Positions 1 through 64,000 of a DNA stretch of 64,000 bases are shown here, piece after piece; the first letter of the stretch is position 1, and each line of letters starts with the position of its first letter. The translations under genes were made by a program, and so were the position numbers. Location of the stretch: contig NZ_JAJTTF010000014.1 of the NCBI RefSeq assembly GCF_021341785.1, forward strand, positions 1-64,000, given 5' to 3'. The DNA comes from Microbacterium sp. Au-Mic1. Lineage in GTDB: Bacteria; Actinomycetota; Actinomycetes; Actinomycetales; Microbacteriaceae. The notes beneath the pieces were generated by a model, which saw nothing but the letters and a program-made list of their open reading frames with translations, did not search any database and was not told the origin of the DNA.

Positions 1-25
1 CGGAGGAGTGCGGCAGGCTGGGGGC

Positions 26-2143
26 ATGACGCAGCACGGTGCATCACCCGAGACGCACGCGGCCGCCCTCACCGCCCTGCGGGCCCTGGTCGGTCGGCCC
101 GACGCCGAGTTCCACGACGGGCAGTACGAGGCGATCGAGGCGCTGGTCGCCGAGGGACGGCGGGCGCTGGTCGTGCAGCGGACCGGGTGGGGCAAGTCGG
201 CCGTCTACTTCGTCGCGACCCTGCTGCTCCGGCAGGAGGGCGCCGGTCCCACCGTGCTGGTCTCGCCGCTGCTGGCGCTCATGCGCGACCAGATCGCCGC
301 GGCCGAACGCGCCGGCGTGCGTGCGGTCGCGATCAACTCGACGAACGCGCACGAGTGGGCCGACGTGCTCGCGCAGCTGGACCGCGACGAGGTCGACGTG
401 CTCCTGGTGTCTCCGGAGCGGCTCAACAACCCCTCGTTCCGCGAGCAGCAGCTGCCCGCCCTCGTGCGCCGGATCGGCATGCTCGTCGTCGACGAGGCGC
501 ACTGCATCAGCGACTGGGGGCACGACTTCCGCCCGGACTATCGGCGGCTGCGCGAGCTCATCGCGCAGATGCCCGCCGACGTCCCCGTGCTCGCCACGAC
601 CGCGACCGCGAACAGCCGGGTGGTGGCTGATGTCGCCGAGCAGCTCGGCGCCGCGGAGGCCGGGGGCGGATCCGAGGTGCTCACGATCCGGGGTCCTCTC
701 GCCCGCTCCTCGCTGCGGCTCGGAGTGCTGCGCCTGCCCGATGCGCCCAGCCGGCTGGCCTGGCTGCTCAGCCATCTGGACGAGCTGCCCGGATCCGGCA
801 TCATCTACACGCTGACGGTCGCGGCGGCTGTCGACACGGCGCGTCTGCTGCGTGATCGCGGGCATGAGGTCCGCGCCTACACGGGTCAGACCGACCCGGA
901 CGAGCGCGCCGAGTCAGAGGCGATGCTCAAGCGCAACGAGGTGAAGGCGCTGGTCGCGACGAGCGCGCTGGGGATGGGATTCGACAAGCCGGATCTCGGC
1001 TTCGTGCTGCATCTGGGCGCGCCGTCCTCGCCGGTCGCGTACTACCAGCAGGTGGGCCGCGCGGGGCGCGCGAGCGAGAGCGCCGATGTGCTGCTGCTGC
1101 CGGGTGTCGAGGACCGCGACATCTGGCACTACTTCGCGACGGCCTCGATGCCGGATCGGGAGCGGGCGGAGCGCGTCATCGCGGCCCTGGGGGACGCGCC
1201 GGTGTCGACCCCGGCGCTCGAGGCGATGGTCGACATCCGGCGCACACCGCTCGAGCTGCTGCTCAAGGTGCTCGACGTCGACGGCGCGGTGCGCCGCGTG
1301 CAGGGCGGATGGGTCGCCACGGGTGAGCCGTGGGTGTACGACGCCGAACGGTACGACCGGATCGCGGCGGAGCGCCGGGCGGAGCAGCAGCACATGGTGG
1401 AGTACGAGCAGGGATCCGGCTGCCGCATGGAGTTCCTGCAGCGCACCCTCGACGACGACACCGCCGTGCCGTGCGGCCGGTGCGACAACTGCGCGGGAGT
1501 CTGGTACCCGACCGAGATCGGCACGGAGGCGAGCGCCGCGGCTTCGGCGTCGCTCGACCGCGTCGGGGTGCCGATCGAGCCCCGGCGGGCGTGGCCGACG
1601 GGCGCCGACCGGCTCGGTGTCGCGGTGAAGGGACGCATCGCTGCGGAGGAGCAGGCGGGGGAGGGGCGTGCTCTCGCACGTCTCACCGACCTCGGCTGGG
1701 GCGGTGCGCTGCGCGAGCTCTTCGCGGCAGGCGCCCCCGACGGGCCGGTTCCCGATCGGCTGCGCGACGCGTGTGTGCGGGTGCTCGCCGGCTGGGGCTG
1801 GGCCGAGCGCCCGGTCGCGGTCGTCTCGGTGCCGTCGCGCACTCGACCGCTGCTGATCAGATCGCTCGCGCAGAGCCTCGCCGAGATCGGTCGGCTGCCG
1901 TACCTGGGCGAACTCGCCTTGGTCGGAGGCGGGCCCGCGAGCGGTCCAGGGGGGAACAGCGCCTTCCGCCTCGCGGGCGTCTGGGACCGCTTCTCGCCTT
2001 ACGCTCTCGCCGTTCCTGCCGGCCCGGTGCTGCTCGTGGACGATCAGGCCGACAGCCGGTGGACGCTCACGGTCGCCGCACGGTCCCTCCGCCGTGCCGG
2101 AGCGACCGACGTGCTCCCGTTCGTGCTCGCGCTGCGGGGGTGA
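26..2143 (+). CDS. recQ: RecQ-family ATP-dependent DNA helicase with C-terminal phosphoribosyltransferase-like domain
   Basis: Unwinds DNA 3'-5' during repair and recombination. Numbered from an in-frame GTG at 8, the Walker A motif RTGWGKS is at 58-64, the DEAH box inside VVDEAHCISDWGHDFRPDY at about 160-178, and motif VI is QQVGRAGRASE. A Cys cluster (C..C..C..C ending CGRCDNCAG) matches the RecQ zinc module. The last ~150 residues are not HRDC; they end in VLLVDDQADSRWTL, which resembles a PRPP-binding loop. This fused layout is known in actinobacteria. ATG 26 is preferred over GTG 8, which has only one base between it and the purine run. The gene is complete, about 705 aa, and no partner lies downstream in the same direction. 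Confidence 0.9.
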   Translation: MTQHGASPETHAAALTALRALVGRPDAEFHDGQYEAIEALVAEGRRALVVQRTGWGKSAVYFVATLLLRQEGAGPTVLVSPLLALMRDQIAAAERAGVRAVAINSTNAHEWADVLAQLDRDEVDVLLVSPERLNNPSFREQQLPALVRRIGMLVVDEAHCISDWGHDFRPDYRRLRELIAQMPADVPVLATTATANSRVVADVAEQLGAAEAGGGSEVLTIRGPLARSSLRLGVLRLPDAPSRLAWLLSHLDELPGSGIIYTLTVAAAVDTARLLRDRGHEVRAYTGQTDPDERAESEAMLKRNEVKALVATSALGMGFDKPDLGFVLHLGAPSSPVAYYQQVGRAGRASESADVLLLPGVEDRDIWHYFATASMPDRERAERVIAALGDAPVSTPALEAMVDIRRTPLELLLKVLDVDGAVRRVQGGWVATGEPWVYDAERYDRIAAERRAEQQHMVEYEQGSGCRMEFLQRTLDDDTAVPCGRCDNCAGVWYPTEIGTEASAAASASLDRVGVPIEPRRAWPTGADRLGVAVKGRIAAEEQAGEGRALARLTDLGWGGALRELFAAGAPDGPVPDRLRDACVRVLAGWGWAERPVAVVSVPSRTRPLLIRSLAQSLAEIGRLPYLGELALVGGGPASGPGGNSAFRLAGVWDRFSPYALAVPAGPVLLVDDQADSRWTLTVAARSLRRAGATDVLPFVLALRG

Positions 2144-2183
2144 ACGCCGTGCCGACCGTGTGTTCTCTGGCTTGTCCTCCGGG

Positions 2184-2268
2184 TTGGGGCGCACCCGTGC
2201 GTTTTGGGGCGCGTCACACCGGGATTCCATGAGGAGACGCGCCCCAAACGGAACAGGCGCGCCCCAAA
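2184..2268. repeat. REPIN-like double palindrome, copy A (TTTTGGGGCGCG family)
   Basis: Two forward units containing TTGGGGCGC (2184-2192 and 2202-2214) are followed after a 22-nt centre by two inverted units containing GCGCCCCAAA (2237-2248 and 2256-2268). The sequence can fold into nested hairpins. It lies between the convergent recQ and E2 genes, so it could end transcription from both. A second copy with the same order of units is at 29668-29757; the two share the 19-mer CGTGCGTTTTGGGGCGCGT. Confidence 0.8.
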
Positions 2269-2295
2269 CCGGGCGCGAGCGGCAGCGTGCGCAGG

Positions 2296-3756
2296 TCAGC
2301 GCACCCGGCCGAAGGCGCGGGCCGGGTGCTCCAGCAGCTCCATCACCCGGCGCAGGAACGAGGCCGCGTACCCGCCGTCGCACACTCGGTGGTCGAACAC
2401 GAGGGAGAGCTGCGCGATGCGCCGCGCCACGATCGCGCCGTCGACGACCCACGGCCGCTCGATCATCCGGCCGATGCCGAGGATCGCGACGTCGGGGTGG
2501 TTGATGATCGCGGCGGATCCGTCCACGCCCAGGCCGCCGTAGTTGTTCAGCGTGAACGTCGAGCCGCGCAGCCGCTCGGGCGGCATGGATCCGGCCCGGG
2601 CGGTCGCAGCGAGCTCGCGCAGCGCCGCATCCAGTTCGTCGACGTTGAGCTCGTGCGCGCGTGGGATCACCGGCACCATGAGTCCGCGGTCGGTGTCGGC
2701 GGCGACACCGAGGTTCACACCGTCGAAGGAGAGGATCTCGCTCGCGTCGTCGCTGAGCCGCGATGCCAGCAGCGGGTGCTCGGCGAGGGCGATCAGCACG
2801 AACCGTGCCACGAGGGCCGTGAGCGACGGAGCCCTGCCGCCTTCCGGCGCCATGGCGGCGCGGAGCGTCCAGAGCTCGGTGACGTCGACGTCGACCCACA
2901 CCGTGGCCTCGGGGATCTCCGACCGGCTGCGGGTGAGCTTGGCGCTCACCGCCTTGCGCAGCGGCGACATGCGCTCGCGGGAGGCGACGGCGAGACCGTC
3001 GACGGTCTCGCCGGATCCGCTCGCGTCGACGTCGGCCGCCGCCGCGCGCTCCCGCCCGGCGGGTGCCGCGAGTTCATGCAGAGAGATGCCGTCGACGGCC
3101 TGGTCCACGGCCGCGCGCAGCACGTCGGCCCGGGTGACCGCGCCGTCGGATCCCGTGGGACTGAGACGCCGCACGTCGACACCGAGATCGCGCGCGAGGC
3201 GGCGGACGAGGGGGGAGCGCACCGCCACGGGGCGGATCCCCGCGGCGGGGGCGTCCTTGGTCTCGCTGCGCTCGCTCAGGAACCGGTCCGATGTGGAGCT
3301 CGGACGCCCCGCGGGAGAGCCGTCGCCGCGCACAGGGCCCGCGGTGCGGCGCGCTCTGCGGCGGCCGGATCCCGCGCGCTCGCTGGTGCCGTAGCCGATC
3401 AGCACGTTGCCGGATCCGGATCCTGCCCGCTCCTCGGCGCGGTAGGCCTCCTTCTCGACCTCCCCGCCGGCCCCCGGCGCCCCGGTGGCCGGCGCCGCGG
3501 GAGCATCCGGATCCACGACCTCGAGCACCGGTGCGCCCACGTCGATCGTCTCGCCGGGCTCGCCGTGCAGCGCGAGCACCACGCCGGCGTACGGCGACGG
3601 CAGTTCGACCACGCTCTTGGCGGTCTCGACCTCGGCGATGGGCTGGTCGGTGCGGATGGTGTCGCCGACCTGCACGAGCCACTGCACCAAGCCCGCCTCG
3701 GTCAGGCCCTCGCCCAGGTCGGGCAGGCGGAACACCTTCGTCGTCGCAGTGGTCAT
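2296..3756 (-). CDS. bkdC: Dihydrolipoamide acyltransferase (E2) of a branched-chain 2-oxoacid dehydrogenase complex
   Basis: E2 core enzyme that moves acyl groups from lipoate to CoA. Domains: lipoyl domain at 7-80 with the lipoylated lysine in ETAKSVVE (K47), a long linker, a peripheral-subunit-binding domain at about 175-210 (PLVRRLARDLGVDVRRLSP), and a catalytic domain ending in the HxxxDG motif (H456, D460). ATGA overlap with the E1-beta gene indicates translational coupling. The linker at about 156-169 is encoded by a dispersed repeat (see 3250-3291). Acetoin or pyruvate dehydrogenase cannot be excluded, but the Lrp regulator and separate E1 subunits favour a branched-chain substrate. 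Confidence 0.88.
   Translation of the reverse strand: MTTATTKVFRLPDLGEGLTEAGLVQWLVQVGDTIRTDQPIAEVETAKSVVELPSPYAGVVLALHGEPGETIDVGAPVLEVVDPDAPAAPATGAPGAGGEVEKEAYRAEERAGSGSGNVLIGYGTSERAGSGRRRARRTAGPVRGDGSPAGRPSSTSDRFLSERSETKDAPAAGIRPVAVRSPLVRRLARDLGVDVRRLSPTGSDGAVTRADVLRAAVDQAVDGISLHELAAPAGRERAAAADVDASGSGETVDGLAVASRERMSPLRKAVSAKLTRSRSEIPEATVWVDVDVTELWTLRAAMAPEGGRAPSLTALVARFVLIALAEHPLLASRLSDDASEILSFDGVNLGVAADTDRGLMVPVIPRAHELNVDELDAALRELAATARAGSMPPERLRGSTFTLNNYGGLGVDGSAAIINHPDVAILGIGRMIERPWVVDGAIVARRIAQLSLVFDHRVCDGGYAASFLRRVMELLEHPARAFGRVR
3250..3291. repeat. Dispersed CTGAGCGAGCGCAGCGAGAC-type repeat, in frame inside the E2 gene
   Basis: On the minus strand this stretch reads approximately CCGGTTCCTGAGCGAGCGC followed by AGCGAGACCAAGGACGC. 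It resembles the right half of the cloverleaf repeat at 28294/48913 and the segments at 10808-10850 and 56271-56312. Here it is translated as FLSERSETKDA in the flexible linker between the lipoyl and subunit-binding domains, so the insertion kept the frame. Confidence 0.6.
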
Positions 3757-4811
3757 GCTTCTTCTCCGTGCTCATCGAGCCAGTGCAGAGTGTCGATCGC
3801 GTCGAGCACGCGGTCGGCGTCGGGAAGATACCAGTGCTCGAACTTCGGCGGAGCGAAGGGCGTGTCGAAGCCGGTCACCTTGCGCACGGGCGCCTCGAGG
3901 AACTCGAAGCAGCGCTCGAACACCCGCGACTGGATCTCGCTGGCGACGCTCGCGAAGCCCGGCGCCTCGGCGACGACAACGGCGCGTCCGGTCGCGCGCA
4001 CCGCCGCGGTGAGGGAGGCGTCGTCGATCGGCGTCAGCGTGCGCACGTCGATGACCTGCACGCTGCGTCCTTCGGCGGCCGCGATCTCTGCGGCCTCGAG
4101 GCAGGTCGCCACCGAGGACCCGTAGGAGATGAGGGTGACGTCCGTGCCCTCGCGAGCGATCCGGGCGGATCCGATCTCGGCGACGATCGAGGTGTCGACC
4201 TCGCCCTTGCTCCAGTAGAGCTTCTTCGGCTCGAGGAAGACGACCGGGTCCGGCGACGCGATCGCCGCACGCAGCAGGGAGTACGCGTCCTGCGGGGTCG
4301 AGGGGCACACCACGGTCAGCCCGGGGGTGTGCGCGTAGTACGCCTCGGACGAGTCGCAGTGGTGCTCGACGCCGCCGATGCCGCCGCCCGTGGGGATGCG
4401 GATGACCATCGGCATGCGCATCGCGCCGCGGGTGCGGTTGCCGAGCTTGGCGACGTGGCTGACGACCTGTTCGAACGCGGGAAGCGCGAAGGCGTCGAAC
4501 TGCATCTCCACCACGGGGCGCATGCCGTTCATGGCCATGCCTACGGCGGTGCCGATGATGCCGGACTCCGCGAGCGGGGTGTCGAAGCAGCGGTCCTCGC
4601 CGTAGCGCTCGGTGAGGCCGTCGGTGATCCGGAAGACACCGCCGAGCGCGCCGACGTCCTCGCCGAAGACGACGACGTCGGGGTCGGCCTCGATCGCGTC
4701 GGCGAGGGCGCGGTTGAGCGCCGCCGCCATCGTCATGGTCTGCACCGTCGGAACCGACTGGTCGTGGGGGTCTGCGGCGTCCATGCGGACGTCCTCGTGC
4801 GCGATGGTCAT
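3753..4811 (-). CDS. bkdB: 2-oxoacid dehydrogenase E1 component, beta subunit
   Basis: Beta subunit of the thiamine-diphosphate-dependent E1 decarboxylase, about 352 aa. Characteristic segments are TMAAALNRALADAI at the start, GEDVGALGGVFRITDGL, and RVFDTPLAESGI-like CFDTPLAESGIIGTAVGMA, followed by the C-terminal transketolase domain (VIDVRTLTPIDDASL). The start at 4811 follows a strong GAAGGAGG site six bases upstream; the longer reading frame to 4871 would run into the E1-alpha gene. It overlaps E1-alpha upstream and E2 downstream by four bases each (ATGA), so all three subunits should be made in equal amounts. Confidence 0.9.
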   Translation of the reverse strand: MTIAHEDVRMDAADPHDQSVPTVQTMTMAAALNRALADAIEADPDVVVFGEDVGALGGVFRITDGLTERYGEDRCFDTPLAESGIIGTAVGMAMNGMRPVVEMQFDAFALPAFEQVVSHVAKLGNRTRGAMRMPMVIRIPTGGGIGGVEHHCDSSEAYYAHTPGLTVVCPSTPQDAYSLLRAAIASPDPVVFLEPKKLYWSKGEVDTSIVAEIGSARIAREGTDVTLISYGSSVATCLEAAEIAAAEGRSVQVIDVRTLTPIDDASLTAAVRATGRAVVVAEAPGFASVASEIQSRVFERCFEFLEAPVRKVTGFDTPFAPPKFEHWYLPDADRVLDAIDTLHWLDEHGEEA

Positions 4812-5950
4812 CGGGTGCCTCCTTCGGCGATGGATCCGGCCCGCTCCAGCTCGTCGCGCAGCTGGTGCCACTGCTCCTCCAGCTGCGGAGAACGGGTGCT
4901 GCGCACGAAGCGGAACAGATCCTCGGGGTCGAGCTCGGCGTCCGCGTTCAGGGCGTCGCGGAGGGCCGCCGCGATGGTCTCGGCGCCCTCGGCGAGCTCC
5001 TGCTCGCGGGCCTCGTCGAGCCGGCCGCGTGCGGTGAGGTGCGTGCGCAGGCGGGTCAGCGGGTCCCTCTCGACCCAGGCCTGCACCTCGGCGCGCTCGC
5101 GGTAGCGGGTGTCGTCGTCGGCGTTCGTGTGGGCCTGCATCCGGTAGGTGTGCGCCTCGACGAGGGTCGGGCCTCCTCCGGCGCGGGCTCGATCGACGGC
5201 CTCGCCGAGCACGGCGAGGAGGGCGGCGACGTCATTGCCGTCCACGCGCTGACCGGGCATGCCGTAGCCGACCGCCTTGTGCGCGAGGGAGGGGGCCGCG
5301 GTCTGCCGGCTCAGCGGCACCGAGATCGCGAACTCGTTGTTCTGCACGAAGAAGACGACGGGCACGTGGAACACGGCGGCGAAGTTCAGCGCCTCGTGGA
5401 AATCGCCCTCGCTCGTGGATCCGTCTCCGCACATCGCCAGCACCACGGTGTCCTCGCCGCGGTGCTTCGCGGCCTGGGCGAAGCCGACGGCGTGCAGCAA
5501 CTGCGTCGCCAGCGGCGTGGTCTGCGGGGCCACCCCGTGCTCGTGGGGGTCGTATCCGGAGTGCCAGTCGCCCTTCAGCAGCACCATGGCGTCGGCGGGG
5601 GAGACGCCGCGGGCGATCACCGAGACGGAATCGCGGTAGGTCGGGAACAGCCAGTCGTGTGCGCCGAGCACGAGAGACGCCGCGATCTGGCAGGCCTCCT
5701 GGCCGTGCGAGGAGGGATACACCGCGAGGCGCCCCTGGCGGACCAGCGCGTTCGCCTGATCGTTGATGCGGCGCCCCTCGACGAGGCCGCGGTACGCCCT
5801 GTCGAGCACGTCGTCCGCGGGCATCGGATAGTCCTCGTCGACGTGCGCGGATCCGGTCTCGTCGATGAGCCGCACGGGCTCGTCGCGGGGGAGCAGATCG
5901 CGGGGATCCGTGTCGTGCGCGTGGCTCGTGGCAGGCATGGTCTGCTGCAT
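4808..5950 (-). CDS. bkdA: 2-oxoacid dehydrogenase E1 component, alpha subunit
   Basis: Alpha subunit of the E1 decarboxylase, about 380 aa. The thiamine-diphosphate/Mg motif is complete: GDGSTSEGDFHEALNFAAVFHVPVV, ending in FVQNNEFAISVP (GDG...NN). The QGRLAVYPSSHGQEA segment matches BCKDH/PDH E1-alpha. The start at 5950 has AAGGAAGG eight bases upstream; an internal ATG at 5938 is less well placed. First gene of the bkdA-bkdB-bkdC operon, whose promoter region holds the AsnC-type inverted repeat at 6001-6042. No E3 gene lies nearby, so E3 is presumably supplied from elsewhere. Confidence 0.9.
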   Translation of the reverse strand: MQQTMPATSHAHDTDPRDLLPRDEPVRLIDETGSAHVDEDYPMPADDVLDRAYRGLVEGRRINDQANALVRQGRLAVYPSSHGQEACQIAASLVLGAHDWLFPTYRDSVSVIARGVSPADAMVLLKGDWHSGYDPHEHGVAPQTTPLATQLLHAVGFAQAAKHRGEDTVVLAMCGDGSTSEGDFHEALNFAAVFHVPVVFFVQNNEFAISVPLSRQTAAPSLAHKAVGYGMPGQRVDGNDVAALLAVLGEAVDRARAGGGPTLVEAHTYRMQAHTNADDDTRYRERAEVQAWVERDPLTRLRTHLTARGRLDEAREQELAEGAETIAAALRDALNADAELDPEDLFRFVRSTRSPQLEEQWHQLRDELERAGSIAEGGTR

Positions 5951-6000
5951 CGGGTCCGCCTTCCTTGCCGAACGTGATGCCTCCAGTGTGCGACGGGAAA

Positions 6001-6042
6001 TGCAGTCGTCCAACAGGATCCACACGAATCTGGACGATTGCA
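6001..6042. promoter_or_regulatory. Inverted repeat, probable Lrp/AsnC operator
   Basis: TGCAGTCGTCCA (6001-6012) and TGGACGATTGCA (6031-6042) form a 12-bp inverted repeat with one mismatch and an 18-bp spacer. It lies between the divergent bkd operon (start 5950) and the Lrp gene (start 6102), where a regulator would control both. A CACAAT -10-like box for the Lrp gene is at 6054-6059. Lrp binding is inferred from position and symmetry. Confidence 0.6.
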
Positions 6043-6101
6043 TGCTGAGTGCGCCACAATGATGCAGAGTGTCAGTGGATCGCGGACGGAAGGGTGCACG
6101 G

Positions 6102-6539
6102 ATGGCGGAGCTGGATGACATCGACCGGGCGATCCTCGATGAGCTGCGCCGCGACGCGCGCGTGTCCATGACGGCGATCGCGGAGGCGGTGCACATCTCG
6201 CGTGCGGGTGCGCATGCGCGCATCAAGAGGCTGACCGACGCCGGGGTGATCACCGGATACACAGTGCGCACGGATCCGGTGCTGCTCGGCCACCACGCCT
6301 CGGCCTACGTCATGCTGGCGCTCGAGCAGCCGGCGTGGCAGGAGGTGCAGGAGCAGTTGCAGCGGATCCCCGAGGTCGAGCACATGGCGCTCGTGGGCGG
6401 GGACTTCGACGTGATCCTGCTCGTGCGCGCGAGTGACGCCCGCGATCTGCGCCGGATCGTGCTCGAGGACATCCAGGCGATCTCCGCGGTCCGCTCCACG
6501 CGCACCACGCTGATCTTCGAGGACTTCGGCCGGAACTGA
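6102..6539 (+). CDS. Lrp/AsnC-family transcriptional regulator (probable bkd operon regulator)
   Basis: About 145 aa. N-terminal winged HTH (LDDIDRAILDELRRDARVSMTAIAEAVHISRAGAHARIKRLTDAGVI), then the RAM ligand-binding domain (GGDFDVILLVRASDARDLRRIVLEDIQAI). Such proteins form octamers and sense amino acids; BkdR-type members control branched-chain keto acid dehydrogenases, which fits the divergent neighbour. ATG 6102 is preferred over GTG 6069 because the LDDIDRAIL motif normally begins a few residues from the start, and AAGGG lies upstream. Confidence 0.88.
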   Translation: MAELDDIDRAILDELRRDARVSMTAIAEAVHISRAGAHARIKRLTDAGVITGYTVRTDPVLLGHHASAYVMLALEQPAWQEVQEQLQRIPEVEHMALVGGDFDVILLVRASDARDLRRIVLEDIQAISAVRSTRTTLIFEDFGRN

Positions 6540-6586
6540 CCGCTTTCGCGTTCCCGACCGGCGCTGCCGCACGGCAGAATGGATCC

Positions 6587-7096
6587 ATGACGGATGCGGT
6601 GATCGAGCGCGAAGTGCTCACCTGGGACGGTTTCGGAGAGGCGACGCGGGATCTGGCCCGCAGGATCCTCGAGTCGGGGTTCGAGACCGAGGTGGTCGTC
6701 GCGATCGCACGCGGCGGGCTGCTGCCGGCCGGGGCCATCGCGTACGGTCTCGGTGCGAAGAACTGCGGCGCGATCAACGTCGAGTTCTACACCGGCATCG
6801 GCACCGTGCTGGACGCCCCCGAGGTGCTGCCGCCGGCGCTCGACATGGAGTATCTGAACGGGCGCCGCGTGCTGCTCGTCGACGACGTCGCCGATTCCGG
6901 GCGCACGCTCGCCCTGGCCGTCGAGCTGCTCAAGAGCAAGGGCGCGGCGGTGCGATCGGTCACGATCTACACCAAGCCCACCACGATCATCCAGCCCGAC
7001 TACGCGTGGAAGGACACCGATCGCTGGATCGACTTCCCGTGGTCGGCCAACGGCACGGTCCGCGAGGAGGACCTGGGTCTGCCGCCCACCGCCTGA
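6587..7096 (+). CDS. Phosphoribosyltransferase (hypoxanthine/xanthine-guanine type)
   Basis: 169 aa, type I PRTase fold. The PRPP-binding loop is VLLVDDVADSGRTL (about 97-110), and VVVAIARGGLLPAG is the N-terminal PPi loop. The C-terminal PDYAWKDTDRWIDFPW resembles Gpt-like purine salvage enzymes, but the base used cannot be told from sequence. CAGAAT at 6575-6580 lies exactly 6 nt before ATG, with no ribosome site, so the mRNA is probably leaderless. A strong hairpin follows at 7147-7225. Confidence 0.85.
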   Translation: MTDAVIEREVLTWDGFGEATRDLARRILESGFETEVVVAIARGGLLPAGAIAYGLGAKNCGAINVEFYTGIGTVLDAPEVLPPALDMEYLNGRRVLLVDDVADSGRTLALAVELLKSKGAAVRSVTIYTKPTTIIQPDYAWKDTDRWIDFPWSANGTVREEDLGLPPTA

Positions 7097-7146
7097 CACG
7101 TCGCCGACGCGGTGTGCCGACGTCGCACCGTGGTCCGGTCGAGCGT

Positions 7147-7225
7147 CGAGCCACCCCCTTGCTCGCGAACCACCCCTTCTCGCACTGCGTCGAGAGGGGT
7201 GGTTCGTTGTGAAGGGGGTGGCTCG
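7147..7225. repeat. Nested double palindrome between convergent genes (REPIN-like, probable bidirectional terminator)
   Basis: Outer arms CGAGCCACCCCCTT (7147-7160) and AAGGGGGTGGCTCG (7212-7225) pair perfectly over 14 bp. Inner arms 7166-7182 and 7191-7206 pair over 16 bp with one bulged base, around a short loop. Both arms contain a CCACCCC(C)TT unit, so the element is two forward and two inverted copies of a related unit, the same plan as the element at 2184-2268 but with different sequence. It probably stops transcription of the flanking convergent genes. Confidence 0.75.
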
Positions 7226-7252
7226 GCGGGTCAGAGCTCCCGCGCTGCGGGG

Positions 7253-8020
7253 TCAGTCGTCGGCGGGGGTGACGCGCGGAGGCCAGGTCGAGGAGCCGAG
7301 CTCGCGGGAGATGTTGCGGGCGGTGTCGCGCAGCGCGTGCAGAACGGCATCGGGCGCGGGACCGTCGGCCGTGGGGTAGACGACGGCGACCGCCGCGACG
7401 ATGTCCCCACGGGAGTCGGCGACGGGGGAGGCCAGTGACGACTCGCCCAGGACGGCTTCGTCGACCTCCGTCGCGTAGCCGTGCTCGGCGATCGCCGGGA
7501 GTGCTGCCTCCAGGGTCGCCGGATCCGTGACGGTGTCACCGGTCAGCGGCGGCAGCGGGTCGGCGAACACCGCCCGCTGGAAGCCGAGGTCATAAGCGAG
7601 CAGCACCTTGCCCATGGCTGAGGCGTGGGCCGGCAGCGCCGCCCCCGTCTCCAGCATCTGAGGGCTGTCGTCGGGCCGCAGCGCATGGTGGATCACCAGT
7701 ACCTCGGAGAAGTGCGGGGCGCCGAGGCGCACGGCCATGCCGGTGCGGCGCGCGAGCTCCTGGGTCCAGCGCATCGAGCGTGCCCGCACATCGAGCGAGT
7801 CGAGGTAGACGCTGCTGAGCTTCAGCAGCGTCGGGCCCAGCATGTAGCGCTGCCCGCCGCGCTCCTTGGCCACGAGGCCGTGCTCGCGCAGGGATGACAC
7901 GATGCCGTGCACGGTCGACGGCGGCAGCTGCAGTGCGGTCGCGAGATCCGTGATGCCGAGGTGGCGCGAGCCCTGCAGCAGCTCCAGCACCTTCGCGGCG
8001 CGATCGATCGCCTGGATCAT
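7253..8020 (-). CDS. IclR-family transcriptional regulator (probable dha operon regulator)
   Basis: About 255 aa. N-terminal winged HTH (IQAIDRAAKVLELLQGSRHLGITDLATALQLPPSTVHGIVSSLREHGLVAKE), then the IclR effector domain (ALPAHASAMGKVLLAYDLG is the typical motif). Start 8020 follows GAGGAGGG; the longer frame to 8095 crosses the promoter region. It is divergent from dhaK, so control of dihydroxyacetone metabolism is likely. Two direct TATTC(C)GA repeats 20 bp apart (8099-8105, 8119-8126) in the gap could be binding sites. Confidence 0.82.
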   Translation of the reverse strand: MIQAIDRAAKVLELLQGSRHLGITDLATALQLPPSTVHGIVSSLREHGLVAKERGGQRYMLGPTLLKLSSVYLDSLDVRARSMRWTQELARRTGMAVRLGAPHFSEVLVIHHALRPDDSPQMLETGAALPAHASAMGKVLLAYDLGFQRAVFADPLPPLTGDTVTDPATLEAALPAIAEHGYATEVDEAVLGESSLASPVADSRGDIVAAVAVVYPTADGPAPDAVLHALRDTARNISRELGSSTWPPRVTPADD

Positions 8021-8073
8021 CGGTGCGGCTCCCTCCTCGACGGTGGCTCGGGATGACTGCGGATCCGGATCCC

Positions 8074-8102
8074 TTGACAATCCGAGATCCTCCACGCATA
8101 TT
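8074..8102 (+). promoter_or_regulatory. Sigma-70-type promoter of the dha operon
   Basis: TTGACA (8074-8079), a 17-bp spacer, then CATATT (8097-8102). The -35 is a perfect consensus, unusual in this GC-rich DNA. Start of dhaK is about 175 bp downstream, leaving room for the regulator; direct TATTC(C)GA repeats overlap and follow the -10 (8099-8126). Confidence 0.55.
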
Positions 8103-8276
8103 CGACATTAACGAAAAGTATTCCGATTCTGGAGTGCTGTCGCCCGCGATGCAAGAGGTCGCGGCCTCTGCGTCGTGGTACGCCTCGGAAGGCGGATCCA
8201 CCCGGGATCCGCGCCGTCGTGGAGTGCCGGTCGGACGACGTCGGTGCTGGTGGAACTGCAACGAGGAGGTCGCAGG

Positions 8277-9272
<996 letters not shown>

Positions 9273-9295
9273 CCCGCTCGAAGGAGAACACCTGC

Positions 9296-9934
9296 ATGTC
9301 GAACACCATCCCGCTCGCCGTCCTCGTCGACTGGCTGCACCGCTTCCGTGACGCCGTGGTGACGCAGCGCGATTGGCTGACCGAGCTCGACTCCGCGATC
9401 GGCGACGCCGACCACGGCGCCAACATGGCCCGCGGAATGACCGCGGTCGTCGAGAAGATCGACCAGGCTGCACCCGCGACGGCGGACGAGCTGTTCAAAG
9501 CCGTCGGCATGACGCTGGTGTCGACCGTGGGCGGTGCGAGCGGTCCGCTGTACGGCACGTTCTTCCTGCGCATCGGGGCGACGCTGGGAGCCGTGACGGA
9601 GGTGGAGCCGTCGGCGCTGGCCGCGGGCCTGCGCGCGGGGCTTGAAGGCATCGTCGCGAGGGGCAAGGCGGATGCCGGGGACAAGACCCTCTTCGATGCG
9701 GTGGCTCCGGCGATCGACGCGATGGACGCGGCCCTCTCCGACGGAGGATCCGCGGCGGAGGCGACCGCTGCCGCCGCCCTGGCCGCGGCAGCCGGCCGCG
9801 ATGCCACGATCGACCTCGTCGCGCGCAAGGGCAGGGCCAGCTACCTCGGGGAGCGCAGCGCCGGACACATGGATCCCGGATCCGCGTCGGCGACGCTGCT
9901 GTTCGAGACGCTCGCCGCGGCCGTCACGGGCTGA
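9296..9934 (+). CDS. dhaL: Dihydroxyacetone kinase, DhaL (ADP-binding) subunit
   Basis: 212 aa. Holds a permanently bound ADP-Mg that is rephosphorylated by DhaM and gives phosphate to DhaK-bound dihydroxyacetone. Nucleotide/Mg motif DSAIGDADHGANMARG (about 31-46), TVGGASGPLYGTFF and DAGDKTLFDAV (about 122-132) are family signatures, as is GRASYLGERSAGHMDPGS. ATG 9296 follows AAGGAGAA. Lies 23 bp after dhaK and 50 bp before dhaM. Confidence 0.95.
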   Translation: MSNTIPLAVLVDWLHRFRDAVVTQRDWLTELDSAIGDADHGANMARGMTAVVEKIDQAAPATADELFKAVGMTLVSTVGGASGPLYGTFFLRIGATLGAVTEVEPSALAAGLRAGLEGIVARGKADAGDKTLFDAVAPAIDAMDAALSDGGSAAEATAAAALAAAAGRDATIDLVARKGRASYLGERSAGHMDPGSASATLLFETLAAAVTG

Positions 9935-9984
9935 CGGATCCGTCGCATGAGTGCGGACGCCCGCGGGAAACAGGGGCCTGAACG

Positions 9985-12549
9985 ATGAGCACCACCGGGA
10001 TCGTCGCGGTCTCGCACAGCCTGCGCCTCGCCGAGGCCGCCCAGGAGCTCGCCGCGCAGATGGTGCCGGGCGGGGCGGCGCGGATCGCGCTCGCCGCGGG
10101 CGCCGGGGCCGACGTCGATGGCACCCCGATTCTCGGCACGGACGCGACGCGGGTGGCGGCGGCGATCGACGGACTCGCCGCGTCGTGCGACGGGGTGCTC
10201 GTGTTGATGGATCTCGGATCCGCGGTGATGAGCGCCGAGTTCGCTCTGGAGCTGCGCGCGAGCGATGTTCCGGTGCGGCTCGCGTCGGCGCCTTTCGTGG
10301 AGGGGCTCCTCGCGGCCACCGTGACCGCGGCGCAGGGGGCGTCGCTGGAGGAGGTCGCCGCGGAGGCGAACGGCGCGCTGATCGCGAAGTCGGCGCAGCT
10401 GTCGGACGAGCCGCAGGCTCCGGTCGGGTCGGGGGGCCCCGTGCTCGAGGAGAGCGTGCCGGTGTCTGCGGTCTCGCGGCCGGGGGAGGGGTTGCGCACG
10501 GTCGTCGTGCGCAACCCCGCCGGGGTGCATGCGCGGCCCGCCGCGATGATCGCGCAGGCCGCCGCCGGGGCGGAGCTACGGCTGCGGCGCCTGCCGGACG
10601 GGGATCCCGTTCCCGCCTCGAGCATGATGCGACTGCTCGCCTTCGGCGCCCGCCCCGGCGATGAGGTGCAGTTGTCGGGTGATCCTGCTGCCGTGGAGCG
10701 CGTGGCCGCGCTGTTCGAGGACGGCTTCGGCGAGATGGACGAAGCGCCGGTCGATGCCTCGTCAGCGGGGACGTCGAGCGAGGACGTGCACAGCGCGACC
10801 GAGACGCCCTTCGTCCCGTCGCTTCGCTCCCCGCTCAGGGACCGATCCGGCGCGGAGCCGACGCAGGGTGCTCGCCCGACTGCCCCGGTGGGGGCGGTCC
10901 CGGAGCCCGGCTCGACCCTGCGCGGCCTCGGGGTGAGCCCGGGGCGCGCGATCGCCCCGGTCGCCCGACTGGGCACGGTGATCGCCGAGCCTGCCGCCGC
11001 CGAGGCGGTGCCCGCCGCCGATCGCGACGCCGAGGCCGAGCGGGTCGCACCCGCTGCGGCGGAGGTCGTCACCGCACTCCGCGAGAGCGCGGCCCTTGCC
11101 GATGGCGAGGTCGCCCAGATCCTCGAAGCGATCGCCCTGCTGGCCGCCGACCCCGATTTCGCCGCGGGAGCGGCCGCCCGAGTGCGCGCGGACGGGGTGA
11201 CGGCCGCCCGTGCGGTCTGGGACGAGGCGGCAGCCCAGGAACAGCTGCTGCAGGGCCTGGGCGGGCGGATGGCGGAGCGTGCGGTCGATGTGCGCAGCGT
11301 CCGCGACCGCATCGTGGCCCGGCTGACCGGACAGGAGCTTCCGGGGATCCCGGACCGGGCGGACCCGTTCGTGCTCGTCGCGCGGGACCTCGCGCCGGCC
11401 GAGACGGCGACGCTCGGCCGCAGCGCGTGCGTCGGGCTCGTCACCGAGGAGGGCGGGCCGACCTCGCACACGGCGATCCTCGCCCGTGCGCTCGGCATCC
11501 CCGCGGTCGTCGGGGTCGCGGATGCGACCGACATCGCGGCGGGGACCGTCGTGCTCGTGGACGGCGGAGCGGGGACCGTGCAGCTCGACCCGCCCGCGGA
11601 TGAGCAGAGCACCGCAGCCGAGGAGATCCCGGCGTTCGACGGCGCCGGTGCGCTCGCCGACGGCACCGCGATTCCGCTGCTCGCCAACGTCGGTGGCGCG
11701 GCTGATGTGGGCGCCGCGGCCGACGCCCGCGCGCAGGGCATCGGCCTGTTCCGCACCGAGTTCTGCTTCCTCGACCGGACAGCGGAGCCCACGATCGCCG
11801 AGCAGGTCACCGCCTACCGCGGCGTGCTCGCACCGTTCGCGGGGCGCAGGGTCGTCGTGCGCACACTCGACGCCGGATCCGACAAACCGCTCCCGTTCGC
11901 GACGGCGACGGACGAGGAGAACCCGGCCCTGGGCGTGCGCGGCCTGCGCGTCGCCGTCGCGCATCCCGCCCTCCTCAGGCACCAGCTCGCGGCGATCGCC
12001 GCGGCAGGCGCGGCCGAGAGCGCGCAGCTGGAGGTGATGGCGCCGATGGTCGCGACGGTCGACGAGGCCCGCGACTTCGCCGCGGCTTGCCGGGCCGCGG
12101 GGATCGCGCGGGCGGGCATCATGATCGAGACCCCCGCCGCCGCGCTCCTGGCCGCGGAGATGCTCGCCGTGGTCGACTTCGTGAGCCTGGGCACCAACGA
12201 CCTCACCCAGTACACGATGGCCGCCGACCGCCTGTCGGCACCGCTCGGCGCGCTCAACGACCCGTGGCAGCCCGCCGTGCTGCGCCTCATCGGAACGGTG
12301 GGCGCGGCGGGACGCGTCGCGGGCAAGCCCGTGGGCGTCTGCGGCGAGGCCGGCGGCGATCCGGCTCTGGCACCCGTGCTGATCGGGCTGGGCGTCACGA
12401 GCCTGTCGATGACGGCGCGATCCCTCGCCCGGGTGTCGGCGAAGCTGCGCACGGTGACGGCGGAGGACTGCGGGCGGGCCGCGGCGGCGGCGCTCGGATC
12501 GGCGACCGCCGCCGAGGCGCGTGCCGCCGTCACCGCCGCGCTCGCCTGA
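9985..12549 (+). CDS. dhaM: DhaM: fused EIIA(Dha)-HPr-Enzyme I phosphotransferase
   Basis: 854 aa. A whole phosphate relay in one chain: EIIA of the mannose type (1-130, phospho-His H11 in AVSHSLRL), HPr (about 172-255, H182 in NPAGVHARPA), and a full-length Enzyme I (about 312-854) with H495 in GGPTSHTAIL, the PEP site FRTEFCFLDR and catalytic C786 in VCGEAGGDP. E. coli DhaM stops after the EI N-terminal domain; here the PEP-binding domain is present, so the protein could phosphorylate DhaL directly from PEP. The HPr-EI linker includes a dispersed repeat (residues about 273-289). Confidence 0.92.
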   Translation: MSTTGIVAVSHSLRLAEAAQELAAQMVPGGAARIALAAGAGADVDGTPILGTDATRVAAAIDGLAASCDGVLVLMDLGSAVMSAEFALELRASDVPVRLASAPFVEGLLAATVTAAQGASLEEVAAEANGALIAKSAQLSDEPQAPVGSGGPVLEESVPVSAVSRPGEGLRTVVVRNPAGVHARPAAMIAQAAAGAELRLRRLPDGDPVPASSMMRLLAFGARPGDEVQLSGDPAAVERVAALFEDGFGEMDEAPVDASSAGTSSEDVHSATETPFVPSLRSPLRDRSGAEPTQGARPTAPVGAVPEPGSTLRGLGVSPGRAIAPVARLGTVIAEPAAAEAVPAADRDAEAERVAPAAAEVVTALRESAALADGEVAQILEAIALLAADPDFAAGAAARVRADGVTAARAVWDEAAAQEQLLQGLGGRMAERAVDVRSVRDRIVARLTGQELPGIPDRADPFVLVARDLAPAETATLGRSACVGLVTEEGGPTSHTAILARALGIPAVVGVADATDIAAGTVVLVDGGAGTVQLDPPADEQSTAAEEIPAFDGAGALADGTAIPLLANVGGAADVGAAADARAQGIGLFRTEFCFLDRTAEPTIAEQVTAYRGVLAPFAGRRVVVRTLDAGSDKPLPFATATDEENPALGVRGLRVAVAHPALLRHQLAAIAAAGAAESAQLEVMAPMVATVDEARDFAAACRAAGIARAGIMIETPAAALLAAEMLAVVDFVSLGTNDLTQYTMAADRLSAPLGALNDPWQPAVLRLIGTVGAAGRVAGKPVGVCGEAGGDPALAPVLIGLGVTSLSMTARSLARVSAKLRTVTAEDCGRAAAAALGSATAAEARAAVTAALA
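10808..10850. repeat. Dispersed CTTCGTCCCG...CTCAGGGACC repeat, in frame inside dhaM
   Basis: This stretch reads CCCTTCGTCCCGTCGCTTCG followed by CTCCCCGCTCAGGGACCG, similar to the repeat segments at 3250-3291 and 56271-56312 and to the right arm of the cloverleaf elements. It is translated as PFVPSLRSPLRDRS in the linker between the HPr and Enzyme I domains, a place that tolerates insertion. Confidence 0.6.
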
Positions 12550-12635
12550 CGCGGCACGAGCGTCGCGTGGCACGAGCGTCGAACGGAATGATCCGATCCG
12601 GCGACGAACCCGGCGGGGACCCGCACGGCGACGAA

Positions 12636-12674
12636 CGCGGCCCCGGATCCCAGGGAGCAGGATCCGGGGCCGCG
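12636..12674. terminator. Bidirectional hairpin terminator between dhaM and the MHS transporter
   Basis: CGCGGCCCCGGATCC (12636-12650) pairs perfectly with GGATCCGGGGCCGCG (12660-12674) around a 9-nt loop. It sits between two convergent stop codons (12549 and 12691). There is no clear T tract, as is common in high-GC actinobacteria. Confidence 0.8.
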
Positions 12675-12690
12675 TGTGCGGGGCCAGCGT

Positions 12691-14037
12691 TCACGCCGTG
12701 GTGAGCACGACCTTCTCGGACGCCGCGGTGGTGCGGGCGACGGGCGCGCCCAGTTCGGCGGTGGGGGTGCGGTAGGTCTCGCGCAGACCCAGTGCGCAGA
12801 GCGCGACGATCACGCACGCGGCCGCCGAGTACAGGCCCACTCCGATCGGATTGCCGCCGAATGCGATGAACATGGCGGTGGCGACGGTCGCCGCGGTGCC
12901 GCCGCCGATCGCGGCGCCGGTCTGATAGGTCACGGAGATCGCCGAGTAGCGCGACTCCTTCGAGAACTGCTCGCCGAGGAAGGCGGGGATCGTGCTCTGC
13001 GGCATCGCCATGAAGACGTTCACGCCGATGTAGCCGAGCACTACGAGGAACATGACGTGCCCCTCCGCCATCGGGAAGAACGCGAAGAAGAACGCGCCGT
13101 AGACGAGCGCTCCCCAGCCGACGAGCTTCTTGCGGCCGATCCGGTCGGACAGCAGGCCCAGGAAGGGCACCGCGACCATGAACGCGGCGGATCCGACCAG
13201 CTGCAGCACGAGGGACTCGGTCGAGGTGTAGCCGATCTGCTCGGCGTAGGTGATGGTGAAGATGGATCCGATGTAGGCGATCGTGTTGTAGCCGAACGAG
13301 ACGCCGATCGCGAGCAGGATCGCGCGCGGGTGCTGACGAATCGCGGCGAACAGCGGCACCTTCGGTGCCTTCCCGGCGGCGATCGTCTCCTGCGGCATGC
13401 GCAGGCGGGCGATGAGGCCGACGATCACGAGCGCGCCGCCGAGCCAGAACGGGATCCGCCAGCCCCAGGCCAGCAACTGCGCCTCGGGGAAGATCGAGAT
13501 CGCGAGGAACACCAGCGTGCCCAGCAGCGAGCCGATGCCGATGCCGGTGCTGGTGAAGCTGCCCCACAGGCCGCGACGGTTCTCGGGCGCGTTCTCGATG
13601 CCGAAGAGCGACGCCCCGCCCCACTCGCCACCGGCGGCGAACCCCTGGATGAGGCGCAGTGCGACCAGCAGGATCGGGGCGAGTACACCCACGGCGCCGT
13701 AGGTCGGCAGGCAGCCGATGAGGAAGGTGCTCGAGCCCATCACGAGCAGCGTCAGCACCAGCATCGACTTGCGCCCGACGCGGTCGCCGAAGTGGCCGAT
13801 CACGATGCCGCCGAGCGGCCGGGCGACGAAGCCCACGCCGAACGCCGCGAATGCGATCAGGGTGCCGGTGAGGTGGTCGACCGAGGGGAAGAAGAGCGCC
13901 GGGAAGACGAGCGCCGCCGCGAAGCCGTAGATGATGAAGTCGTAGAACTCCAGCGCCGTGCCGAAGCCGGAGATGAAGAAGGTGCGCACCGCCGTCGCGG
14001 CGTGCTGCGCGAGGGCTCGGGTGTCGAGAGAGGCCAT
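12691..14037 (-). CDS. MHS-family (metabolite:proton symporter) MFS transporter
   Basis: 448 aa, 12 predicted membrane segments. The ISGFGTALEFYDFIIYGFAAALVFPALFFP start and GGIVIGHFGDRVGRKSML loop are hallmarks of the MHS subfamily (shikimate, proline/betaine, citrate or dicarboxylate symporters). AAGGACGATC precedes ATG 14037. It is 21 bp downstream of the C45 hydrolase on the same strand, so the pair form an operon under the LacI operator at 15218. The cargo is probably the substrate or product of that hydrolase; its identity is unknown. Confidence 0.85.
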   Translation of the reverse strand: MASLDTRALAQHAATAVRTFFISGFGTALEFYDFIIYGFAAALVFPALFFPSVDHLTGTLIAFAAFGVGFVARPLGGIVIGHFGDRVGRKSMLVLTLLVMGSSTFLIGCLPTYGAVGVLAPILLVALRLIQGFAAGGEWGGASLFGIENAPENRRGLWGSFTSTGIGIGSLLGTLVFLAISIFPEAQLLAWGWRIPFWLGGALVIVGLIARLRMPQETIAAGKAPKVPLFAAIRQHPRAILLAIGVSFGYNTIAYIGSIFTITYAEQIGYTSTESLVLQLVGSAAFMVAVPFLGLLSDRIGRKKLVGWGALVYGAFFFAFFPMAEGHVMFLVVLGYIGVNVFMAMPQSTIPAFLGEQFSKESRYSAISVTYQTGAAIGGGTAATVATAMFIAFGGNPIGVGLYSAAACVIVALCALGLRETYRTPTAELGAPVARTTAASEKVVLTTA

Positions 14038-14058
14038 GATCGTCCTTGAGGATGGGGT

Positions 14059-15138
14059 CTAGAAGCGGGTCATGCCGTGACGAGCGGCGTCGGCGGGGGT
14101 GCCGGGGTAGACGTCGAGATGGGTCGATGCGGCGTCGATGCCGATGGTGAGGAGCGTCTCCCACTGCTCATGGGAGGGCTTGTCGAGCTCGGGACGCATG
14201 CACACGGCGGCGCCCTCGCCGTCGTCGCCGCACATCGCGGCGGCGCGTCCGAGCGGGTCGAGGCCGGTCATGCCGGCCTTCATCGCGGCCAGGTGCGAGT
14301 AGCGCTCGGCCGTGGTCGAGTCGGCCGGCATCGTGTCGCCCGCCGAGAGTCCGTGATCGAGGAAGTGGTTGGTGTGCAGCAGCCAGCCGTCGTCCCCCGG
14401 GCGCACGACGGCGACGCCGGCGGGGGAGACCTCGACCGAAGCGGCCTGCGGCGCGCGGTCCGCCGTGCCGCGCTCGGTCACGGTGAAAACGGTGGAGGCG
14501 CTCACCGTCGCCGAGGCGGCCAGGGCGATCGCGTCGGCCACGGTGTCGGCCTCGTCGATGATGCGGCGTGCGATCGCGTGCACAGGCACGCCGCCGGTTG
14601 CGGCGTCCTCGCGATGGCTGAGGATGTTGAAGTGCAGGCCGAGGCCTGCGCTGTTCACGCCGATCTTGGCCGCGGTGCCGAACTCGGTGAACAGCTTGGC
14701 GCGCCGGCCTGCGGCGGGGGCGTAGTCGAGCAGCAGCCCGAAGGGCACAAGTGTCGCGTGCCAGTCCCAGGTCTGGATGGTCTCGGCGCTGCCCGTCGAG
14801 GGCACGTGCACCGCGGTGGAGCACTCGCCCTCGCGCTGCGGCTCGGCGGCCGCGAGGATCTCGGTGCGCGCGCCGACGGCGGCGACGAGGAGACGGTCCA
14901 CGCCGGCCGCATCCGCCATCGCATCCGATTCCTCGGCGAGGGGGGCGTGCCACTGCCGCAGCAGATTGTGGCTGCGGCGAGCGATCTCGTCGGCGAGGTC
15001 GAGGTCGATCCCGAGGTCGGCGAAGTGCGCGCGGTACAGCGCGGCACTGCGGCGGACCGCCTCGGGATGGGTGCGCCCGATCGACCGGCCCCGCTCGCGC
15101 GGGTCGGTGCTGCTGCTGGTGAGCGTGAGAAGCCGCAT
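14059..15138 (-). CDS. C45-family autoproteolytic acyltransferase/amidohydrolase
   Basis: 359 aa. Ntn-hydrolase of the isopenicillin N acyltransferase (C45) type. C106 in GECSTAVH is the expected autoprocessing nucleophile, making an N-terminal chain of 105 residues. SIGRTHPEAV near the start, WDWHATLVPF after the cysteine and TEFGTAAKIGVNSAGLGLHFNIL fit the family. No signal peptide, so cytoplasmic. Members cut or transfer acyl groups of amides and peptides; the substrate is not evident. First gene of an operon with the MHS transporter; the perfect LacI operator lies 80 bp upstream. Confidence 0.8.
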   Translation of the reverse strand: MRLLTLTSSSTDPRERGRSIGRTHPEAVRRSAALYRAHFADLGIDLDLADEIARRSHNLLRQWHAPLAEESDAMADAAGVDRLLVAAVGARTEILAAAEPQREGECSTAVHVPSTGSAETIQTWDWHATLVPFGLLLDYAPAAGRRAKLFTEFGTAAKIGVNSAGLGLHFNILSHREDAATGGVPVHAIARRIIDEADTVADAIALAASATVSASTVFTVTERGTADRAPQAASVEVSPAGVAVVRPGDDGWLLHTNHFLDHGLSAGDTMPADSTTAERYSHLAAMKAGMTGLDPLGRAAAMCGDDGEGAAVCMRPELDKPSHEQWETLLTIGIDAASTHLDVYPGTPADAARHGMTRF

Positions 15139-15217
15139 CGGTCTCCAATGTCCATGCTGTGCGGTGCGACGGGCCGTCCTTGGCCTCGTGCGGGTGCTGT
15201 GGAAAGCACGTTAGGAA

Positions 15218-15233
15218 CATAAAACGTTTTATG
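15218..15233. promoter_or_regulatory. Perfect LacI-type operator
   Basis: CATAAAACGTTTTATG is a perfect 16-bp palindrome with the central CG typical of LacI/GalR operators. It lies between the divergent C45 hydrolase (start 15138) and the LacI gene (start 15353), in a locally AT-rich patch that stands out from its surroundings. Confidence 0.85.
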
Positions 15234-15352
15234 CAAGACGGTGATGCGGAATCCTCGCCGCCGCCACTCCGACGGATCAGGCGACGGATATCGTGCAGGC
15301 GCGATCCGATGCGGAATCGGCGGGACGGATCCGGTTCGCGTAGCATCCGAGC

Positions 15353-16381
15353 ATGGTCCAGGGGCACGGCATCACGATCCGCGACGTGGCCCGTCGCGCC
15401 GGCGTCTCGATCACCGCCGTGTCGCACGCGCTGAACGGCAAGGGCACGCTGTCGGAGGCCACGCGCGAACGGGTCGTGCGCGTGGCCGAGGAGATGGGCT
15501 ACCAGGCGGACGCCATGGCGCGCGGGCTGCGCAGCTCGTCGATCGGGGCGATCGGACTCGTGTTCCGCTCGCTCGATGCGCTCGCGGACTACCGCCCGAG
15601 CGGCGTCGACGTGTTCATGCGCTTCGCCGGGGAGCTGTCGGCGCAGGCGCTCGCACGGGGGCTCAGCGTCGTGCTCGTGCCCGACCTCACGCGTACTCCG
15701 ATCCCGCCGCTGGCGTTCTCGCTCGACGGGTACATCGTCTCCAATCCGCATCGTGACGACGCCGTGGTGGCGCTGCTCGAGCGCCGCGGCATCCCCTGCG
15801 TCGCACAGGGCAGCGTGCCAGGCCGCCCCGACTTCGTCGACTGGATCTCGGAGGATGACGCTGCGGCGATGCGGCGGCTGCTCGACCACCTCGGGAAGGC
15901 GGGAGCGCGCTCGATCGTGCTCGCGCACGGGACGGATCCGAACTCGTGGAATCTGGACAGCATCGAGGCCTACACGACGTGGTGCGCGGAGCACGGCGTG
16001 ACGCCCAGACTGCTCGCGCAGCCCGAGCGCACGGGGCTGGACGGCGGCGCCGAGATCGCGGCGCGCGTGCTGGCCGAAGGCCTGCCCGACGCGCTCGTCT
16101 GCATGACGGGCAGGCACGCGGCCGGCGCGGAGCAGGCGCTTCTCGACGCGGGCATCGCGGTGCCGGGGCAGGTCATGATCGCGACCGGATCCGACTCGGC
16201 GCACGCGCGCGCGGCGCGTCCGGCGATCACGGCGATCGAGATGACGCCGCGGGAGACCGGCATCGCCCTCCTGGACGCGCTGGAGGAGCTCATGGCGGGG
16301 CGCACGCCGGCCACGCCGCGGCGCACCGTGAGCGTGCTTCGCACGCGCGGTTCGACCGCGCGCGGCGTCAGTCGAGCGTGA
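15353..16381 (+). CDS. LacI/GalR-family transcriptional regulator
   Basis: 342 aa. N-terminal HTH with hinge (ITIRDVARRAGVSITAVSHALNGKGTLSEATRERVVRVAEEMGYQADAMARGLRS), then a periplasmic-binding-like ligand domain. The -10 box TAGCAT (15341-15346) ends 6 nt before the ATG and no ribosome site is present, so the transcript looks leaderless. It probably represses the divergent C45 hydrolase/MHS transporter operon through the palindrome at 15218. The 3' end overlaps the convergent HAD gene by 14 bp. Confidence 0.9.
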   Translation: MVQGHGITIRDVARRAGVSITAVSHALNGKGTLSEATRERVVRVAEEMGYQADAMARGLRSSSIGAIGLVFRSLDALADYRPSGVDVFMRFAGELSAQALARGLSVVLVPDLTRTPIPPLAFSLDGYIVSNPHRDDAVVALLERRGIPCVAQGSVPGRPDFVDWISEDDAAAMRRLLDHLGKAGARSIVLAHGTDPNSWNLDSIEAYTTWCAEHGVTPRLLAQPERTGLDGGAEIAARVLAEGLPDALVCMTGRHAAGAEQALLDAGIAVPGQVMIATGSDSAHARAARPAITAIEMTPRETGIALLDALEELMAGRTPATPRRTVSVLRTRGSTARGVSRA

Positions 16382-17018
16382 GCACGAACCCGTCGCCGTC
16401 CACCGTCACCGTGACGTGCGTCAGGTCGGCGACGACCGCGTCCGGGGAGTGCGCCGCGGACCCGGTGCCGACGCCGATCACGCGCATCCCCGCCGCCCGG
16501 GCGGCCTGTATTCCGGCTCCGGAATCCTCGAAGACGATGCAGTCCGCCGGATCCACGCCGAGCCGGGTCGCGCCGAGCAGGAATCCCTCCGGATCCGGCT
16601 TGGAAGCGCTCACGTGCTCGGCGGTCACCGGGCCCGCCGGCACATCGAGCTCGGCGGCGCCCATGCGCACGCGCATGAGCCGGTCGTCGGCCGAGGTGAC
16701 GATCGCATGCGGGAAGGGCGCGAGGGCCTCCAGGAACGCGGCGGCGCCCGGGATCTCGATGACGCCGTCCACGTCTCCGCTCTCGGCGGCGAGCATCATG
16801 CGGTTCTCGGCGAGGTTCTCCTCGTGCGGACGGTCCGGCAGCATGATCGCCATGCTCTGATGCCCCTGACGTCCGTGCACCACGCTGAGCACGAAGTCCG
16901 GGTCGAGGTCGTGCGGCTCAGCCCAGGCCAGCCACAGCCGCTCCACGACCGCGGTCGAGTCGACGAGCGTGCCGTCCATGTCGAGCAGGGCGGCGCGGGC
17001 GCGGAAAGTCTGGGTCAT
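16368..17018 (-). CDS. HAD-superfamily phosphatase (sugar- or glycerol-phosphate type)
   Basis: 216 aa. Motif I LLDMDGTLVDST (nucleophile Asp about residue 12), motif II VTSADD, motif III KPDPEGFLLGATRLG, and motif IV VFEDSGAGIQAARAAGM. Similar to 2-deoxyglucose-6-phosphate and glycerol-3-phosphate phosphatases; the substrate is not certain. TACCCT (17025-17030, minus strand) ends 6 nt before the ATG, pointing to a leaderless transcript and supporting this start over the longer frame to 17048. Confidence 0.85.
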   Translation of the reverse strand: MTQTFRARAALLDMDGTLVDSTAVVERLWLAWAEPHDLDPDFVLSVVHGRQGHQSMAIMLPDRPHEENLAENRMMLAAESGDVDGVIEIPGAAAFLEALAPFPHAIVTSADDRLMRVRMGAAELDVPAGPVTAEHVSASKPDPEGFLLGATRLGVDPADCIVFEDSGAGIQAARAAGMRVIGVGTGSAAHSPDAVVADLTHVTVTVDGDGFVLTLD

Positions 17019-17107
17019 GCTTCCAGGGTAGTGGCGGCTCCGCCGCACGCTCCGCGAGCAGCGAGAGCGCCGGCCATAGGCTGGACCTGACGAGGGAGGG
17101 CAGCGGG

Positions 17108-18253
17108 ATGCGAGCCGAGTGGGAGCGACTGATTCAGCGACTGCGGGTCGCGCGCGCCTCGGCGACGCTGCGCCAGATGCGCGAGACCGACGCGCTGCTC
17201 ACCGGGGCGGTCGCGCTGGTGGTCGGCTTCCTCGTGGCCTTCGTGATCTTCTGGCATCGCACCCTCTCCATCACCGGCCCGTGGTCCGTCGGGGCGGTCG
17301 CCGCCATCGGCGGCGCCGCCGTGGCCGTGCTGGGCTTCTCCGCCGGTCGCATCGGGCTGCGCATGGAAGGGGCCGAGGCGCCCGAGAAGCAGGATCCGAA
17401 CGCCGCGAACGACGGCTTCACGACCCCCGGGCAAAAGCTGCGCTGGTACGAACTGACCGCGATCGCGCTCGCCCACGGCGCGGTCGCGCTGCTCGCGCTG
17501 TTCGGACTCGCGGCTCTGCTCGAGGCGGGCTTCCGCGACGCTCCGGTCTTCCCGTTCCCGGGCGCCGTGCTCGTCGCCGTCGCGCTCGCCCTCACCGCCT
17601 ACGTCTGCTACCTCAGTGCGATCGCGCTGAGCCCCACCTCGATCTCGCTGATCCTCGCGATCTTCCTCGTGATCGGCGCCCTCACCGCGATGCTCGAGGC
17701 GACGGATCCGCACTGGTGGCGCGACAACCTCTCCGCGCTGGGGATGTCGAGCAACGCCTCGTCACCCGCCTTCAACGGCACCCTCATCGTCGCGGGCGTG
17801 ATGGTCACGACGATCGCCCGCTACGCCACGGCTGCGCTCCCCGTGCCGGAGCCGAGGGACGAGCGGGGGCGCACGATCGTGCGCGTGGCGCTCATCCTGA
17901 TCGGGATCCTGCTCGCCTGCGTCGGGATCTTCCCGGTCGATCGCTTCTTCCTGCTGCACAACACCGTGGCGACCGGCATGGCGGTGTGCTTCGCCGCGGT
18001 CGTGATCGGGCTGCCGTGGTTCCTGCGCCGGATCTCGCGCGTGTTCGTCGCGCTCGGCTGGGTGTACGTGCTGGTGATCGCGCTGCTCGGCGTGTTCTTC
18101 GCGACCGGCTATTACAACCTCACCGCGGTCGAGCTCATCGCCGCGGTGCTGATCTTCAGCTGGATCATCGTGTTCCTGCGCACCGCCGGCGCCGACCACG
18201 GGCCGTGGGACGCCGAGCGCGTCGTGCGTGCGGAGGCGTCCGCGCGGAACTGA
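17108..18253 (+). CDS. DUF998-type multispanning membrane protein
   Basis: 381 aa with about nine hydrophobic segments, the first at 30-50. The second half holds GIFPVDRFFLLHNTVATGMA, a pattern typical of DUF998 proteins (PVD...HN), whose function is unknown. An acidic soluble loop lies at about 85-115. A TAGGCT -10 box (17077-17082) and GAGGGAGGG before ATG 17108 indicate a leadered mRNA. Convergent with the small gene downstream; no operon partner. Confidence 0.65.
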   Translation: MRAEWERLIQRLRVARASATLRQMRETDALLTGAVALVVGFLVAFVIFWHRTLSITGPWSVGAVAAIGGAAVAVLGFSAGRIGLRMEGAEAPEKQDPNAANDGFTTPGQKLRWYELTAIALAHGAVALLALFGLAALLEAGFRDAPVFPFPGAVLVAVALALTAYVCYLSAIALSPTSISLILAIFLVIGALTAMLEATDPHWWRDNLSALGMSSNASSPAFNGTLIVAGVMVTTIARYATAALPVPEPRDERGRTIVRVALILIGILLACVGIFPVDRFFLLHNTVATGMAVCFAAVVIGLPWFLRRISRVFVALGWVYVLVIALLGVFFATGYYNLTAVELIAAVLIFSWIIVFLRTAGADHGPWDAERVVRAEASARN

Positions 18254-18267
18254 GCGGCGGGCGCCGG

Positions 18268-18564
18268 TCAGCCGCCGGAGCGCTGCTCGTCCAGCACGGC
18301 GGCGAGCCGCTCGATCTCGCTCCTGCCCGCCTCGTCGACCGTCAGCGACATGATCGACGACATGGCCAGCAGCACCTCGAACTCGCGCGGATCGCGCGGC
18401 TTGCCGAACAGCGAGGTGCGCTCCTTGATGCGGATCTCGCGGTAGGTGGACGCCGGGTTGCGGGCGGTCTCGAGCTTGCCCTGGTGCTTGAACTTCGTCA
18501 CGGTCGCGCCGTCGTACACGATCGATTCGCCATCGGCGCCGGAGACCTCGATGCTGCTCGTCAT
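18268..18564 (-). CDS. Small hypothetical protein (98 aa)
   Basis: Not recognised. Predicted mostly beta in the first half (SIEVSGADGESIVYDGATVTKFKHQGKL) and helical at the end (SEIERLAAVLDEQRS), like small PH-like domains, but that comparison is weak. TAGAAT (18571-18576, minus strand) ends exactly 6 nt before the ATG, the leaderless start signal seen at many genes here, which supports it being real. Confidence 0.65.
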   Translation of the reverse strand: MTSSIEVSGADGESIVYDGATVTKFKHQGKLETARNPASTYREIRIKERTSLFGKPRDPREFEVLLAMSSIMSLTVDEAGRSEIERLAAVLDEQRSGG

Positions 18565-18791
18565 GCGCAGATTCTAGGGGTCAGGATCCTCCGGCCGGAA
18601 CGACGAGAGCCGGTCCATGTCGATGTCCGTCCCGCGGGCCGGGACCGCAACCGCGGAGGCTGTTCTCGCAAGGCGGATCCGGATCCCTTCGCGCAATGAC
18701 ATGTCCGGCGCGCTCGGCGACAACCCTCCTCGCCGGCACCCGACGACAATGGGAGCATCGACCGTCGTCCGCACACTCGAAGGAGAGACCG

Positions 18792-20225
18792 ATGACCGAC
18801 ACGTCCGCTGTGTCCGCGCTGCTCGACCGCATCCAGGCGCCCGAGGGCTCCGGCCGCGACATCCCCGATGCCGCCACGCGCGAGATCATCGGCCGCGCAC
18901 CCGTGCAGACCGTCGCCGATCTCGACGACGCGATCGCCCGCGCCAAGGCCGCGCAGCCCGCGTGGGAGGCGCTCGGTCACGCGAAGCGGAGCGAGCTGCT
19001 GCTCGCGGCGGCCGATGCGATCGACGCGAACGCGGAGGCGCTCGCCCAGCTGCTCTCCCGTGAGCAGGGCAAGCCGCTGAACGGCCCGAACGCGCGGTTC
19101 GAGCTGGGCGCGTGCTCGGCGTGGCTGCGCACGAACGCGACCACCGTGCTCGAGCCCGAGGTGCTCGTGGACGACGAGAGCCTGCATGCCGAGCTCGTCT
19201 ACAAGCCCGCCGGCGTGGTCGGCGCCATCGGCCCGTGGAACTGGCCGCTCATGATCACCATCTGGCAGATCGGCCCGTCGTTGCGGATGGGGAACACCGT
19301 GGTCGCCAAGCCGAGCGAGTACACCCCCCTGAGCGTGCTGGCGATGCTGGCGGTCATGAACGAGGTGCTGCCCGCCGACGTGCTCATCGGGATCTCCGGC
19401 GACCGCGAGGTCGGCGCGCGGATCGCGTCGCATCCCGACATCGACAAGATCATGTTCACCGGATCCACGGCCACCGGCCGCAAGATCATCGAGAGCTCGG
19501 CAGGCAACCTCGCCCGGCTCACGCTCGAGCTCGGCGGCAACGACGCCGGCATCGTGCTGCCGGGGACGGATCCGTCTGCGATCGCCGAAGACCTGTTCTG
19601 GGGCGCGTTCATCAACACCGGGCAGACCTGTGCGGCCATGAAGCGGCTCTACGTGCACGACTCGCTGTACGACGAGGTGGTCGACGCGCTCGCCGGCATC
19701 GCCGCGAACGTGCCGATCGGCAACGGCCTGGACGAGAACAACGTGCTGGGCCCGCTGCAGAACAAGCAGCAGTTCGACATCGTGTCGCGCCTCGTCGAGG
19801 ACGCGAAGGCGCGCGGCGCCCGCATCGTGACGGGCGGCGAGGCGGCTCCCGAGCTCGGCGAGCTGTTCTACCGGCCGACGATCGTGGCGGACATCGACAA
19901 CGACGCCGCGCTCGTGCAGGAGGAGCAGTTCGGGCCGGCGCTGCCGATCATCCGCTACTCCGACGTCGACGAGGCGTTCGCGCTCGCCAACGCGGTCGAT
20001 GTGGGCCTCGGCGCCTCGGTGTGGTCGAGCGACCCTGAGGCGGCCCGCGAAGCCGCGACCCGGATGCAGTCCGGCACGGTGTGGATCAACTCGCACGGCG
20101 GGCTGCACCCGATGGTGCCGTTCGGCGGGGTGAAGAGCTCGGGCTACGGCCTCGAGTTCGGCGTGGCGGGCCTCAAGTCCGTCGCCGTGCCGCAGGTCGT
20201 CTCCGGCCCCGGCCGGAAGGCCTAG
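18792..20225 (+). CDS. NAD(P)-dependent aldehyde dehydrogenase
   Basis: 477 aa. Oxidises an aldehyde to its acid. Catalytic C280 (NTGQTCAAMKR) and general-base E246 (LELGGND) are present, as are the cofactor segments GPWNWPL and FTGSTATGRKI. ATG 18792 follows GAAGGAG. Four bases upstream of the GMC oxidoreductase gene, so the pair should convert an alcohol through the aldehyde to the acid. Substrate unknown; betaine aldehyde is possible, given a GMC partner and a TetR like BetI, but not shown. Confidence 0.9.
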   Translation: MTDTSAVSALLDRIQAPEGSGRDIPDAATREIIGRAPVQTVADLDDAIARAKAAQPAWEALGHAKRSELLLAAADAIDANAEALAQLLSREQGKPLNGPNARFELGACSAWLRTNATTVLEPEVLVDDESLHAELVYKPAGVVGAIGPWNWPLMITIWQIGPSLRMGNTVVAKPSEYTPLSVLAMLAVMNEVLPADVLIGISGDREVGARIASHPDIDKIMFTGSTATGRKIIESSAGNLARLTLELGGNDAGIVLPGTDPSAIAEDLFWGAFINTGQTCAAMKRLYVHDSLYDEVVDALAGIAANVPIGNGLDENNVLGPLQNKQQFDIVSRLVEDAKARGARIVTGGEAAPELGELFYRPTIVADIDNDAALVQEEQFGPALPIIRYSDVDEAFALANAVDVGLGASVWSSDPEAAREAATRMQSGTVWINSHGGLHPMVPFGGVKSSGYGLEFGVAGLKSVAVPQVVSGPGRKA

Positions 20226-20228
20226 ACC

Positions 20229-21713
20229 ATGGCCCGCTCCGCGATCGTCGTCGGAGCCGGCACCTCGGGCAGCATCGTCACCCGGCGTCTCGTGGACGCG
20301 GGGTACGACGTGACGCTCATCGAGGCCGGCGGGTACGACACCAACCCCGCGATCCACGACCCGTCCCGTGCGGGCGAGCTCTGGCACGCCGCAGAAGACT
20401 GGGACTACTTCACCGTGCCGCAGGACCATGCGGCCGGGCGCCGGCTGCACCTGCCGCGCGGGAAGGTGACCGGCGGATCCCATGCGCTGAACGCGATGAT
20501 CTGGGTGCGCTGCGCGGCGAGCGACTTCGACGGCTGGGAGCGCTCCGGCGCCACCGGCTGGGGCTGGTCCGACGTGCTGCCCGTGTACGAGGCGATCGAG
20601 AACGACCTGCTGCCGGTGACGGACGACTACCCGCTCGTGCCGATCCAGCAGTCGATCATCGACGCCGCCGTCGAGGAGGGGCTGGAGCACAACCCCGACT
20701 ACAACGGCGGCACGCTCGACGGCGTCTCGCAGGAGCAGGTCACGATGCGCGACGGCCAGCGCGTCAACACGTGGATGGCGTATGTTCGTCCCGTCGAGGA
20801 CGCCCCGAACCTGCGCATCGTCACCGACGCCGAGGTCGCGACTGTGATCGTCGACGACGGCGTTGCCGTGGGCGTGCGGCTGAGCGACGGATCCGAGCTT
20901 CGTGCGGATGAGGTGATCCTCGCCGCCGGCGCACTGGGCAGCCCCGCGATCCTGCTGCGCAGTGGCATCGGACCGCGCGCGGACCTCGAAGCCCTCGGCA
21001 TCGAGGTGCTCCGCGACGTGCCGGCGGTCGGCGCGAACCTGCACGACCACCTGCTGTCCCCGGTGATCTTCACGACCGCGCAGCCCGTGGGCGCGCCGCA
21101 GCCGGGTGTCTCGGTGACGCAGACGCACCTGTTCTGGCGGTCGCGCGACGACCTCGCCGAGCCCGACACGCAGCCGATCCACTTCTCGGTGCCGATGTGG
21201 GGCGAGCTCGAGCCGCGGCCCGGTGCGCACGGGCCGGGCGACGGCTTCACGCTCATGGCGGGGCTGGTGACGCCGCACAGCCGCGGCGCGCTGCGCCTGT
21301 CGGGCCCCGGCGTCGAGGACCCGCTCCTCATCGACCTCGCGGCCCTGGAAGACGACCGCGACGTGGCCGCGCTCGCCGCGTCCGTGCGCCAGGCGCGCCG
21401 GATCGGCGCCCGGCCGGCCCTCGCGGGGGAGTGGGGCGCGATCGAGGCCTACCCCGGAGCGGAGGTGCCGGACGCCGACGTCGAGGACTGGGTGCGCCGC
21501 ACCGCGATCACCTACCACCACCAGGTCGGCACGTGCCGGATGGGATCGGATCCGGATGCTGTCGTGGATCCGCGCCTGCGCGTGAACGGCGTCGCGGGGC
21601 TCCGCGTGATCGATGCCTCGGTCATGCCGACGATCACCACGGGCAACACGAACGCCCCGGCCGCCGTGATCGGCGAGCGCGGCGTGCGGTTCCTGCTCGA
21701 AGACGCGGACTAG
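20229..21713 (+). CDS. GMC-family FAD-dependent alcohol oxidoreductase
   Basis: 494 aa. FAD dinucleotide fold at the start (IVVGAGTSGSIVTRRLVDAGYDVTLIEAG), GMC signature GKVTGGSHALNAMIWVR, second signature GALGSPAILLRSGIG, and C-terminal catalytic TYHHQVGTCRMG with the closing IDASVMPTITTGNTNAPAAVIGERG. Related to choline and polyethylene-glycol dehydrogenases. Translationally close to the aldehyde dehydrogenase (3-bp gap) and convergent with a TetR gene. Confidence 0.9.
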   Translation: MARSAIVVGAGTSGSIVTRRLVDAGYDVTLIEAGGYDTNPAIHDPSRAGELWHAAEDWDYFTVPQDHAAGRRLHLPRGKVTGGSHALNAMIWVRCAASDFDGWERSGATGWGWSDVLPVYEAIENDLLPVTDDYPLVPIQQSIIDAAVEEGLEHNPDYNGGTLDGVSQEQVTMRDGQRVNTWMAYVRPVEDAPNLRIVTDAEVATVIVDDGVAVGVRLSDGSELRADEVILAAGALGSPAILLRSGIGPRADLEALGIEVLRDVPAVGANLHDHLLSPVIFTTAQPVGAPQPGVSVTQTHLFWRSRDDLAEPDTQPIHFSVPMWGELEPRPGAHGPGDGFTLMAGLVTPHSRGALRLSGPGVEDPLLIDLAALEDDRDVAALAASVRQARRIGARPALAGEWGAIEAYPGAEVPDADVEDWVRRTAITYHHQVGTCRMGSDPDAVVDPRLRVNGVAGLRVIDASVMPTITTGNTNAPAAVIGERGVRFLLEDAD

Positions 21714-21734
21714 GAGCGTGTGCGGCCGGGCTCG

Positions 21735-22334
21735 TCAGCGGGCCTGGCCGCGCAGCTCCGCGAGCAGGGCCTGCAGCCCCGCCTCGATGCGCTCGTCTCC
21801 GGCGACCTCGGGCAGCAGCACCGACACCATCTGCCAGCCGGCGTTGCGCGAGGCGACCTCGCCGACCGCCGTGTCGATGTCGATGTGCGCGCCGAGCTCG
21901 CCGTCCTCGCGCGCCTCGACGAGGAAGCGGCGGAACTGGTCCCGCCAGCGCTGGTTGTTCTCGCGGTGGATCTGGGTGACCCTCGTGTCCTGCGAGGCGT
22001 GGTCCCAGAAGGCGATGACGACGCGGGCGTACTTGGGACCGAGGTCTCCGAACGGGAGGATCTCGCGGCACATCTGCTCGAGGGCGTCGAGGCCGCGCTT
22101 GCCCGCGACCTCGGTGAGGATCCGGCCGTTGGCCTGCACGTGGAGGCGGACGAAGGACGCCGTGAGCAGACTCTCCTTGGTGGGGAAATAGCGGGCGATC
22201 GCGCCGTGGGTGTAGCCGGCCTCGGCAGCGATCTGGCGCATCGTGAGCCGTTCGAAGCCCTCCCTGGCGATCACCTTGGTGGCCGCATCCGCGATGTGGT
22301 CCCGCCGTTCGTCGTGGTCAACGATCTTGGGCAC
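21735..22334 (-). CDS. TetR-family transcriptional regulator
   Basis: 199 aa. HTH at about 10-55 (RRDHIADAATKVIAREGFERLTMRQIAAEAGYTHGAIARYFPTKESLLTASF), with a BetI-like C-terminal domain. GTG start at 22334 behind GGAGGAGG. Divergent from the ABC importer operon that begins at 22555 and convergent with the GMC gene; it may control either. The inverted repeat CCACTTGG/CCAAGTGG around the importer promoter is a candidate site. Confidence 0.82.
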   Translation of the reverse strand: MPKIVDHDERRDHIADAATKVIAREGFERLTMRQIAAEAGYTHGAIARYFPTKESLLTASFVRLHVQANGRILTEVAGKRGLDALEQMCREILPFGDLGPKYARVVIAFWDHASQDTRVTQIHRENNQRWRDQFRRFLVEAREDGELGAHIDIDTAVGEVASRNAGWQMVSVLLPEVAGDERIEAGLQALLAELRGQAR

Positions 22335-22402
22335 GTCAGTCCTCCTCCGATGCTGATGATCCTAGGGGGAGCGGAGACGGAGAGCCGCCCCATCTTTCGC
22401 GG

Positions 22403-22476
22403 CCACTTGGACACGTAAGATTCCGAAACATCTTGACAACACTATCTCCTTGCTGGATATTTAAGTGACCAAGTGG
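22403..22476 (+). promoter_or_regulatory. Promoter of the ABC importer-sulfatase operon, flanked by an inverted repeat
   Basis: TTGACA (22433-22438) is followed after 18-19 bp by ATATTTA (22457-22463). CCACTTGG (22403-22410) and CCAAGTGG (22469-22476) are exact inverted copies placed either side, 66 bp apart centre to centre, about six helical turns. This suits looping or cooperative binding by a regulator such as the adjacent TetR. Confidence 0.5.
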
Positions 22477-22554
22477 TGATTAAAGACGATGAAGTCGCAC
22501 CGCAGCGACGCCTCCGCTCCCAGATCCCATCCCTCGTTCTGACAGGAAGCACAC

Positions 22555-23559
22555 ATGCACATCACGCGCGCACTCCGTGTCGCCGCCGCGGTCGTCGCCG
22601 TCGGCGCGGCCGCCGCCCTCGCCGGCTGCTCGTCCTCTTCCGGAAGCACCGAACCGGGGAAGAAGGGCGATCTCACCACGGTCAAGGTCGCCACGATCGG
22701 CCTCACCTCCGATGGCAGCCTGCTGACCGGGATGGCGAAGGGGTTCTTCGCCGACGAGGGCCTCAAGGTCGAGACCTCGATCGTCGCGAACCCGCCCGCC
22801 GGTCTCGCCGCTGCGCAGAGCGGACAGGTCGACATCGCCTACTCGCCCAGCATCCCGCTGCTCAATGCACTCAGCCAGGGCGTGAAGATGAAGGTCGTCG
22901 CACCCGCCGACGGCTACCCGGACGCGGCGACCAGCGCCTCGGACCCCGCGGCGTTCGACGACACCGGCCTGTTCGCGAGCGCGACCAGCGGCATCACGTC
23001 CGTGAAGGAGCTGGCCGGCAAGACGATCGCGATCCCGGCCCGCAAGGCTCAGCTCGAGGTGGTCATCGCCGAGCAGCTCAAGAAGAACGGCATCGACCCC
23101 GCGACGGGTGTGAAATGGGTCGTGCTCGACTTCACCTCGGCCGTCGCCGCGCTGAAGAGCGGCAACGTCGACGCGGCGGGACTGGTCAGCCCCTTCACCG
23201 CGCAGGCGCTCTCCGCGGGGAACCCCCAGCTCGCCGCGCCGTCGATCGGTTTCTTCGAGACCGGTGCGACGGGCCTGTGGACGACGGGCGATGCGACCGC
23301 GACCTCGAAGAAGGACGTCGTCAGCGCGTTCCAGCGCGCGATCGCGAAGTCCAACGAGTACGCCACCGCGCATCCCGAGGAGGCGATCAAGGCCGGCCTC
23401 GCCTACACGAAGTCGACGCTCTCGGTCGATCAGGTCAAGGTCCCGGTCTGGCCGGCGACCGTCACGGACGAGGACCTGCAGCGTCCCGACGACAAGATGG
23501 TGGGTCTCGGGTTCCTGAAGAAGCCGGTCGACCTCACGGGCGTCATCCTCACGAAGTGA
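22555..23559 (+). CDS. ABC importer substrate-binding lipoprotein (SsuA/TauA/NMT1-like)
   Basis: 334 aa. Lipoprotein signal with lipobox LAGC and lipidated C25. The mature protein has the NMT1/THI5/SsuA fold (TIGLTSDGSLLTGMAKGFFADEGLKVETSIVANPPAGLAAAQSGQVDIAYSPSIPLLNALSQG). Family members bind sulfonates, taurine, nitrate or pyrimidines; the downstream sulfatase makes sulfate esters or sulfonates the best guess. AGGAAG precedes the ATG. First gene of a five-gene operon. Confidence 0.88.
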   Translation: MHITRALRVAAAVVAVGAAAALAGCSSSSGSTEPGKKGDLTTVKVATIGLTSDGSLLTGMAKGFFADEGLKVETSIVANPPAGLAAAQSGQVDIAYSPSIPLLNALSQGVKMKVVAPADGYPDAATSASDPAAFDDTGLFASATSGITSVKELAGKTIAIPARKAQLEVVIAEQLKKNGIDPATGVKWVVLDFTSAVAALKSGNVDAAGLVSPFTAQALSAGNPQLAAPSIGFFETGATGLWTTGDATATSKKDVVSAFQRAIAKSNEYATAHPEEAIKAGLAYTKSTLSVDQVKVPVWPATVTDEDLQRPDDKMVGLGFLKKPVDLTGVILTK

Positions 23560-23564
23560 CGGCC

Positions 23565-24347
23565 ATGACCCGCTCCCGCATCCTCCCCGCGCTGCTCGGC
23601 GCCGCCGGTGCGCTGACCGCACTCGTGGTGTGGCAGCTCGCGGCGACGGTCGGCCCGCTCGCCGGCGCGCCGCTGCCCTCCGCCCTCGAGGCGCTGGGCG
23701 CGGCGGGCCGGCTCCTGGGCACGCCGCAGCTCTGGCAGGCGACGGCGGACACCCTGGCCATGGCCCTCAGCGGCCTCATCGCCGCCGCCCTCGTCGGCGT
23801 GCTGCTGGGCATCGCGATCGGATCCTCTCCGCTCGCCATGCACGCGACCAGGGTGCCGCTGGAGTTCCTCAAGCCGATCCCGCCCATCGTGATCCTCCCG
23901 GTCGTGGTGCTCGTGCTCGGCCCCACCTCGGGTATGGGGACCTTCCTCGTCTTCTTCGGCTCGTTCATCGCGATCGCGGTGCAGTCCTCCGCCGGGGTCT
24001 TCGACACCGATCCCGTGGCCCGCGCGACGGGCGCCTCCTACGGGATGAGTCGCGCGGAGATCCTCACCCGGATCGTGATCCCGAGCGCGCTGCCCTACAT
24101 CGGCACCGCGCTGCGCGTCGCGGCCCCCACCTCGCTCGTCATCGCCGTCGTCGCCGGCCTCCTCGGGGGAGGCCCGGGACTCGGCCAGAGCCTGCTCATG
24201 TCGCAGATCTCCGGCAACCAGCCCGAACTGTTCGGCTACGTGCTGATCCTCGGCGTGCTCGGCCTGCTCATCCAGGGGCTCAGCCAGTGGGGCGAGCGGC
24301 GTCTGCTGCACTGGCACCCGCAGTACCGGAAGGCGGAACACGCATGA
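23565..24347 (+). CDS. ABC importer permease 1 (SsuC-like)
   Basis: 260 aa, about six membrane segments. The EAA loop is ARATGASYGMSRAEILTRIVIPSALPYIGTALRVA. ATG 23565 is five bases after the binding-protein stop; the stop overlaps the next permease by ATGA. Two different permease genes suggest a heterodimeric channel, whereas the classic Ssu/Tau systems use one. Confidence 0.88.
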   Translation: MTRSRILPALLGAAGALTALVVWQLAATVGPLAGAPLPSALEALGAAGRLLGTPQLWQATADTLAMALSGLIAAALVGVLLGIAIGSSPLAMHATRVPLEFLKPIPPIVILPVVVLVLGPTSGMGTFLVFFGSFIAIAVQSSAGVFDTDPVARATGASYGMSRAEILTRIVIPSALPYIGTALRVAAPTSLVIAVVAGLLGGGPGLGQSLLMSQISGNQPELFGYVLILGVLGLLIQGLSQWGERRLLHWHPQYRKAEHA

Positions 24348-25180
24348 CCCTCACCACCTCCGTGCAGACCGGTGCGCGGCTCCGCCGCGGCCGCCGGCTG
24401 AGTTCCTCTCCGCGCTGGCTGCTGATCCTCGTCGAGATCGCGGTCCCGGTCGTCCTCATCGCGCTGTGGTGGATCGCCTCGGCCGGATCCACGAACACGT
24501 TCTTCCCGCCGCTGTCCGCGATCCTCGCGCGCCTGGGCGAGCTGATCGGAACGCCCGCGTTCCTCGGCGACATCGGCATCTCCGTGCTGAATCTGGCCGT
24601 GTCCTTCCTCATCGCCACGGTCATCGGCGTGCTGCTGGGGTGCGCGCTCGGACTCATCGCCCCGCTCAGCTGGTTCGTCGAGCCGACGATCCACTTCTTC
24701 CGGGCGATCCCGCCGGTCGCGCTCGTGCCGATCTTCGTGTCGCTCATCGGCTTCGGCAACGGCACGCGCATCCTCTCGATCTCGCTCGCCGCGCTCTTCC
24801 CGATCCTCATCTCGACGATCGACGGCGTGCGCGCGGGGGAGCCCACCCTGCTGATGGTGGGACGGGTCTACCGGCTCACCCGCGCGGAGCGGCTGTTCCA
24901 GGTGACGCTGCCGGCCGCGAGCCCTCGGATCCTGTCCGGCATGCAGGTGAGCCTCATCACCGCGTTCGTCGTGATGATCGCGAGCGAGATGCTCGGATCC
25001 TCGGCGGGCCTCGGGGCCGCGACGTTGCTCGCGCAGCAGTCCTTCGCGATCGCCGACATGTGGGCCGGCATCATCGTCCTCGGCGTGCTCGGCTACCTGT
25101 CCACCGCCCTGTTCGTCCTGTTCCGCCGCGCGGTCCTGCGCTGGTACATCGCCTCACAACAACTGGAGAAGAGCGAATGA
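24344..25180 (+). CDS. ABC importer permease 2 (SsuC-like)
   Basis: 278 aa, about six membrane segments with a 25-residue basic N-terminal tail. EAA loop: MVGRVYRLTRAERLFQVTLPAASPRILSGMQVSL. It overlaps permease 1 and the ATPase gene by four bases each (ATGA at both ends), giving tight coupling. Sequence differs clearly from permease 1, so this is not a recent duplication. Confidence 0.88.
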   Translation: MTLTTSVQTGARLRRGRRLSSSPRWLLILVEIAVPVVLIALWWIASAGSTNTFFPPLSAILARLGELIGTPAFLGDIGISVLNLAVSFLIATVIGVLLGCALGLIAPLSWFVEPTIHFFRAIPPVALVPIFVSLIGFGNGTRILSISLAALFPILISTIDGVRAGEPTLLMVGRVYRLTRAERLFQVTLPAASPRILSGMQVSLITAFVVMIASEMLGSSAGLGAATLLAQQSFAIADMWAGIIVLGVLGYLSTALFVLFRRAVLRWYIASQQLEKSE

Positions 25181-25959
25181 GCATCACCACCAGCCCCCGG
25201 CTCAGCGTCCAGGGCCTCGCCAAGACCTATCGCACCAAGGGCGGCGACGTCCCGGTCATCGCGGATCTCACGTTCGACGTGCAGGCGGGCGAGGTGGCCT
25301 GCATCGTCGGGCCGTCCGGCATCGGCAAGACCACGCTGCTGAAGTGCCTCACCGGCCTGCAGCCGATCACGTCCGGATCCGCCCGCATCGACGGCGTCGA
25401 GATCGACGGGCCTCCCGAGGAGATGGCGCTCGTCTTCCAGGAGTACACGCGCTCGCTCATGCCGTGGCTCACGGTCGAGAAGAACGTGCGGCTGCCGCTC
25501 CGGCACCTCCGGCTGAGCACCGCGGAGCGGGAGGAGCGCATCGCGTCGGCGCTCGCCGCGGTCGGGCTCGCCGGTGCGGGCGCGAAGTATCCGTGGCAGC
25601 TCTCCGGCGGCATGCAGCAGCGCGTCGCGATCGCCCGCGCGATCGCCTACCGTCCCGAGGTGCTCGTGATGGACGAGCCGTTCGCCTCCGTCGATGCGCA
25701 GACCCGGTTCGAGCTCGAGGATCTGTGCCTGCGGATCCGCGAGCAGTTCGGCATGACGATCCTGGTCGTGACGCACGACATCGACGAGGCCGTGTACCTC
25801 TCGGATCGCGTCATCGTGCTCGGCGAGCGGCCCGCGCGCGTGACCGAGACCATCGAGATCGACTTCGGCGGCCCCCGCGACCAGCTGGAGACGCGGGCCA
25901 CGGCGGAGTTCGCCGAGCTCCGCACCCGCATCTTCGGTCTCATCCGGAAGGCGGGCTGA
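25177..25959 (+). CDS. ABC importer ATPase (SsuB/TauB-like)
   Basis: 260 aa. Walker A GPSGIGKTT (about 48-56), Q-loop FQEYTRSLMPW, signature LSGGMQQRVAIARAI, Walker B VLVMDEPFAS, switch histidine in VTHDIDEAVYL. Energises the importer made of the two preceding permeases. ATGA overlap with permease 2; its TGA touches the sulfatase ATG directly (TGAATG). Confidence 0.92.
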   Translation: MSITTSPRLSVQGLAKTYRTKGGDVPVIADLTFDVQAGEVACIVGPSGIGKTTLLKCLTGLQPITSGSARIDGVEIDGPPEEMALVFQEYTRSLMPWLTVEKNVRLPLRHLRLSTAEREERIASALAAVGLAGAGAKYPWQLSGGMQQRVAIARAIAYRPEVLVMDEPFASVDAQTRFELEDLCLRIREQFGMTILVVTHDIDEAVYLSDRVIVLGERPARVTETIEIDFGGPRDQLETRATAEFAELRTRIFGLIRKAG

Positions 25960-28269
25960 ATGGACCCCGCGGCACGCGGCTACGAGGGCTTCGCCGGGCG
26001 CGTCGGAGAGTTCACGTCCGAGTCGGATCCCTCGTGGCGCCCCCGGCCGACCGCCGCGGAAGGGGCGCCCAACATCGTCGTCATGCTCGTCGACGACCTC
26101 GGGTTCAGCGACCTCGGCCCGTTCGGCGGCGAGATCCGGACGCCGTTCATCGACGGCCTCGCGGCCGACGGCTGGCTGTTCACGAACTACCGCACGGCGC
26201 CGATGTGCTCTCCGGCCCGTGCCGCGCTGCTCACCGGGCTGAACCCGCACCGGGCGGGGTTCGGGTTCGTGGCGCACATCGATCCGGGCTACCCCGGTTT
26301 CGCCTGCGAGCTGCCCGCCGCCGCCCCCACGCTCGCGGAATCGCTGCGGGCCGGCGGGTACGCGACGTTCATGGTCGGCAAGTGGCACCTCACCCTCGAG
26401 TCGCGGCTGCATGACGGGGCGGATCGGTCGTCGTGGCCGCTGCAGCGCGGTTTCGACCGCTACTTCGGTTCGATGGACGGGTTCACGTCCCTGCACCATC
26501 CGCATCGGCTCGTGCAGGACAACTCCGTCGTGGACGTCGCAGAGTTCCCTGACGGGTTCTTCCTCACCGACGAACTGACGGATCGTGCGATCGGCATGGT
26601 CGACGAGCTCCGCGCGAACGATCGTCGTAAGCCCTTCTTCCTCTACTACGCGCACACCTCGGTGCATGGGCCGATCCAGGCCAAGGAGGAGGACATCGAG
26701 CGCTATCGCGGCCGGTACGAGCGCGGCTGGAACGCCGTGCGCGAGGAGCGGTTCGCGCGCCAGCGCGCCCGCGGCATCGTGCCCACGCACGCCGAGCTGC
26801 CGGGGGATCCGCTCGCGGACGGAGACCGGATCCCGCACTGGGACGACCTCGGCCCCGAGGAGCGGGCGCTGTTCGCCCGCCACATGGAGGTCTACGCCGC
26901 CGCTGTCGACGAGATCGATCAGAGCGTCGGCCGCCTGCTCGCCCGGCTCGATGAACTCGGCGAGCGCGAGAACACGATCATCGTGATCGCGAGTGACAAC
27001 GGCGGCACCGCCGAGGGAGGTCCGACCGGAACGCGCAGCTACTTCGCGCAGTTCGGCCTGCATGGTGCGGTGCCCGACGGGTGGGTGAACGACGTTCCCC
27101 GCGATCTCTCGGAGATCGGCGGACCGCGGTTGTACGGCCAGTACCCGACCGGCTGGGCGCGGGTGTCGAACACGCCGTTCCGGTCATTCAAGTCGAGCAC
27201 CTACGAAGGCGGGGTGCATGCGCCGCTCGTGATCTCCTGGCCCGCCGGTGCGGCGTCGCCGGGACTCAGGGACCAGTTCGTCTTCGTGTCCGATCTCGCC
27301 CCGACCCTGCTCGAACTGGCCGGCGTCGCGCGTCCGGAGCAGTGGAACGGGACGTCCGCACTCGAGGTCGACGGCGACAGCATCGCCGGGATACTCGCGG
27401 ATCCGGCGGCTCCGGGACGCGAGCAGCAGTACTTCGAGTGCGTCGGCCGGCGCGCGTTCGTCGACGGCGAGTGGAAGGCGGTCTCGCCGATCCCGCCGAC
27501 GCCCGCGCAGGGCGCCACCGGGGGCACGTGGGAGCTCTACCACCTGCCGAGCGATCCGACCGAGACGCGGGATCGTGCCGAGCATGAGCCCGAGCGGGTG
27601 CAGGAGCTCGCGGAGCGCTGGCGCGAGGAGGCCTGGCGCAACACCGTGTTCCCGCTGGACGACGACGGCACGCTGCACTCGGTGCGACCCGGAACCGAGG
27701 CCCCGCTCTCGGAGCCTGTCGAGCTCGTGCCGTTCCGACCGCCGCTCGAGCGGTTCCGCTCGGCGCGCCTCACGGTGCTGCGCTCCTTCGAGGTGCACGC
27801 CGAGCTCGAACTGGAGCACGGCGCGGAGGGCGTGGTCCTCGCGCACGGCGATCAGGGCGGGGGGTACCTGCTGGCATTGGACGGCGCCGAGCTGCTGCTC
27901 TCCTACAACGCGTACGGCGCGATGCGCCGCGTGCGCGCGAGCGCCCCGGAACCCGGCCACCACCGCATCGACCTGCGGGTGCGGGCCGACCTCGGGTTGC
28001 GCTGGAGTCTCGCCGTCGATGTCGATGGCACCGAGCGGCTCCGCCTCGACGACATGCCGATGCTCGTCGGCATGGCGCCCTTCACCGGTATCAGCGTCGG
28101 TTACGACTACGGCGGCCCCGTGGACTGGGATCTCCACGAACGGCACCGCTCCTACCCGTTCCGCGGCGGCCGGATCCGGTCCCTGCGGTACGTGCCGGGC
28201 GAGGCCTCGCCCGAAGACGCGACCGTGCTGCGCGCGATCGAGCAGGAGATGCGCGACCTCGTCGACTGA
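25960..28269 (+). CDS. Type I sulfatase (arylsulfatase family)
   Basis: 769 aa. Hydrolyses sulfate esters. C83 in MCSPARAALLTG is the C-x-P-x-R site converted to formylglycine; D45-D46 of LVDDLGFS bind calcium, and VGKWHL and ASDNGGTAEGG are family motifs. No signal peptide is seen, so the enzyme appears cytoplasmic and would act on imported sulfate esters. About 200 C-terminal residues beyond the sulfatase fold form a beta-rich domain also found in long AtsA-type enzymes. Last gene of the importer operon. A formylglycine-generating enzyme is not encoded in this window. Confidence 0.9.
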   Translation: MDPAARGYEGFAGRVGEFTSESDPSWRPRPTAAEGAPNIVVMLVDDLGFSDLGPFGGEIRTPFIDGLAADGWLFTNYRTAPMCSPARAALLTGLNPHRAGFGFVAHIDPGYPGFACELPAAAPTLAESLRAGGYATFMVGKWHLTLESRLHDGADRSSWPLQRGFDRYFGSMDGFTSLHHPHRLVQDNSVVDVAEFPDGFFLTDELTDRAIGMVDELRANDRRKPFFLYYAHTSVHGPIQAKEEDIERYRGRYERGWNAVREERFARQRARGIVPTHAELPGDPLADGDRIPHWDDLGPEERALFARHMEVYAAAVDEIDQSVGRLLARLDELGERENTIIVIASDNGGTAEGGPTGTRSYFAQFGLHGAVPDGWVNDVPRDLSEIGGPRLYGQYPTGWARVSNTPFRSFKSSTYEGGVHAPLVISWPAGAASPGLRDQFVFVSDLAPTLLELAGVARPEQWNGTSALEVDGDSIAGILADPAAPGREQQYFECVGRRAFVDGEWKAVSPIPPTPAQGATGGTWELYHLPSDPTETRDRAEHEPERVQELAERWREEAWRNTVFPLDDDGTLHSVRPGTEAPLSEPVELVPFRPPLERFRSARLTVLRSFEVHAELELEHGAEGVVLAHGDQGGGYLLALDGAELLLSYNAYGAMRRVRASAPEPGHHRIDLRVRADLGLRWSLAVDVDGTERLRLDDMPMLVGMAPFTGISVGYDYGGPVDWDLHERHRSYPFRGGRIRSLRYVPGEASPEDATVLRAIEQEMRDLVD

Positions 28270-28293
28270 AGGGCGCTCCTGAGATGCGCGGAT

Positions 28294-28404
28294 CGGGGTC
28301 GTTGAGCGAGGACGCCGGAGGCGTCCGAGACGAAACGCGGCGCTCTTGCGGTTGCGGCGTTTCGTCTCGCTCCGGCTGCGCCGGTGCTCGCTCGACGACC
28401 CCGG
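28294..28404. repeat. Cloverleaf-like dispersed palindromic repeat, copy 1
   Basis: Outer arms CGGGGTCGTTGAGCGAG (28294-28310) and CTCGCTCGACGACCCCG (28388-28404) pair over 17 bp with one G.U-compatible change. Inside are a side hairpin GACGCC-GGA-GGCGTC (28311-28325), a central stem GAGACGAAACGC/GCGTTTCGTCTC (28327-28338, 28358-28369) and a second side hairpin CCGGC-TGC-GCCGG. The second copy is at 48913-49017. It lies between the convergent sulfatase and acyl-CoA dehydrogenase-like genes. Confidence 0.85.
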
Positions 28405-28411
28405 GGGTGCT

Positions 28412-29584
28412 TCAGTCGTCGAGCAGAGCCGCGGCGAACATGGGGCGGGCGGCGTCCGCGCTGGGCGGGTGGAACAGTCCCGCCGCCGCGTCGCGGTACA
28501 GCCGGCTCAGTTCATGGCCGTTGTCGAAGCCGGATCCGCTCGTGCACATGAGCGCGGCCTCGGCGGCGCGGCGGGCGGCCGTCGACGCGTTCAGGCGGGC
28601 GCTCACCAGGAGCAGCGGCCAGCGCGCGCCATGGTCGAGCAGCTCGTCGAAGTCGCGGCAGTAGGCCTCGAGCTGCGCCGGCACCGCCAGATAGTCGAGG
28701 TGCGCATCGGCGAGCCGGGTGCGCGACTCGGGGACCTCCGCGTAGGTCGCTCCGGCCTTGGCGGACCGTCGCTTCTTCAGGCCCGCCGCTCCCAGGTCGA
28801 GTGCGCGGCGGGCCACGCCGGCGTAGACGGATCCGATGAGCAGCTGGAATTTGCTCGTGATCGCGAAGGTGAGCAGGTCCGGCACCCGTCCCACGGCGAT
28901 GCGCCGGTTCACCCGCTCGGGTCGCATGCGCACATCGGTCAGGATCGTCGCGCGGCTCTGCGAGGCCCGCATGCCCATCACGTCCCACTGGTCGGACACC
29001 GTGATGCCTTCCGCGCCGCGCTCGAGGAAGCCGTAGACGAGCATCGGGTTCTCCGGATCCGTGTCGTCCCGGCCGTGCGTGATGAGCCGGGTCCAGACGG
29101 GGGAGAGCGACGTGAAGATCTTGACGCCGCTGAGGATGTAGCCGCCATCGGGCTGTGGAACGGCCGCCGTCTTCGAGTCCTGCATGACCCAGTCGTTGGA
29201 CGGCTCGCTGATCCCGAACGCGAAGATCTCGCCGGCCATCGCCTCGGTGAACACGCCGTCGAGGGAGTGATCGCCGCGGTCGGCCAGGGCCTTCGCGACA
29301 CCGGTGCACATGAGGTGCATGTTGACCGCGAGCGCCGTCGCCGGGGCGGCCGTCGCGAGGCGCTGCTGCAGGTGCGAGACCTCGTCCAGGCTCAGCCCAG
29401 GGCCTCCGTGCGCCTCGGGGACGAACAGCAGCAGGTATCCGCGCTCGGTCAGCTCGGCGAGATCCTCGTCGAAGAACCGGTTCTCGAGGTCGTACACGGC
29501 GGCGCGCTCGCGGAACCGCTCCAGGAGCTCATCCGGCAGGTACTGCTCGGCGAGCTCGGCGTGGCGGGTGAGACGGTCGGTCAT
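28412..29584 (-). CDS. Acyl-CoA dehydrogenase-like flavoprotein
   Basis: 390 aa, acyl-CoA dehydrogenase fold: N-terminal helical domain, beta domain (FAFGISEPSNDW...YILSGVKIFTS...ITVSDQWDVMGMRASQS), C-terminal helical bundle. The usual catalytic Glu region is not obvious, and the family also includes FMNH2-dependent monooxygenases (DszC, SfnB) used in sulfur scavenging, attractive beside a sulfatase operon but not shown. No operon partner; a REPIN-like element lies upstream. Confidence 0.75.
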   Translation of the reverse strand: MTDRLTRHAELAEQYLPDELLERFRERAAVYDLENRFFDEDLAELTERGYLLLFVPEAHGGPGLSLDEVSHLQQRLATAAPATALAVNMHLMCTGVAKALADRGDHSLDGVFTEAMAGEIFAFGISEPSNDWVMQDSKTAAVPQPDGGYILSGVKIFTSLSPVWTRLITHGRDDTDPENPMLVYGFLERGAEGITVSDQWDVMGMRASQSRATILTDVRMRPERVNRRIAVGRVPDLLTFAITSKFQLLIGSVYAGVARRALDLGAAGLKKRRSAKAGATYAEVPESRTRLADAHLDYLAVPAQLEAYCRDFDELLDHGARWPLLLVSARLNASTAARRAAEAALMCTSGSGFDNGHELSRLYRDAAAGLFHPPSADAARPMFAAALLDD

Positions 29585-29667
29585 CGTGCCTCCTGGGCTT
29601 CGTGTACAGGCGGGTGCAAGGGTACGGGTGGCGGCACGGGTGCGGTTCCTGTCCCGGACCCCTGCCG

Positions 29668-29757
29668 TTTCGGGGCGCGATCGTGCGTTTTGGGGCGCGT
29701 GGCACCCTGCCGCGACGGCGTAGCGCGCCCCAAAACGTGAGAATGCGCCCCAAAACG
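29668..29757. repeat. REPIN-like double palindrome, copy B (TTTTGGGGCGCG family)
   Basis: Forward units TTTCGGGGCGCG (29668-29679) and CGTGCGTTTTGGGGCGCG (29682-29699), then inverted units GCGCGCCCCAAAACG (29723-29737) and TGCGCCCCAAAACG (29744-29757). The plan and unit spacing match copy A at 2184-2268, and CGTGCGTTTTGGGGCGCGT is identical in both, while centre sequences differ. It lies in the 235-bp gap between two minus-strand genes. Confidence 0.85.
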
Positions 29758-29819
29758 GGCGGGCGCGGCCAGCACACTGGGCGCGGCCAACACCACGGCG
29801 GGCACGGTGGGCACAACCA

Positions 29820-31100
29820 TCACGGCCGCTCCAGCACGACGGCGCCGTTGTGGCCGCCGAAGCCGAAAGAGGGGGACAGGACGCGGCGGATCCGTCCGGC
29901 GTGGCGCGCCGCGCCGCGCACGATGTCCCAGTCCGCGAACTCGGGGTCGTCGAGGTTGATCGTGGGCGGGATCAGGCCGGTCTGCAGTGTGCGGATCGCG
30001 AGGACGGCTTCGACGGCGCCGGACGCGCCGAGCAGGTGCCCCGTGCTCGACTTGGTCGCGGTGATCGGGATCTGTCGGGCACGTGCGCCGAACACGGCCT
30101 CGAGCGCCGCGAGCTCTGCCGCGTCGCCGGCCGGAGTGCCCGTGCCGTGGGCGTTGACGTGGTCTATGCCGTGTGCGGCATGCGGATCCAGCACGGCGTC
30201 GGCGAGTGCCGCGGCGACGGCCTGCGCGGCGCCGAGACCCTGCGGATGCGGGGCCGTGGGATGGTGCGCGTCGCTCGACTCGCCGAATCCGGCGAGCACG
30301 GCGAGCGGCTCGGCCCGGCGGTCGCGGGCGACGTCCTCGGCCTCGAGCAGCAGGGCTGCGGCGCCCTGGGACATCACGAAGCCGCGGCGCCCGCGGTCGA
30401 AAGGGCGGCTGGCTGCGGTGGGGTCCGATTCGTACCCGCTGGCGAGCGCACGCAGATTGGCGTTGGCAGCGAGGTTGACCGGATTCAGGCAGTCCTCCAT
30501 GCCGACCACGAGCACGGCGTCGGCGTACCCGTGCCGGATGCGGCGCAGCCCGTCGCCGAGCGCGATCGCGCTGGACGCGCATGTCGCGGTGATCCCGTGC
30601 GCCGCGCCGCGGGCGCCGTATCGCTCGCTGAGCAGCGCCGCTGCGGCATCAGGAGCCCCGTGCACGACCACGCTCAGCGGCACGCCGCGAGGACCGCGGG
30701 CGTCGAGGGCGCGGGTGGCGGCCTGCATCGCGTCCACCGGTCCGGATCCGGTCGCCGCGAGGACCGCCGTGCGGGCCGGGTCCCAGGGGAGCGCAGCACC
30801 GGCGCGCAACGCGGCGGGGCTGACGCCGGCGTGGTCCAGGGCCTGATCCGCCGCGGCGATCGCCCAGAGCTGGAGCGGGCTCAGGCGCCGGGCGAGCGGC
30901 GGGGCCACGATCCCGGTCGCGTCGAATCCGCGGATCCTGCCGCCGATCCGCACGGCCAGATCCCGGAACTCCGGTTCGTCGAGGGCGGTGACGGCGCTGC
31001 GCCCCGCGACGACGGCATCCCAGAGGGAGGGGACGTCGAGTCCGCTCGGAGTGATCGCGCCCAGCCCGGTGACGACGACGCGCCGTGCGTCCCCGCTCAC
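29820..31100 (-). CDS. Beta-ketoacyl synthase (FabF/KAS II-like)
   Basis: 426 aa. Condensing enzyme with the Cys-His-His triad: C174 (TATCASSAIAL), H318 (NAHGTGTPAGD) and H355 (KSSTGHLLGASG). GTG start at 31100 overlaps the upstream ligase stop (GTGA), so the two are co-translated. The reading frame further upstream belongs to that ligase and is not used. No acyl carrier protein, ketoreductase or acyltransferase is nearby, so this is not a complete fatty acid set; it may make a short lipid-like product with the ligase. Confidence 0.88.
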   Translation of the reverse strand: MSGDARRVVVTGLGAITPSGLDVPSLWDAVVAGRSAVTALDEPEFRDLAVRIGGRIRGFDATGIVAPPLARRLSPLQLWAIAAADQALDHAGVSPAALRAGAALPWDPARTAVLAATGSGPVDAMQAATRALDARGPRGVPLSVVVHGAPDAAAALLSERYGARGAAHGITATCASSAIALGDGLRRIRHGYADAVLVVGMEDCLNPVNLAANANLRALASGYESDPTAASRPFDRGRRGFVMSQGAAALLLEAEDVARDRRAEPLAVLAGFGESSDAHHPTAPHPQGLGAAQAVAAALADAVLDPHAAHGIDHVNAHGTGTPAGDAAELAALEAVFGARARQIPITATKSSTGHLLGASGAVEAVLAIRTLQTGLIPPTINLDDPEFADWDIVRGAARHAGRIRRVLSPSFGFGGHNGAVVLERP

Positions 31101-32698
31101 AGCCGGATCCCTTCGCCCTGCTCGATGAGCGCGCTCGTCGCCGGGCGTCGGATCTTGCCTCCGGCCGTGCGCGGGATCCGATCGAGCAGGTACCAGCGCC
31201 GTGGCACGAACTGCGGGGCCAGCCGCTCGCGCGCCCAGGCCTGGAGGTCGGCCTTGGTCGGGGTGTCGCTCACCGCGTGAGGAGGAGAACTCGCGTTCGG
31301 GAGGGCACCGGGCGCGGATCCATCCTCCCGAGCGAGAGAACTCCTCCCGAGCGGGCGCGGAGCCTCGATCACGAGCGCGACGACACTGCCGAGCCGCGGA
31401 TCGGGCAGCGCCACGGCGCACACGGTACCGAGCCCTGGCATCGCATCGAACGCGCGCTCCACCTCGGGCAGTGAGACCTTGTGCCCGCCGGTCGCGACGA
31501 TGTCGCCGGCACGCCCCGCGAGCTGGAGCCGGCCGTGCACCCCGCGCCCCATGTCGTGCACGGTCGCCCAGCCGTCGGATCCGCGCAGCACGGCGTCGGT
31601 CGTCGCCGCGAGGTAGCCGTCGGAGCAGGCCGCGGCCCGGATCCAGAGGGTGCCGAGCTCGCCGTCGGGCACGACGTGGCCCTCGTCGTCTCGGATCTCG
31701 GCGCCGATGCCGTCGTAGACGTCCAGCAGCGTGCCGTCGCCGCCACGGCTGTCGCCGATGAACCCGATCTCCGCGGCGCCGTAGTAGCTGATCAGGCGCA
31801 CGTGCGGCAGCGCCGCGGCGAGGCCGTCGCGGAGCGCTGCGGGCAGGTTCGCGCCGCCGGTGACCACGAGGTCCAGCCCGGCGAAGGCGTGCGGGTCGCG
31901 CCGTGCGCCATCGATGAGCACCTGCACCACGGCCGGCACGGCGACGATCCGGGTGATCCCCTCGGCCGCGACGCGTTGCGCCAGGCCTGCAGCATCGAAC
32001 CGGTCGGCGAGGTGCGCGCCTCCGCCGGTGGCGAGGCACTCGATGACGGCGTACAGCGTGAGGCTGTACGACAGCGGCCCCGGGGCCAGGGTCTCGACGC
32101 CGGGCCGCGGTTCGAGGTGCGCGCTCGAGACGGCGACGTTCTCGCGGTACTGGCGTCGGGTCTTCAGGAAGGCCTTCGGATCGCTCGTGGTGCCGGAGGA
32201 GAACAGCAGCAGGAACGCCTCGTCGGCCTCGCGCACCGTGGGCGGATCCGCGGGCGCCGCTGTCGCCTCCCGATCGCGGAACTCCGACAGTGAGAGAACG
32301 GTGCCGGTCCATCCGGCGTCGCGGAGTGCGGGTGCGAGTGCGGGGTCGTCGCCGATGACGAGCCCGATCCCGGCCGCGACCACGACGTGCACGCGGTGGG
32401 AGAGCGGCCAGTTCGGGTCGATCGTGGCGGACACGGCGCGATAGCCGGCGAGTCCTGCGACGATCCGGGCGGCGTGGAAGGCGCTCGACGTGCTGACGGC
32501 GGTGATCGGGATCCCGCGGGTCTCCGGCGCCGGAGGCGGTGGGGCGTCCTGTGCACGATGTGCGGCATCGACGACGGCGAACACGCGACGCGAGTCCTCC
32601 ACGAGCCCGGCGTAGTCCAGGGCGCCTTCAGGGCCGACGATCGCCGGCTGCGAGGGCTCGTGTGCGGCGGTGAAGAGCACGGTCCTGGTGATCGGCAT
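31097..32698 (-). CDS. AMP-dependent acyl-CoA/acyl-ACP ligase (ANL superfamily)
   Basis: 533 aa. Activates a carboxylic acid as acyl-AMP. P-loop LLLFSSGTTSDPKAFLKT, A5 motif YYGAAEIG, A8 hinge GRAGDIVATGGHKVSLPEVE, and the A10 lysine in RTAGGKIRRP. Residues about 445-478 (PRPLGRSSLAREDGS and on) are an insertion not expected in the family, encoded by a near-palindrome at 31281-31347. Substrate unknown. Purine-rich GGGAAGGGCGGGGA precedes the ATG. Operon with the ketosynthase downstream; divergence from the TetR is not direct, both are on the minus strand. Confidence 0.85.
   Translation of the reverse strand: MPITRTVLFTAAHEPSQPAIVGPEGALDYAGLVEDSRRVFAVVDAAHRAQDAPPPPAPETRGIPITAVSTSSAFHAARIVAGLAGYRAVSATIDPNWPLSHRVHVVVAAGIGLVIGDDPALAPALRDAGWTGTVLSLSEFRDREATAAPADPPTVREADEAFLLLFSSGTTSDPKAFLKTRRQYRENVAVSSAHLEPRPGVETLAPGPLSYSLTLYAVIECLATGGGAHLADRFDAAGLAQRVAAEGITRIVAVPAVVQVLIDGARRDPHAFAGLDLVVTGGANLPAALRDGLAAALPHVRLISYYGAAEIGFIGDSRGGDGTLLDVYDGIGAEIRDDEGHVVPDGELGTLWIRAAACSDGYLAATTDAVLRGSDGWATVHDMGRGVHGRLQLAGRAGDIVATGGHKVSLPEVERAFDAMPGLGTVCAVALPDPRLGSVVALVIEAPRPLGRSSLAREDGSAPGALPNASSPPHAVSDTPTKADLQAWARERLAPQFVPRRWYLLDRIPRTAGGKIRRPATSALIEQGEGIRL
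31281..31347. repeat. Palindromic element inserted in frame in the ANL ligase gene
   Basis: Left arm 31281-31304 (GGAGGAGAACTCGCGTTCGG plus GAGG) pairs with right arm 31324-31347 at 20 of 24 positions around a 19-nt centre. It encodes residues about 451-473 of the ligase, an extra segment in the small C-terminal domain. This is how Rickettsia palindromic elements behave: a mobile palindrome that stays open in frame. Confidence 0.65.
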
Positions 32699-32785
32699 TC
32701 CCCGCCCTTCCCGTGACGCATGCGCGCCGGGGTGCGGCCCGGCTCGGCCGATCCAGTCTATGACCGGCCGCGGTCGGCGGGTCGG

Positions 32786-33367
32786 TCAGGCCTCGGGCGC
32801 CCCGTCGTGCAGCAGGGCGACCGCAGACGCCAGGGTGTCGCCGTCGGGGATCCGGCCTTCGGGGCTCAGCAGCCAGAGGATCCCGAGGCCCTGAGACAGC
32901 ACGAACTCCAGCTGTGCCAGCGCGAGCGCCTGCTCGGGGGTCAGATCGGGGTATGCGGCGGTGAGACCCTCTGCGACGCCGCGGTAGCCCTCATCGACGG
33001 CGGCCTGCATGCGGGTCAGCGCCGCCGGATCGCGCATCATGCGCACGGCGTTCTCCATGCTGGCCAGCAGGGTCTCCCGGTTCGCGGCGAACACCTCGGG
33101 CATGCCGTTCCACAGCGCGGCGAATCCGGCGAGGCGGGGGAGGTCCTTGGCCTCCAGGATCACGGCCTCCATGCCGTCGCCGATCCCGGTGCCCAGCGTC
33201 TCCAGGAGCGCCTCGGTGACGAGCTGGTCCTTCGAGCCGAAGTGGTAGCCGATCGCCGCGAGGCTGACGCCGGCCTCCGTGGCGATGTCGCGGGCGGTGG
33301 CGTTCGCGACGCCGCGCTCGACGATGACACGGCGGGCGCCGGCGAGCAGATCCTCACGATTTCCCAT
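32786..33367 (-). CDS. TetR-family transcriptional regulator of the divergent monooxygenase
   Basis: 193 aa. HTH at about 5-50 (REDLLAGARRVIVERGVANATARDIATEAGVSLAAIGYHFGSKDQLVTEAL); C-terminal ligand domain. TAGGAT (33374-33379, minus strand) ends 6 nt before the ATG, so the mRNA is probably leaderless. The 100-bp gap to the monooxygenase is full of TAGAC-N4-GTCTA boxes, the likely operators, so this protein should repress both genes. Confidence 0.88.
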   Translation of the reverse strand: MGNREDLLAGARRVIVERGVANATARDIATEAGVSLAAIGYHFGSKDQLVTEALLETLGTGIGDGMEAVILEAKDLPRLAGFAALWNGMPEVFAANRETLLASMENAVRMMRDPAALTRMQAAVDEGYRGVAEGLTAAYPDLTPEQALALAQLEFVLSQGLGILWLLSPEGRIPDGDTLASAVALLHDGAPEA

Positions 33368-33388
33368 GACGACATCCTAGGCGTGTCT

Positions 33389-33451
33389 TAGACGCTTGTA
33401 CTAGACATGCGTCTTAGAAGCATGTAGACATTCGTCTTAGACAAACGTCTA
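33389..33451. promoter_or_regulatory. Operator array: TAGAC-N4-GTCTA boxes
   Basis: Box 3 TAGACAAACGTCTA (33438-33451) is a perfect 5+5 inverted repeat. Box 1 (TAGACATGCGTCTT, 33402-33415) and box 2 (TAGACATTCGTCTT, 33425-33438) differ by one base, and a degenerate box starts at 33389. Box starts are spaced 13, 23 and 13 bp. The array fills the gap between the TetR and monooxygenase genes; this AT-rich patch also holds the monooxygenase promoter. Confidence 0.8.
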
Positions 33452-33474
33452 ATATTTGAATCGAGGAGAACGCC

Positions 33475-34722
33475 ATGTCCGCACCCCATGTCCTCATCTC
33501 CGGCGCCGGCATCGCCGGGATCGCCACGGCGCTGCAGCTCGTCCGCGGCGGGATCCGCACGACGGTCGTCGAGCGGGCGCCGGAAGCCCGCCCGGGTGGG
33601 CAGGCCGTCGACCTGCGCGGAGCGAGCCGTGAGGCCGCCGAGCGGATGGGCCTGATGCCCGCGATCCGCGCGCATCAGCTGCACGAGCAGGGGATGCTGT
33701 ACGTCGACGGCCGAGGATGCCCCTACGGGCGCATGCCGGTCGAGCTGTTCGACGGGCGCGGTGCGGTGGCCGACGTGGAGATCGCACGCGGGGATCTGAA
33801 CCGGGTCCTCCTGGATGCGCTCGCCGAGGCGGCGCTGCAGGCCCCGGGTCTGCTGTCCCTGCGGTACGGCGACCGCATCGATGCCCTTGCCCAGGATGCG
33901 GTGGGCGTCGAGGTCCGCTTCGCCTCGGGCGCCTCGGAGCGCTTCGACGTCGTGCTCGGCGCCGACGGTGTGCACTCGGCGACGCGGCGCCTGGCGTTCG
34001 GGCCGGAGGGGCGGTTCGCCACGCGCCTCGGCGGCTACGCGGCGTTCTTCACGATGCCGACTCCGGCAGGGATCGAGGACGGCTGGTTCTCGATGCGGAT
34101 CGTGCCGGGCGCGATGCTGGGGATCCGTCCGGACCGGGATCCGGCGACGTCGAAGGCGATGCTCACGCTGCGCGTGGATCACGACCCCGCGCTGCGCGGC
34201 GACCGGGCGGCGCAGGAGGTGCTCATCCGTCGCGTGCTGACCGGTGCCGGCTGGCAGGCCCCGGCCGTGCTCGCCGCGATGGGCGGGGCGGAGGACTTCT
34301 ACTTCGACGAGCTGGCGCGCGTGGACGTGCCGGAGGTCGCGAAGGGGCGTGTGGCGCTCGTGGGCGATGCCGGCTACTGCGGATCGCCGCTCAGCGGGAT
34401 GGGCACGGCGATGGCGCTCGTCGGCGCGTACGTGCTCGCCGGCGAACTGGTTGGCGCCGGTGCGGAGGAGGCTCCGGCCGCGCTCGCGCGCTACGCGCGG
34501 CGGATCGAGCCGTTCATCGCCGACGGCAAGAAGATCCCGTTCGGCAGTCTCGAGCGCGCCGTGCCGACCTCGTGGACGGGCGCGGTGCTGGGCGCGCTCA
34601 CGACCCGTGTGATGCTCTCCCGGCCGCTGCGCCCGCTGATGAGGCGCGCCTTCGCGGAGAACGCCACCGACGCGCTGCCGCTGCCGCTGCCCGCGTCGGA
34701 CGCAGTGCTGGCCGTCGAGTGA
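33475..34722 (+). CDS. FAD-dependent aromatic/antibiotic-type monooxygenase
   Basis: 415 aa. Group A flavoprotein hydroxylase: GAGIAGIATALQLVRGGIRTTVVERAP (FAD ADP-binding), DVVLGADGVHSATRR (DG motif), and KGRVALVGDAGYCGSPLSGMGTAMALVGAYVLAGEL (GD motif). Closest in type to TetX-like and PHBH-like enzymes. GAGGAGAA precedes the ATG. Controlled by the divergent TetR through the operator array. It could detoxify an aromatic compound or drug; the next gene is an MFS exporter on the opposite strand. Confidence 0.87.
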   Translation: MSAPHVLISGAGIAGIATALQLVRGGIRTTVVERAPEARPGGQAVDLRGASREAAERMGLMPAIRAHQLHEQGMLYVDGRGCPYGRMPVELFDGRGAVADVEIARGDLNRVLLDALAEAALQAPGLLSLRYGDRIDALAQDAVGVEVRFASGASERFDVVLGADGVHSATRRLAFGPEGRFATRLGGYAAFFTMPTPAGIEDGWFSMRIVPGAMLGIRPDRDPATSKAMLTLRVDHDPALRGDRAAQEVLIRRVLTGAGWQAPAVLAAMGGAEDFYFDELARVDVPEVAKGRVALVGDAGYCGSPLSGMGTAMALVGAYVLAGELVGAGAEEAPAALARYARRIEPFIADGKKIPFGSLERAVPTSWTGAVLGALTTRVMLSRPLRPLMRRAFAENATDALPLPLPASDAVLAVE

Positions 34723-34780
34723 CAGTGGCGGTGATGGCGAGACCCCGCGCCGCTGACGACCGCCGCGGATCCTGACTCGC

Positions 34781-36052
34781 TCAGGCGCCGGCGGTGCCGT
34801 GGTAGCGCATCAGTGCGGGCACGCTGAGCGCCATCACGGCCAGGAACACCAGCAGCAGGCTCGCGCTGATCACCGTGGTGGCGGCGATGCCGATCCCCTG
34901 CGCGGCGGCGCCGATGGCCAGGGCCGCAACGGGCTGCGCGCCGATCGCCAGCTCCTGCAGCCCCATGGCACGGCCCTGCAGCGCCGGCGGCGTGGAGGCG
35001 AGCATGAGCGTGTTCTGCAGTACGCCGAAGACCGACGAGACGAGCCCGGCCAGCGTGAACACCGCGGCGGCCAGGGGCGTGGTGGGCGCGAGCGCGAACA
35101 GGATCCAGCACACCGACATCCCGGCGATCCCGCACACGAACACGGCGCCCTTCCACGGGAAGTCGCCGAGCGCGGCGATCACGAGCGAACCGACGATGCC
35201 GCCCAGTCCGAACGCCGTCAGGAGCAGGCCGAGTCCCGCCGCATCGAGCTGCATGCTGTGCGCGAACACCGGCATGAAGCCCTGGTGGACCGACCAGATG
35301 AGGAAGTTCGTGGCGACGGTGATGAGCAGCACGGCCAGCACCACGCGCAGGCGCGCGATCGCGAGGAACCCCTCGCCCAGCATCCGCCAGATCGAGGAGT
35401 GCGGCACCTCGGGCTGCCGGTAGCCGCTGCTGACATCGCGGAGCGCGATCAAGGAGAGCACGAACCACAGGGAGCCGATCCACAGCGCGGCCGCCGTGCC
35501 GAATGCACTCACCAGCAACCCGCCGATCGCGGGTCCGAGCATGAGGGTCGTATTCATCGCCAGCGCGTTCAGCGCGTTCGCGTTGCTGAGCTGTTCCGCC
35601 GGAACCTTGCCGGCGACCAACGCGGCTCGTGCCGGCTGAGAGGGGGAGTGCGCGAGTCCGAGCAGCAGGCCGCCTGCGGTGAGCACGCCGAACGACCCGA
35701 GCCCCGCCGTGGTGAGCGCCGCGAGGCCGACGGCCGCGACGATGGCGACGCCGCAGGCGAGCATGAGCAGCCGCCGGCGATCCATCCGGTCCGAGATCGC
35801 GCCGGAGAGGGGGCCGAGCAGCAGGGGAAGCAGGCGCACCGTGGTGAATGCGGCGACGAGGATCTCGGATCCGGTCTGCTCGAACACCATCCAGCCGAGG
35901 ATGAAGGTGAGCGTCCACATCCCTCCGAAGAAGGTGACGTTCGAGAGCAGGAGCGCCGAGAACTCGCGGTTGCCGTGCAGAGAAGAGAACGGGCGGAGCA
36001 ACGCGGCGGCGAGCCGGTTCGGGCGGGCGTCGGGGCGCTCCTCGATGGCCAT
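34781..36052 (-). CDS. MFS efflux transporter (EntS-like, 12 TM)
   Basis: 423 aa, 12 membrane segments. Motif A variant SGAISDRMDRRRLLML and LNALAMNTTLMLGPAIGGLLVSAFG resemble enterobactin/multidrug exporters of the DHA3 group. AGGAG before the ATG at 36052. A perfect TGGTATACCA palindrome lies 52 bp upstream. Convergent with the flavin monooxygenase, but its promoter is separate. Cargo unknown. Confidence 0.82.
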   Translation of the reverse strand: MAIEERPDARPNRLAAALLRPFSSLHGNREFSALLLSNVTFFGGMWTLTFILGWMVFEQTGSEILVAAFTTVRLLPLLLGPLSGAISDRMDRRRLLMLACGVAIVAAVGLAALTTAGLGSFGVLTAGGLLLGLAHSPSQPARAALVAGKVPAEQLSNANALNALAMNTTLMLGPAIGGLLVSAFGTAAALWIGSLWFVLSLIALRDVSSGYRQPEVPHSSIWRMLGEGFLAIARLRVVLAVLLITVATNFLIWSVHQGFMPVFAHSMQLDAAGLGLLLTAFGLGGIVGSLVIAALGDFPWKGAVFVCGIAGMSVCWILFALAPTTPLAAAVFTLAGLVSSVFGVLQNTLMLASTPPALQGRAMGLQELAIGAQPVAALAIGAAAQGIGIAATTVISASLLLVFLAVMALSVPALMRYHGTAGA

Positions 36053-36103
36053 CCGGTCTCCTGATCGTACGCGGGCGGGCGCGATCCGGACAGGGCGCGC
36101 AAT

Positions 36104-36113
36104 TGGTATACCA
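36104..36113. promoter_or_regulatory. TGGTATACCA palindrome upstream of the MFS exporter
   Basis: Perfect 10-bp palindrome in an AT-rich patch between the exporter start and the upstream terminator. TGGTATACCA resembles GntR/FadR-type half-sites (TGGT...ACCA). No GntR gene is adjacent, so the regulator would act from elsewhere. Confidence 0.4.
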
Positions 36114-36144
36114 TTCTATGCCCTGCCGAGCGGGACCGGGAACG

Positions 36145-36182
36145 CGTCCGCCCCGCCGGGAACGGTCCCGGCGGGGCGGACG
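36145..36182 (-). terminator. Hairpin terminator of the APC-MoaF-amidohydrolase operon
   Basis: CGTCCGCCCCGCCGGGA (36145-36161) and TCCCGGCGGGGCGGACG (36166-36182) form a perfect 17-bp stem with a 4-nt loop. It starts 13 bp past the amidohydrolase stop. No T tract follows. Confidence 0.85.
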
Positions 36183-36195
36183 CGACGGCGTCGGC

Positions 36196-37845
36196 TCAGC
36201 CGGCCGCGTACACCTCGCGCCCCGCGAACCACGTCGCGAGCACGCGGGCGTCGATGATGGCGTCGGCGGGCCCGGCGATCGCGTCGCGGTCGAGCACCAC
36301 GAAGTCGGCGGACTTGCCCACCTCCAGGGATCCGGTCTCTGCGCCGAGGCCCATCGCGACGGCGGCGTTGCGGGTGAAGACCTGCAGCGCCTCCTCCGCG
36401 GTGATCGCCTGCTCGGGCCAGAGGGTGCCGGGCGCGCGGCGCAGCGGATCCGCCCGGGTGACGAGACCCTGGATCCCCTCGAGCGGGTTCGGCGACTCGC
36501 TTACGGGCCAGTCGGATCCGCCGGCGACCAGCGCGCCGGCGTCGATGAGGGCACGGTTCGGCTGAGAGTGCTCCGCGCGCTCGCCGAGCACCTCGGTGAG
36601 CATCTGCGGGATGACGCCGGGGAACCAGATGAACGGCGAGATGTCCGCCACGACGTCGAGCGCCGCGAGGCGGGGGATGTCCGTGTCGGCGAGGAACTGC
36701 CCGTGCGCGATCTGGATCGGCGTGGTGAAGCCTTCGGCGCGCAGCCGTTCGGCGACGTCCAGTACGAGCCGGGCGGATCCGTCTCCGGTGCAGTGCACCT
36801 TGGCGCCGAGGCCGCGCTCGGCGACCTGCCGCAGCCAGCCGTGGAGCTCGTCGAACGTCATCGTGGTCTCGCCGTGGAAGTGCGCGCCGTGCACGGCGTC
36901 GGCGACATACGGCTCCAGGAACGAGGCGGTGCGTGCGGGCGGCACCCCGTCGAGGAAGATCTTCACGAAATCGGGGCGGTGGTGCGCGGTGCGGAACTCC
37001 TCGCCGCGTGCGATGAGGGCGGATCCGACGGGGTCGAAGCCGAAGATCTCGTCGTTGACGAGCAGGGACGACACCACCCAGGCGTTCAGTTCCCCGTCGC
37101 CGTCGAGGTCGGCGAGGGCGCCGAGGATGTCGGTGGAGACGCCGGCGTCCTGGAAGGCGGTGATGCCGTAGCTGTTCGCGAGATGCACACCGTGCGCGGA
37201 CGCGGCGCGGTGCTGGGCGGCGCTCAGCCCGCCGGAGCGGTCGTACGCCTCCTGCACCGGGATGCCGGCCGCCTCGAGAAGCACGCCTGTGGGGGTGCCG
37301 TCCTCGGCGTCGAGGATCGTGACACCGCCGGCCGGGATCGATCCGGGCCCGATGCCGGCGAGTTCGAGGGCACGGGAGCTCGCCCAGCGGTTGTGCCGGG
37401 AGTCCTCCGCGATCACGACGGGGCGTCCGCCCGCCGCCTGGTCCAGACGCAGGCGCACGGCCGTGCTCTGCAGCGACGGCAGCAGGGTCGAGGCGACGAC
37501 GCCGCCGATGATCCACGCGTCCTCCGGAAGCGTGGCGGCCTTCTCGCGCACCCGGTCGAGGATCTCGTCCAGCGTGAGGGACGGCGGCAGGGTGAGCTCG
37601 AACAGCTCGGTGCGCCCGGCGAGAGCGTGGTGGTTGTGCACGTCGGCGAAGCCGGGGTAGACCGCGGCCCCGCCGAGCTCGAGCACCCTGGTGCCGTCGC
37701 CGCGCAGGGCGTCGACCTCGGCACGCGTGCCGATCGCGGCGATGCGGCCGTCGCGCACGGCGAAGGCTTCGGCGGCCGGATGCGCAGCATCGAGGGTGCG
37801 GATGACGTCGGCGACGACGATGAGCTCGGCGGGGGCGGTCGTCAT
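36196..37845 (-). CDS. YtcJ-like metal-dependent amidohydrolase
   Basis: 549 aa. TIM-barrel amidohydrolase: metal motif FADVHNHH (about 68-75), KIFLDGVPPARTASFLEPY, VHCTGDGSARLVLD, IQIAHGQFL, and the terminal SDWPVSESPNPLEGIQGLVTR. Hydrolyses an amide, imide or cyclic C-N bond. Its ATG lies one base after the MoaF stop, so translation is coupled, and it ends at a strong hairpin. In the APC transporter-MoaF operon it probably acts on a compound imported by that transporter. Confidence 0.85.
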   Translation of the reverse strand: MTTAPAELIVVADVIRTLDAAHPAAEAFAVRDGRIAAIGTRAEVDALRGDGTRVLELGGAAVYPGFADVHNHHALAGRTELFELTLPPSLTLDEILDRVREKAATLPEDAWIIGGVVASTLLPSLQSTAVRLRLDQAAGGRPVVIAEDSRHNRWASSRALELAGIGPGSIPAGGVTILDAEDGTPTGVLLEAAGIPVQEAYDRSGGLSAAQHRAASAHGVHLANSYGITAFQDAGVSTDILGALADLDGDGELNAWVVSSLLVNDEIFGFDPVGSALIARGEEFRTAHHRPDFVKIFLDGVPPARTASFLEPYVADAVHGAHFHGETTMTFDELHGWLRQVAERGLGAKVHCTGDGSARLVLDVAERLRAEGFTTPIQIAHGQFLADTDIPRLAALDVVADISPFIWFPGVIPQMLTEVLGERAEHSQPNRALIDAGALVAGGSDWPVSESPNPLEGIQGLVTRADPLRRAPGTLWPEQAITAEEALQVFTRNAAVAMGLGAETGSLEVGKSADFVVLDRDAIAGPADAIIDARVLATWFAGREVYAAG

Positions 37846-37846
37846 G

Positions 37847-38710
37847 TCAGGCCGTCGCCTTCTCGGCGGCGTCCTGTGCGCCGAAGTTCGCCGGCTCGAG
37901 CTCCGGCGCGTGGTGGGTCACCGAGATGAGGCGGCCCCAGGCGCCGAACGTGAAGTGCGTGGGCACCTCGCCGGTCTCGTCGAGACCGAACAGCACGCCG
38001 TGCGAGCGGATCTTGGTGACGTCGCGGTGGTCGGCGATCGTGACCGACGCGCACGGGATGACCTTCTCCCGCCAGGCGAACACGTAGATGCCGGGGCGGA
38101 CCTCCCACACGCTGTTCTCGTCGGTGTCGGCGAGCCCGCGCTCGGGGCCGGCCAGGCACTGCCAGCTGTACCAGCGCTCGGACAGGTACACGTGCTCGTA
38201 GGCGTGCTCGGTGCTGTAGACCCATTCCACGCGGCGCCCGATCAGCGCGGTCGTCGGGTGCGGCTCCGCTCCGGTCGGCTCGGCGCCGTCGATCGTCGCG
38301 GTGCCGAAGTGGTGCACCACACGGGTGCGGCCGGGCTCGAGCGCCGGCAGGATCTCGCTGATGATCGACAGCACGCGCCCTGCGCGCAGGTCGATCACGA
38401 GGGAGACCGCCTCGTTCGGCAGGTAGCGGTGATGGAACTGCACGTAGAACAGATCCTCGTCGACCTCGATCGCCTCGTACGCGTCGGTGTCGGTGGCGGC
38501 CGCCGTCGGGTCGCCCTCGCCGGGCGTGTAGGTCCAGGTGACCTCGTCGTCGGCGAAGCGGTGCGCGATGCGCGTGCCGTTGGGGGCGGTGAGGTCGATC
38601 TGGCGGCCGGACAGGGCGGTGGTGTGCGGCGCCTTGTTGGCGTCGAATCCGGGGGCCAGGCCGTCCAGCGGCAGCCAGGTCGAGGTGTCGGCGGGGTTCA
38701 TGGTGGTCAT
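37847..38710 (-). CDS. MoaF family protein (paralogue 1)
   Basis: 287 aa. Two MoaF domains in tandem: the first begins at SGRQIDLTAPNGTRIAHRFADDEVTWTY, the second at ALIGRRVEWVYSTEHAYEHVYLSERWYSWQCL with the closing SHGVLFGLDETG. MoaF was named in the Klebsiella monoamine regulon; databases often call it molybdenum cofactor protein F, probably a misnomer. Lipocalin-like beta folds are usual; biochemical role unknown. AAGGAGCATC precedes ATG 38710. Between the APC transporter and amidohydrolase genes. A second paralogue is at 50791-51603. Confidence 0.8.
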   Translation of the reverse strand: MTTMNPADTSTWLPLDGLAPGFDANKAPHTTALSGRQIDLTAPNGTRIAHRFADDEVTWTYTPGEGDPTAAATDTDAYEAIEVDEDLFYVQFHHRYLPNEAVSLVIDLRAGRVLSIISEILPALEPGRTRVVHHFGTATIDGAEPTGAEPHPTTALIGRRVEWVYSTEHAYEHVYLSERWYSWQCLAGPERGLADTDENSVWEVRPGIYVFAWREKVIPCASVTIADHRDVTKIRSHGVLFGLDETGEVPTHFTFGAWGRLISVTHHAPELEPANFGAQDAAEKATA

Positions 38711-38751
38711 GATGCTCCTTGGTGGGTGGTGTGAGGCGGGTCCGGTGGCGA

Positions 38752-40197
38752 TCAGCGCGTGCTGAACTGCTCGAGGTCGGCGGCAAGGCCGTCGTAGACG
38801 GCGGGCCTGCTGCGCTTCAGGTACTGCGCGTAGACGATGCCCCCGATCACGGCGAGCACCAGCAGCAGCGGCAGCAGGTTGATCCAGAGCTCCTCGGATC
38901 CGGCGACGATGTTGAAGTTGAAGATCGCGAGGACCGAGATCGCTGCGATGCCGAGGAAGCCGATCCCCGGGGCGATGAAGGTGCTCCACCAGCGGGTGTC
39001 ATGCTGTCGACGGAAGTACACGACGATCGACAGGGCGGCGAGGCCCTGCAGGATCAGCACGCTGAGTGTGCCGAAGCCGAGCATGGCCGGCACGACCTGC
39101 ACGATCGGATCCGCACCGGCGACGAAGAAGATCACGGCGACGATCGCCGAGAAGCCGGCCTGCACGATGCCGGCGATCGCCGGCGACCCTCCGGCGCGGG
39201 TGCGGGCGAGCGCACGGGGCAGGATGCGGGCGCGGCCGAGCGCGTACAGGTATCGGCTCGCGGAGTTGTGGAAGGCGAGCATCGCGGCGAACAGGCTGAC
39301 CAGCAACAGGATCATCATGACCGTGGTGAGCGGGCCGCCGAGGTACTGCTGCGCCAGCATGAAGATCAGGTCACCCGTGGGCAGGTGCTTGACCGCGACG
39401 GCCTGCGCGTCCGGCACGCCGATCGCGCTGACGACCGCCCAGGTCGTGACGCCGAGGATGACGCCGATCGCGATGATCGCGGTGTAGGTGGCGCGCGGGA
39501 TCGTGCGCAGCGGCTGCTTGGCCTCCTCGCTGAACAGCGCCGTCGCCTCGAAGCCGAGGAAGCCGGTCGCCGCGAGCAGCATGCCGATCGGGAGCGAGCC
39601 GGAGAACACCCATTCCGGGCTGAACGCGGCGAAGGAGAACCCCTTCTGCACGAACACCGACACGTCGAAGACGAGCAGCATCGTCGTCTCGAGCACGAGG
39701 CACACGCCGAGCACCTTGGAGGAGAAGTCGACGCCGATGCGCGCGAGCACGAAGCACACGGCGATCGAGAGCAGGCCCCAGAGGATCCAGCTCATGTCGA
39801 AGCCCGTGAGCTCCTTGATGATCGACTGCATGAAGAAGCCGCTGGTGCCGATCGTCCCGACCACGAAGAAGTTGTAGCCGAGGGTGGCGATGAGGCCGGC
39901 GATCAGCCCGCCGGTGCGTCCGAGGCCCTTCACGACGAAGGCGTAGAAGCCGCCGGCGTTCACGAGCTGCTTGGACATCTGCGCGTATCCGACGGCGAAC
40001 AGCAGCAGGATCGCGGCGACGAGGAAGAAGGACATCGGCGCGCCGCCGCCGTTGCCCAGCGCGATCGCGAGGGAGGCGACGACGACGATGCCCGTGAGCG
40101 GGGCGACGGCGGCGAGGACCAGGAAGACGATCCCGGCGACGCCGAGAGCTCCCTGCCGCAGGGCGGTGTGGGTCTGTTGGGTTTGTTCAGCGGTCAC
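38752..40197 (-). CDS. APC-superfamily amino acid/amine permease
   Basis: 481 aa, 12 membrane segments. N-terminal LGVAGIVFLVLAAVAPLTGIV and GGFYAFVVKGLGRTGGLIAGLIATLGYNF are typical of APC transporters for amino acids, amines or polyamines. GTG start at 40197 with GAAGGAG eight bases upstream; frames further upstream lack similarity. First gene of an operon with MoaF and the amidohydrolase, divergent from two SDR genes. A perfect GACTC-TGCC-GAGTC palindrome lies in the shared gap. Confidence 0.87.
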   Translation of the reverse strand: MTAEQTQQTHTALRQGALGVAGIVFLVLAAVAPLTGIVVVASLAIALGNGGGAPMSFFLVAAILLLFAVGYAQMSKQLVNAGGFYAFVVKGLGRTGGLIAGLIATLGYNFFVVGTIGTSGFFMQSIIKELTGFDMSWILWGLLSIAVCFVLARIGVDFSSKVLGVCLVLETTMLLVFDVSVFVQKGFSFAAFSPEWVFSGSLPIGMLLAATGFLGFEATALFSEEAKQPLRTIPRATYTAIIAIGVILGVTTWAVVSAIGVPDAQAVAVKHLPTGDLIFMLAQQYLGGPLTTVMMILLLVSLFAAMLAFHNSASRYLYALGRARILPRALARTRAGGSPAIAGIVQAGFSAIVAVIFFVAGADPIVQVVPAMLGFGTLSVLILQGLAALSIVVYFRRQHDTRWWSTFIAPGIGFLGIAAISVLAIFNFNIVAGSEELWINLLPLLLVLAVIGGIVYAQYLKRSRPAVYDGLAADLEQFSTR

Positions 40198-40280
40198 GTC
40201 GGCTCCTTCGCTCGGTGACGGCGCGTTCTTCCGGCCTGGGCGGGCGGGCGCAGCGCGGACGTTGTGCTGCGGGAAGACGG

Positions 40281-40303
40281 GCATTATCGGACTCTGCCGA
40301 GTC
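40281..40303. promoter_or_regulatory. Palindrome and -10-like boxes between the APC operon and the SDR operon
   Basis: GACTCTGCCGAGTC (40290-40303) is a perfect 5+5 inverted repeat with a 4-nt centre. Just before it GCATTATC reads CATTAT on the plus strand and GATAAT on the minus strand, either of which could serve as a -10 box. The position between divergent operons suits an operator; no adjacent gene encodes a dedicated regulator. Confidence 0.4.
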
Positions 40304-40462
40304 TGCCCCTCCCCGGCGCGGCGGGCTTGCCCATGAGTGAAGGACGATGGTGTCAGCGTGCACAGCCGTCGCACGCCCCCTCGATCCGGCTTCGTCGACG
40401 GAGCAGGATGGCGGAACGGAGCCGGTCGGTCTGGCCGGCCCCGCACCACGGAGGGAGCGGCG

Positions 40463-41209
40463 ATGGAGCTGCAGCTGCAGGGGAGGACCGCGCTGGTCAC
40501 CGGTGCCGCCGGAGGGATCGGGCGAGCGGTCGCTCAGGCGCTCGCCGCCGAGGGCGTGCGGGTCGCGCTGCTGGACCGCTCCGCCGCCGGACTCGCGGAG
40601 ACCGCGGCGTCCTGTTCCGGCTCCGTGCCCCTCATCGCCGACGTCACGGACGAGGTCGCAGTCGGCGCGGCCGTCGCCGAAGCCGTCTCGGTGTTCGGGG
40701 TGCTGCACACGGTGGTGTGCTGTGCCGGGATCTCGGGCCCCGTCGGGTCCGGCATCGACGAGACCTCCCTCGCCGAGTGGCAGGCCGTCTTCGCCGTCAA
40801 CGTGACCGGTGCGTTCCTCGTGCTGCGGGCCGCGTTGCCCGCGCTGCGTGCGGCACCCGCCGCCTCGGTCGTGCTGGTGGCGAGCGACTCCGCCTTCGTG
40901 GCATCGCCCGGCATGGCGCCGTACTGCGCGTCGAAGGCCGCCCTCGTCCAGTTCGGGCGGGCGCTCAGCGTCGATCTCGCAGGCGATGACGTGCGGGTGA
41001 CGACGGTGTCGCCGTCGATCGTGGACACCCCGATGAGCCGCGGCGACCTCGGCGACGAGGCGTTCGCCGCCCCTGCCTTCCCCGTGCAGACCGCCGAGGA
41101 GATCGCCGTGCACGTCGTGTACCTCGCCTCTCCGCGCGCCCGCGCGGTGAACGGGTCCGGCATCCTCAGCGACTTCGGCTACAGCGCCCGCTCCGGGTTC
41201 CCGGCCTGA
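40463..41209 (+). CDS. Short-chain dehydrogenase/reductase (SDR) 1
   Basis: 248 aa. Cofactor motif TGAAGGIG (about 14-21), CCAG at about 90-93 in place of NNAG, catalytic Ser in VASDSAF and YCASK for the YxxxK pair. GGAGGGAGCGG precedes ATG 40463. Followed 69 bp later by a second SDR. Both are divergent from the APC transporter operon, so they may process the same imported compound. Confidence 0.87.
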   Translation: MELQLQGRTALVTGAAGGIGRAVAQALAAEGVRVALLDRSAAGLAETAASCSGSVPLIADVTDEVAVGAAVAEAVSVFGVLHTVVCCAGISGPVGSGIDETSLAEWQAVFAVNVTGAFLVLRAALPALRAAPAASVVLVASDSAFVASPGMAPYCASKAALVQFGRALSVDLAGDDVRVTTVSPSIVDTPMSRGDLGDEAFAAPAFPVQTAEEIAVHVVYLASPRARAVNGSGILSDFGYSARSGFPA

Positions 41210-41278
41210 CCTCGCCTGCGATCCCGCTTCTCGACTTCCCCCTTTCGCGACCTACCGCTTTCCACGACAGGAGACCCC

Positions 41279-42085
41279 ATGACCACCAACGGATCCACCG
41301 GACGCGTCGTCGTCATCACCGGTGGCGGCACCGGCATCGGCGCCGCGATCGCCGCCCGCTACGCCGCGGAGGGCGCGCACGTCGTCGTGGTCGGCCGCCG
41401 TGAGGCGCCGCTGCGCGAGGTCGAGCGCGCCGTGGGTGCGCATCCCGTGATCGCCGATGCCGCATCGACCGAGGACGCGAAGCGAGCCGTCGCGGAGGTG
41501 CTCGCGACGTTCGGACGCATCGACGTGCTCGTCGCCAACGCGGGCGGACACGGCTTCGCCCCGGTGGGGGAGACGGACGACGCCGGCTGGGAGGGCGCGA
41601 TCCGCGCGAATCTCACCACGGCGTTCGTGATGGCCCGCGAGGCGCTGCCGGCGCTCATCGAGGCGAAGGGGCAGATCGTCGTGATCTCCTCGCTCGCCGG
41701 ACTCTTCGCCGGCCCCTCGGTCGCGGGGTACACGGTCGGCAAGCACGCGCTGATCGGTCTCACCCGCACGCTCGCCCGCGACTACGGCAAGCACGGGGTG
41801 CGGGTGAACGCGGTCTGCCCGGGGTGGGTGCAGACGCCGATGGCGGACGAGGAGATGGACGAGTTCGCCGAGCACGCCGGGCTCGCATCGCGCGAGGAGG
41901 CGTACGCCACCGTCACGGCCGACGTACCGTTGCACCGCCCGGCGCAGCCCGCCGAGATCGCGGCCGTGGTGCGCTTCCTCGGATCCAGCGAGTCGTCGTA
42001 CATGACCGGATCCGTGCTGGTCGTCGACGGCGGCGCGCACATCGTCGATCTGCCCACGACCGCGTTCGAGCACGCCGGGATGTAG
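41279..42085 (+). CDS. Short-chain dehydrogenase/reductase (SDR) 2
   Basis: 268 aa. TGGGTGIG (about 15-22), NAGG for the NNAG motif, catalytic Ser in ISSLAG and the YTVGK pair, and C-terminal GSVLVVDGGAH. CAGGAGACCCC precedes the ATG. Only modestly similar to SDR1, so probably a different step rather than a duplicate. Convergent with the ion channel gene downstream. Confidence 0.88.
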   Translation: MTTNGSTGRVVVITGGGTGIGAAIAARYAAEGAHVVVVGRREAPLREVERAVGAHPVIADAASTEDAKRAVAEVLATFGRIDVLVANAGGHGFAPVGETDDAGWEGAIRANLTTAFVMAREALPALIEAKGQIVVISSLAGLFAGPSVAGYTVGKHALIGLTRTLARDYGKHGVRVNAVCPGWVQTPMADEEMDEFAEHAGLASREEAYATVTADVPLHRPAQPAEIAAVVRFLGSSESSYMTGSVLVVDGGAHIVDLPTTAFEHAGM

Positions 42086-42133
42086 GAGCGCGCCGGAGGC
42101 GAGGGCCCGGACGCGGATTCGGCGTCCGCTCGC

Positions 42134-42916
42134 TCAGCCCTTCGGCGCGAGGGGATCCGGACCGTCCTGATCTGCGGCGGTCGATGCTCTGGCGTCGGGC
42201 GACCGCAGGGTCGGATCCATCCGGGCGAGTACCGTGCGCAGCTCGGCGATCTCGGCGCGGAGCGCATCGACGTGTGCGACCGTGGCCGCCTGGCGGCTGG
42301 TGTTCTCGGCCGACACCTGCTCGACGATCCACGAGGCGAAGGTCGCCGAGACGACACCGAGCAGGGCGATGCCGCTGAGCATGAGCCCGACGGCGATCAC
42401 CCGGCCCTCGAGGGTGATGGGCGCGAGGTCGCCGTAGCCGACGGTCGTGATGGTCGTGAACGCCCACCAGAGCGCGTCGGGGAACGTGGAGATGCTGCCA
42501 CCGCCGGCGCGCTCCGCGTCGAGCACCGCGAGGGATGCGACGTAGACGACCAGCAGCGTCGCGCCCGTCACGTAGATGACGATCTGCCCGCGTACGGCAC
42601 GGCCGGCGGTGCGCTGCAGCACAGCGAGCAGGGTGACCACGCGCAGCACCCGCAGCGGGCGGAGCATCGGCAGCACGACGGTCGCGAGGTTGAAGAGGTG
42701 CGTGAGGAACCAGTGCCAGCGCCGCGGCGCGATCACGAGGCTCACGATGTAGTCGATGAGGAAGGTTCCCCACGAGACCCAGAGCAGGTCTTCGAGCAGG
42801 GCGCCGACGTCTCCTCGGGGATCCACGATCACCTGGATCGAGTAGGTGACGAGGAAGAGCAGGGACGCGACGATGAGCGGCCACTCGGTGATCCGCCGCC
42901 AGCGCTCCAACGTCAT
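42134..42916 (-). CDS. Voltage-gated-type potassium channel
   Basis: 260 aa. Selectivity filter TTITTVGYGDLAP (filter TVGYGD), preceded by four voltage-sensor-like segments including a basic S4 (RPLRVLRVVTLLAVLQR), and followed by a pore helix and a C-terminal coiled coil (VAHVDALRAEIAELRTVLARM) likely to hold the tetramer. TACGAT (42923-42928, minus strand) ends 6 nt before ATG 42916, so the transcript looks leaderless; this supports the shorter start. No operon partner. Confidence 0.9.
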   Translation of the reverse strand: MTLERWRRITEWPLIVASLLFLVTYSIQVIVDPRGDVGALLEDLLWVSWGTFLIDYIVSLVIAPRRWHWFLTHLFNLATVVLPMLRPLRVLRVVTLLAVLQRTAGRAVRGQIVIYVTGATLLVVYVASLAVLDAERAGGGSISTFPDALWWAFTTITTVGYGDLAPITLEGRVIAVGLMLSGIALLGVVSATFASWIVEQVSAENTSRQAATVAHVDALRAEIAELRTVLARMDPTLRSPDARASTAADQDGPDPLAPKG

Positions 42917-42967
42917 GCGCGCATCGTACGCCCGGCGGGCGCGGCAGCGGGCGCGCGGTTGTCCCAC

Positions 42968-43033
42968 GGTCGTTCCGCGTCGAGCTCGCGGTCGTTCCGC
43001 GGTCGTTCCGCGGTCGTTCCGCGTCGAGCTCGC
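42968..43033. repeat. Six contiguous 11-bp units (A-B-A-A-A-B)
   Basis: Units A = GGTCGTTCCGC at 42968, 42990, 43001, 43012 and B = GTCGAGCTCGC at 42979 and 43023 follow one another without gaps for 66 bp. B contains the palindrome GAGCTC. The block lies between the divergent ion channel and DUF3465 genes and ends 5 bp before the -10 box of the latter. An 11-bp period places each unit on the same DNA face, as in multi-site operators. Confidence 0.85.
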
Positions 43034-43050
43034 GGTCTAGGCTGGGCGCC

Positions 43051-43551
43051 GTGACTCGGAGGGCGCGGTGGACGACGGTCGTCGTCGTGGTGGCACTGGT
43101 GGCGCTCGCGGTGATCGTGATCGGACGGGGAGGGATACCCGGCACCCTGCCCGCAGCCGTGGCGACGTCTCCGTCCGCGACCGCGGGACCGGCGGCCTCC
43201 GGATCCGAGGGCGGATCGGCTGACGATCCCGTCCGCGCTCTGTTCGACGAGCATCGCAGTGGGGTGGAGGTGCAGGGCACCGGCGTCGTCTCCCGCATCT
43301 TGGCGGATGACCTCGACGGGTCGCGGCATCAGAAGTTCATCCTCACCACGCCCGGAGGCGTCTCGATCCTCATCGCCCACAACATCGACATCGCCCCGCG
43401 TCTCGACGGGCTGTCGAAGGGCGACCGCGTCGACTTCCTCGGCGACTACGAGTGGAGCGACAAGGGCGGGACGGTGCACTGGACGCACCATGATCCGTCG
43501 GGGCAGCACCAGAGCGGATGGCTTCGCTGGAACGGGCACACCTTCTCCTGA
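43051..43551 (+). CDS. DUF3465-type secreted or membrane-anchored protein
   Basis: 166 aa. One hydrophobic segment at about 8-26 then a low-complexity linker and an OB-like domain with GTGVVSRILADDLDGSRHQKFILTTPGGVSILIAHNIDIAPRLDGLSKGD and VHWTHHDPSGQHQSGWL, the DUF3465 hallmarks. Function unknown. TAGGCT (43038-43043) lies 7 nt before the GTG, a leaderless arrangement. The 66-bp 11-mer array lies just upstream. Confidence 0.75.
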   Translation: MTRRARWTTVVVVVALVALAVIVIGRGGIPGTLPAAVATSPSATAGPAASGSEGGSADDPVRALFDEHRSGVEVQGTGVVSRILADDLDGSRHQKFILTTPGGVSILIAHNIDIAPRLDGLSKGDRVDFLGDYEWSDKGGTVHWTHHDPSGQHQSGWLRWNGHTFS

Positions 43552-43694
43552 GGGGCTGTGCACTCCTGAGATGCAGCGGGTGGCTCTCTGAGACCTTGCT
43601 GCTGCGTGGCCTGACCTTTGTGGATCTTGTGCGCGGGTCGCCGGGCACGAGTCGTCTCCGTGACGGTGCCGGCCAGAACAGGGGTCGTCGTCGT

Positions 43695-45134
43695 TCAGAA
43701 TGGTGCATCTGCGGCGGGTGGTGAGTCGGGTTCGGGTGCGGGTTCGTCGATGGTGAAGGTGACGGGCGAGGGTGGCCGGTCGATGTAAGTCGCTCCGGCC
43801 GGGCTGGTCCATTCGAGGATCCCGGCGCCGAGTTGTTTCACTTTCCACGCGGTGTGGTGCTTGAGGACGTGGTGCCGTCGACACAGCCCGCCGAGGTTGC
43901 CCTCGTCGGTGGGCCCGCCATGGGCGGCGTCGACGGTGTGGTCGAGATCCTGCGTGATCGGCGGGAGCCCGCAGGTGAAGAATCTGCACCGGGAATCCCT
44001 CGCATGCATGAGGCGACGCAGATCCGCGTTGGGTCGATATCGGTCGACCGCGAGGATCGCGCCGGTGACAGGGTGGGTGAGGACTCGTTCCCAGGCGAAG
44101 GTTCCGCCGGCGAGGATCCGGGCCGTGTGGGTGTCGATGGGTTGTCCGCCGGCGAGTTCGCCGGGCTGCTCGGTGCGGATGCCGAATGCGGGGCTGCGGC
44201 CTGCCGGTGAACCGCTCGCGCCCGCCGCCGTTCCGGTCGCGTCGCCGTCAGTCTTCATCAGGGTGAGTACGGGAACCGTGATCTCGACCCGCGCTTGGAT
44301 CGCACCCAGCAGTCCGTCCGCGGTGTCGTGTCCGGACGGTGCCCCGGTGAGCAGGGTGTCTGCGCATAGGTCCGCACGCAGCTGGTCGATCGCACGGTCA
44401 TCCGTCGGATCGCCGAGCATGTCTGCCGCGCATTCGGCGGCGTTCTTCGCCGCTGAGGTGTTCGCGACCTGCACCATCCGGGCTTGCTGGCTGAGCCGGT
44501 CGTAGATCCCGTCGATCACCGCGGCGGCATGGATGAGGCCGAGCATCTTCTGCCCATCCGGGAGGTCCTCCCGCCACACCCGACGCTGTTCTTGCGCGTC
44601 CTGGTGCCGGTCCGTGAGTGACCGCGGGGAGAGCCGTTCAGCGAGGCGTTCCACGATCCGCTTCGCCCGGTGCGGGGTCTTCCCGATCGAGGCGGCGACC
44701 GCGACCTGCTCGAACTCTCCCCGCGCCGTGTCATCGAGACGTGCCCCGGCGTCCTGGATCTGCCGTACGTGCGCCGGGCCGATCCGCGCCTCCGTGAACG
44801 CCTGCATCGTGACCGGGTACCGGGTGACGAGTTCTGCGGCGCGGGCCATCCGGGCCTGCACGACCCGGTCGGACATGTGCAGCACTCCCGCCAACTCCGC
44901 CGCGACCGATCGTGATGCGAGCTCCACCGCCTCACCGCGCCCGGCCGGGCCGGCCTCGGCGGCGAGGTGCTCGGCGAGGCGCTGCGCGACCGCAAGCTGC
45001 GCCTCCTGCACCGCCTGCAGGCGGATGATCGTCGCTTCCGTGTCCTGCACCACGGACGTCAGCGCGGCGAGCACGACGACTGGATCCACCGGGTCCGCCC
45101 CGGGATCGATCGCTGTGTCGGTCGAGCTCGTCAT
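43695..45134 (-). CDS. 13E12-repeat/DUF222 protein with HNH endonuclease domain
   Basis: About 479 aa. N-terminal DUF222 (13E12 repeat) region (MSDRVVQARMARAAELVTRYPVTMQAFTEARIGPAHVRQI) and a C-terminal HNH motif (DLDHTVDAAHGGPTDEGNLGGLCRRHHVLKHH). Such genes occur in many diverse copies in actinobacterial genomes and may be mobile; their role is unclear. ATG 45134 follows GGGGG; a TTG at 45146 is an alternative. Three AGATCA repeats lie upstream at 45183, 45199 and 45210. The 143 bp beyond the stop hold no gene. Confidence 0.85.
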   Translation of the reverse strand: MTSSTDTAIDPGADPVDPVVVLAALTSVVQDTEATIIRLQAVQEAQLAVAQRLAEHLAAEAGPAGRGEAVELASRSVAAELAGVLHMSDRVVQARMARAAELVTRYPVTMQAFTEARIGPAHVRQIQDAGARLDDTARGEFEQVAVAASIGKTPHRAKRIVERLAERLSPRSLTDRHQDAQEQRRVWREDLPDGQKMLGLIHAAAVIDGIYDRLSQQARMVQVANTSAAKNAAECAADMLGDPTDDRAIDQLRADLCADTLLTGAPSGHDTADGLLGAIQARVEITVPVLTLMKTDGDATGTAAGASGSPAGRSPAFGIRTEQPGELAGGQPIDTHTARILAGGTFAWERVLTHPVTGAILAVDRYRPNADLRRLMHARDSRCRFFTCGLPPITQDLDHTVDAAHGGPTDEGNLGGLCRRHHVLKHHTAWKVKQLGAGILEWTSPAGATYIDRPPSPVTFTIDEPAPEPDSPPAADAPF

Positions 45135-45182
45135 ACCCCCATTCAACCCGGGGCCACCGACATTCCAGACCCTGAAAGAACC

Positions 45183-45215
45183 AGATCAGACCAAGAAAAG
45201 ATCACAAACAGATCA
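45183..45215. promoter_or_regulatory. Direct AGATCA repeats upstream of the HNH gene
   Basis: AGATCA occurs at 45183-45188, 45199-45204 and 45210-45215 in an AT-rich patch between the divergent HNH gene and the 56-aa ORF. Spacing is 16 and 11 bp. Possible regulator sites; nothing else supports this. Confidence 0.3.
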
Positions 45216-45268
45216 CGAAATCCGAGGCGGAGAAAGGGAGTCGACGGCGGGTCATCTAGCATCGTCGG

Positions 45269-45439
45269 ATGGCCCGGACAGCACTGGTGATCGAGGCCCC
45301 CGCATCGACCGTCCTGGGTCGGCTTCGGGCCGAGCTGCCGATCAAAGGAACCGCGACGCAGGTGGCGCTGCTCGCCGAGACGGCCAACGGGGGCTGGCAT
45401 CGTGCGATGACCTTCTCGCTGGCCCCGGCCGCGCCCTGA
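45269..45439 (+). CDS. Small leaderless ORF, 56 aa, unknown function
   Basis: Encodes MARTALVIEAPASTVLGRLR, then a segment running to SLAPAAP, starting at ATG 45269 and ending at TGA 45437-45439. TAGCAT (45257-45262) ends exactly 6 nt before the ATG, the same signal as at other leaderless genes here, which argues for a real gene. The first 20 residues loosely recall the start of 2'-5' RNA ligase-like proteins, so it could be a truncated remnant; the similarity is too weak to claim. Confidence 0.5.
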   Translation: MARTALVIEAPASTVLGRLRAELPIKGTATQVALLAETANGGWHRAMTFSLAPAAP

Positions 45440-45450
45440 TCGGTATCCGG

Positions 45451-45576
45451 GCGGCTCCGTCTGGCCGCCCGGATACGCCTGGTGCAGCAGCTGCGGCTCC
45501 GTCTGGCAGCCCGGATACGCCCGGTGCAGCAGCTGCGGCTCCGTCTAGCCCCCCAGATACGCCCGGTGCAGCAGCT
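45451..45576. repeat. Three 42-bp tandem repeats at the 3' end of livF
   Basis: Units start at 45451, 45493 and 45535 and each reads GCGGCTCCGTCT...CCGGATACGCC...GGTGCAGCAGCT with few differences. The third holds the livF stop and encodes its last residues (QLLHRAYLGG). The other two lie past the stop in the same frame and would encode TEPQLLHRAYPG-like sequence. The gene tail has been copied twice in tandem; 42 bp is 14 codons. Confidence 0.9.
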
Positions 45577-46237
45577 GCGGATCCGCCTGCAGATCCTCCG
45601 CGGTGCCCTGGAACGACACGTGCCCGCCGGCGACGACAACCGCCTCGCGGGCGATGCCGAGCGCGAGCTGGGTGAACTGCTCCACGAGCAGCACTCCCAC
45701 GCCGGCCTCCGCGATCGACTGCACGATCGGCACCAGCCGCATGAACACGACGGGCGCGAGACCGAGCGACATCTCGTCGATGAGCAGGATCTTGGGCTTC
45801 GCTGCGAAGGCGCGGGCGAGCACCACCATCTGCTGCTCGCCGCCCGAGAGCAGGGCCGTCGCGGAGTCGATGCGCTTCTCGAGCTCCGGGAAGGGCGCGA
45901 GCGCCGCCTCGAGCTCGGCGGGCGTGCGTGCGGTGAGCGACAGGTTCTCGCGCACCGTCAGCGACGGGAACACCGCCCTGCCCTGCTCGATGTGCACGAT
46001 GCCCTTGCGTGCCCGCGACACCCGGGAGAGCTTGTCGATGCGTTCCCCGTCGAGACTGAGCGAGCCGGCGGAATGGCCGACCACGCCGGAGATCGACTCG
46101 ATGAGGCTCGTCTTGCCCGCGCCGTTGGGACCGACGAGGGCGAGCACCTCGCCGCCGCGCACGGTGAGCGACACGTCGGAGATCACCGGTCCCGCGCCGC
46201 GGCTGACCGTGACGCCGTCCAGCACCAGTTCGCTCAT
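45545..46237 (-). CDS. livF: Branched-chain-type ABC importer ATPase (LivF)
   Basis: 230 aa. Walker A GPNGAGKTS (about 35-43), Q-loop EQGRAVFPSLTVRENL, signature LLSGGEQQMVVLARAF, Walker B ILLIDEMSLGL. Second ATPase of a LIV/urea-type importer. ATGA overlap with the fused livMG gene upstream. The 3' end is triplicated (see 45451-45576). Last gene of a minus-strand operon MoaF2-SnoaL-binding protein-LivH-LivMG-LivF. Confidence 0.9.
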   Translation of the reverse strand: MSELVLDGVTVSRGAGPVISDVSLTVRGGEVLALVGPNGAGKTSLIESISGVVGHSAGSLSLDGERIDKLSRVSRARKGIVHIEQGRAVFPSLTVRENLSLTARTPAELEAALAPFPELEKRIDSATALLSGGEQQMVVLARAFAAKPKILLIDEMSLGLAPVVFMRLVPIVQSIAEAGVGVLLVEQFTQLALGIAREAVVVAGGHVSFQGTAEDLQADPQLLHRAYLGG

Positions 46238-48045
46238 GACAGCAGCTCCGTCTCTCCCATGTAGGCCTTGACGACCTCGGGGTCGGCGAGCACCTCGTCC
46301 TGCGGGCCGGTGGCGAGCACCTTGCCGAAGTTCAGCACGGTGAGCATCGGGCACACCGAGCGGACCAGGTCGAGATCGTGCTCGATGATGATGAGCGCCA
46401 CACCGAACCGCTGCGGCAGCTCCCTCAGGCGCGCGGCCAGCGCGAGGTGCTCATCGTGCGAGAGCCCGGCGGCCGGTTCGTCGAGGATCAGCAGCCGGGG
46501 ACTCGAGAGCAGGGCTGCGGCCACCTCGACCAGCCGCCGGGTGCCGACATCGACGCTGGACAGCCGCGCGCGGGCCGGTGGGCAGCCGAAGAACGCCAGG
46601 GTCTCCTCGATGTCTGCCGCGGACAGTCGGCGCCGGGCGACGAAGCGCACGTACCCGCCCACCGTGAGCAGCGGGGGAACCCGATCCTGCTGGAACGTGC
46701 GGCGCAGGCCCAGGCGTGCGCGGCGCGTGGGGGAAAGGCCGGCGAGGTCGCGCCCGCCGAGCAGTACCCGTCCGCCGTGCTTGGGCAGGAACCCGCTGAT
46801 CGCGTCGACGAAGGTCGACTTGCCCGCGCCGTTCGGACCGATGAGGCCCATGATCGAGGCCTCGGGCACGGAGAACGACACGTCGTCGAGCGCCTTCAGG
46901 GCGCCGAACTCCACGGTCAGGTGCTCCACGGTCAGGACGGGCTCGCCGCTCAGCAGCGCGGGGTCGAGGGTGGCCGTGGTCGTGGTGCGGATCTGCTCGG
47001 CATCGTCGGCCGCGTCCGGCGGCAGCGCGGTGAGCGCCGCGTTCGCCGTGCGGCGGTCCTGCCGCTTCCAGACGAGGTTGCGGATGCCCTGGCCCAGGCT
47101 GGTACCGCTCGTCAGTGCCTGCACGCCCAGGACGCCGAAGATCACGAAGCCCCAGTCCTGCGGGATGTGCCAGCGCTTGAGCAGCTCCGGCACCAGCACC
47201 CACAGGATGCCGCCGAACACGGCCATGTCGATGAGGTGCGCGCCGCTCATGATCGCGAGCACGTAGAGCGCGAGCGACTGCAGGGGCGTGAAGCTCGCCG
47301 CGAACGGCAGCTGCACCTGGCCCGCCAGCAGGCCTCCGGCCACACCGCCGAGAGCGGCCGACACCGCGAACGCGGTGAGCTTGGCGACTTGCACGCTCTG
47401 TCCCGCGGCGGCCGTGCCGCGCTCGGAGAACGCGACGGCCTTCCAGCTCGCGCCCCAGCGGCTGCGCTGCAGGAAGAACACGATCAGGGCGCATACGACG
47501 AGCACGATGATCGACAGGAAGAAGAACTTCTTGTCGTTCGAGAACATCGCCGGGCGGTCGATCGAGATGGCTTCGGCGGATCCCGGGAACTGGATCTGCA
47601 CGAGGGTGACGTCCGCCGCGGCGGCGAACCCCAGAGTGACGACCGCGAGGTTGACGCCGCGCAGGCGCAGTGCGGGCAGGCCGACCAGGATGCCGGCGAC
47701 GCCCGCGACGAGGGCTCCGAGCACGAGCCACACGACGAAGCCGCCCGGTGCGTGCCAGATGTTCATGAGCGCCACGATCCAGGCGCCGATCGCGGCGAAC
47801 GTCAGCTGGCACAGCGCGATCATGCCGGCGGATCCGGTGACGACCCCGAGGCCCATGATCGCGATGGCGGCGATCACCGCGCTGATCGCGAGGTAGACGA
47901 AGTAGCCGGGCAGGGCGTTGGAGAGCAGGAGCCCGACGAGGATCGCCAGCGCACCGACGACGAAGGGCCAGACGATGCGGACGACCGGACGCTGCAGGAG
48001 CGGAACGGACGGACGGGCGGGCGAGAGCGGCTCAGCGTGCGGCAT
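46234..48045 (-). CDS. livMG: Fused ABC importer permease-ATPase (LivM-LivG)
   Basis: 603 aa. Residues 1-330 are a LivM-like permease with about eight to ten membrane segments (MGLGVVTGSAGMIALCQLTFAAIGAWIVALM, GLPALRLRGVNLAVVTLGFAAAADV); after a polar linker, about 365-603 are a LivG-type ATPase with Walker A GPNGAGKSTF, signature-like SSVDVGTRRLVEVAAALL, Walker B LILDEPAAGLSHDEH and switch IIEHDLDLV. Fusion fixes a 1:1 ratio. The ATPase signature is VGTRR rather than LSGGQ, as in many LivG proteins. Overlaps livH by 14 bp and livF by 4 bp. Confidence 0.9.
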   Translation of the reverse strand: MPHAEPLSPARPSVPLLQRPVVRIVWPFVVGALAILVGLLLSNALPGYFVYLAISAVIAAIAIMGLGVVTGSAGMIALCQLTFAAIGAWIVALMNIWHAPGGFVVWLVLGALVAGVAGILVGLPALRLRGVNLAVVTLGFAAAADVTLVQIQFPGSAEAISIDRPAMFSNDKKFFFLSIIVLVVCALIVFFLQRSRWGASWKAVAFSERGTAAAGQSVQVAKLTAFAVSAALGGVAGGLLAGQVQLPFAASFTPLQSLALYVLAIMSGAHLIDMAVFGGILWVLVPELLKRWHIPQDWGFVIFGVLGVQALTSGTSLGQGIRNLVWKRQDRRTANAALTALPPDAADDAEQIRTTTTATLDPALLSGEPVLTVEHLTVEFGALKALDDVSFSVPEASIMGLIGPNGAGKSTFVDAISGFLPKHGGRVLLGGRDLAGLSPTRRARLGLRRTFQQDRVPPLLTVGGYVRFVARRRLSAADIEETLAFFGCPPARARLSSVDVGTRRLVEVAAALLSSPRLLILDEPAAGLSHDEHLALAARLRELPQRFGVALIIIEHDLDLVRSVCPMLTVLNFGKVLATGPQDEVLADPEVVKAYMGETELLS

Positions 48046-48892
48046 CCCACACCTCCTTGCGCTGGGTCCACAGCAGCAGGACCACGATGAACAGGAACGG
48101 GAGGAAGTTGCGCACGAGCGAGATCTCGTTGATCTGTGCGACGAGTCCGCCGAGCACGCCCAGCACGAGTCCGCCGACCACGGTGAGGTCGAGGCGCTTG
48201 AAGCCGCCGAGCAGGGCGGCGGCCGCCGCGGGGATGATCAGCAGTGACAGGCTGGTGGCGTCGTTGGACTGCGAGGGAGCCACGATCACGATCGCGATCG
48301 CGCTGATGACGCCGGTCACGAACCAGACCGCGATCGACAGGGGGCGGGAGCGGATCCCGAGCAGCTCGGCCGTGGTCGGGCGCTCGGACAGCGCGCGCAA
48401 CTGGGTGCCGATCCGGGTGCGGGTGAGCAGGAAGTGCACACCGACCGCGACGACGACAGCCATGCCCACCGTCCACACGGTCACCTGGCTGATCACGACG
48501 CCGCCGACCGAGAACGCCGGGCCGGCGATGATCGGCGTGAACGGCTGCGGCTTGTTGCCGAAGAGGATGAACGAGAGCGAGATCAGCAGCAGCAGCGGCC
48601 CCACCGTCATCGCCGAGCGGGTGGTCGTGGAAGCCTCGGAGAGCCACGTGGCGGCGATCCAGCCGATCGCAGCGGCGAGCAGGCCGCCGATCAGCACGCC
48701 GAGAACGGATCCGATCCACACCGGCATGCCCGCCTTGGTGACGAGCCACACGGCGCAGAAGCCGCCGAACATGCCGGTCGCCGCCTGGGCGAAGTTGACG
48801 ACTCGGACCAGCCGGGCCATGAGGGTGAGGCAGACTCCGAGCACGGCGTACAGGCCGCCGGCCGCGAGCCCCGCCAGGGCTCCTTCGAGCAT
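48032..48892 (-). CDS. livH: Branched-chain-type ABC importer permease (LivH)
   Basis: 286 aa, eight or so membrane segments. Signature EGALAGLAAGGLYAVLGVCLTLMARLVRVVNFAQAATGMFGGF at the N terminus and LLTRTRIGTQLRALSERPTTAELLGI in the cytoplasmic loop. AAAGGAAG precedes ATG 48892; the long frame reading through the binding-protein gene is not used. A cloverleaf-like repeat separates it from the binding-protein gene. Confidence 0.9.
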   Translation of the reverse strand: MLEGALAGLAAGGLYAVLGVCLTLMARLVRVVNFAQAATGMFGGFCAVWLVTKAGMPVWIGSVLGVLIGGLLAAAIGWIAATWLSEASTTTRSAMTVGPLLLLISLSFILFGNKPQPFTPIIAGPAFSVGGVVISQVTVWTVGMAVVVAVGVHFLLTRTRIGTQLRALSERPTTAELLGIRSRPLSIAVWFVTGVISAIAIVIVAPSQSNDATSLSLLIIPAAAAALLGGFKRLDLTVVGGLVLGVLGGLVAQINEISLVRNFLPFLFIVVLLLWTQRKEVWDAAR

Positions 48893-48912
48893 GATGCCAC
48901 TTCCTTTCGGGT

Positions 48913-49017
48913 GGTCGTTGAGCGAGGACGCCGCAGGCGACCGAGACGAAACGCGGCGACTCCGCGAGAGACCGCGTTTCGTCTCGCCCCGGCTCCGCCG
49001 GTGCTCGCTCAACGACC
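48913..49017. repeat. Cloverleaf-like dispersed palindromic repeat, copy 2 (within the Liv operon)
   Basis: Outer arms GGTCGTTGAGCGAG (48913-48926) and CTCGCTCAACGACC (49004-49017), perfect; central stem GAGACGAAACGCGG/CCGCGTTTCGTCTC (48943-48956, 48972-48985), perfect; side hairpins CGCC-GCA-GGCG (from 48929) and CCGGC-TCC-GCCGG (from 48989). Same plan as 28294-28404, with loops diverged. It lies between the binding-protein stop (49027) and livH start (48892), where a hairpin can limit downstream expression or protect the upstream mRNA. Confidence 0.9.
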
Positions 49018-49026
49018 CCGGGATGA

Positions 49027-50199
49027 CTACTTCTTCGGGATCCGGTACCAGTCGTCGGCGACCTTCTCCCACGCGTGGGTGCCGCTCTTGAGCTCGATCG
49101 GCCAGCCGGCGGTCGGGATCGTGCCGAACTTGTACGGGTCGCCGATCATCTTGTTGTCGACGGCGGGCATGTTCTTGATCGCCTCCGAGACCGACTCGCG
49201 GGTGATGTCTCCCTTGACCGACTTCAGCGCCTGGATGAAGTAGGTCGCGGCGAGATAGCCGCCCTGGCTGAACGAGGTCAACGGGATGTTGTTCTTCGTC
49301 ATCAGGTCGCGCCAGTCCTTGTTCACGTCGTTCTCCTCGGTGAACGGGTAGAACTCCGCAGGGACGTAGATGCCGGCGCCGGCGTTGTCGATCGCCTTGG
49401 CGAAGTTCTCGCTGTAGACGCTGGTCAGGTAGAGCCAGGTGACGTCGTTCCAGCCCTGTGCGTTGGCGGCCTTGACCTGCCCGATCGCGTCCGGTTCGAC
49501 CGGGTTGATCGCCAGCGCCTTGCAGCCGGCCTGCTTGGCCTTGACGATGTAGGGCGTGTAGTCGCTCGCGCCGTACGGCACGGTGTCGTCGACGTAGAGG
49601 GGCTTCTTGCCGGTGATCTTGGTCCAGCTGTCGATCGCGGCCTGGTAGGTCGGGCGGGTGGATCCGGCGATCTCGAGCAGCACGCAGATGTTGTCGAGCT
49701 TGAGCTGCTCCGATCCGTACAGCAGGGTCAGGGTCATGTCGTTGTACGGGCCGACGTTGGCCGGCGAGATGTTCTTGCTGTCGAAGCAGCCCGTGTCGAC
49801 GCCGATGCCGGGGATCGAGAGGATCCCCTCCTGCTCGTAGTACTTCTTGTTCAGATCGCACTCGATGAGGCTCGCGGAACCGACCATCGCGACCGCGTTG
49901 TCGGAGCCGACGATCTCGCGGGCGTTCGCGGTGGCGGTCGCGGGGTCGCCCTTGTCGTCGAGGGCCTTGTAATCGATCTTGCGGCCGTTCAGGCCGCCGT
50001 CGGCGTTGAACTTGTCGAACACGGCCTTGGCCGCCTGGGACGCCTCGGGGAACGTGGCGGGCCCGGAGATCGTGTTCACGGATCCGACGACGATCGGGTC
50101 GGACGAGCCGGATCCGGATCCGCCGTCGCCGGAACAGCCGGCCAGGGCCAGCATGCCCGCGGCGAGCAGCGCTGCTGCGGCGGTGATGCGCTTGTTCAT
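49027..50199 (-). CDS. Liv-type ABC importer substrate-binding lipoprotein
   Basis: 390 aa. Lipobox LAGC with C22; then a periplasmic-binding fold like LivJ/amide-binding proteins (PIVVGSVNTISGPATFPEASQAAKAVFDKFNADGGLNGRKIDYKALDDKGDPATATANAREIVGSDN). Substrate could be an amino acid, amide or amine. AGGA upstream of ATG 50199. Followed by a cloverleaf repeat, which may raise this protein relative to the permeases. Confidence 0.88.
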   Translation of the reverse strand: MNKRITAAAALLAAGMLALAGCSGDGGSGSGSSDPIVVGSVNTISGPATFPEASQAAKAVFDKFNADGGLNGRKIDYKALDDKGDPATATANAREIVGSDNAVAMVGSASLIECDLNKKYYEQEGILSIPGIGVDTGCFDSKNISPANVGPYNDMTLTLLYGSEQLKLDNICVLLEIAGSTRPTYQAAIDSWTKITGKKPLYVDDTVPYGASDYTPYIVKAKQAGCKALAINPVEPDAIGQVKAANAQGWNDVTWLYLTSVYSENFAKAIDNAGAGIYVPAEFYPFTEENDVNKDWRDLMTKNNIPLTSFSQGGYLAATYFIQALKSVKGDITRESVSEAIKNMPAVDNKMIGDPYKFGTIPTAGWPIELKSGTHAWEKVADDWYRIPKK

Positions 50200-50318
50200 G
50201 TGATTCCTGTCTTCTCGGGTGCGGGACGGACCCCGCGGTGTGGTGCAGGTCGGTGCGGTGATGCCTGATGCTGTGCGTGGCGTGCGGCCGTGCGCGGACG
50301 CGATGGTGCGGTGAGCGT

Positions 50319-50708
50319 TCAGTCGCGGATCGCGCGGGAGACCATCTCGGTGTCGGTGAACTGCTCGAAGGCCACGACCTCGCCGTCCTCGAGCCGCCAC
50401 ACATGCGCGACGCGAGCCGCGAAGAAGCGTCCGGTGCGCTTGTAGGTGCCGGAGTAGGTGCCGATGCCGATCACGGTGTCGCCGCCATCGACGACCTCGT
50501 CCACGGCGAGCGTGTAGTCGTCCCAGTCGTCCTGAAGGCGGGAGAAGACGTTCTCGGCCACGGCATCCGGGCCCACATATGTGCCCGCGTACGGGAATCC
50601 CGCCGCCTCCGTCCAGCGCACGTCGTCACGCAGCGGCGCGAGCATGCCGTCGACGTCGCCGCGGTCGCTGGCGTCGTAGTGGGCTCGGATGATGTCGGCG
50701 TTGGTCAT
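50319..50708 (-). CDS. SnoaL/NTF2-like protein
   Basis: 129 aa. Cone-shaped alpha+beta fold of ketosteroid isomerase-like proteins: NADIIRAHYDASDRGDVDGMLAPLRDDVRWTEAAGFPYAGTYVGPDAVAENVF, then a beta sheet ending FEQFTDTEMVSRAI. Enzymatic role unknown; such proteins are isomerases, hydrolases or binding proteins. GAGGAGCATC precedes ATG 50708. Between MoaF2 and the Liv binding protein in an apparent operon. Confidence 0.8.
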   Translation of the reverse strand: MTNADIIRAHYDASDRGDVDGMLAPLRDDVRWTEAAGFPYAGTYVGPDAVAENVFSRLQDDWDDYTLAVDEVVDGGDTVIGIGTYSGTYKRTGRFFAARVAHVWRLEDGEVVAFEQFTDTEMVSRAIRD

Positions 50709-50790
50709 GTCGGATGCTCCTCGGTGCTCTCGGGGTCGACGGATGCCGTGGGGCCGCGGTGCGAGGGTCGGCTCACGGCGATCGCAGGGA

Positions 50791-51603
50791 TCAGACGGGC
50801 TGGGCGTCGGGGTAGGAGACCGAGCCGAGCGGGTAGATGTGGCCGCCGCCGCGGGAGTGCTCCGAGGCGCCCTCGCCGTTGAGGCCCAGGAAGACACCGG
50901 TCGTCATCAGCTGGTAGCCGAGGTCGTGCAGCCACACGCTCGCGACAGCGATCCGGAATTCACGGAAGCAGAACAGGTAGAGGCCGTCGGCGAACTTCCA
51001 CACCGTGGAGAGGTCCATGTCGCCGTGGCCGCGCTGCACCCCCTCGAGGCACTGCCAGGCGTAGCGCTGGCTGGAGACGTAGACGTGCTCGTACAGGTGG
51101 TGCGGGCTGTAGCGGTAGACGTTGCGCTTGCCGATGAGATCGCGGCTGGGACCGGGGGCCTCGCCCGTGGGCTCGCCGCCGTCGGTCGTCGCGGCCCAGA
51201 ACTCCTGGCCGACCTGCGGGGTGCCCTCGACCGCCTCGGCGGCGATGCGCGAGCGGACCACGGTGGCGCGGTGCGTCGTCGTCGAGTAGACGACGGTGAG
51301 CGCCTCACGCTCGCGCGAGGCGAGCGGCAGGTTCACGAACACGACATCGTCGCGCACGGATACCGCATCGTACGGGTCGGTGCCGGAGGCGCCGAGACCG
51401 GTCCAGGTGACGGCGTCGGCGTCGAACTCGAGCGAGAGCGTCTCGCCACCGTCGAGCGCGAGGGTCAGCGACGTGCCGGCCAGGTCGGTGTTCGGCAGTC
51501 GGTACGTGTCGATCCCGGCCGCGAACTCGTCATAGGTGCGCCACTCGTCGAGCCCCTCCTCGGTCGCGGAGAGCGGATCGGCAATCGTCACATCATCGGA
51601 CAC
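50791..51603 (-). CDS. MoaF family protein (paralogue 2)
   Basis: 270 aa. Two MoaF domains in tandem with the same pattern as 37847-38710: DLAGTSLTLALDGGETLSLEFDADAVTWTG in the first, LIGKRNVYRYSPHHLYEHVYVSSQRYAWQCLEGVQRG in the second, closing with GVFLGLNGEG. GTG start at 51603 with GAAGGAG upstream. First gene of the operon leading into the Liv-type importer. Divergent from a DHFR-fold gene. Function unknown; the match to paralogue 1 is across the whole protein but clearly diverged. Confidence 0.78.
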   Translation of the reverse strand: MSDDVTIADPLSATEEGLDEWRTYDEFAAGIDTYRLPNTDLAGTSLTLALDGGETLSLEFDADAVTWTGLGASGTDPYDAVSVRDDVVFVNLPLASREREALTVVYSTTTHRATVVRSRIAAEAVEGTPQVGQEFWAATTDGGEPTGEAPGPSRDLIGKRNVYRYSPHHLYEHVYVSSQRYAWQCLEGVQRGHGDMDLSTVWKFADGLYLFCFREFRIAVASVWLHDLGYQLMTTGVFLGLNGEGASEHSRGGGHIYPLGSVSYPDAQPV

Positions 51604-51752
51604 TCTGGGACTCCTTCGACCCTGACCCCGCCGGACTGCGGGGGTGGAACCATGCTGTTCCCGTGTCCGATCGGCCTCAACGATCAGGATCCGATCCCGC
51701 GCCGAGAGTCAACCGGCGTGCCCCCAGGGGCAAGACGGTGACTTCGAAAATC

Positions 51753-51771
51753 TACTTGCAAAAAACAAGTA
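51753..51771. promoter_or_regulatory. TACTTG-N7-CAAGTA inverted repeat upstream of the DHFR-fold gene
   Basis: TACTTG (51753-51758) and CAAGTA (51766-51771) form a perfect 6-bp inverted repeat with a 7-nt A-rich centre. It lies 20 bp before ATG 51791. HxlR/MarR-type sites often look like this; no such regulator is adjacent. Confidence 0.45.
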
Positions 51772-51790
51772 TCAGGATCAGACTGCATCC

Positions 51791-52354
51791 ATGACGGTGA
51801 GCGGGCGGAAGCTGATCCTGAGCTACTACGTGTCGATCGACGGCAAGAGCGTCGATGCGGTGAACGGGATGCGCGGCGTGATGGAGTCGATCGACGACGA
51901 TGCGCAGGAGGACGAGTACGTCCGGCAGCTGTGGGAGGCCGGCGCCTTCCTCATGGGCCGGGCGTCGTATGACGCGATGAAGGGGTTCTGGCCGGTGACC
52001 GAGCATCCCTCCGCGGCTCCGATGAACGCGATCCCGAAGGTGGTCTTCTCGCACACGCTCACCTCGGTCGATGAGTGGGGCGAGGCGAGCATCGCCTCGG
52101 GCGACCTCGCGGAGGAGATCACGCGGCTCAAGGCCGAGCCCGGCAAGGACCTCTTCGCGATCGCGGGCGACTCGTTCCAGCGCGCGCTGATCGCCGCCGG
52201 GGTCGTGGACGAGTACCGGCTCTGGGTGCTTCCCGCGGCGGCCGGGACGGGAACGGCCCTGTTCCCGGACCAGGCTGCGCCTGTGCGGCTGCGGCTCGTG
52301 CAGAGCACGCCGTACCCGAGCGGCGTCCTCGAGCTGCGCTACGTGCCGGCCTGA
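51791..52354 (+). CDS. Dihydrofolate reductase-fold (RibD C-terminal-like) protein
   Basis: 187 aa. YyaP/YwjB-type family: SGRKLILSYYVSIDGK, MGRASYDAMKGFWP, NAIPKVVFSHTL, and AGDSFQRALIAAGVVDEYRLWVLPAAAGTGTALFPD. Probable NADPH-dependent reductase of unknown substrate. ATG 51791 rather than the longer upstream frame, because the family begins with this strand. No clear operon partner. Confidence 0.82.
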   Translation: MTVSGRKLILSYYVSIDGKSVDAVNGMRGVMESIDDDAQEDEYVRQLWEAGAFLMGRASYDAMKGFWPVTEHPSAAPMNAIPKVVFSHTLTSVDEWGEASIASGDLAEEITRLKAEPGKDLFAIAGDSFQRALIAAGVVDEYRLWVLPAAAGTGTALFPDQAAPVRLRLVQSTPYPSGVLELRYVPA

Positions 52355-52387
52355 GAGGGGATGCCGCGCACGGAAGGGGCAGCGGTC

Positions 52388-53344
52388 TCAGTGCGTGGCG
52401 CGGTACTCGCTCGGGGAGACGGCGTAGGCGGTCTTGAACGCGCGGCTGAAGTGTGCGGCGTCGACGAAACCCCAGCGGGCGGCGATCGCCGCGACGGGGC
52501 GGTCGGCGAGGATCGGATCCAGCAGATCGCGGCGGCACTGCTCGAGCCGACGGGTGCGGATCCAGGTCGACACGGTCGTGCCCTGCTCCTGGAACAGGCC
52601 GTGCAGGTGCCGGGTGGAGATGAAATGCGCGGCCGCGATGGAGGTGGGTCCCAGATCGGTCGACGCGAGGTTGCGGTCGATGTGACCGCGGATGCGCTGC
52701 ATGAGCGCGCGGTGCGGGTCGGCCGCCGCCTCGTCGAGGCCGAGCTCGCGGGTGAACACCGTGGAGACGAGGTCGAGGGCACTGTGCGCGAGGCGCGCAC
52801 CGGTCGCGCCGGCCAGCTGGTCGAGGTTGGTCGCGAGCTGACGCAGATAGGGCACGACCATGCCGCCCAAGCCCTCCTGGCCCGAGATGCGCACGGCGGT
52901 GAGCTGCCCGATCATCTCCGGCGGCAGGCTCAGCAGATGCTTCGGGAACATCACGACCATGGTGCGGAAGTCCTCGTCGAACACGAGCGAGTACGGCCGG
53001 TCGGTGTCGTAGACGGCGAGGTCGCCGGGGGTGAGCACGGCCTCCCGGTCGTCCTGGATGAGCAGGCCGGTCCCGGCCAGCATCAGGCTCACCTTGAAGT
53101 ACGAACGGTCGCCGCGGGCGATGAGCTCGGGAGTGCGCTCCACGACGTGGCGCGAGGCGCGCAGGTCGGTGACGTGCACCTCGTCGACGGCAGCGCCGCG
53201 GATCAGGCCGCGGAACGGCGCGGATCCCTCGCCGCTCACCTGCAGGGGGACGAACGAGTCGGACACGGCGGAGCGGAACTCGCTGATGTTGCGCGCGACG
53301 AGCGTCGAGACGGACTCTGCGGGAGCGACGGGAATGGCGGCCAC
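52388..53344 (-). CDS. AraC-family activator, FeaR/NphR-like
   Basis: 318 aa. N-terminal AraC-binding-like domain (PLQVSGEGSAPFRGLIRGAAVDEVHVTDLRASRHVVERTPEL), C-terminal double HTH (TSIAAAHFISTRHLHGLFQEQGTTVSTWIRTRRLEQCRRDLLD and VAAIAARWGFVDAAHFSRAFKTAYAVSPSEYRATH). This type includes FeaR, which activates tyramine oxidase and aldehyde dehydrogenase genes in E. coli. GTG start at 53344 with GAGGTGAT upstream. It could activate the MoaF2-Liv operon upstream or the amine oxidase 9 kb away; no target shown. Confidence 0.82.
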   Translation of the reverse strand: MAAIPVAPAESVSTLVARNISEFRSAVSDSFVPLQVSGEGSAPFRGLIRGAAVDEVHVTDLRASRHVVERTPELIARGDRSYFKVSLMLAGTGLLIQDDREAVLTPGDLAVYDTDRPYSLVFDEDFRTMVVMFPKHLLSLPPEMIGQLTAVRISGQEGLGGMVVPYLRQLATNLDQLAGATGARLAHSALDLVSTVFTRELGLDEAAADPHRALMQRIRGHIDRNLASTDLGPTSIAAAHFISTRHLHGLFQEQGTTVSTWIRTRRLEQCRRDLLDPILADRPVAAIAARWGFVDAAHFSRAFKTAYAVSPSEYRATH

Positions 53345-53432
53345 GACTGATCACCTCGGGAAGATGAAGGGTGGATCGACGACTTTGTATACGATCCGTT
53401 GAGGCACTCTACCACCACCGGGGACGAGGCGC

Positions 53433-53471
53433 CCCCGGGTGCACAGTCTGCAGCAGGCGGTGCACCCGGGG
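53433..53471 (-). terminator. Hairpin terminator of the fumarate-reductase-type gene
   Basis: CCCCGGGTGCAC (53433-53444) and GTGCACCCGGGG (53460-53471) form a perfect 12-bp stem with a 15-nt loop, 22 bp past the stop of the minus-strand gene at 53493. Confidence 0.75.
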
Positions 53472-53492
53472 CCGCGGAGCCCGTCGTGGGGC

Positions 53493-55259
53493 CTACTCGA
53501 CGAGCTTGCCCGCCGTGTCGACCTCGCGGATCAGAGCGTCGATCTCTGCAGGGATCGGCGGGATCTCCTCGCGCACCACGCCCGTGGACGGCGACCACAC
53601 CAGGTTCACCTGCAGAGCCGGATCCATGTCGGGGTAGTCGCTGCGGTTGTGACAGCCGCGGGTCTCGCGGCGCTCGAGGGCCGCCTCGACGGTCGCCCGC
53701 GCCGCGAGCGCCGAGGAGCGCAGGTCGAAGGCATGCGCGAGGTCCTGGAACCCGGCGATGTCGGGGTGGATCCCGATCCGCGTCATCCGCTCCTCGATCG
53801 CATCGAGCTCGGCGAGGCCGGCGCGCAGGCCCTCCTCGTCCCGGACCACGCCGGCGTGCGCGGTCATGGTGTCGCGGATCGCACGCTGCAGGGCGCGCAC
53901 GTTCTCCGGGCCGTCGGCGGCCAGCAGGTCGTCGATCTCGGCCCTGGCGCGACGCACGGCATCGGTCGAGCGGTGCTGGGCGTCGAGGCCGTAGGCGTGC
54001 GCGATCGCGGCGCGGCCCGTGATCCGGCCGAACACGAGCAGCTCGATGAGCGAGTTGCCTCCCAGCCGGTTCGCGCCGTGCAGGCCGGACGACGCCTCGC
54101 CGATCGCGTAGAGCCCGTCCACATCGGTGCGGTGATCCTCCGGGCGCACCCAGACGCCGCCCATCGAGTAGTGCGCGGTCGGCGCGATCTCGATCGGGTC
54201 CTTCGTGATGTCGAGCATCTGCAGCTCGAGCATCGTCTGATACACGCGCGGCAGGCGGGTCATGATCGTCTCGCGGGGCAGATGGGAGACGTCGAGCCAC
54301 ACGCCGCCGTTCGGGGTGCCGCGGCCCTCGGCGATCTCGGTGTAGGCCGCCAGCGCCACGCGGTCGCGGGTGGACAGCTCCATCCGCTCCGGATCGTACT
54401 TCTGCATGAACCGCTCTCCGAGCGCATTGCGCAGGATGCCGCCCTCGCCGCGCGCGGCCTCCGACACGAGCGTGCCCGCCTCGCTCTCCGGCTCGATGAT
54501 CCCCGAGGGGTGGAACTGCACGAGCTCGGGGTCGCGGATCCGCCCGCCCGCCTCGACGGCGAGGCGGAAGGAGTCGCCGGTGTTCTCGTCGCGGCGAGAC
54601 GACGTGCGCCGCCAGATGCGGTTGTGCCCGCCCGCGGCGAGGATCACGGCGTCGGCGTGGATGAGGTAGCGGGTCCCGTCGACGAGGTCGAAGCCGTAGG
54701 CGCCGAAGATCCGCGGGATGGTGCCGCCGTCGGGTCCGGCGACGTCCTCGACGAGCAGGCGCGTGATGTAGACGGTGTCGAGGATCGGGATCTCGAGCTG
54801 CTCGGCGCGGCCGGTGAGGGCGCGCTGGATCTCCAGGCCCGTGTAGTCGCCGGCGAAGGCGGTGCGCCGGAACGTGTGCGCGCCGAAGAACCGCTGCGAG
54901 ATGCGGCCGTCGTCCTCGCGGGCGAAGCCCATGCCGTAGCGCTCGAGGTCGCGGATGCCCTCCTCGGCTCCTCGCGTGACGATCTCGACCGTGCGCGGGT
55001 CGGCGAGGAGGTAGCTCTCCTTGATGGTGTCCGCGGCGTGCTGCTGCCAGCTGTCCTGCGGGTCCATGGTGCCGAGGGCGGCATTGATGCCGCCGGCGGC
55101 GAGGGACGTGTGCGCGTCGTGGCGCGGGCGCTTGCCGACGGCCAGCACGTCGACGCCCTGCTCGGCGACCTCGATGGCCGCACGCAGGCCGGATCCGCCG
55201 GTGCCGATCACGAGCACGGTCGTTGAGACGAGGCGTTCGCGGGGGGAGTTCTCAGTCAT
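53493..55259 (-). CDS. Stand-alone FAD flavoprotein of the succinate dehydrogenase/fumarate reductase type
   Basis: 588 aa. FAD fold TTVLVIGTGGSGLRAAIEVAEQGVDVLAVGK at the start, then HTSLAAGGINAALGTMD, RDPELVQFHPSG, TAHYSMGGVWVRPEDHRTDVDGLYAIGEASSGLHGANRLGGNSL, and the C-terminal helical domain with DPALQVNLVW. No SdhB/C/D genes adjacent, so it is not a full respiratory complex; alternatives are L-aspartate oxidase or a 3-ketosteroid-type or fumarate-family reductase. ATG 55259 preferred to 55301. Divergent from a LysR gene that probably controls it. Confidence 0.82.
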   Translation of the reverse strand: MTENSPRERLVSTTVLVIGTGGSGLRAAIEVAEQGVDVLAVGKRPRHDAHTSLAAGGINAALGTMDPQDSWQQHAADTIKESYLLADPRTVEIVTRGAEEGIRDLERYGMGFAREDDGRISQRFFGAHTFRRTAFAGDYTGLEIQRALTGRAEQLEIPILDTVYITRLLVEDVAGPDGGTIPRIFGAYGFDLVDGTRYLIHADAVILAAGGHNRIWRRTSSRRDENTGDSFRLAVEAGGRIRDPELVQFHPSGIIEPESEAGTLVSEAARGEGGILRNALGERFMQKYDPERMELSTRDRVALAAYTEIAEGRGTPNGGVWLDVSHLPRETIMTRLPRVYQTMLELQMLDITKDPIEIAPTAHYSMGGVWVRPEDHRTDVDGLYAIGEASSGLHGANRLGGNSLIELLVFGRITGRAAIAHAYGLDAQHRSTDAVRRARAEIDDLLAADGPENVRALQRAIRDTMTAHAGVVRDEEGLRAGLAELDAIEERMTRIGIHPDIAGFQDLAHAFDLRSSALAARATVEAALERRETRGCHNRSDYPDMDPALQVNLVWSPSTGVVREEIPPIPAEIDALIREVDTAGKLVE

Positions 55260-55286
55260 GACGTCCACGCTAGGAATCTCCCGATC

Positions 55287-55304
55287 ATTACTCCAATGCA
55301 TAAT
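55287..55304. promoter_or_regulatory. LysR-type operator
   Basis: ATTA (55287-55290) and TAAT (55301-55304) are inverted around a 10-bp centre in an AT-rich patch, giving a T-N11-A box of the kind LysR proteins bind. It lies between the divergent flavoprotein (start 55259) and LysR (start 55337) genes. Confidence 0.55.
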
Positions 55305-55336
55305 TCTGCTGGTCTGAATGCCTCTAGGCTATGGTC

Positions 55337-56266
55337 ATGAACCTCGAGCAGCTCCGCGGATTCGTCGAGATCGCCCGGCTCGGCAACTTCACCCGTGCCG
55401 CGGAGGAGCTGCATCTCGCGCAGCCCTCCCTGAGTCGGCAGATCTCGACCCTGGAACGGGAGCTCGGATCCGAGCTGTTCCATCGCGCGAGGGGGCACAT
55501 CTCGCTCACCGCTGCGGGTGAGGTGCTGCTGCCGTATGCCCGCCGCATGCTCGCCGATGCCGCCTCGGTGCGTCGCGAGATGGCCGAGATCGCGGGGCTG
55601 CGTCGCGGGCGGGTGCGTCTGGGCGCGCCGCCGTCGTTGTGCGCGAGCATCGTGCCGGAGGTCGTCGGCGCCTTCCGTGCCGCGCACCCCGGGATCGAGC
55701 TGGAGATCACCGAGCGCGGCTCGCGGGGGCTCGTCGCGGCGCTCGCCGAAGGCATGCTCGATCTCGCGCTGCTGGCCTCGTCGGATGCGGCGGCGGCCTC
55801 GCCGGTGAGCCTCACGCGCACGGCCTTGCTGGAGGAGGACCTCGTGGTGATCTCGTCCGCCGCGCAGTCGCCGGTGAGTCACGGCCAGGCGATCGCGCTC
55901 GCCGCGGTCGCGGATCTGCCGCTCATCGCCTTCCCGCGCAGCTATGAACTGCGCGCCGCGACCGACGCGGCGTTCGCCGGATCGGGACTGACCGCGGAGG
56001 TGGTCGTGGAGGGGCCGGAGATGGACACCGTGCTGCGCTTCGTGGAGCGCGGGGTGGGCGTCGCCGTCGTCCCGGCCATGGTCGCGCTCGACCGGCCGGG
56101 GCTGCGCGCGGTGCCAATGGCCTCGCCCAAGCTCACGCGCACGGTGAGCCTGGCGCACCGGGCCGACATGGCGCCGACGCGCGCCGCCGCGGCTCTCCGC
56201 GACACGATCATCGCCACCGCCGACGCGCTCGTCGGATCCGGCGGCTTCGTCGCGAAGGCAGTCTGA
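55337..56266 (+). CDS. LysR-family transcriptional regulator
   Basis: 309 aa. N-terminal winged HTH (NLEQLRGFVEIARLGNFTRAAEELHLAQPSLSRQISTLERELGSELFHRARG), then the LysR substrate domain. TAGGCT (55325-55330) ends 6 nt before ATG 55337, a leaderless start, which chooses this ATG over ATG 55331. Probably controls the divergent flavoprotein. Confidence 0.9.
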   Translation: MNLEQLRGFVEIARLGNFTRAAEELHLAQPSLSRQISTLERELGSELFHRARGHISLTAAGEVLLPYARRMLADAASVRREMAEIAGLRRGRVRLGAPPSLCASIVPEVVGAFRAAHPGIELEITERGSRGLVAALAEGMLDLALLASSDAAAASPVSLTRTALLEEDLVVISSAAQSPVSHGQAIALAAVADLPLIAFPRSYELRAATDAAFAGSGLTAEVVVEGPEMDTVLRFVERGVGVAVVPAMVALDRPGLRAVPMASPKLTRTVSLAHRADMAPTRAAAALRDTIIATADALVGSGGFVAKAV

Positions 56267-56270
56267 CGTC

Positions 56271-56312
56271 CTTCGTCTCGCCGCGCTCGCTCGGGAAGCG
56301 AGTGAGCGCGTC
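56271..56312. repeat. Dispersed CTTCGTCTCG...CTCGCTC repeat fragment
   Basis: CCTTCGTCTCGCCGCGCTCG followed by CTCGGGAAGCGAGTGAGCGC matches the right arm of the cloverleaf repeats and the in-gene copies at 3250-3291 and 10808-10850. It contains a small inverted repeat GCGCTCGCTC/GAGTGAGCGC that may act as a terminator between the convergent LysR and MocR genes. Confidence 0.65.
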
Positions 56313-56316
56313 AGGA

Positions 56317-57717
56317 TCAGGAGAGCACGTCTCCGAGCGCCCTCGCGGCCTCGGGGAAGCGGTCCGGGCTCTCGCCGGAGTAGTTGAGACGGACGAACGC
56401 TCCGGACGGCTCGGCCGGGAACCATTCGGATCCCGGCGCGAGGATCACCCCGCGGGCGGCGCAGTCGCGCACCACCTGCTCCGCGTCGTTCCCCTCGGGC
56501 AGGCGCACCCACAGATTGAGGCCGCCGCGCGGCACCGTCTCGACGGTCGCCGTCGGGGCGTGCTCGTGGAGCGCATCCAGGAGCAGATCCCGGCGTGCGC
56601 GCAGCTGCTCCCGCAGTCCGCGCAGGTGGGTGCGCCATGCGGGTTGCGTGACGACGTCGAGCGCCGCCGCCTGCAGCAACCCGCTGACGTACATCGATTC
56701 CGCCGCACGATCGGCCAGGATCCGGTCCCGCGCAGGTCCGCGGGCGATGACCGCTGCGACCCGCAGTGCGGGGGACACGCTCTTGGTCAGCGAGCGCAGG
56801 TAGATCACGTGCCCGTCGTCGTCCTGGGCGGCGATCGGGCGCGGGTCTGCGTCGATCCCGAGGTCGTGCGCCCAGTCGTCCTCGATGAGGAACGCGCCGT
56901 GCCGCCGCACGATCTCGAGCACGGCGATCCTCGTGGTCGCGGGCCACACCGCACCGGTCGGGTTCGCGAACGCCGGCTGGGCGTAGAACCCGCGGGCGCC
57001 GGTCTCGACGAACGCCCGCTCGACGGCATCCGGATCCGGGCCGTCGGGACCGGCGGGGACGGGGATCAGATCGACCCCCGCCTGCGCCGCTGCGAGGATC
57101 GCTCCCCAGTAGGTGGGCGACTCGATCAGGAGCGGCTGGCCGACGCCGACCACGGCGCGGAAGATCGAGCTGAGCCCGCTCTGGCTGCCGGAGATGATGA
57201 GGGCGTCGCGGGCGGACGCCGGGGTGACCCCGACCGGGGCCGCCGAGGCCAGCTCTCCCGCGAACCACGCCTGCAGATCGGCGGATCCGGCGGCCGGAGA
57301 GCGCAGCACCGCCGCATCCAGGCGCGCGGCGCGGGTGAGCGCCTGGCGCACCAGGCGTTCGGGGAGCAGCTCCGGCGCCGGATATCCGGAGTGCAGTGCG
57401 ATCGCATCGGGGGCCGCCGTGCGCTGGGTCGAGGACAGCACGGGCATCCGCGACGGCGGAGTGCCGAGGGCTGCGGTCTGCCAGCCGTAGTCCGCGGCAC
57501 GCGCCGTTCGCACGGCCAGGGTGAAGGTCCCGACTCCGGGACGGGACTCGATCAGGCCGAGCGCGGAGAGCCGGCGCATCGCCTTCTGCACGGTCACCGG
57601 GCTCGCCCCATGCTGTGCCATGAGCGCGCGATTCGAGGGCAGCCGCGCGCCGGGGGCGGCCCGAGCGATCCAGGCGCGCAGCGCAGCGACGATACGCTCG
57701 GTGCTATCCTGACTCAT
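56317..57717 (-). CDS. MocR-type GntR regulator with PLP-dependent aminotransferase domain
   Basis: 466 aa. GntR wHTH at about 5-70 (RIVAALRAWIARAAPGARLPSNRALMAQHGASPVTVQKAMRRLSALGLIESRPGVGTF), then a fold-type I aminotransferase domain with ANPTGAVW, IEDDWAHDLG and the PLP lysine in YLRSLTKSVSPALR. MocR proteins regulate exporters or PLP-related genes, often binding direct repeats. ATG 57717 and the EamA ATG 57716 overlap on opposite strands. It probably represses or activates the EamA gene. Confidence 0.88.
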   Translation of the reverse strand: MSQDSTERIVAALRAWIARAAPGARLPSNRALMAQHGASPVTVQKAMRRLSALGLIESRPGVGTFTLAVRTARAADYGWQTAALGTPPSRMPVLSSTQRTAAPDAIALHSGYPAPELLPERLVRQALTRAARLDAAVLRSPAAGSADLQAWFAGELASAAPVGVTPASARDALIISGSQSGLSSIFRAVVGVGQPLLIESPTYWGAILAAAQAGVDLIPVPAGPDGPDPDAVERAFVETGARGFYAQPAFANPTGAVWPATTRIAVLEIVRRHGAFLIEDDWAHDLGIDADPRPIAAQDDDGHVIYLRSLTKSVSPALRVAAVIARGPARDRILADRAAESMYVSGLLQAAALDVVTQPAWRTHLRGLREQLRARRDLLLDALHEHAPTATVETVPRGGLNLWVRLPEGNDAEQVVRDCAARGVILAPGSEWFPAEPSGAFVRLNYSGESPDRFPEAARALGDVLS

Positions 57718-57762
57718 GAAGGACCAGAGTAGCGTTATCGAGGCGCCGCACCAAGCGCTATC
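57700..57762. promoter_or_regulatory. Direct repeats, probable MocR binding sites
   Basis: GGTGCTATC (57700-57708), AGCGTTATC (57731-57739) and AGCGCTATC (57754-57762) are direct copies at intervals of 31 and 23 bp. Two lie inside the start of the EamA gene, the other inside the MocR start region. Direct repeats are the usual MocR sites. TATCCT in the first overlaps the likely -10 of EamA. Confidence 0.5.
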
Positions 57763-58729
57763 TGCCCGTGCGGGACTCGGCTGGGGTCTTCTCGGCGTCG
57801 TGGCCTTCTCGTTCACCGTGCCGTTCACGCGGGTCGCCGTCGGCGGTCTGCCGCCGCTGTTCATCGGATCCGGCCGGGCCGTCGTGGCCGCCGTCCTCGC
57901 GGGGTTCGCCCTCGCCCTCACCCGGCAGAAGCCGCCGACGACAGCGCAGTGGCTCAGGCTCGCCATCGTCGCGGGTGGCGTCGTGGCGGGGTTCCCGCTG
58001 CTCACCTCCTTCGCGCTCACGACGGCGCCGGCAAGCCACGGTGCGGTCGTCATCGGGTTGCTCCCCGCCGCGACCGCCGTCGCCGCGGTGCTGCGCACGG
58101 GGGAGCGCCCTGCGTGTTCGTTCTGGCTCTTCGCCGCGCTGGGAGCGGTCGTCGCCGTCGCCTTCGCGGCGCTGCAGAACGGCGGGCTCGGCGAACTCCA
58201 TCCGTCCGATCTGCTGCTGTTCGGCGCCGTGCTCGCCGCCGCGGTCGGCTACGCGGAGGGCGGGCTGCTCGCGCGGGAACTCGGCGCGTGGCAGACCGTG
58301 TCGTGGGCGCTCGTGCTGTCGGCGCCGGTCATGATCGCGCTCGCGTCGGTCGCGCTCGCGGGCGAACCGCTGCAGGCCACGCCGGTGCAGTGGCTCGCCT
58401 TCGCCTATCTCGCCGTGGTGAGCATGTTCCTCGGCTTCTTCGCCTGGTACCGGGGTCTCGCGATCGGGCCCATGGCGCAGGTGAGCCAGATCCAGCTGGT
58501 GCAGCCCGTGCTGAGCATCCTCTGGGCAGGGCTCCTGCTGCACGAGCAACTCGGCTGGGCGACCATCCTCGGCGGACTCGCCGTCATCCTGTGCGCCGGA
58601 CTCGCCGTGCGCACCCGCCTCCCTCCGCGTGGTCACCGTCGGCCAGGGCCAGGGCCAGGGCCAGGGAGGCGGGCGACGCGGAGGGAGGAGGGCCCGGAGC
58701 GAGATGTCAGCGCCGGGGGCGCAGGGTGA
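57716..58729 (+). CDS. EamA/DMT-family transporter
   Basis: 337 aa, ten membrane segments in two EamA repeats (LGWGLLGVVAFSFTVPFTRVAVGGLPPLFIGSGRAVVAAVLAGFAL; GAVLAAAVGYAEGGLLARELGAWQTVSWALVLS). Probable exporter of amino acids or metabolites. TATCCT (57705-57710) ends 5 nt before the ATG, so likely leaderless. The C terminus has a GPGPGPGP tail from four CCAGGG repeats and overlaps the convergent DHA2 gene by 23 bp. Divergent from MocR. Confidence 0.86.
   Translation: MKDQSSVIEAPHQALSARAGLGWGLLGVVAFSFTVPFTRVAVGGLPPLFIGSGRAVVAAVLAGFALALTRQKPPTTAQWLRLAIVAGGVVAGFPLLTSFALTTAPASHGAVVIGLLPAATAVAAVLRTGERPACSFWLFAALGAVVAVAFAALQNGGLGELHPSDLLLFGAVLAAAVGYAEGGLLARELGAWQTVSWALVLSAPVMIALASVALAGEPLQATPVQWLAFAYLAVVSMFLGFFAWYRGLAIGPMAQVSQIQLVQPVLSILWAGLLLHEQLGWATILGGLAVILCAGLAVRTRLPPRGHRRPGPGPGPGRRATRREEGPERDVSAGGAG
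58643..58666. repeat. Four CCAGGG hexamer repeats
   Basis: Four exact CCAGGG units in the 3' part of the EamA gene, read as (GP)n. Unit length is six, so changes in copy number would keep the frame and only vary tail length. Confidence 0.9.
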
Positions 58730-60098
58730 GTGGCGCGGCGATCGCGCCAGCGGCCGCAACGGCGGCGGCACCGGCGAACGCCGCCGAGAACCCGGATGCC
58801 TCGCCGTTCGCGGCGCCGACGGAGCTCGACACCGCGGACAGCACCGCGAGGCCCAGTGCTGAGCCGACCTGATAGCTCGTGTTGACGAGCCCCGAGGCGA
58901 CGCCCGACTCCGCGACGGGGGCACTCGCGATCGCCGTGCTGAGTGACGGCACGAAGGCGAAGGCCATGCCGGCCGCCGCGACGAGCGAAGCCGGCAGCAC
59001 GTCGACGAGGTACGAACCGCCGGGGCGTGCGAAGGACAGCCACAGGGCTCCGACTGCGAGCAGCGCGAACCCGATCGTCACCATGGGCAGCGTTCCCCAG
59101 CGAGCGGCGAGGCGCGGGGCGACGACGGTCATCCCGACCACGATGAGAGCCGTCATCGGGATCAACGCGGCACCGGCGGCGAACGCGGAGGCACCCAGCA
59201 CGTTCTGCAGGTGCAGGTTCAGGAAGAACCACATGGGGATCCAGGCGCCGCCGAGCAGCAGCTGGGCGAGGTTGGCGCCACCGAGCAGGGGCGTCCGCAG
59301 CAGGCCGGGGCGCAGCAGCGGCTCCGCCGCGCGGAGCTGGCGGATCGCGAAGGCGATGAGGAGGGCCACGCCTACGGCGAGTGGAGCGATCGTGACGGCT
59401 TCGGCCCAGCCGGCTTCCGGAGCGCGGACGACCGCGAAGACGGTGAGCGCGAGGCCGGTCGTGCCGGTCACGGCGCCGAGGATGTCGATGCGGCCGGTGC
59501 TGCGCGGCGAGGGCCCGAACGCGCGAGGAGTCAGTGCGAGGATGACGAGCGCGATCGGCACCGTGACGTAGAAGACCCACGGCCAGCCGAGGTACTCGGT
59601 CAGCACGCCGCCGAGGAAGACGCCGGCCGTACCGCCGATGGGTGCCGCCGCCCCATAGACCGCGAACGCCCGGGGCAGGTGCGGGGTGCCGCCGAAGGTC
59701 GCCATGAGCAGCGTCAGCGCCGCCGGCGCGATGAGTGCCGCACCGGCGCCCTGCACGGCTCGCGCGGTGATCTCGATCGCGGGATTCCCCGCCAGCCCTG
59801 CGGCCACGGATCCGGCGAGGAGGAGCACCCATCCGGTCGTGAACATCCTCCGCGCGCCGAAGAGATCCGCGAGACGCCCGCCGAGCAGGAGCAGCCCGCC
59901 GAAGGCGATCACGTAGGCGTTGAAGACCCAGGACAGCGCGTCGGGGGAGAAGCCGAGGTCGCGACGGATGTCCGGCAGCGCGACGCCGATGATCGACGTG
60001 TCCATGATCACGACGAACTGCGCCGCTGCGATGAGCGACAGGGCGAGGCCGCGTGGCGCAGTGCGTGCGCGGGCGACGGAGGGGGTGGTGGTGGACAC
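58707..60098 (-). CDS. MFS efflux transporter, DHA2 family (14 TM)
   Basis: 463 aa. Motif C-like and motif A segments: LSLIAAAQFVVIMDTSIIGVALPDIRRDLGFSPDALSWVFNAYVIAFGGLLLLGGRLADLFGARRMF and RAVQGAGAALIAPAALTLLM, then 14 membrane segments as in QacA-type drug exporters. GTG start at 60098 with GAAAGGT upstream. The 17-nt ATACCCCCCGGGGGTAT box lies 56 bp upstream, so it may respond to copper. Upstream on the same strand is the amine oxidase gene. Cargo unknown. Confidence 0.87.
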   Translation of the reverse strand: MSTTTPSVARARTAPRGLALSLIAAAQFVVIMDTSIIGVALPDIRRDLGFSPDALSWVFNAYVIAFGGLLLLGGRLADLFGARRMFTTGWVLLLAGSVAAGLAGNPAIEITARAVQGAGAALIAPAALTLLMATFGGTPHLPRAFAVYGAAAPIGGTAGVFLGGVLTEYLGWPWVFYVTVPIALVILALTPRAFGPSPRSTGRIDILGAVTGTTGLALTVFAVVRAPEAGWAEAVTIAPLAVGVALLIAFAIRQLRAAEPLLRPGLLRTPLLGGANLAQLLLGGAWIPMWFFLNLHLQNVLGASAFAAGAALIPMTALIVVGMTVVAPRLAARWGTLPMVTIGFALLAVGALWLSFARPGGSYLVDVLPASLVAAAGMAFAFVPSLSTAIASAPVAESGVASGLVNTSYQVGSALGLAVLSAVSSSVGAANGEASGFSAAFAGAAAVAAAGAIAAPLTLRPRR

Positions 60099-60146
60099 GG
60101 GGCGACCTTTCGACGGGACACCCGGTCGGGCGTCGTGAAAGGAGCC

Positions 60147-60177
60147 AACGGGAATACCCCCCGGGGGTATTCCCGTT
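60147..60177. promoter_or_regulatory. CsoR-type palindrome (ATACCCCCCGGGGGTAT), box 1
   Basis: AACGGGAATACCCCC (60147-60161) pairs perfectly with GGGGGTATTCCCGTT (60163-60177) around one C. The centre ATACCCCCCGGGGGTAT (60154-60170) matches operators bound by copper-sensing CsoR repressors (ATACCC...GGGTAT). It lies between the DHA2 exporter start (60098) and the copper amine oxidase stop (60242). It could also end amine oxidase transcription. A near-copy is at 63155-63171. Confidence 0.65.
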
Positions 60178-60241
60178 CCTGTGTCGTCCCCGTCAGCGGG
60201 GCCTGTGGCGTGCGCTGGCGGGGACGACTCGAAAGTGGGGG

Positions 60242-62242
60242 TCAGTGACCGCAGGTGCAGGCGTCACCGCCGCCGCAGCAGGCGGATCCGGATCCGGTCG
60301 CGGCGTGCGCCTGCGAAGACTCGGGCACGTCCATGCCGGGGTTCTGATCGAGGAAGCCGTACGGGCGGAACGCGAAGCCGGCGGTGTCGACGGGCATGAT
60401 CGGCCAGTCCTCGGGGCGCGGGAAGTGCGTGAGTCCGAACGTGTGCCAGAGCACGAGGTCGGCGCCATCAGGGCCGTCCAGGGGCGCGTCGCCCGCGGAG
60501 TACTCGGGAAGGCCTGACCCGCCCTGGTGCGCGTTCGGATAGCGGCCGGCGGGCCACAGCTCGCCTTCGCGGTGCGCGGTGGCCCAGAGGTGCTTTGTCG
60601 CGAACGCCGCGCGCGCCGCGACCGAGGAGGCCGGGTCCGCCATGAGCAGCGCGGTCGGCTGCGGCACGAGCTGATACGCGGTCGCGCGGCCTACGGCGTT
60701 CGTGTGCGAGGCGCTCTGCACCTCCCAGACCCGGGCGACCGAGGTGTCGGCGTCGCGCTGCGCCGCGGACTCGGAGCCGAGCGCGGTCTCGGTCCAGCTG
60801 AACGCGTTGCCGAACGGGTTCTCCGGGCCCATCGGCACGCGCTGCGCGTCGACCTCGACGAGACGGTTGTCGGATCCGTCGACCGCGACGTCCAGCCGCG
60901 CGCAGAACAGGTGCTGGTGCACGGGGGCGAACACGCCGGGGGCGAGCTCGGTGGCGTGACGCTGCGGGACACCGGGTTCGCCGGCGCCCACGAACACGAT
61001 GCCCGTGGCCTTCGCGATCACCTCGATCGTGCCGTCCAGGCCGAAGTTCCAGTAGAAGCCGTAGTCGTAGTTGCCGATCGTGGAGAAGTACGAGACGACG
61101 AAGCGGCGCGCCCGGCGCACATCGGAGCGGCCCTCGAGATTCGTATGCTTCCAGAGGATCCCGGTGTCCTCCTCGTGCATGCAGATGACGTTCGGGATCC
61201 GCACCGGGTGCCCCTGGTCGTCGGCGACATAGCCGTCCAGGTAGCGGATCACGCCGAGGCAGTCGCAGCCGAGCTCGAGGTGGTTCGCGTTCTTGCCGAG
61301 CAGGTATTCGCCGGCGTCGAAGTAGCTGATCCAGAAGCGACCCGGTGCGGTGTCGCCGTAGGGGACGACCATCTCCGGCACGCTCGCACGGTTCAGCACC
61401 GGCCGGCCGTCGAACGTCACGTCGTGCAGCACGAGGCCCTCGCGGGCGTTGAAGCTCACCCGCATCGACCAGTTCTCCCACTCGACGAGGGATCCGGTCA
61501 CGGAGAAGCTCGGCCCCTCGGGCTGGACGATCTCGATCGGCTTGAGGGACGTGCGCGCCTCGCCCTGCACCTCGGGGTAGTAGTTGCCGTGTCCGGCGGG
61601 CACGGGGACGTCGCCGATGTCCTCGACGCGGATCACGCTGTTCGACGTGAGGTCGATGTGCACGATGAGCCCCTCGACCGGGTGCGCCCAGGGCGAGTCG
61701 TTCTCGTCGTAGCGCAGGAACGTGAGCGATCGGATCACCCGGCGCCCGACCTCGTCGGCGCGGCCCGTGTAGCCCGGGGCGAGCGGCCCGCAGAAGGCGA
61801 GGTCGATGTGCTCGGCGAGTCCACGGCGCTCCATCGCGGCGCGCCATTCCGGGGAGGCCTTGGCGATGGACTCGGCGCGCTCGTACTCCTCGAAGAGGTA
61901 CTGCGGCTGACCGTAGGGCGGGGCGTCGTTCGGCACGCGTTCGGTGCGCAGCACCTCGCCGCGGGTGATCGAGACCACGACCTCGGTCGCGACGCCGGTC
62001 GTGGTCTCGAGCAGGGTGGCGTCGATGCGGCGGTCGATCGGGGCGCCGGGTGCCCAGGCGGCGAGCTCGGCCCGCGTCGGCTCGTCCGGCAGCAGCATCG
62101 GCACGCGCACGGTGTCGCCGAGCAGGCCCGCTGATGCGAGGATCGCGCGGGCGGCGGCGATCTCGGGCCCGGTGAGGGGATCCAGCGGATGCGGCGTCGG
62201 GATGGCGTCGAGCGTGATCGGCTGCGGGGCGTGGTGGGGCAT
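60242..62242 (-). CDS. tynA: Copper- and topaquinone-containing primary amine oxidase
   Basis: 666 aa. Oxidises primary amines such as tyramine or phenylethylamine to aldehydes with release of ammonia and H2O2. Y392 in GNYDYG is the topaquinone precursor, D309 (SYFDAGEY) the base, and H442, H444 (VHQHLF) and H605 (LTHFPRPEDWP) the copper ligands; positions track the Arthrobacter enzyme with an offset of about +11. No signal peptide. The C-terminal 14 residues are Cys/His-rich (SACCGGGDACTCGH), not typical of the family. AGAGG before the ATG. A TetR operator lies at 62263 and a CsoR-type box past the stop. Confidence 0.92.
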   Translation of the reverse strand: MPHHAPQPITLDAIPTPHPLDPLTGPEIAAARAILASAGLLGDTVRVPMLLPDEPTRAELAAWAPGAPIDRRIDATLLETTTGVATEVVVSITRGEVLRTERVPNDAPPYGQPQYLFEEYERAESIAKASPEWRAAMERRGLAEHIDLAFCGPLAPGYTGRADEVGRRVIRSLTFLRYDENDSPWAHPVEGLIVHIDLTSNSVIRVEDIGDVPVPAGHGNYYPEVQGEARTSLKPIEIVQPEGPSFSVTGSLVEWENWSMRVSFNAREGLVLHDVTFDGRPVLNRASVPEMVVPYGDTAPGRFWISYFDAGEYLLGKNANHLELGCDCLGVIRYLDGYVADDQGHPVRIPNVICMHEEDTGILWKHTNLEGRSDVRRARRFVVSYFSTIGNYDYGFYWNFGLDGTIEVIAKATGIVFVGAGEPGVPQRHATELAPGVFAPVHQHLFCARLDVAVDGSDNRLVEVDAQRVPMGPENPFGNAFSWTETALGSESAAQRDADTSVARVWEVQSASHTNAVGRATAYQLVPQPTALLMADPASSVAARAAFATKHLWATAHREGELWPAGRYPNAHQGGSGLPEYSAGDAPLDGPDGADLVLWHTFGLTHFPRPEDWPIMPVDTAGFAFRPYGFLDQNPGMDVPESSQAHAATGSGSACCGGGDACTCGH

Positions 62243-62262
62243 CGTCGACCTCTGCGGTTTAG

Positions 62263-62278
62263 TTGAGCGATTGCTCAA
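62263..62278. promoter_or_regulatory. TetR-type operator TTGAGC-N4-GCTCAA, site 1
   Basis: TTGAGCGATTGCTCAA is a 16-bp inverted repeat (6+6 arms) 21 bp before the amine oxidase ATG. A matching site, TTGAGCGTTCGATCAA, is at 63177-63192, on the other side of the TetR gene. The pair suggests that the TetR regulates both genes. Confidence 0.75.
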
Positions 62279-62358
62279 GAAACGGGTTGGCTCGATGATA
62301 GGCCGCGCAGGGGCGCGGGCGCAACGGGCGGATCCGCGCGCCGTCACGGGGTGCAGCG

Positions 62359-62445
62359 TGTGACGATCGGCGCAGCGTGTGGCGATCAGCACACGGATCG
62401 GCGCCATTCCTGTGCTGATCGTCGCGGAGTGCGCCGATCGTGACA
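62359..62445. repeat. Nested double palindrome (CGATCnGC family, REPIN-like)
   Basis: Outer arms TGTGACGATCGGCGCA (62359-62374) and TGCGCCGATCGTGACA (62430-62445) pair at 15 of 16 positions. Inner arms GCGATCAGCACA (62382-62393) and TGTGCTGATCGTCGC (62411-62425) pair with a 3-base bulge. Two forward then two inverted units, the same plan as 2184, 7147 and 29668. Between the TetR stop (62469) and the amine oxidase promoter, likely a terminator of TetR. Confidence 0.7.
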
Positions 62446-62468
62446 CGGCGTGGGGTGGCTGTGGGCCC

Positions 62469-63053
62469 TCAGGTGCGCCAGGGGTGCAGGATCGCGGCGA
62501 GCACGCGCAGGTGCGTGGCGGCGTCCGCCGGCTCGGCGACCTCGACGATCTGCTGCCCGTACGTGATCGCGCGCAGGAGTGCCAGCACGTCGTCGAGTGG
62601 AGTGTCCGCCCGCAGTTCGCCGTCGGCGACGGCCTGTTCGAGTGCTTCGGAGGTCTCCGTGCGCCAGAGCGGGATCGTCGGAGCGGACGCCTCGGCGGTG
62701 GGCGCGATCGAGGCGAGGCGCCCCCAGAACCCCACCACGACATGCGCTTCGGTGCGCGTGGTGGCGTCGACCGGTAGCACCTCGCGCATGATCGCCTCCA
62801 GGCGTGCGAGCCCGCGCAGGCCTTCGGTCGCCGTGCGGATCCGCTCCTCGGTACGGCGGGTGACTTCGGCCGCTGCGGCGCGGATCACGTCGTCGAAGCC
62901 GTCGAAGTAGTGCCACAGGGACCCGACGGCGACGCCCAGCTCGCGCGCCACGGCCCGCGAGTTCACCCCGTCGTGGCCGTCGCGGGCGGCGACGGCCAGC
63001 AGCGCCGCGGCGATGTCGCGCCGGCGCGCATCGTGATCGACGACTCTGGGCAT
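62469..63053 (-). CDS. TetR-family regulator of the amine oxidase region
   Basis: 194 aa. HTH at about 8-50 (ARRRDIAAALLAVAARDGHDGVNSRAVARELGVAVGSLWHYFDGFDDVIRAAA), then a TetR ligand domain. CAGGAT (63060-63065, minus strand) ends 6 nt before ATG 63053, a leaderless start. Two TTGAGC-N4-GNTCAA palindromes, upstream of the amine oxidase and of the membrane protein, flank this gene and are its likely sites. Ligand unknown; an amine is plausible. Confidence 0.85.
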   Translation of the reverse strand: MPRVVDHDARRRDIAAALLAVAARDGHDGVNSRAVARELGVAVGSLWHYFDGFDDVIRAAAAEVTRRTEERIRTATEGLRGLARLEAIMREVLPVDATTRTEAHVVVGFWGRLASIAPTAEASAPTIPLWRTETSEALEQAVADGELRADTPLDDVLALLRAITYGQQIVEVAEPADAATHLRVLAAILHPWRT

Positions 63054-63154
63054 GCGTCCATCCTGGCGCAGATTCCGCGATGGCCGTCCGCGCATCCGGT
63101 GGCGCGCGGATGGGATCCGGCGCCCCCGGTCCCCGATCGGTCGCCGAGATCCGG

Positions 63155-63171
63155 ATGCCTCCCGGGGGTAT
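63155..63171. promoter_or_regulatory. CsoR-type box 2 (imperfect)
   Basis: ATGCCTCCCGGGGGTAT matches box 1 (ATACCCCCCGGGGGTAT, 60154-60170) at 15 of 17 positions. It lies 35 bp before ATG 63206 and 5 bp ahead of the second TetR operator. Two of its left-arm positions break the palindrome, so binding may be weaker. Confidence 0.5.
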
Positions 63172-63176
63172 TGTTT

Positions 63177-63192
63177 TTGAGCGTTCGATCAA
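63177..63192. promoter_or_regulatory. TetR-type operator TTGAGC-N4-GATCAA, site 2
   Basis: TTGAGCGTTCGATCAA shares 13 of 16 positions with site 1 at 62263. It ends 13 bp before ATG 63206 and would overlap the promoter of the membrane protein gene. Confidence 0.7.
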
Positions 63193-63205
63193 TAACACTG
63201 TTCGG

Positions 63206-63892
63206 ATGCTCCACACGGCAGCGACGGTGCTGATGATCGGATCCGCGATCGCGGCGGCGGCGTGCTGCCTCGGTGCCGGGCGCGTCGTGCCCAGCGCGGT
63301 GCCGTGGCAGGCGCGGCAGAGCGCCGTGGTGATGGCCCTCGGCATGGTCGCCTTGTGTGCGGGCGGCCACGACGCCCGCATCCCGCTGCTGGTCGCGGTC
63401 TCGGGGATCGTCTCCGCGATGCTGGGCGTGGCGGGAACACGCGGGCGGACGCACGCCGACGCCTGCTTCCACCGCGCGCTCGGCGGCGTGGTGATGGCGG
63501 TATGCGCTCTGGCGATGCTGCGCACCGAGGTCGTCACGGGCGCGAATCCGGGCTCGACCGGCGGCGTCGCCGCGGCGACGGCCGCGGGCCCGGGGCATGC
63601 CGGTCACGGCGGGATCGTGCCGCTGTCCGTGGTGGCGGCGGCCGCAGTCGCCGTGCTGCTCGGGCTCATGCTCGTCGCGCGGGTGCGGCACCGCGCGGTT
63701 CTCGGCCGTGCCGCAGCGGTCGGTGCTCGCGCGACAGCGCGCGTCGTGGCTGTCGCCGCCGGTGGCGCGTCTTCCGGTCGGGCGGTGACGCGGGGGAGCG
63801 GGGTGCTCAACGGGTGGATCCTGCTCGAGGCGGAGGGCGCGGCGATGGCGGTGTCCATGGTCGTGATGGGCGCGATGGTGCTCGTGATCTGA
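63206..63892 (+). CDS. Multispanning membrane protein of unknown function
   Basis: 228 aa with about six hydrophobic segments (starting at residue 4) and a loop GPGHAGHGG with two histidines. The C-terminal LLEAEGAAMAVSMVVMGAMVLVI is Met-rich. Weak resemblance to DUF5134-type proteins. ATG 63206 is chosen because the frame further upstream runs through the operator boxes. Both the CsoR-type box 2 and TetR site 2 lie within 52 bp upstream, linking it to the amine oxidase. Confidence 0.6.
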   Translation: MLHTAATVLMIGSAIAAAACCLGAGRVVPSAVPWQARQSAVVMALGMVALCAGGHDARIPLLVAVSGIVSAMLGVAGTRGRTHADACFHRALGGVVMAVCALAMLRTEVVTGANPGSTGGVAAATAAGPGHAGHGGIVPLSVVAAAAVAVLLGLMLVARVRHRAVLGRAAAVGARATARVVAVAAGGASSGRAVTRGSGVLNGWILLEAEGAAMAVSMVVMGAMVLVI

Positions 63893-63956
63893 GGTGCAGG
63901 CGGCGCCTCGCGGCCCGGCTTCCCGCGTATCGTTCGGATCCCGTACATTCTGATGC

Positions 63957-64000
63957 ATGACCTTCTCCGGCACGGCTGCGATCGACCTGGGTAAATCGCT
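63957..64000 (+). CDS. Truncated 5' end of a gene (runs off the window)
   Basis: Reads MTFSGTAAIDLGKS and continues past the window end. TACATT (63944-63949) lies 7 nt before ATG 63957, the leaderless arrangement seen elsewhere. The AIDLGKS start resembles ROK/BadF-type sugar kinases (phosphate 1 motif), but 14 residues are too few to identify it. Confidence 0.45.
   Translation, partial: MTFSGTAAIDLGKS

Follow-up and report, generated by a model that had tools for sequence, protein, structure and literature searches.

Predicted TetR-type and CsoR-type operators at a copper amine oxidase locus of Microbacterium sp. Au-Mic1 point to two adjacent regulons

The window, the whole 64,000-nucleotide stretch of contig NZ_JAJTTF010000014.1 of Microbacterium sp. 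Au-Mic1 that was analysed, contains four genes and several short repeats that are considered here (Table 1). The original prediction, made from the sequence, placed an amine oxidase, its TetR, a DHA2 exporter and a membrane protein at this locus, and this gene content holds; the first three match Pfam families, and the membrane protein has no Pfam match at E 0.001 and is given no family by NCBIfam either. The amine oxidase passes the cut-off of NCBIfam PRK11504, and the exporter matches NCBIfam efflux_EmrB at 1.1e-56, under that model's cut-off. The TetR start at 63053 was set by alignment, and the protein is 70-74% identical to its counterparts in six relatives.

Table 1. Genes and predicted regulatory features of the locus (window coordinates)
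Feature	Coordinates	Strand	Basis or remark
DHA2-type MFS exporter	58707..60098	-	Pfam MFS_1, 1.7e-48; orthologues with copper-type box
Perfect 31-bp inverted repeat, predicted operator of DHA2 gene	60147..60177	n/a	CsoR-type box 60154-60170 is its core
Copper amine oxidase, phenylethylamine-oxidase-like	60242..62242	-	Pfam Cu_amine_oxid (PF01179), 8.7e-148
Codons of amine oxidase Cys/His-rich C-terminal end CCGGGDACTCGH	60245..60280	-	
Predicted TetR-type operator, amine oxidase promoter	62263..62278	n/a	Exact TTGAGC-N4-GNTCAA
TetR-family regulator	62469..63053	-	Pfam TetR_N and TetR_C_6
Imperfect repeat ATGCCTCCCGGGGGTAT, probably not a copper operator	63155..63171	n/a	Right half overlaps likely promoter element
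Predicted TetR-type operator, membrane-protein promoter	63177..63192	n/a	Directly upstream of probable -10, 63194-63199
Small membrane protein, family weakly DUF5134-like	63206..63892	+	

The pattern TTGAGC-N4-GNTCAA is present exactly at 62263-62278 and 63177-63192, as had been claimed, and nowhere else in the 4,011,690-base genome. With one mismatch allowed there are 20 forward and 16 reverse matches, fewer than the 35 and 41 of a reversed-pattern control, so these relaxed matches are background, and the case for the sites rests on conservation. Two of the one-mismatch places in this genome are intergenic (C11:137035 and C11:406901). Within Microbacterium, to which the conservation counts refer, a site lies no more than 120 bp upstream of the amine oxidase in 43/43 distinct module loci (these were brought in via the membrane protein) and upstream of the membrane-protein gene in all 32 loci scanned (26/26 and 6/6); the two sites are thus one conserved pair that goes with the amine oxidase and the membrane protein. 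No site at zero or one mismatch was seen in 28 loci outside the genus, and the window has no exact site at the DHA2 gene. Among the 37 named membrane-protein loci, the fetched flank contains the amine oxidase in 29, two more have the TetR in a flank that ends at a contig edge, and six (L205, L206, L209, L217, L219 and L220) have neither the amine oxidase nor an orthologous TetR. Judged by their conservation, the TetR sites are operators of a Microbacterium amine oxidase/TetR/membrane-protein module, and the regulator may have further targets beyond it. We found no paper describing such a copper amine oxidase under TetR control.

The second kind of repeat is the box ATACCCCCCGGGGGTAT, exact at 60154-60170 and matched at 15 of 17 positions at 63155-63171, as originally described. 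With as many as three mismatches allowed, the window has no further copy; shuffles predict 0.02 matches. The 31-bp repeat built around the first copy lies 55 bp from the DHA2 start. Orthologues of the exporter were defined by at least 56% identity; of 43 places, six were not fetched and 37 were examined, 36 of them with upstream sequence. Of these 36, 33 have the box no more than 260 bp upstream (31 at zero or one mismatch), and the remaining three stand behind a boxed gene; by comparison, only 2/20 DHA2 paralogues (43% identity or less) have it. Many orthologues, with their box, sit elsewhere in the genome, away from the amine oxidase, and copZ/CopX/CopA/CopB-type neighbours occur in 14 of 22 regions of the more distant ones. 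A genome search for further boxes, suggested along with the original prediction, turned up good copies (zero or one mismatch) at copper-type genes: two at copZ-CopX-copA, and others at a CopB-like ATPase gene and before a Met/His-rich frame followed by DUF305.

In the portion of PMC3902906 available to us, the type 2 operators of Streptomyces lividans CsoR (at csoR, copZA1 and copZA2) have the consensus ATATACCCCTNAGGGGTATAT with TAC-X9-GTA. The boxes at copZ, the CopB-like gene and the DUF305 cluster share this arrangement, as does box 60154, in which TACCCCCCGGGGGTA at 60155-60169 forms a TAC-X9-GTA inverted repeat with G-tracts and so follows the CsoR-type rule of that portion. The earlier view of box 60154, as a CsoR-type site at a copper-type promoter, is borne out, and copies elsewhere in the genome front copper genes. 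The Microbacterium set differs from the S. lividans operators covered there in including a DHA2 exporter, in that box 63155 breaks one TAC, and in that the sole CsoR-family protein reads Cys-His-His. On sequence grounds, box 60154 is a canonical CsoR-type operator of the DHA2 exporter, not of the amine oxidase, and in this one genus the exporter appears to belong regularly to the genes that carry copper boxes. We found no description of a DHA2 exporter under CsoR-type copper control among open-licence papers.

The original prediction called for a CsoR homologue in the genome. A single CsoR-family protein matches PF02583 (C18:111190; E 3e-22, and 5.9e-23 in a second run), so the gene exists, but its ligands read Cys-His-His (YCMDII..NHLRTHV), as in RcnR, and not the usual copper-type Cys-His-Cys. 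It scores below the NCBIfam cut-offs for RicR (62.9 of 175 bits) and RcnR (40.1 of 138). Other Microbacterium genomes have Cys-His-Cys family members, 11 of which were read, 10 with the box in their locus. The Cys, His, His pattern is shared with a distant protein (E 4e-11), 3aai, which we take to be CsoR of Thermus thermophilus (YC..., and HLKDHVA where the Microbacterium protein has HLRTHVA). According to the text seen of PMC5016687, engineered FrmR E64H binds Zn/Co through Cys-His-His. Since the sole family member here is not of canonical copper type, its response to copper is presumed.

The repeat at 63155 was originally taken for a second copper-type box, and this reading does not stand. 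It fails the TAC-X9-GTA inverted-repeat test: where the left half should have TAC, the window has TGC and seven relatives have TGC, TCC or TTC, so that TAC is absent in 8/8 genomes, and GTA is retained in the right half in 7/8. That right half resembles an element, GGT[CA]T, which 22 of 37 promoters of unboxed relatives have at a constant position. Searching the genome with this box at two mismatches, the middle three bases free, gave two places, the other (C13:376149) inside a long open frame, so box 63155 alone is not significant genome-wide. The repeat is probably not a working copper operator, as far as sequence can tell. Its position and CCTCCCsGGGG core are nevertheless kept in eight genomes in which the sequence upstream varies, so it may have some function. 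One candidate is a weak, lineage-specific CsoR-type site that would leave the membrane protein of the Microbacterium azadirachtae clade alone under double control, by amine through TetR and by copper through CsoR. The retained core would fit this, and a Cys-His-His CsoR-family protein may tolerate a different left half. The portion of PMC3902906 at hand states that S. lividans CsoR needs the TAC-X9-GTA repeat and did not detectably bind a half-site or a site whose TAC/GTA positions were swapped; the variants it covers altered both ends or deleted one half, and a one-sided change like that at 63155 is not among them. With the left TAC absent throughout and a promoter-like right half, we consider such a site quite unlikely.

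The exporter gene follows the amine oxidase gene on the same strand, with a gap of 143 bp in the window's genome and 156 bp in G151. It might gain expression by read-through and act in amine metabolism, with an amine, an aldehyde or a copper-binding product as its cargo, and in 7/7 genomes of the window's clade where both can be placed DHA2 lies no more than about 13 kb from the module, which is explained by common descent. Against this, MurQ, usually together with NagK and RpiR, lies between the two in five other linked genomes, with MurQ on the strand opposite DHA2; read-through could be halted by the intervening 31-bp repeat, and the copper-type neighbours of the more distant orthologues also count against such a role. 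We regard a pump for amine metabolism as quite unlikely. Five close relatives have LysR, and no DHA2, beside the amine oxidase, the matched regions lying 35-190 bp apart. The laboratory strain ARN176 has DHA2 as a neighbour. A recent insertion of DHA2 beside the amine oxidase was also considered and is weakened by the same-clade DHA2 genes of G215, G216, G217, G310 and G361, which are at most about 13 kb away from the module. In the tree these five fall in one DHA2 clade of 11 rows with G302, G144 and G355; the fetched DHA2 regions of G302 and G144 have no amine oxidase, and that of G355 has MurQ and NagK and no amine oxidase. We read the adjacency as an inherited neighbourhood that was rearranged in the M. 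azadirachtae group.

The original proposal, a single regulon that puts the amine oxidase, exporter and membrane protein under both CsoR and TetR and so matches copper supply to amine use, has in its favour the meeting of copper-type and TetR repeats at the membrane-protein promoter and the clade-wide nearness of DHA2, but is highly improbable and is rejected here, since, the degenerate 63155 repeat aside, there is no overlap between the copper-type and TetR operator sets, no copper box (two mismatches or fewer, within 300 bp upstream) was found at the amine oxidase in 30 family loci, nor any at the amine oxidase in the 37 named membrane-protein loci, the window's DHA2 has no exact TetR site, six genomes with both have DHA2 and module far apart on one contig, and relatives beyond the near clade keep the module with an unboxed membrane gene. 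The sequence comparisons thus do not support copper control shared by the four genes.

We think it likely instead that two independent regulons lie side by side, a TetR-run amine oxidase with its membrane gene and a copper-type DHA2 exporter. Sequence and conservation show two operator sets, each with its own gene partners, which do not meet except at the degenerate 63155 repeat; regulator binding, ligands, copper response and exporter cargo we infer. TetR would repress the amine oxidase through 62263-62278 and the divergent membrane-protein gene through 63177-63192, and would let go on its presumed ligand, an amine or amine-oxidation product. The CsoR-family protein would repress the exporter through 60147-60177 until copper rises. 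The 63155 repeat would not serve as a working copper operator, and DHA2 would stand beside the amine oxidase by inherited neighbourhood and local rearrangement, not by shared operators.

A link between copper and amine use might still lie in the proteins. The amine oxidase has the enzyme domain and NYDY, which we take to be the TPQ motif of copper amine oxidases; TIGNYDYGFYW aligns to the closest solved chain, the phenylethylamine oxidase 1av4, over an alignment of almost full length. Both 1av4 and 1rjo are presumably the Arthrobacter globiformis enzyme. The Cys/His-rich tail of the Microbacterium enzyme is longer than the end of the solved chain, which is aligned as ..DVPANPSQSGSHC, and a Cys/His tail is present in 33/33 surveyed family members (the one apparent exception, L143, was rejected because its frame is cut by a contig end). 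We found no literature on this tail. The membrane-protein family has invariant Cys, His and Met residues. DUF5134 (Pfam PF17197), of unknown function in Pfam's own words, matches 7 of 29 members weakly (best E 0.0038), and the window's own protein has no match to it at E 1. The fold model of the membrane protein is of moderate confidence (pLDDT 76.9, pTM 0.57) and gave no PDB match better than E 1; copper-storage proteins are among its weak matches, to which we give no weight. Tentatively, and with the odds rather against it, the fast-changing tail may capture copper for the enzyme's own active site and the TetR-controlled membrane protein may supply or hold copper in Microbacterium, so that an amine signal would turn on both enzyme and copper supply without CsoR.

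To our knowledge, it is in many cases still an open question how bacteria that hold their free copper at a low level furnish copper enzymes with the metal. This module, with its metal-binding-like tail and co-regulated membrane protein, would offer a testable case of enzyme copper supply, and the presence of a DHA2 exporter in the copper-box gene set would widen the reach of CsoR-type control.

The original prediction read the repeats and operator-like sites around the amine oxidase as one regulon over four genes that may couple amine use with copper supply. A sequence scan of the window bears out the coordinates of both boxes and both TetR-type sites, so the sites are real, but the evidence does not support reading them as a single regulon. 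Two neighbouring regulons account for them best, one of copper type at the DHA2 exporter and one of TetR type at the amine oxidase and membrane-protein genes; there may yet be a copper link at the protein level.

The window is part of contig C5 of genome G000 (4,011,690 bases in 20 contigs). Box 60154 is contained in a perfect 31-bp inverted repeat, and a genome scan with the central three bases left free found five boxes with 0-1 mismatch and two with 2 mismatches (Table). One of the latter, box 63155, shares 15 of 17 bases with box 60154. The further copies that the original prediction proposed to look for occur at copZ/CopX/CopA, CopB-like ATPase and DUF305 loci (CopX is our own label; a family search found no family match for it), and because these other boxes front copper-type genes, box 60154 is a member of the same copper-gene operator set.

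Coordinates of boxes, sites and related features in G000 (C numbers are its contigs)
Feature	Position	Context
DHA2 exporter	58707..60098 (-)	
Box 60154	60154-60170	0-1 mismatch; 55 bp from its gene partner, DHA2
Box 63155	63155-63171	2 mismatches; by membrane-protein gene
Box pair	C16:220404, C16:220438	0-1 mismatch; upstream of copZ-like gene (HMA 1.6e-13), then CopX, CopA-like ATPase
Box	C13:308675	0-1 mismatch; upstream of His-rich CopB-like ATPase gene
Box	C19:141697	0-1 mismatch; upstream of Met/His-containing open frame, then DUF305 gene (1.2e-44)
Box	C13:376149	2 mismatches; within long open frame
TetR-type site	62263-62278	amine oxidase promoter
TetR-type site	63177-63192	membrane-protein promoter
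Probable -10	63194-63199, start codon at 63206	membrane-protein promoter
CsoR-family gene (L012)	C18:111190-111429	
Amine oxidase Cys/His tails	60245-60280; C5:120284; C17:53514; C18:164085	

DHA2 orthologues (E 1e-125 or better) occupy 43 places in 42 of the 366 genus genomes searched. We examined 37, with upstream sequence available for 36; a box lies within 260 bp upstream in 33 of these (31 at 0-1 mismatch), and the remaining three (L243, L260, L103) sit behind a boxed CopX or YHS-like gene. Boxes occur at 2 of 20 paralogues whose identity is 43% or lower. Among distant orthologues (~70% identity or less), 14 of 22 fetched regions contain a copZ, CopX, CopA or CopB-type neighbour, which in L262 is solely a distant ATPase with CsoR genes; the other eight have no copper-type neighbour within the stretch fetched. 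Two or three tandem boxes, with starts 23-39 bp apart, occur at several DHA2 or cop promoters (L096, L252, L253, L256).

The CsoR homologue that the original prediction called for is present as a single protein of the Cys-His-His class. Our survey covered 31 CsoR-family loci, with the sequence read for 19: 11 are Cys-His-Cys, all from other Microbacterium genomes and with a box in the locus for 10, and eight, from Microbacterium loci, are Cys-His-His, none with a box in the locus. Six genomes have a single match that scores like the Cys-His-His class (G000, G357, G371 and G100, where the sequence was read, plus G005 and G040), and DHA2 boxes occur in G000, G005 and G100. Copper sensing by the G000 protein is plausible, since chain 3aai, aligned with it, has the same Cys-His-His pattern. 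An engineered FrmR variant, E64H, is described as binding Zn/Co through such a set (PMC5016687).

Repeats similar to box 63155 are kept in eight genomes (G000 and loci L108-L114); the left half reads ATG, ATC or GTT and then CCTCCC, so that the left TAC is absent from all eight, and the right GTA is retained in seven. The S. lividans CsoR is reported to require TAC/GTA and to leave a half-site unbound, a one-sided base change not being among the variants we saw in it (PMC3902906). In 22 of 37 other distinct membrane-gene promoters GGT[CA]T precedes the TetR site by exactly 12 bp, and in the near clade GGTAT precedes it by 10 bp, with the probable -10, on our reading, also ~2 bp further downstream. 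Given these matching promoter positions, the right half of box 63155 is best read as a promoter element. The CCTCCC upstream of this promoter is conserved in the eight genomes. The probable -10 ends 6 bases before the membrane-gene start codon, much as in relatives, and with so short a spacing the message is probably leaderless.

Scanned independently of gene start, the TetR-type site lies just upstream of the membrane gene (0-1 mismatch) in 26 of 26 loci; 25 have the second site too, the exception (L132) being cut short, and six further loci agree. All 43 distinct module-locus amine oxidases have it within 120 bp upstream at 0-1 mismatch. As none of 28 family loci outside Microbacterium shows the site at that stringency, the operator appears, on this evidence, to be a trait of the genus. 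The TetR protein is 70-74% identical across six relatives. Seven further one-mismatch places in G000 were looked at individually. Three fall within evident coding frames, two (C11:137035 and C11:406901) are intergenic, the one at C13:251171 is a different palindrome that adjoins the gene of another TetR, and C6:79249 is ambiguous.

The membrane protein is matched in 72 of 366 genus genomes, G000 included. Its family search matched 37 relatives, assigned to Microbacterium or (two MAGs) Actinomycetota bacterium; in this collection 29 loci also hold the amine oxidase, two break off at the edge of a contig, and six lack both the amine oxidase and an orthologous TetR. Homologues L205, L206 and L209 adjoin MurQ (two of them NagK too), and the flank fetched contains neither an amine oxidase nor a TetR gene.

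DHA2 and the membrane protein are both present in nineteen genomes: within ~13 kb on one contig in G000, G151, G216, G217, G310 and G361, far apart on one contig in G005, G211, G223, G274, G280 and G294, and on different contigs in G099, G116, G210, G270, G275 and G276. In G215, DHA2 shares a contig with the amine oxidase. The G270 DHA2 contig stops next to the box, with AraC, FrdA, LysR and DHA2 ordered as in the window. Linked DHA2s form one clade (100/99) that includes G302, G144 and G355, for which the DHA2 region fetched contains no amine oxidase. DHA2 was seen directly beside the amine oxidase only in G000 and G151, whose copy is the closest to the window's (96% identical); LysR adjoins the amine oxidase in five close relatives (L134, L135, L138, L140, L142), and in G357 (L185) EamA and MocR intervene between the two.

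Possible clues to metal handling are found in the proteins themselves. In all 33 amine oxidases surveyed (the best 30 family-search loci, the window's included, and three further G000 copies), 3-14 Cys/His follow the NPxxDxP motif, where the remainder of the sequence would predict 0.6-3.3. The tail sequence is highly variable, and it ends in CxCx[HR] in 42 of 43 Microbacterium module enzymes, the frame of the other (L143) being cut by a contig end. G000 has four copper amine oxidases (E 1e-100 or better), all with such a tail. Two alignments of the membrane protein, predicted to be helical and with no match in a fold comparison of the model, have W34, Q35, Q38, M47, C87, H89, R90, M97, C100, E210, M214 and M221 invariant. 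These residues would suit metal handling, and the possible copper link at the protein level is worth testing.
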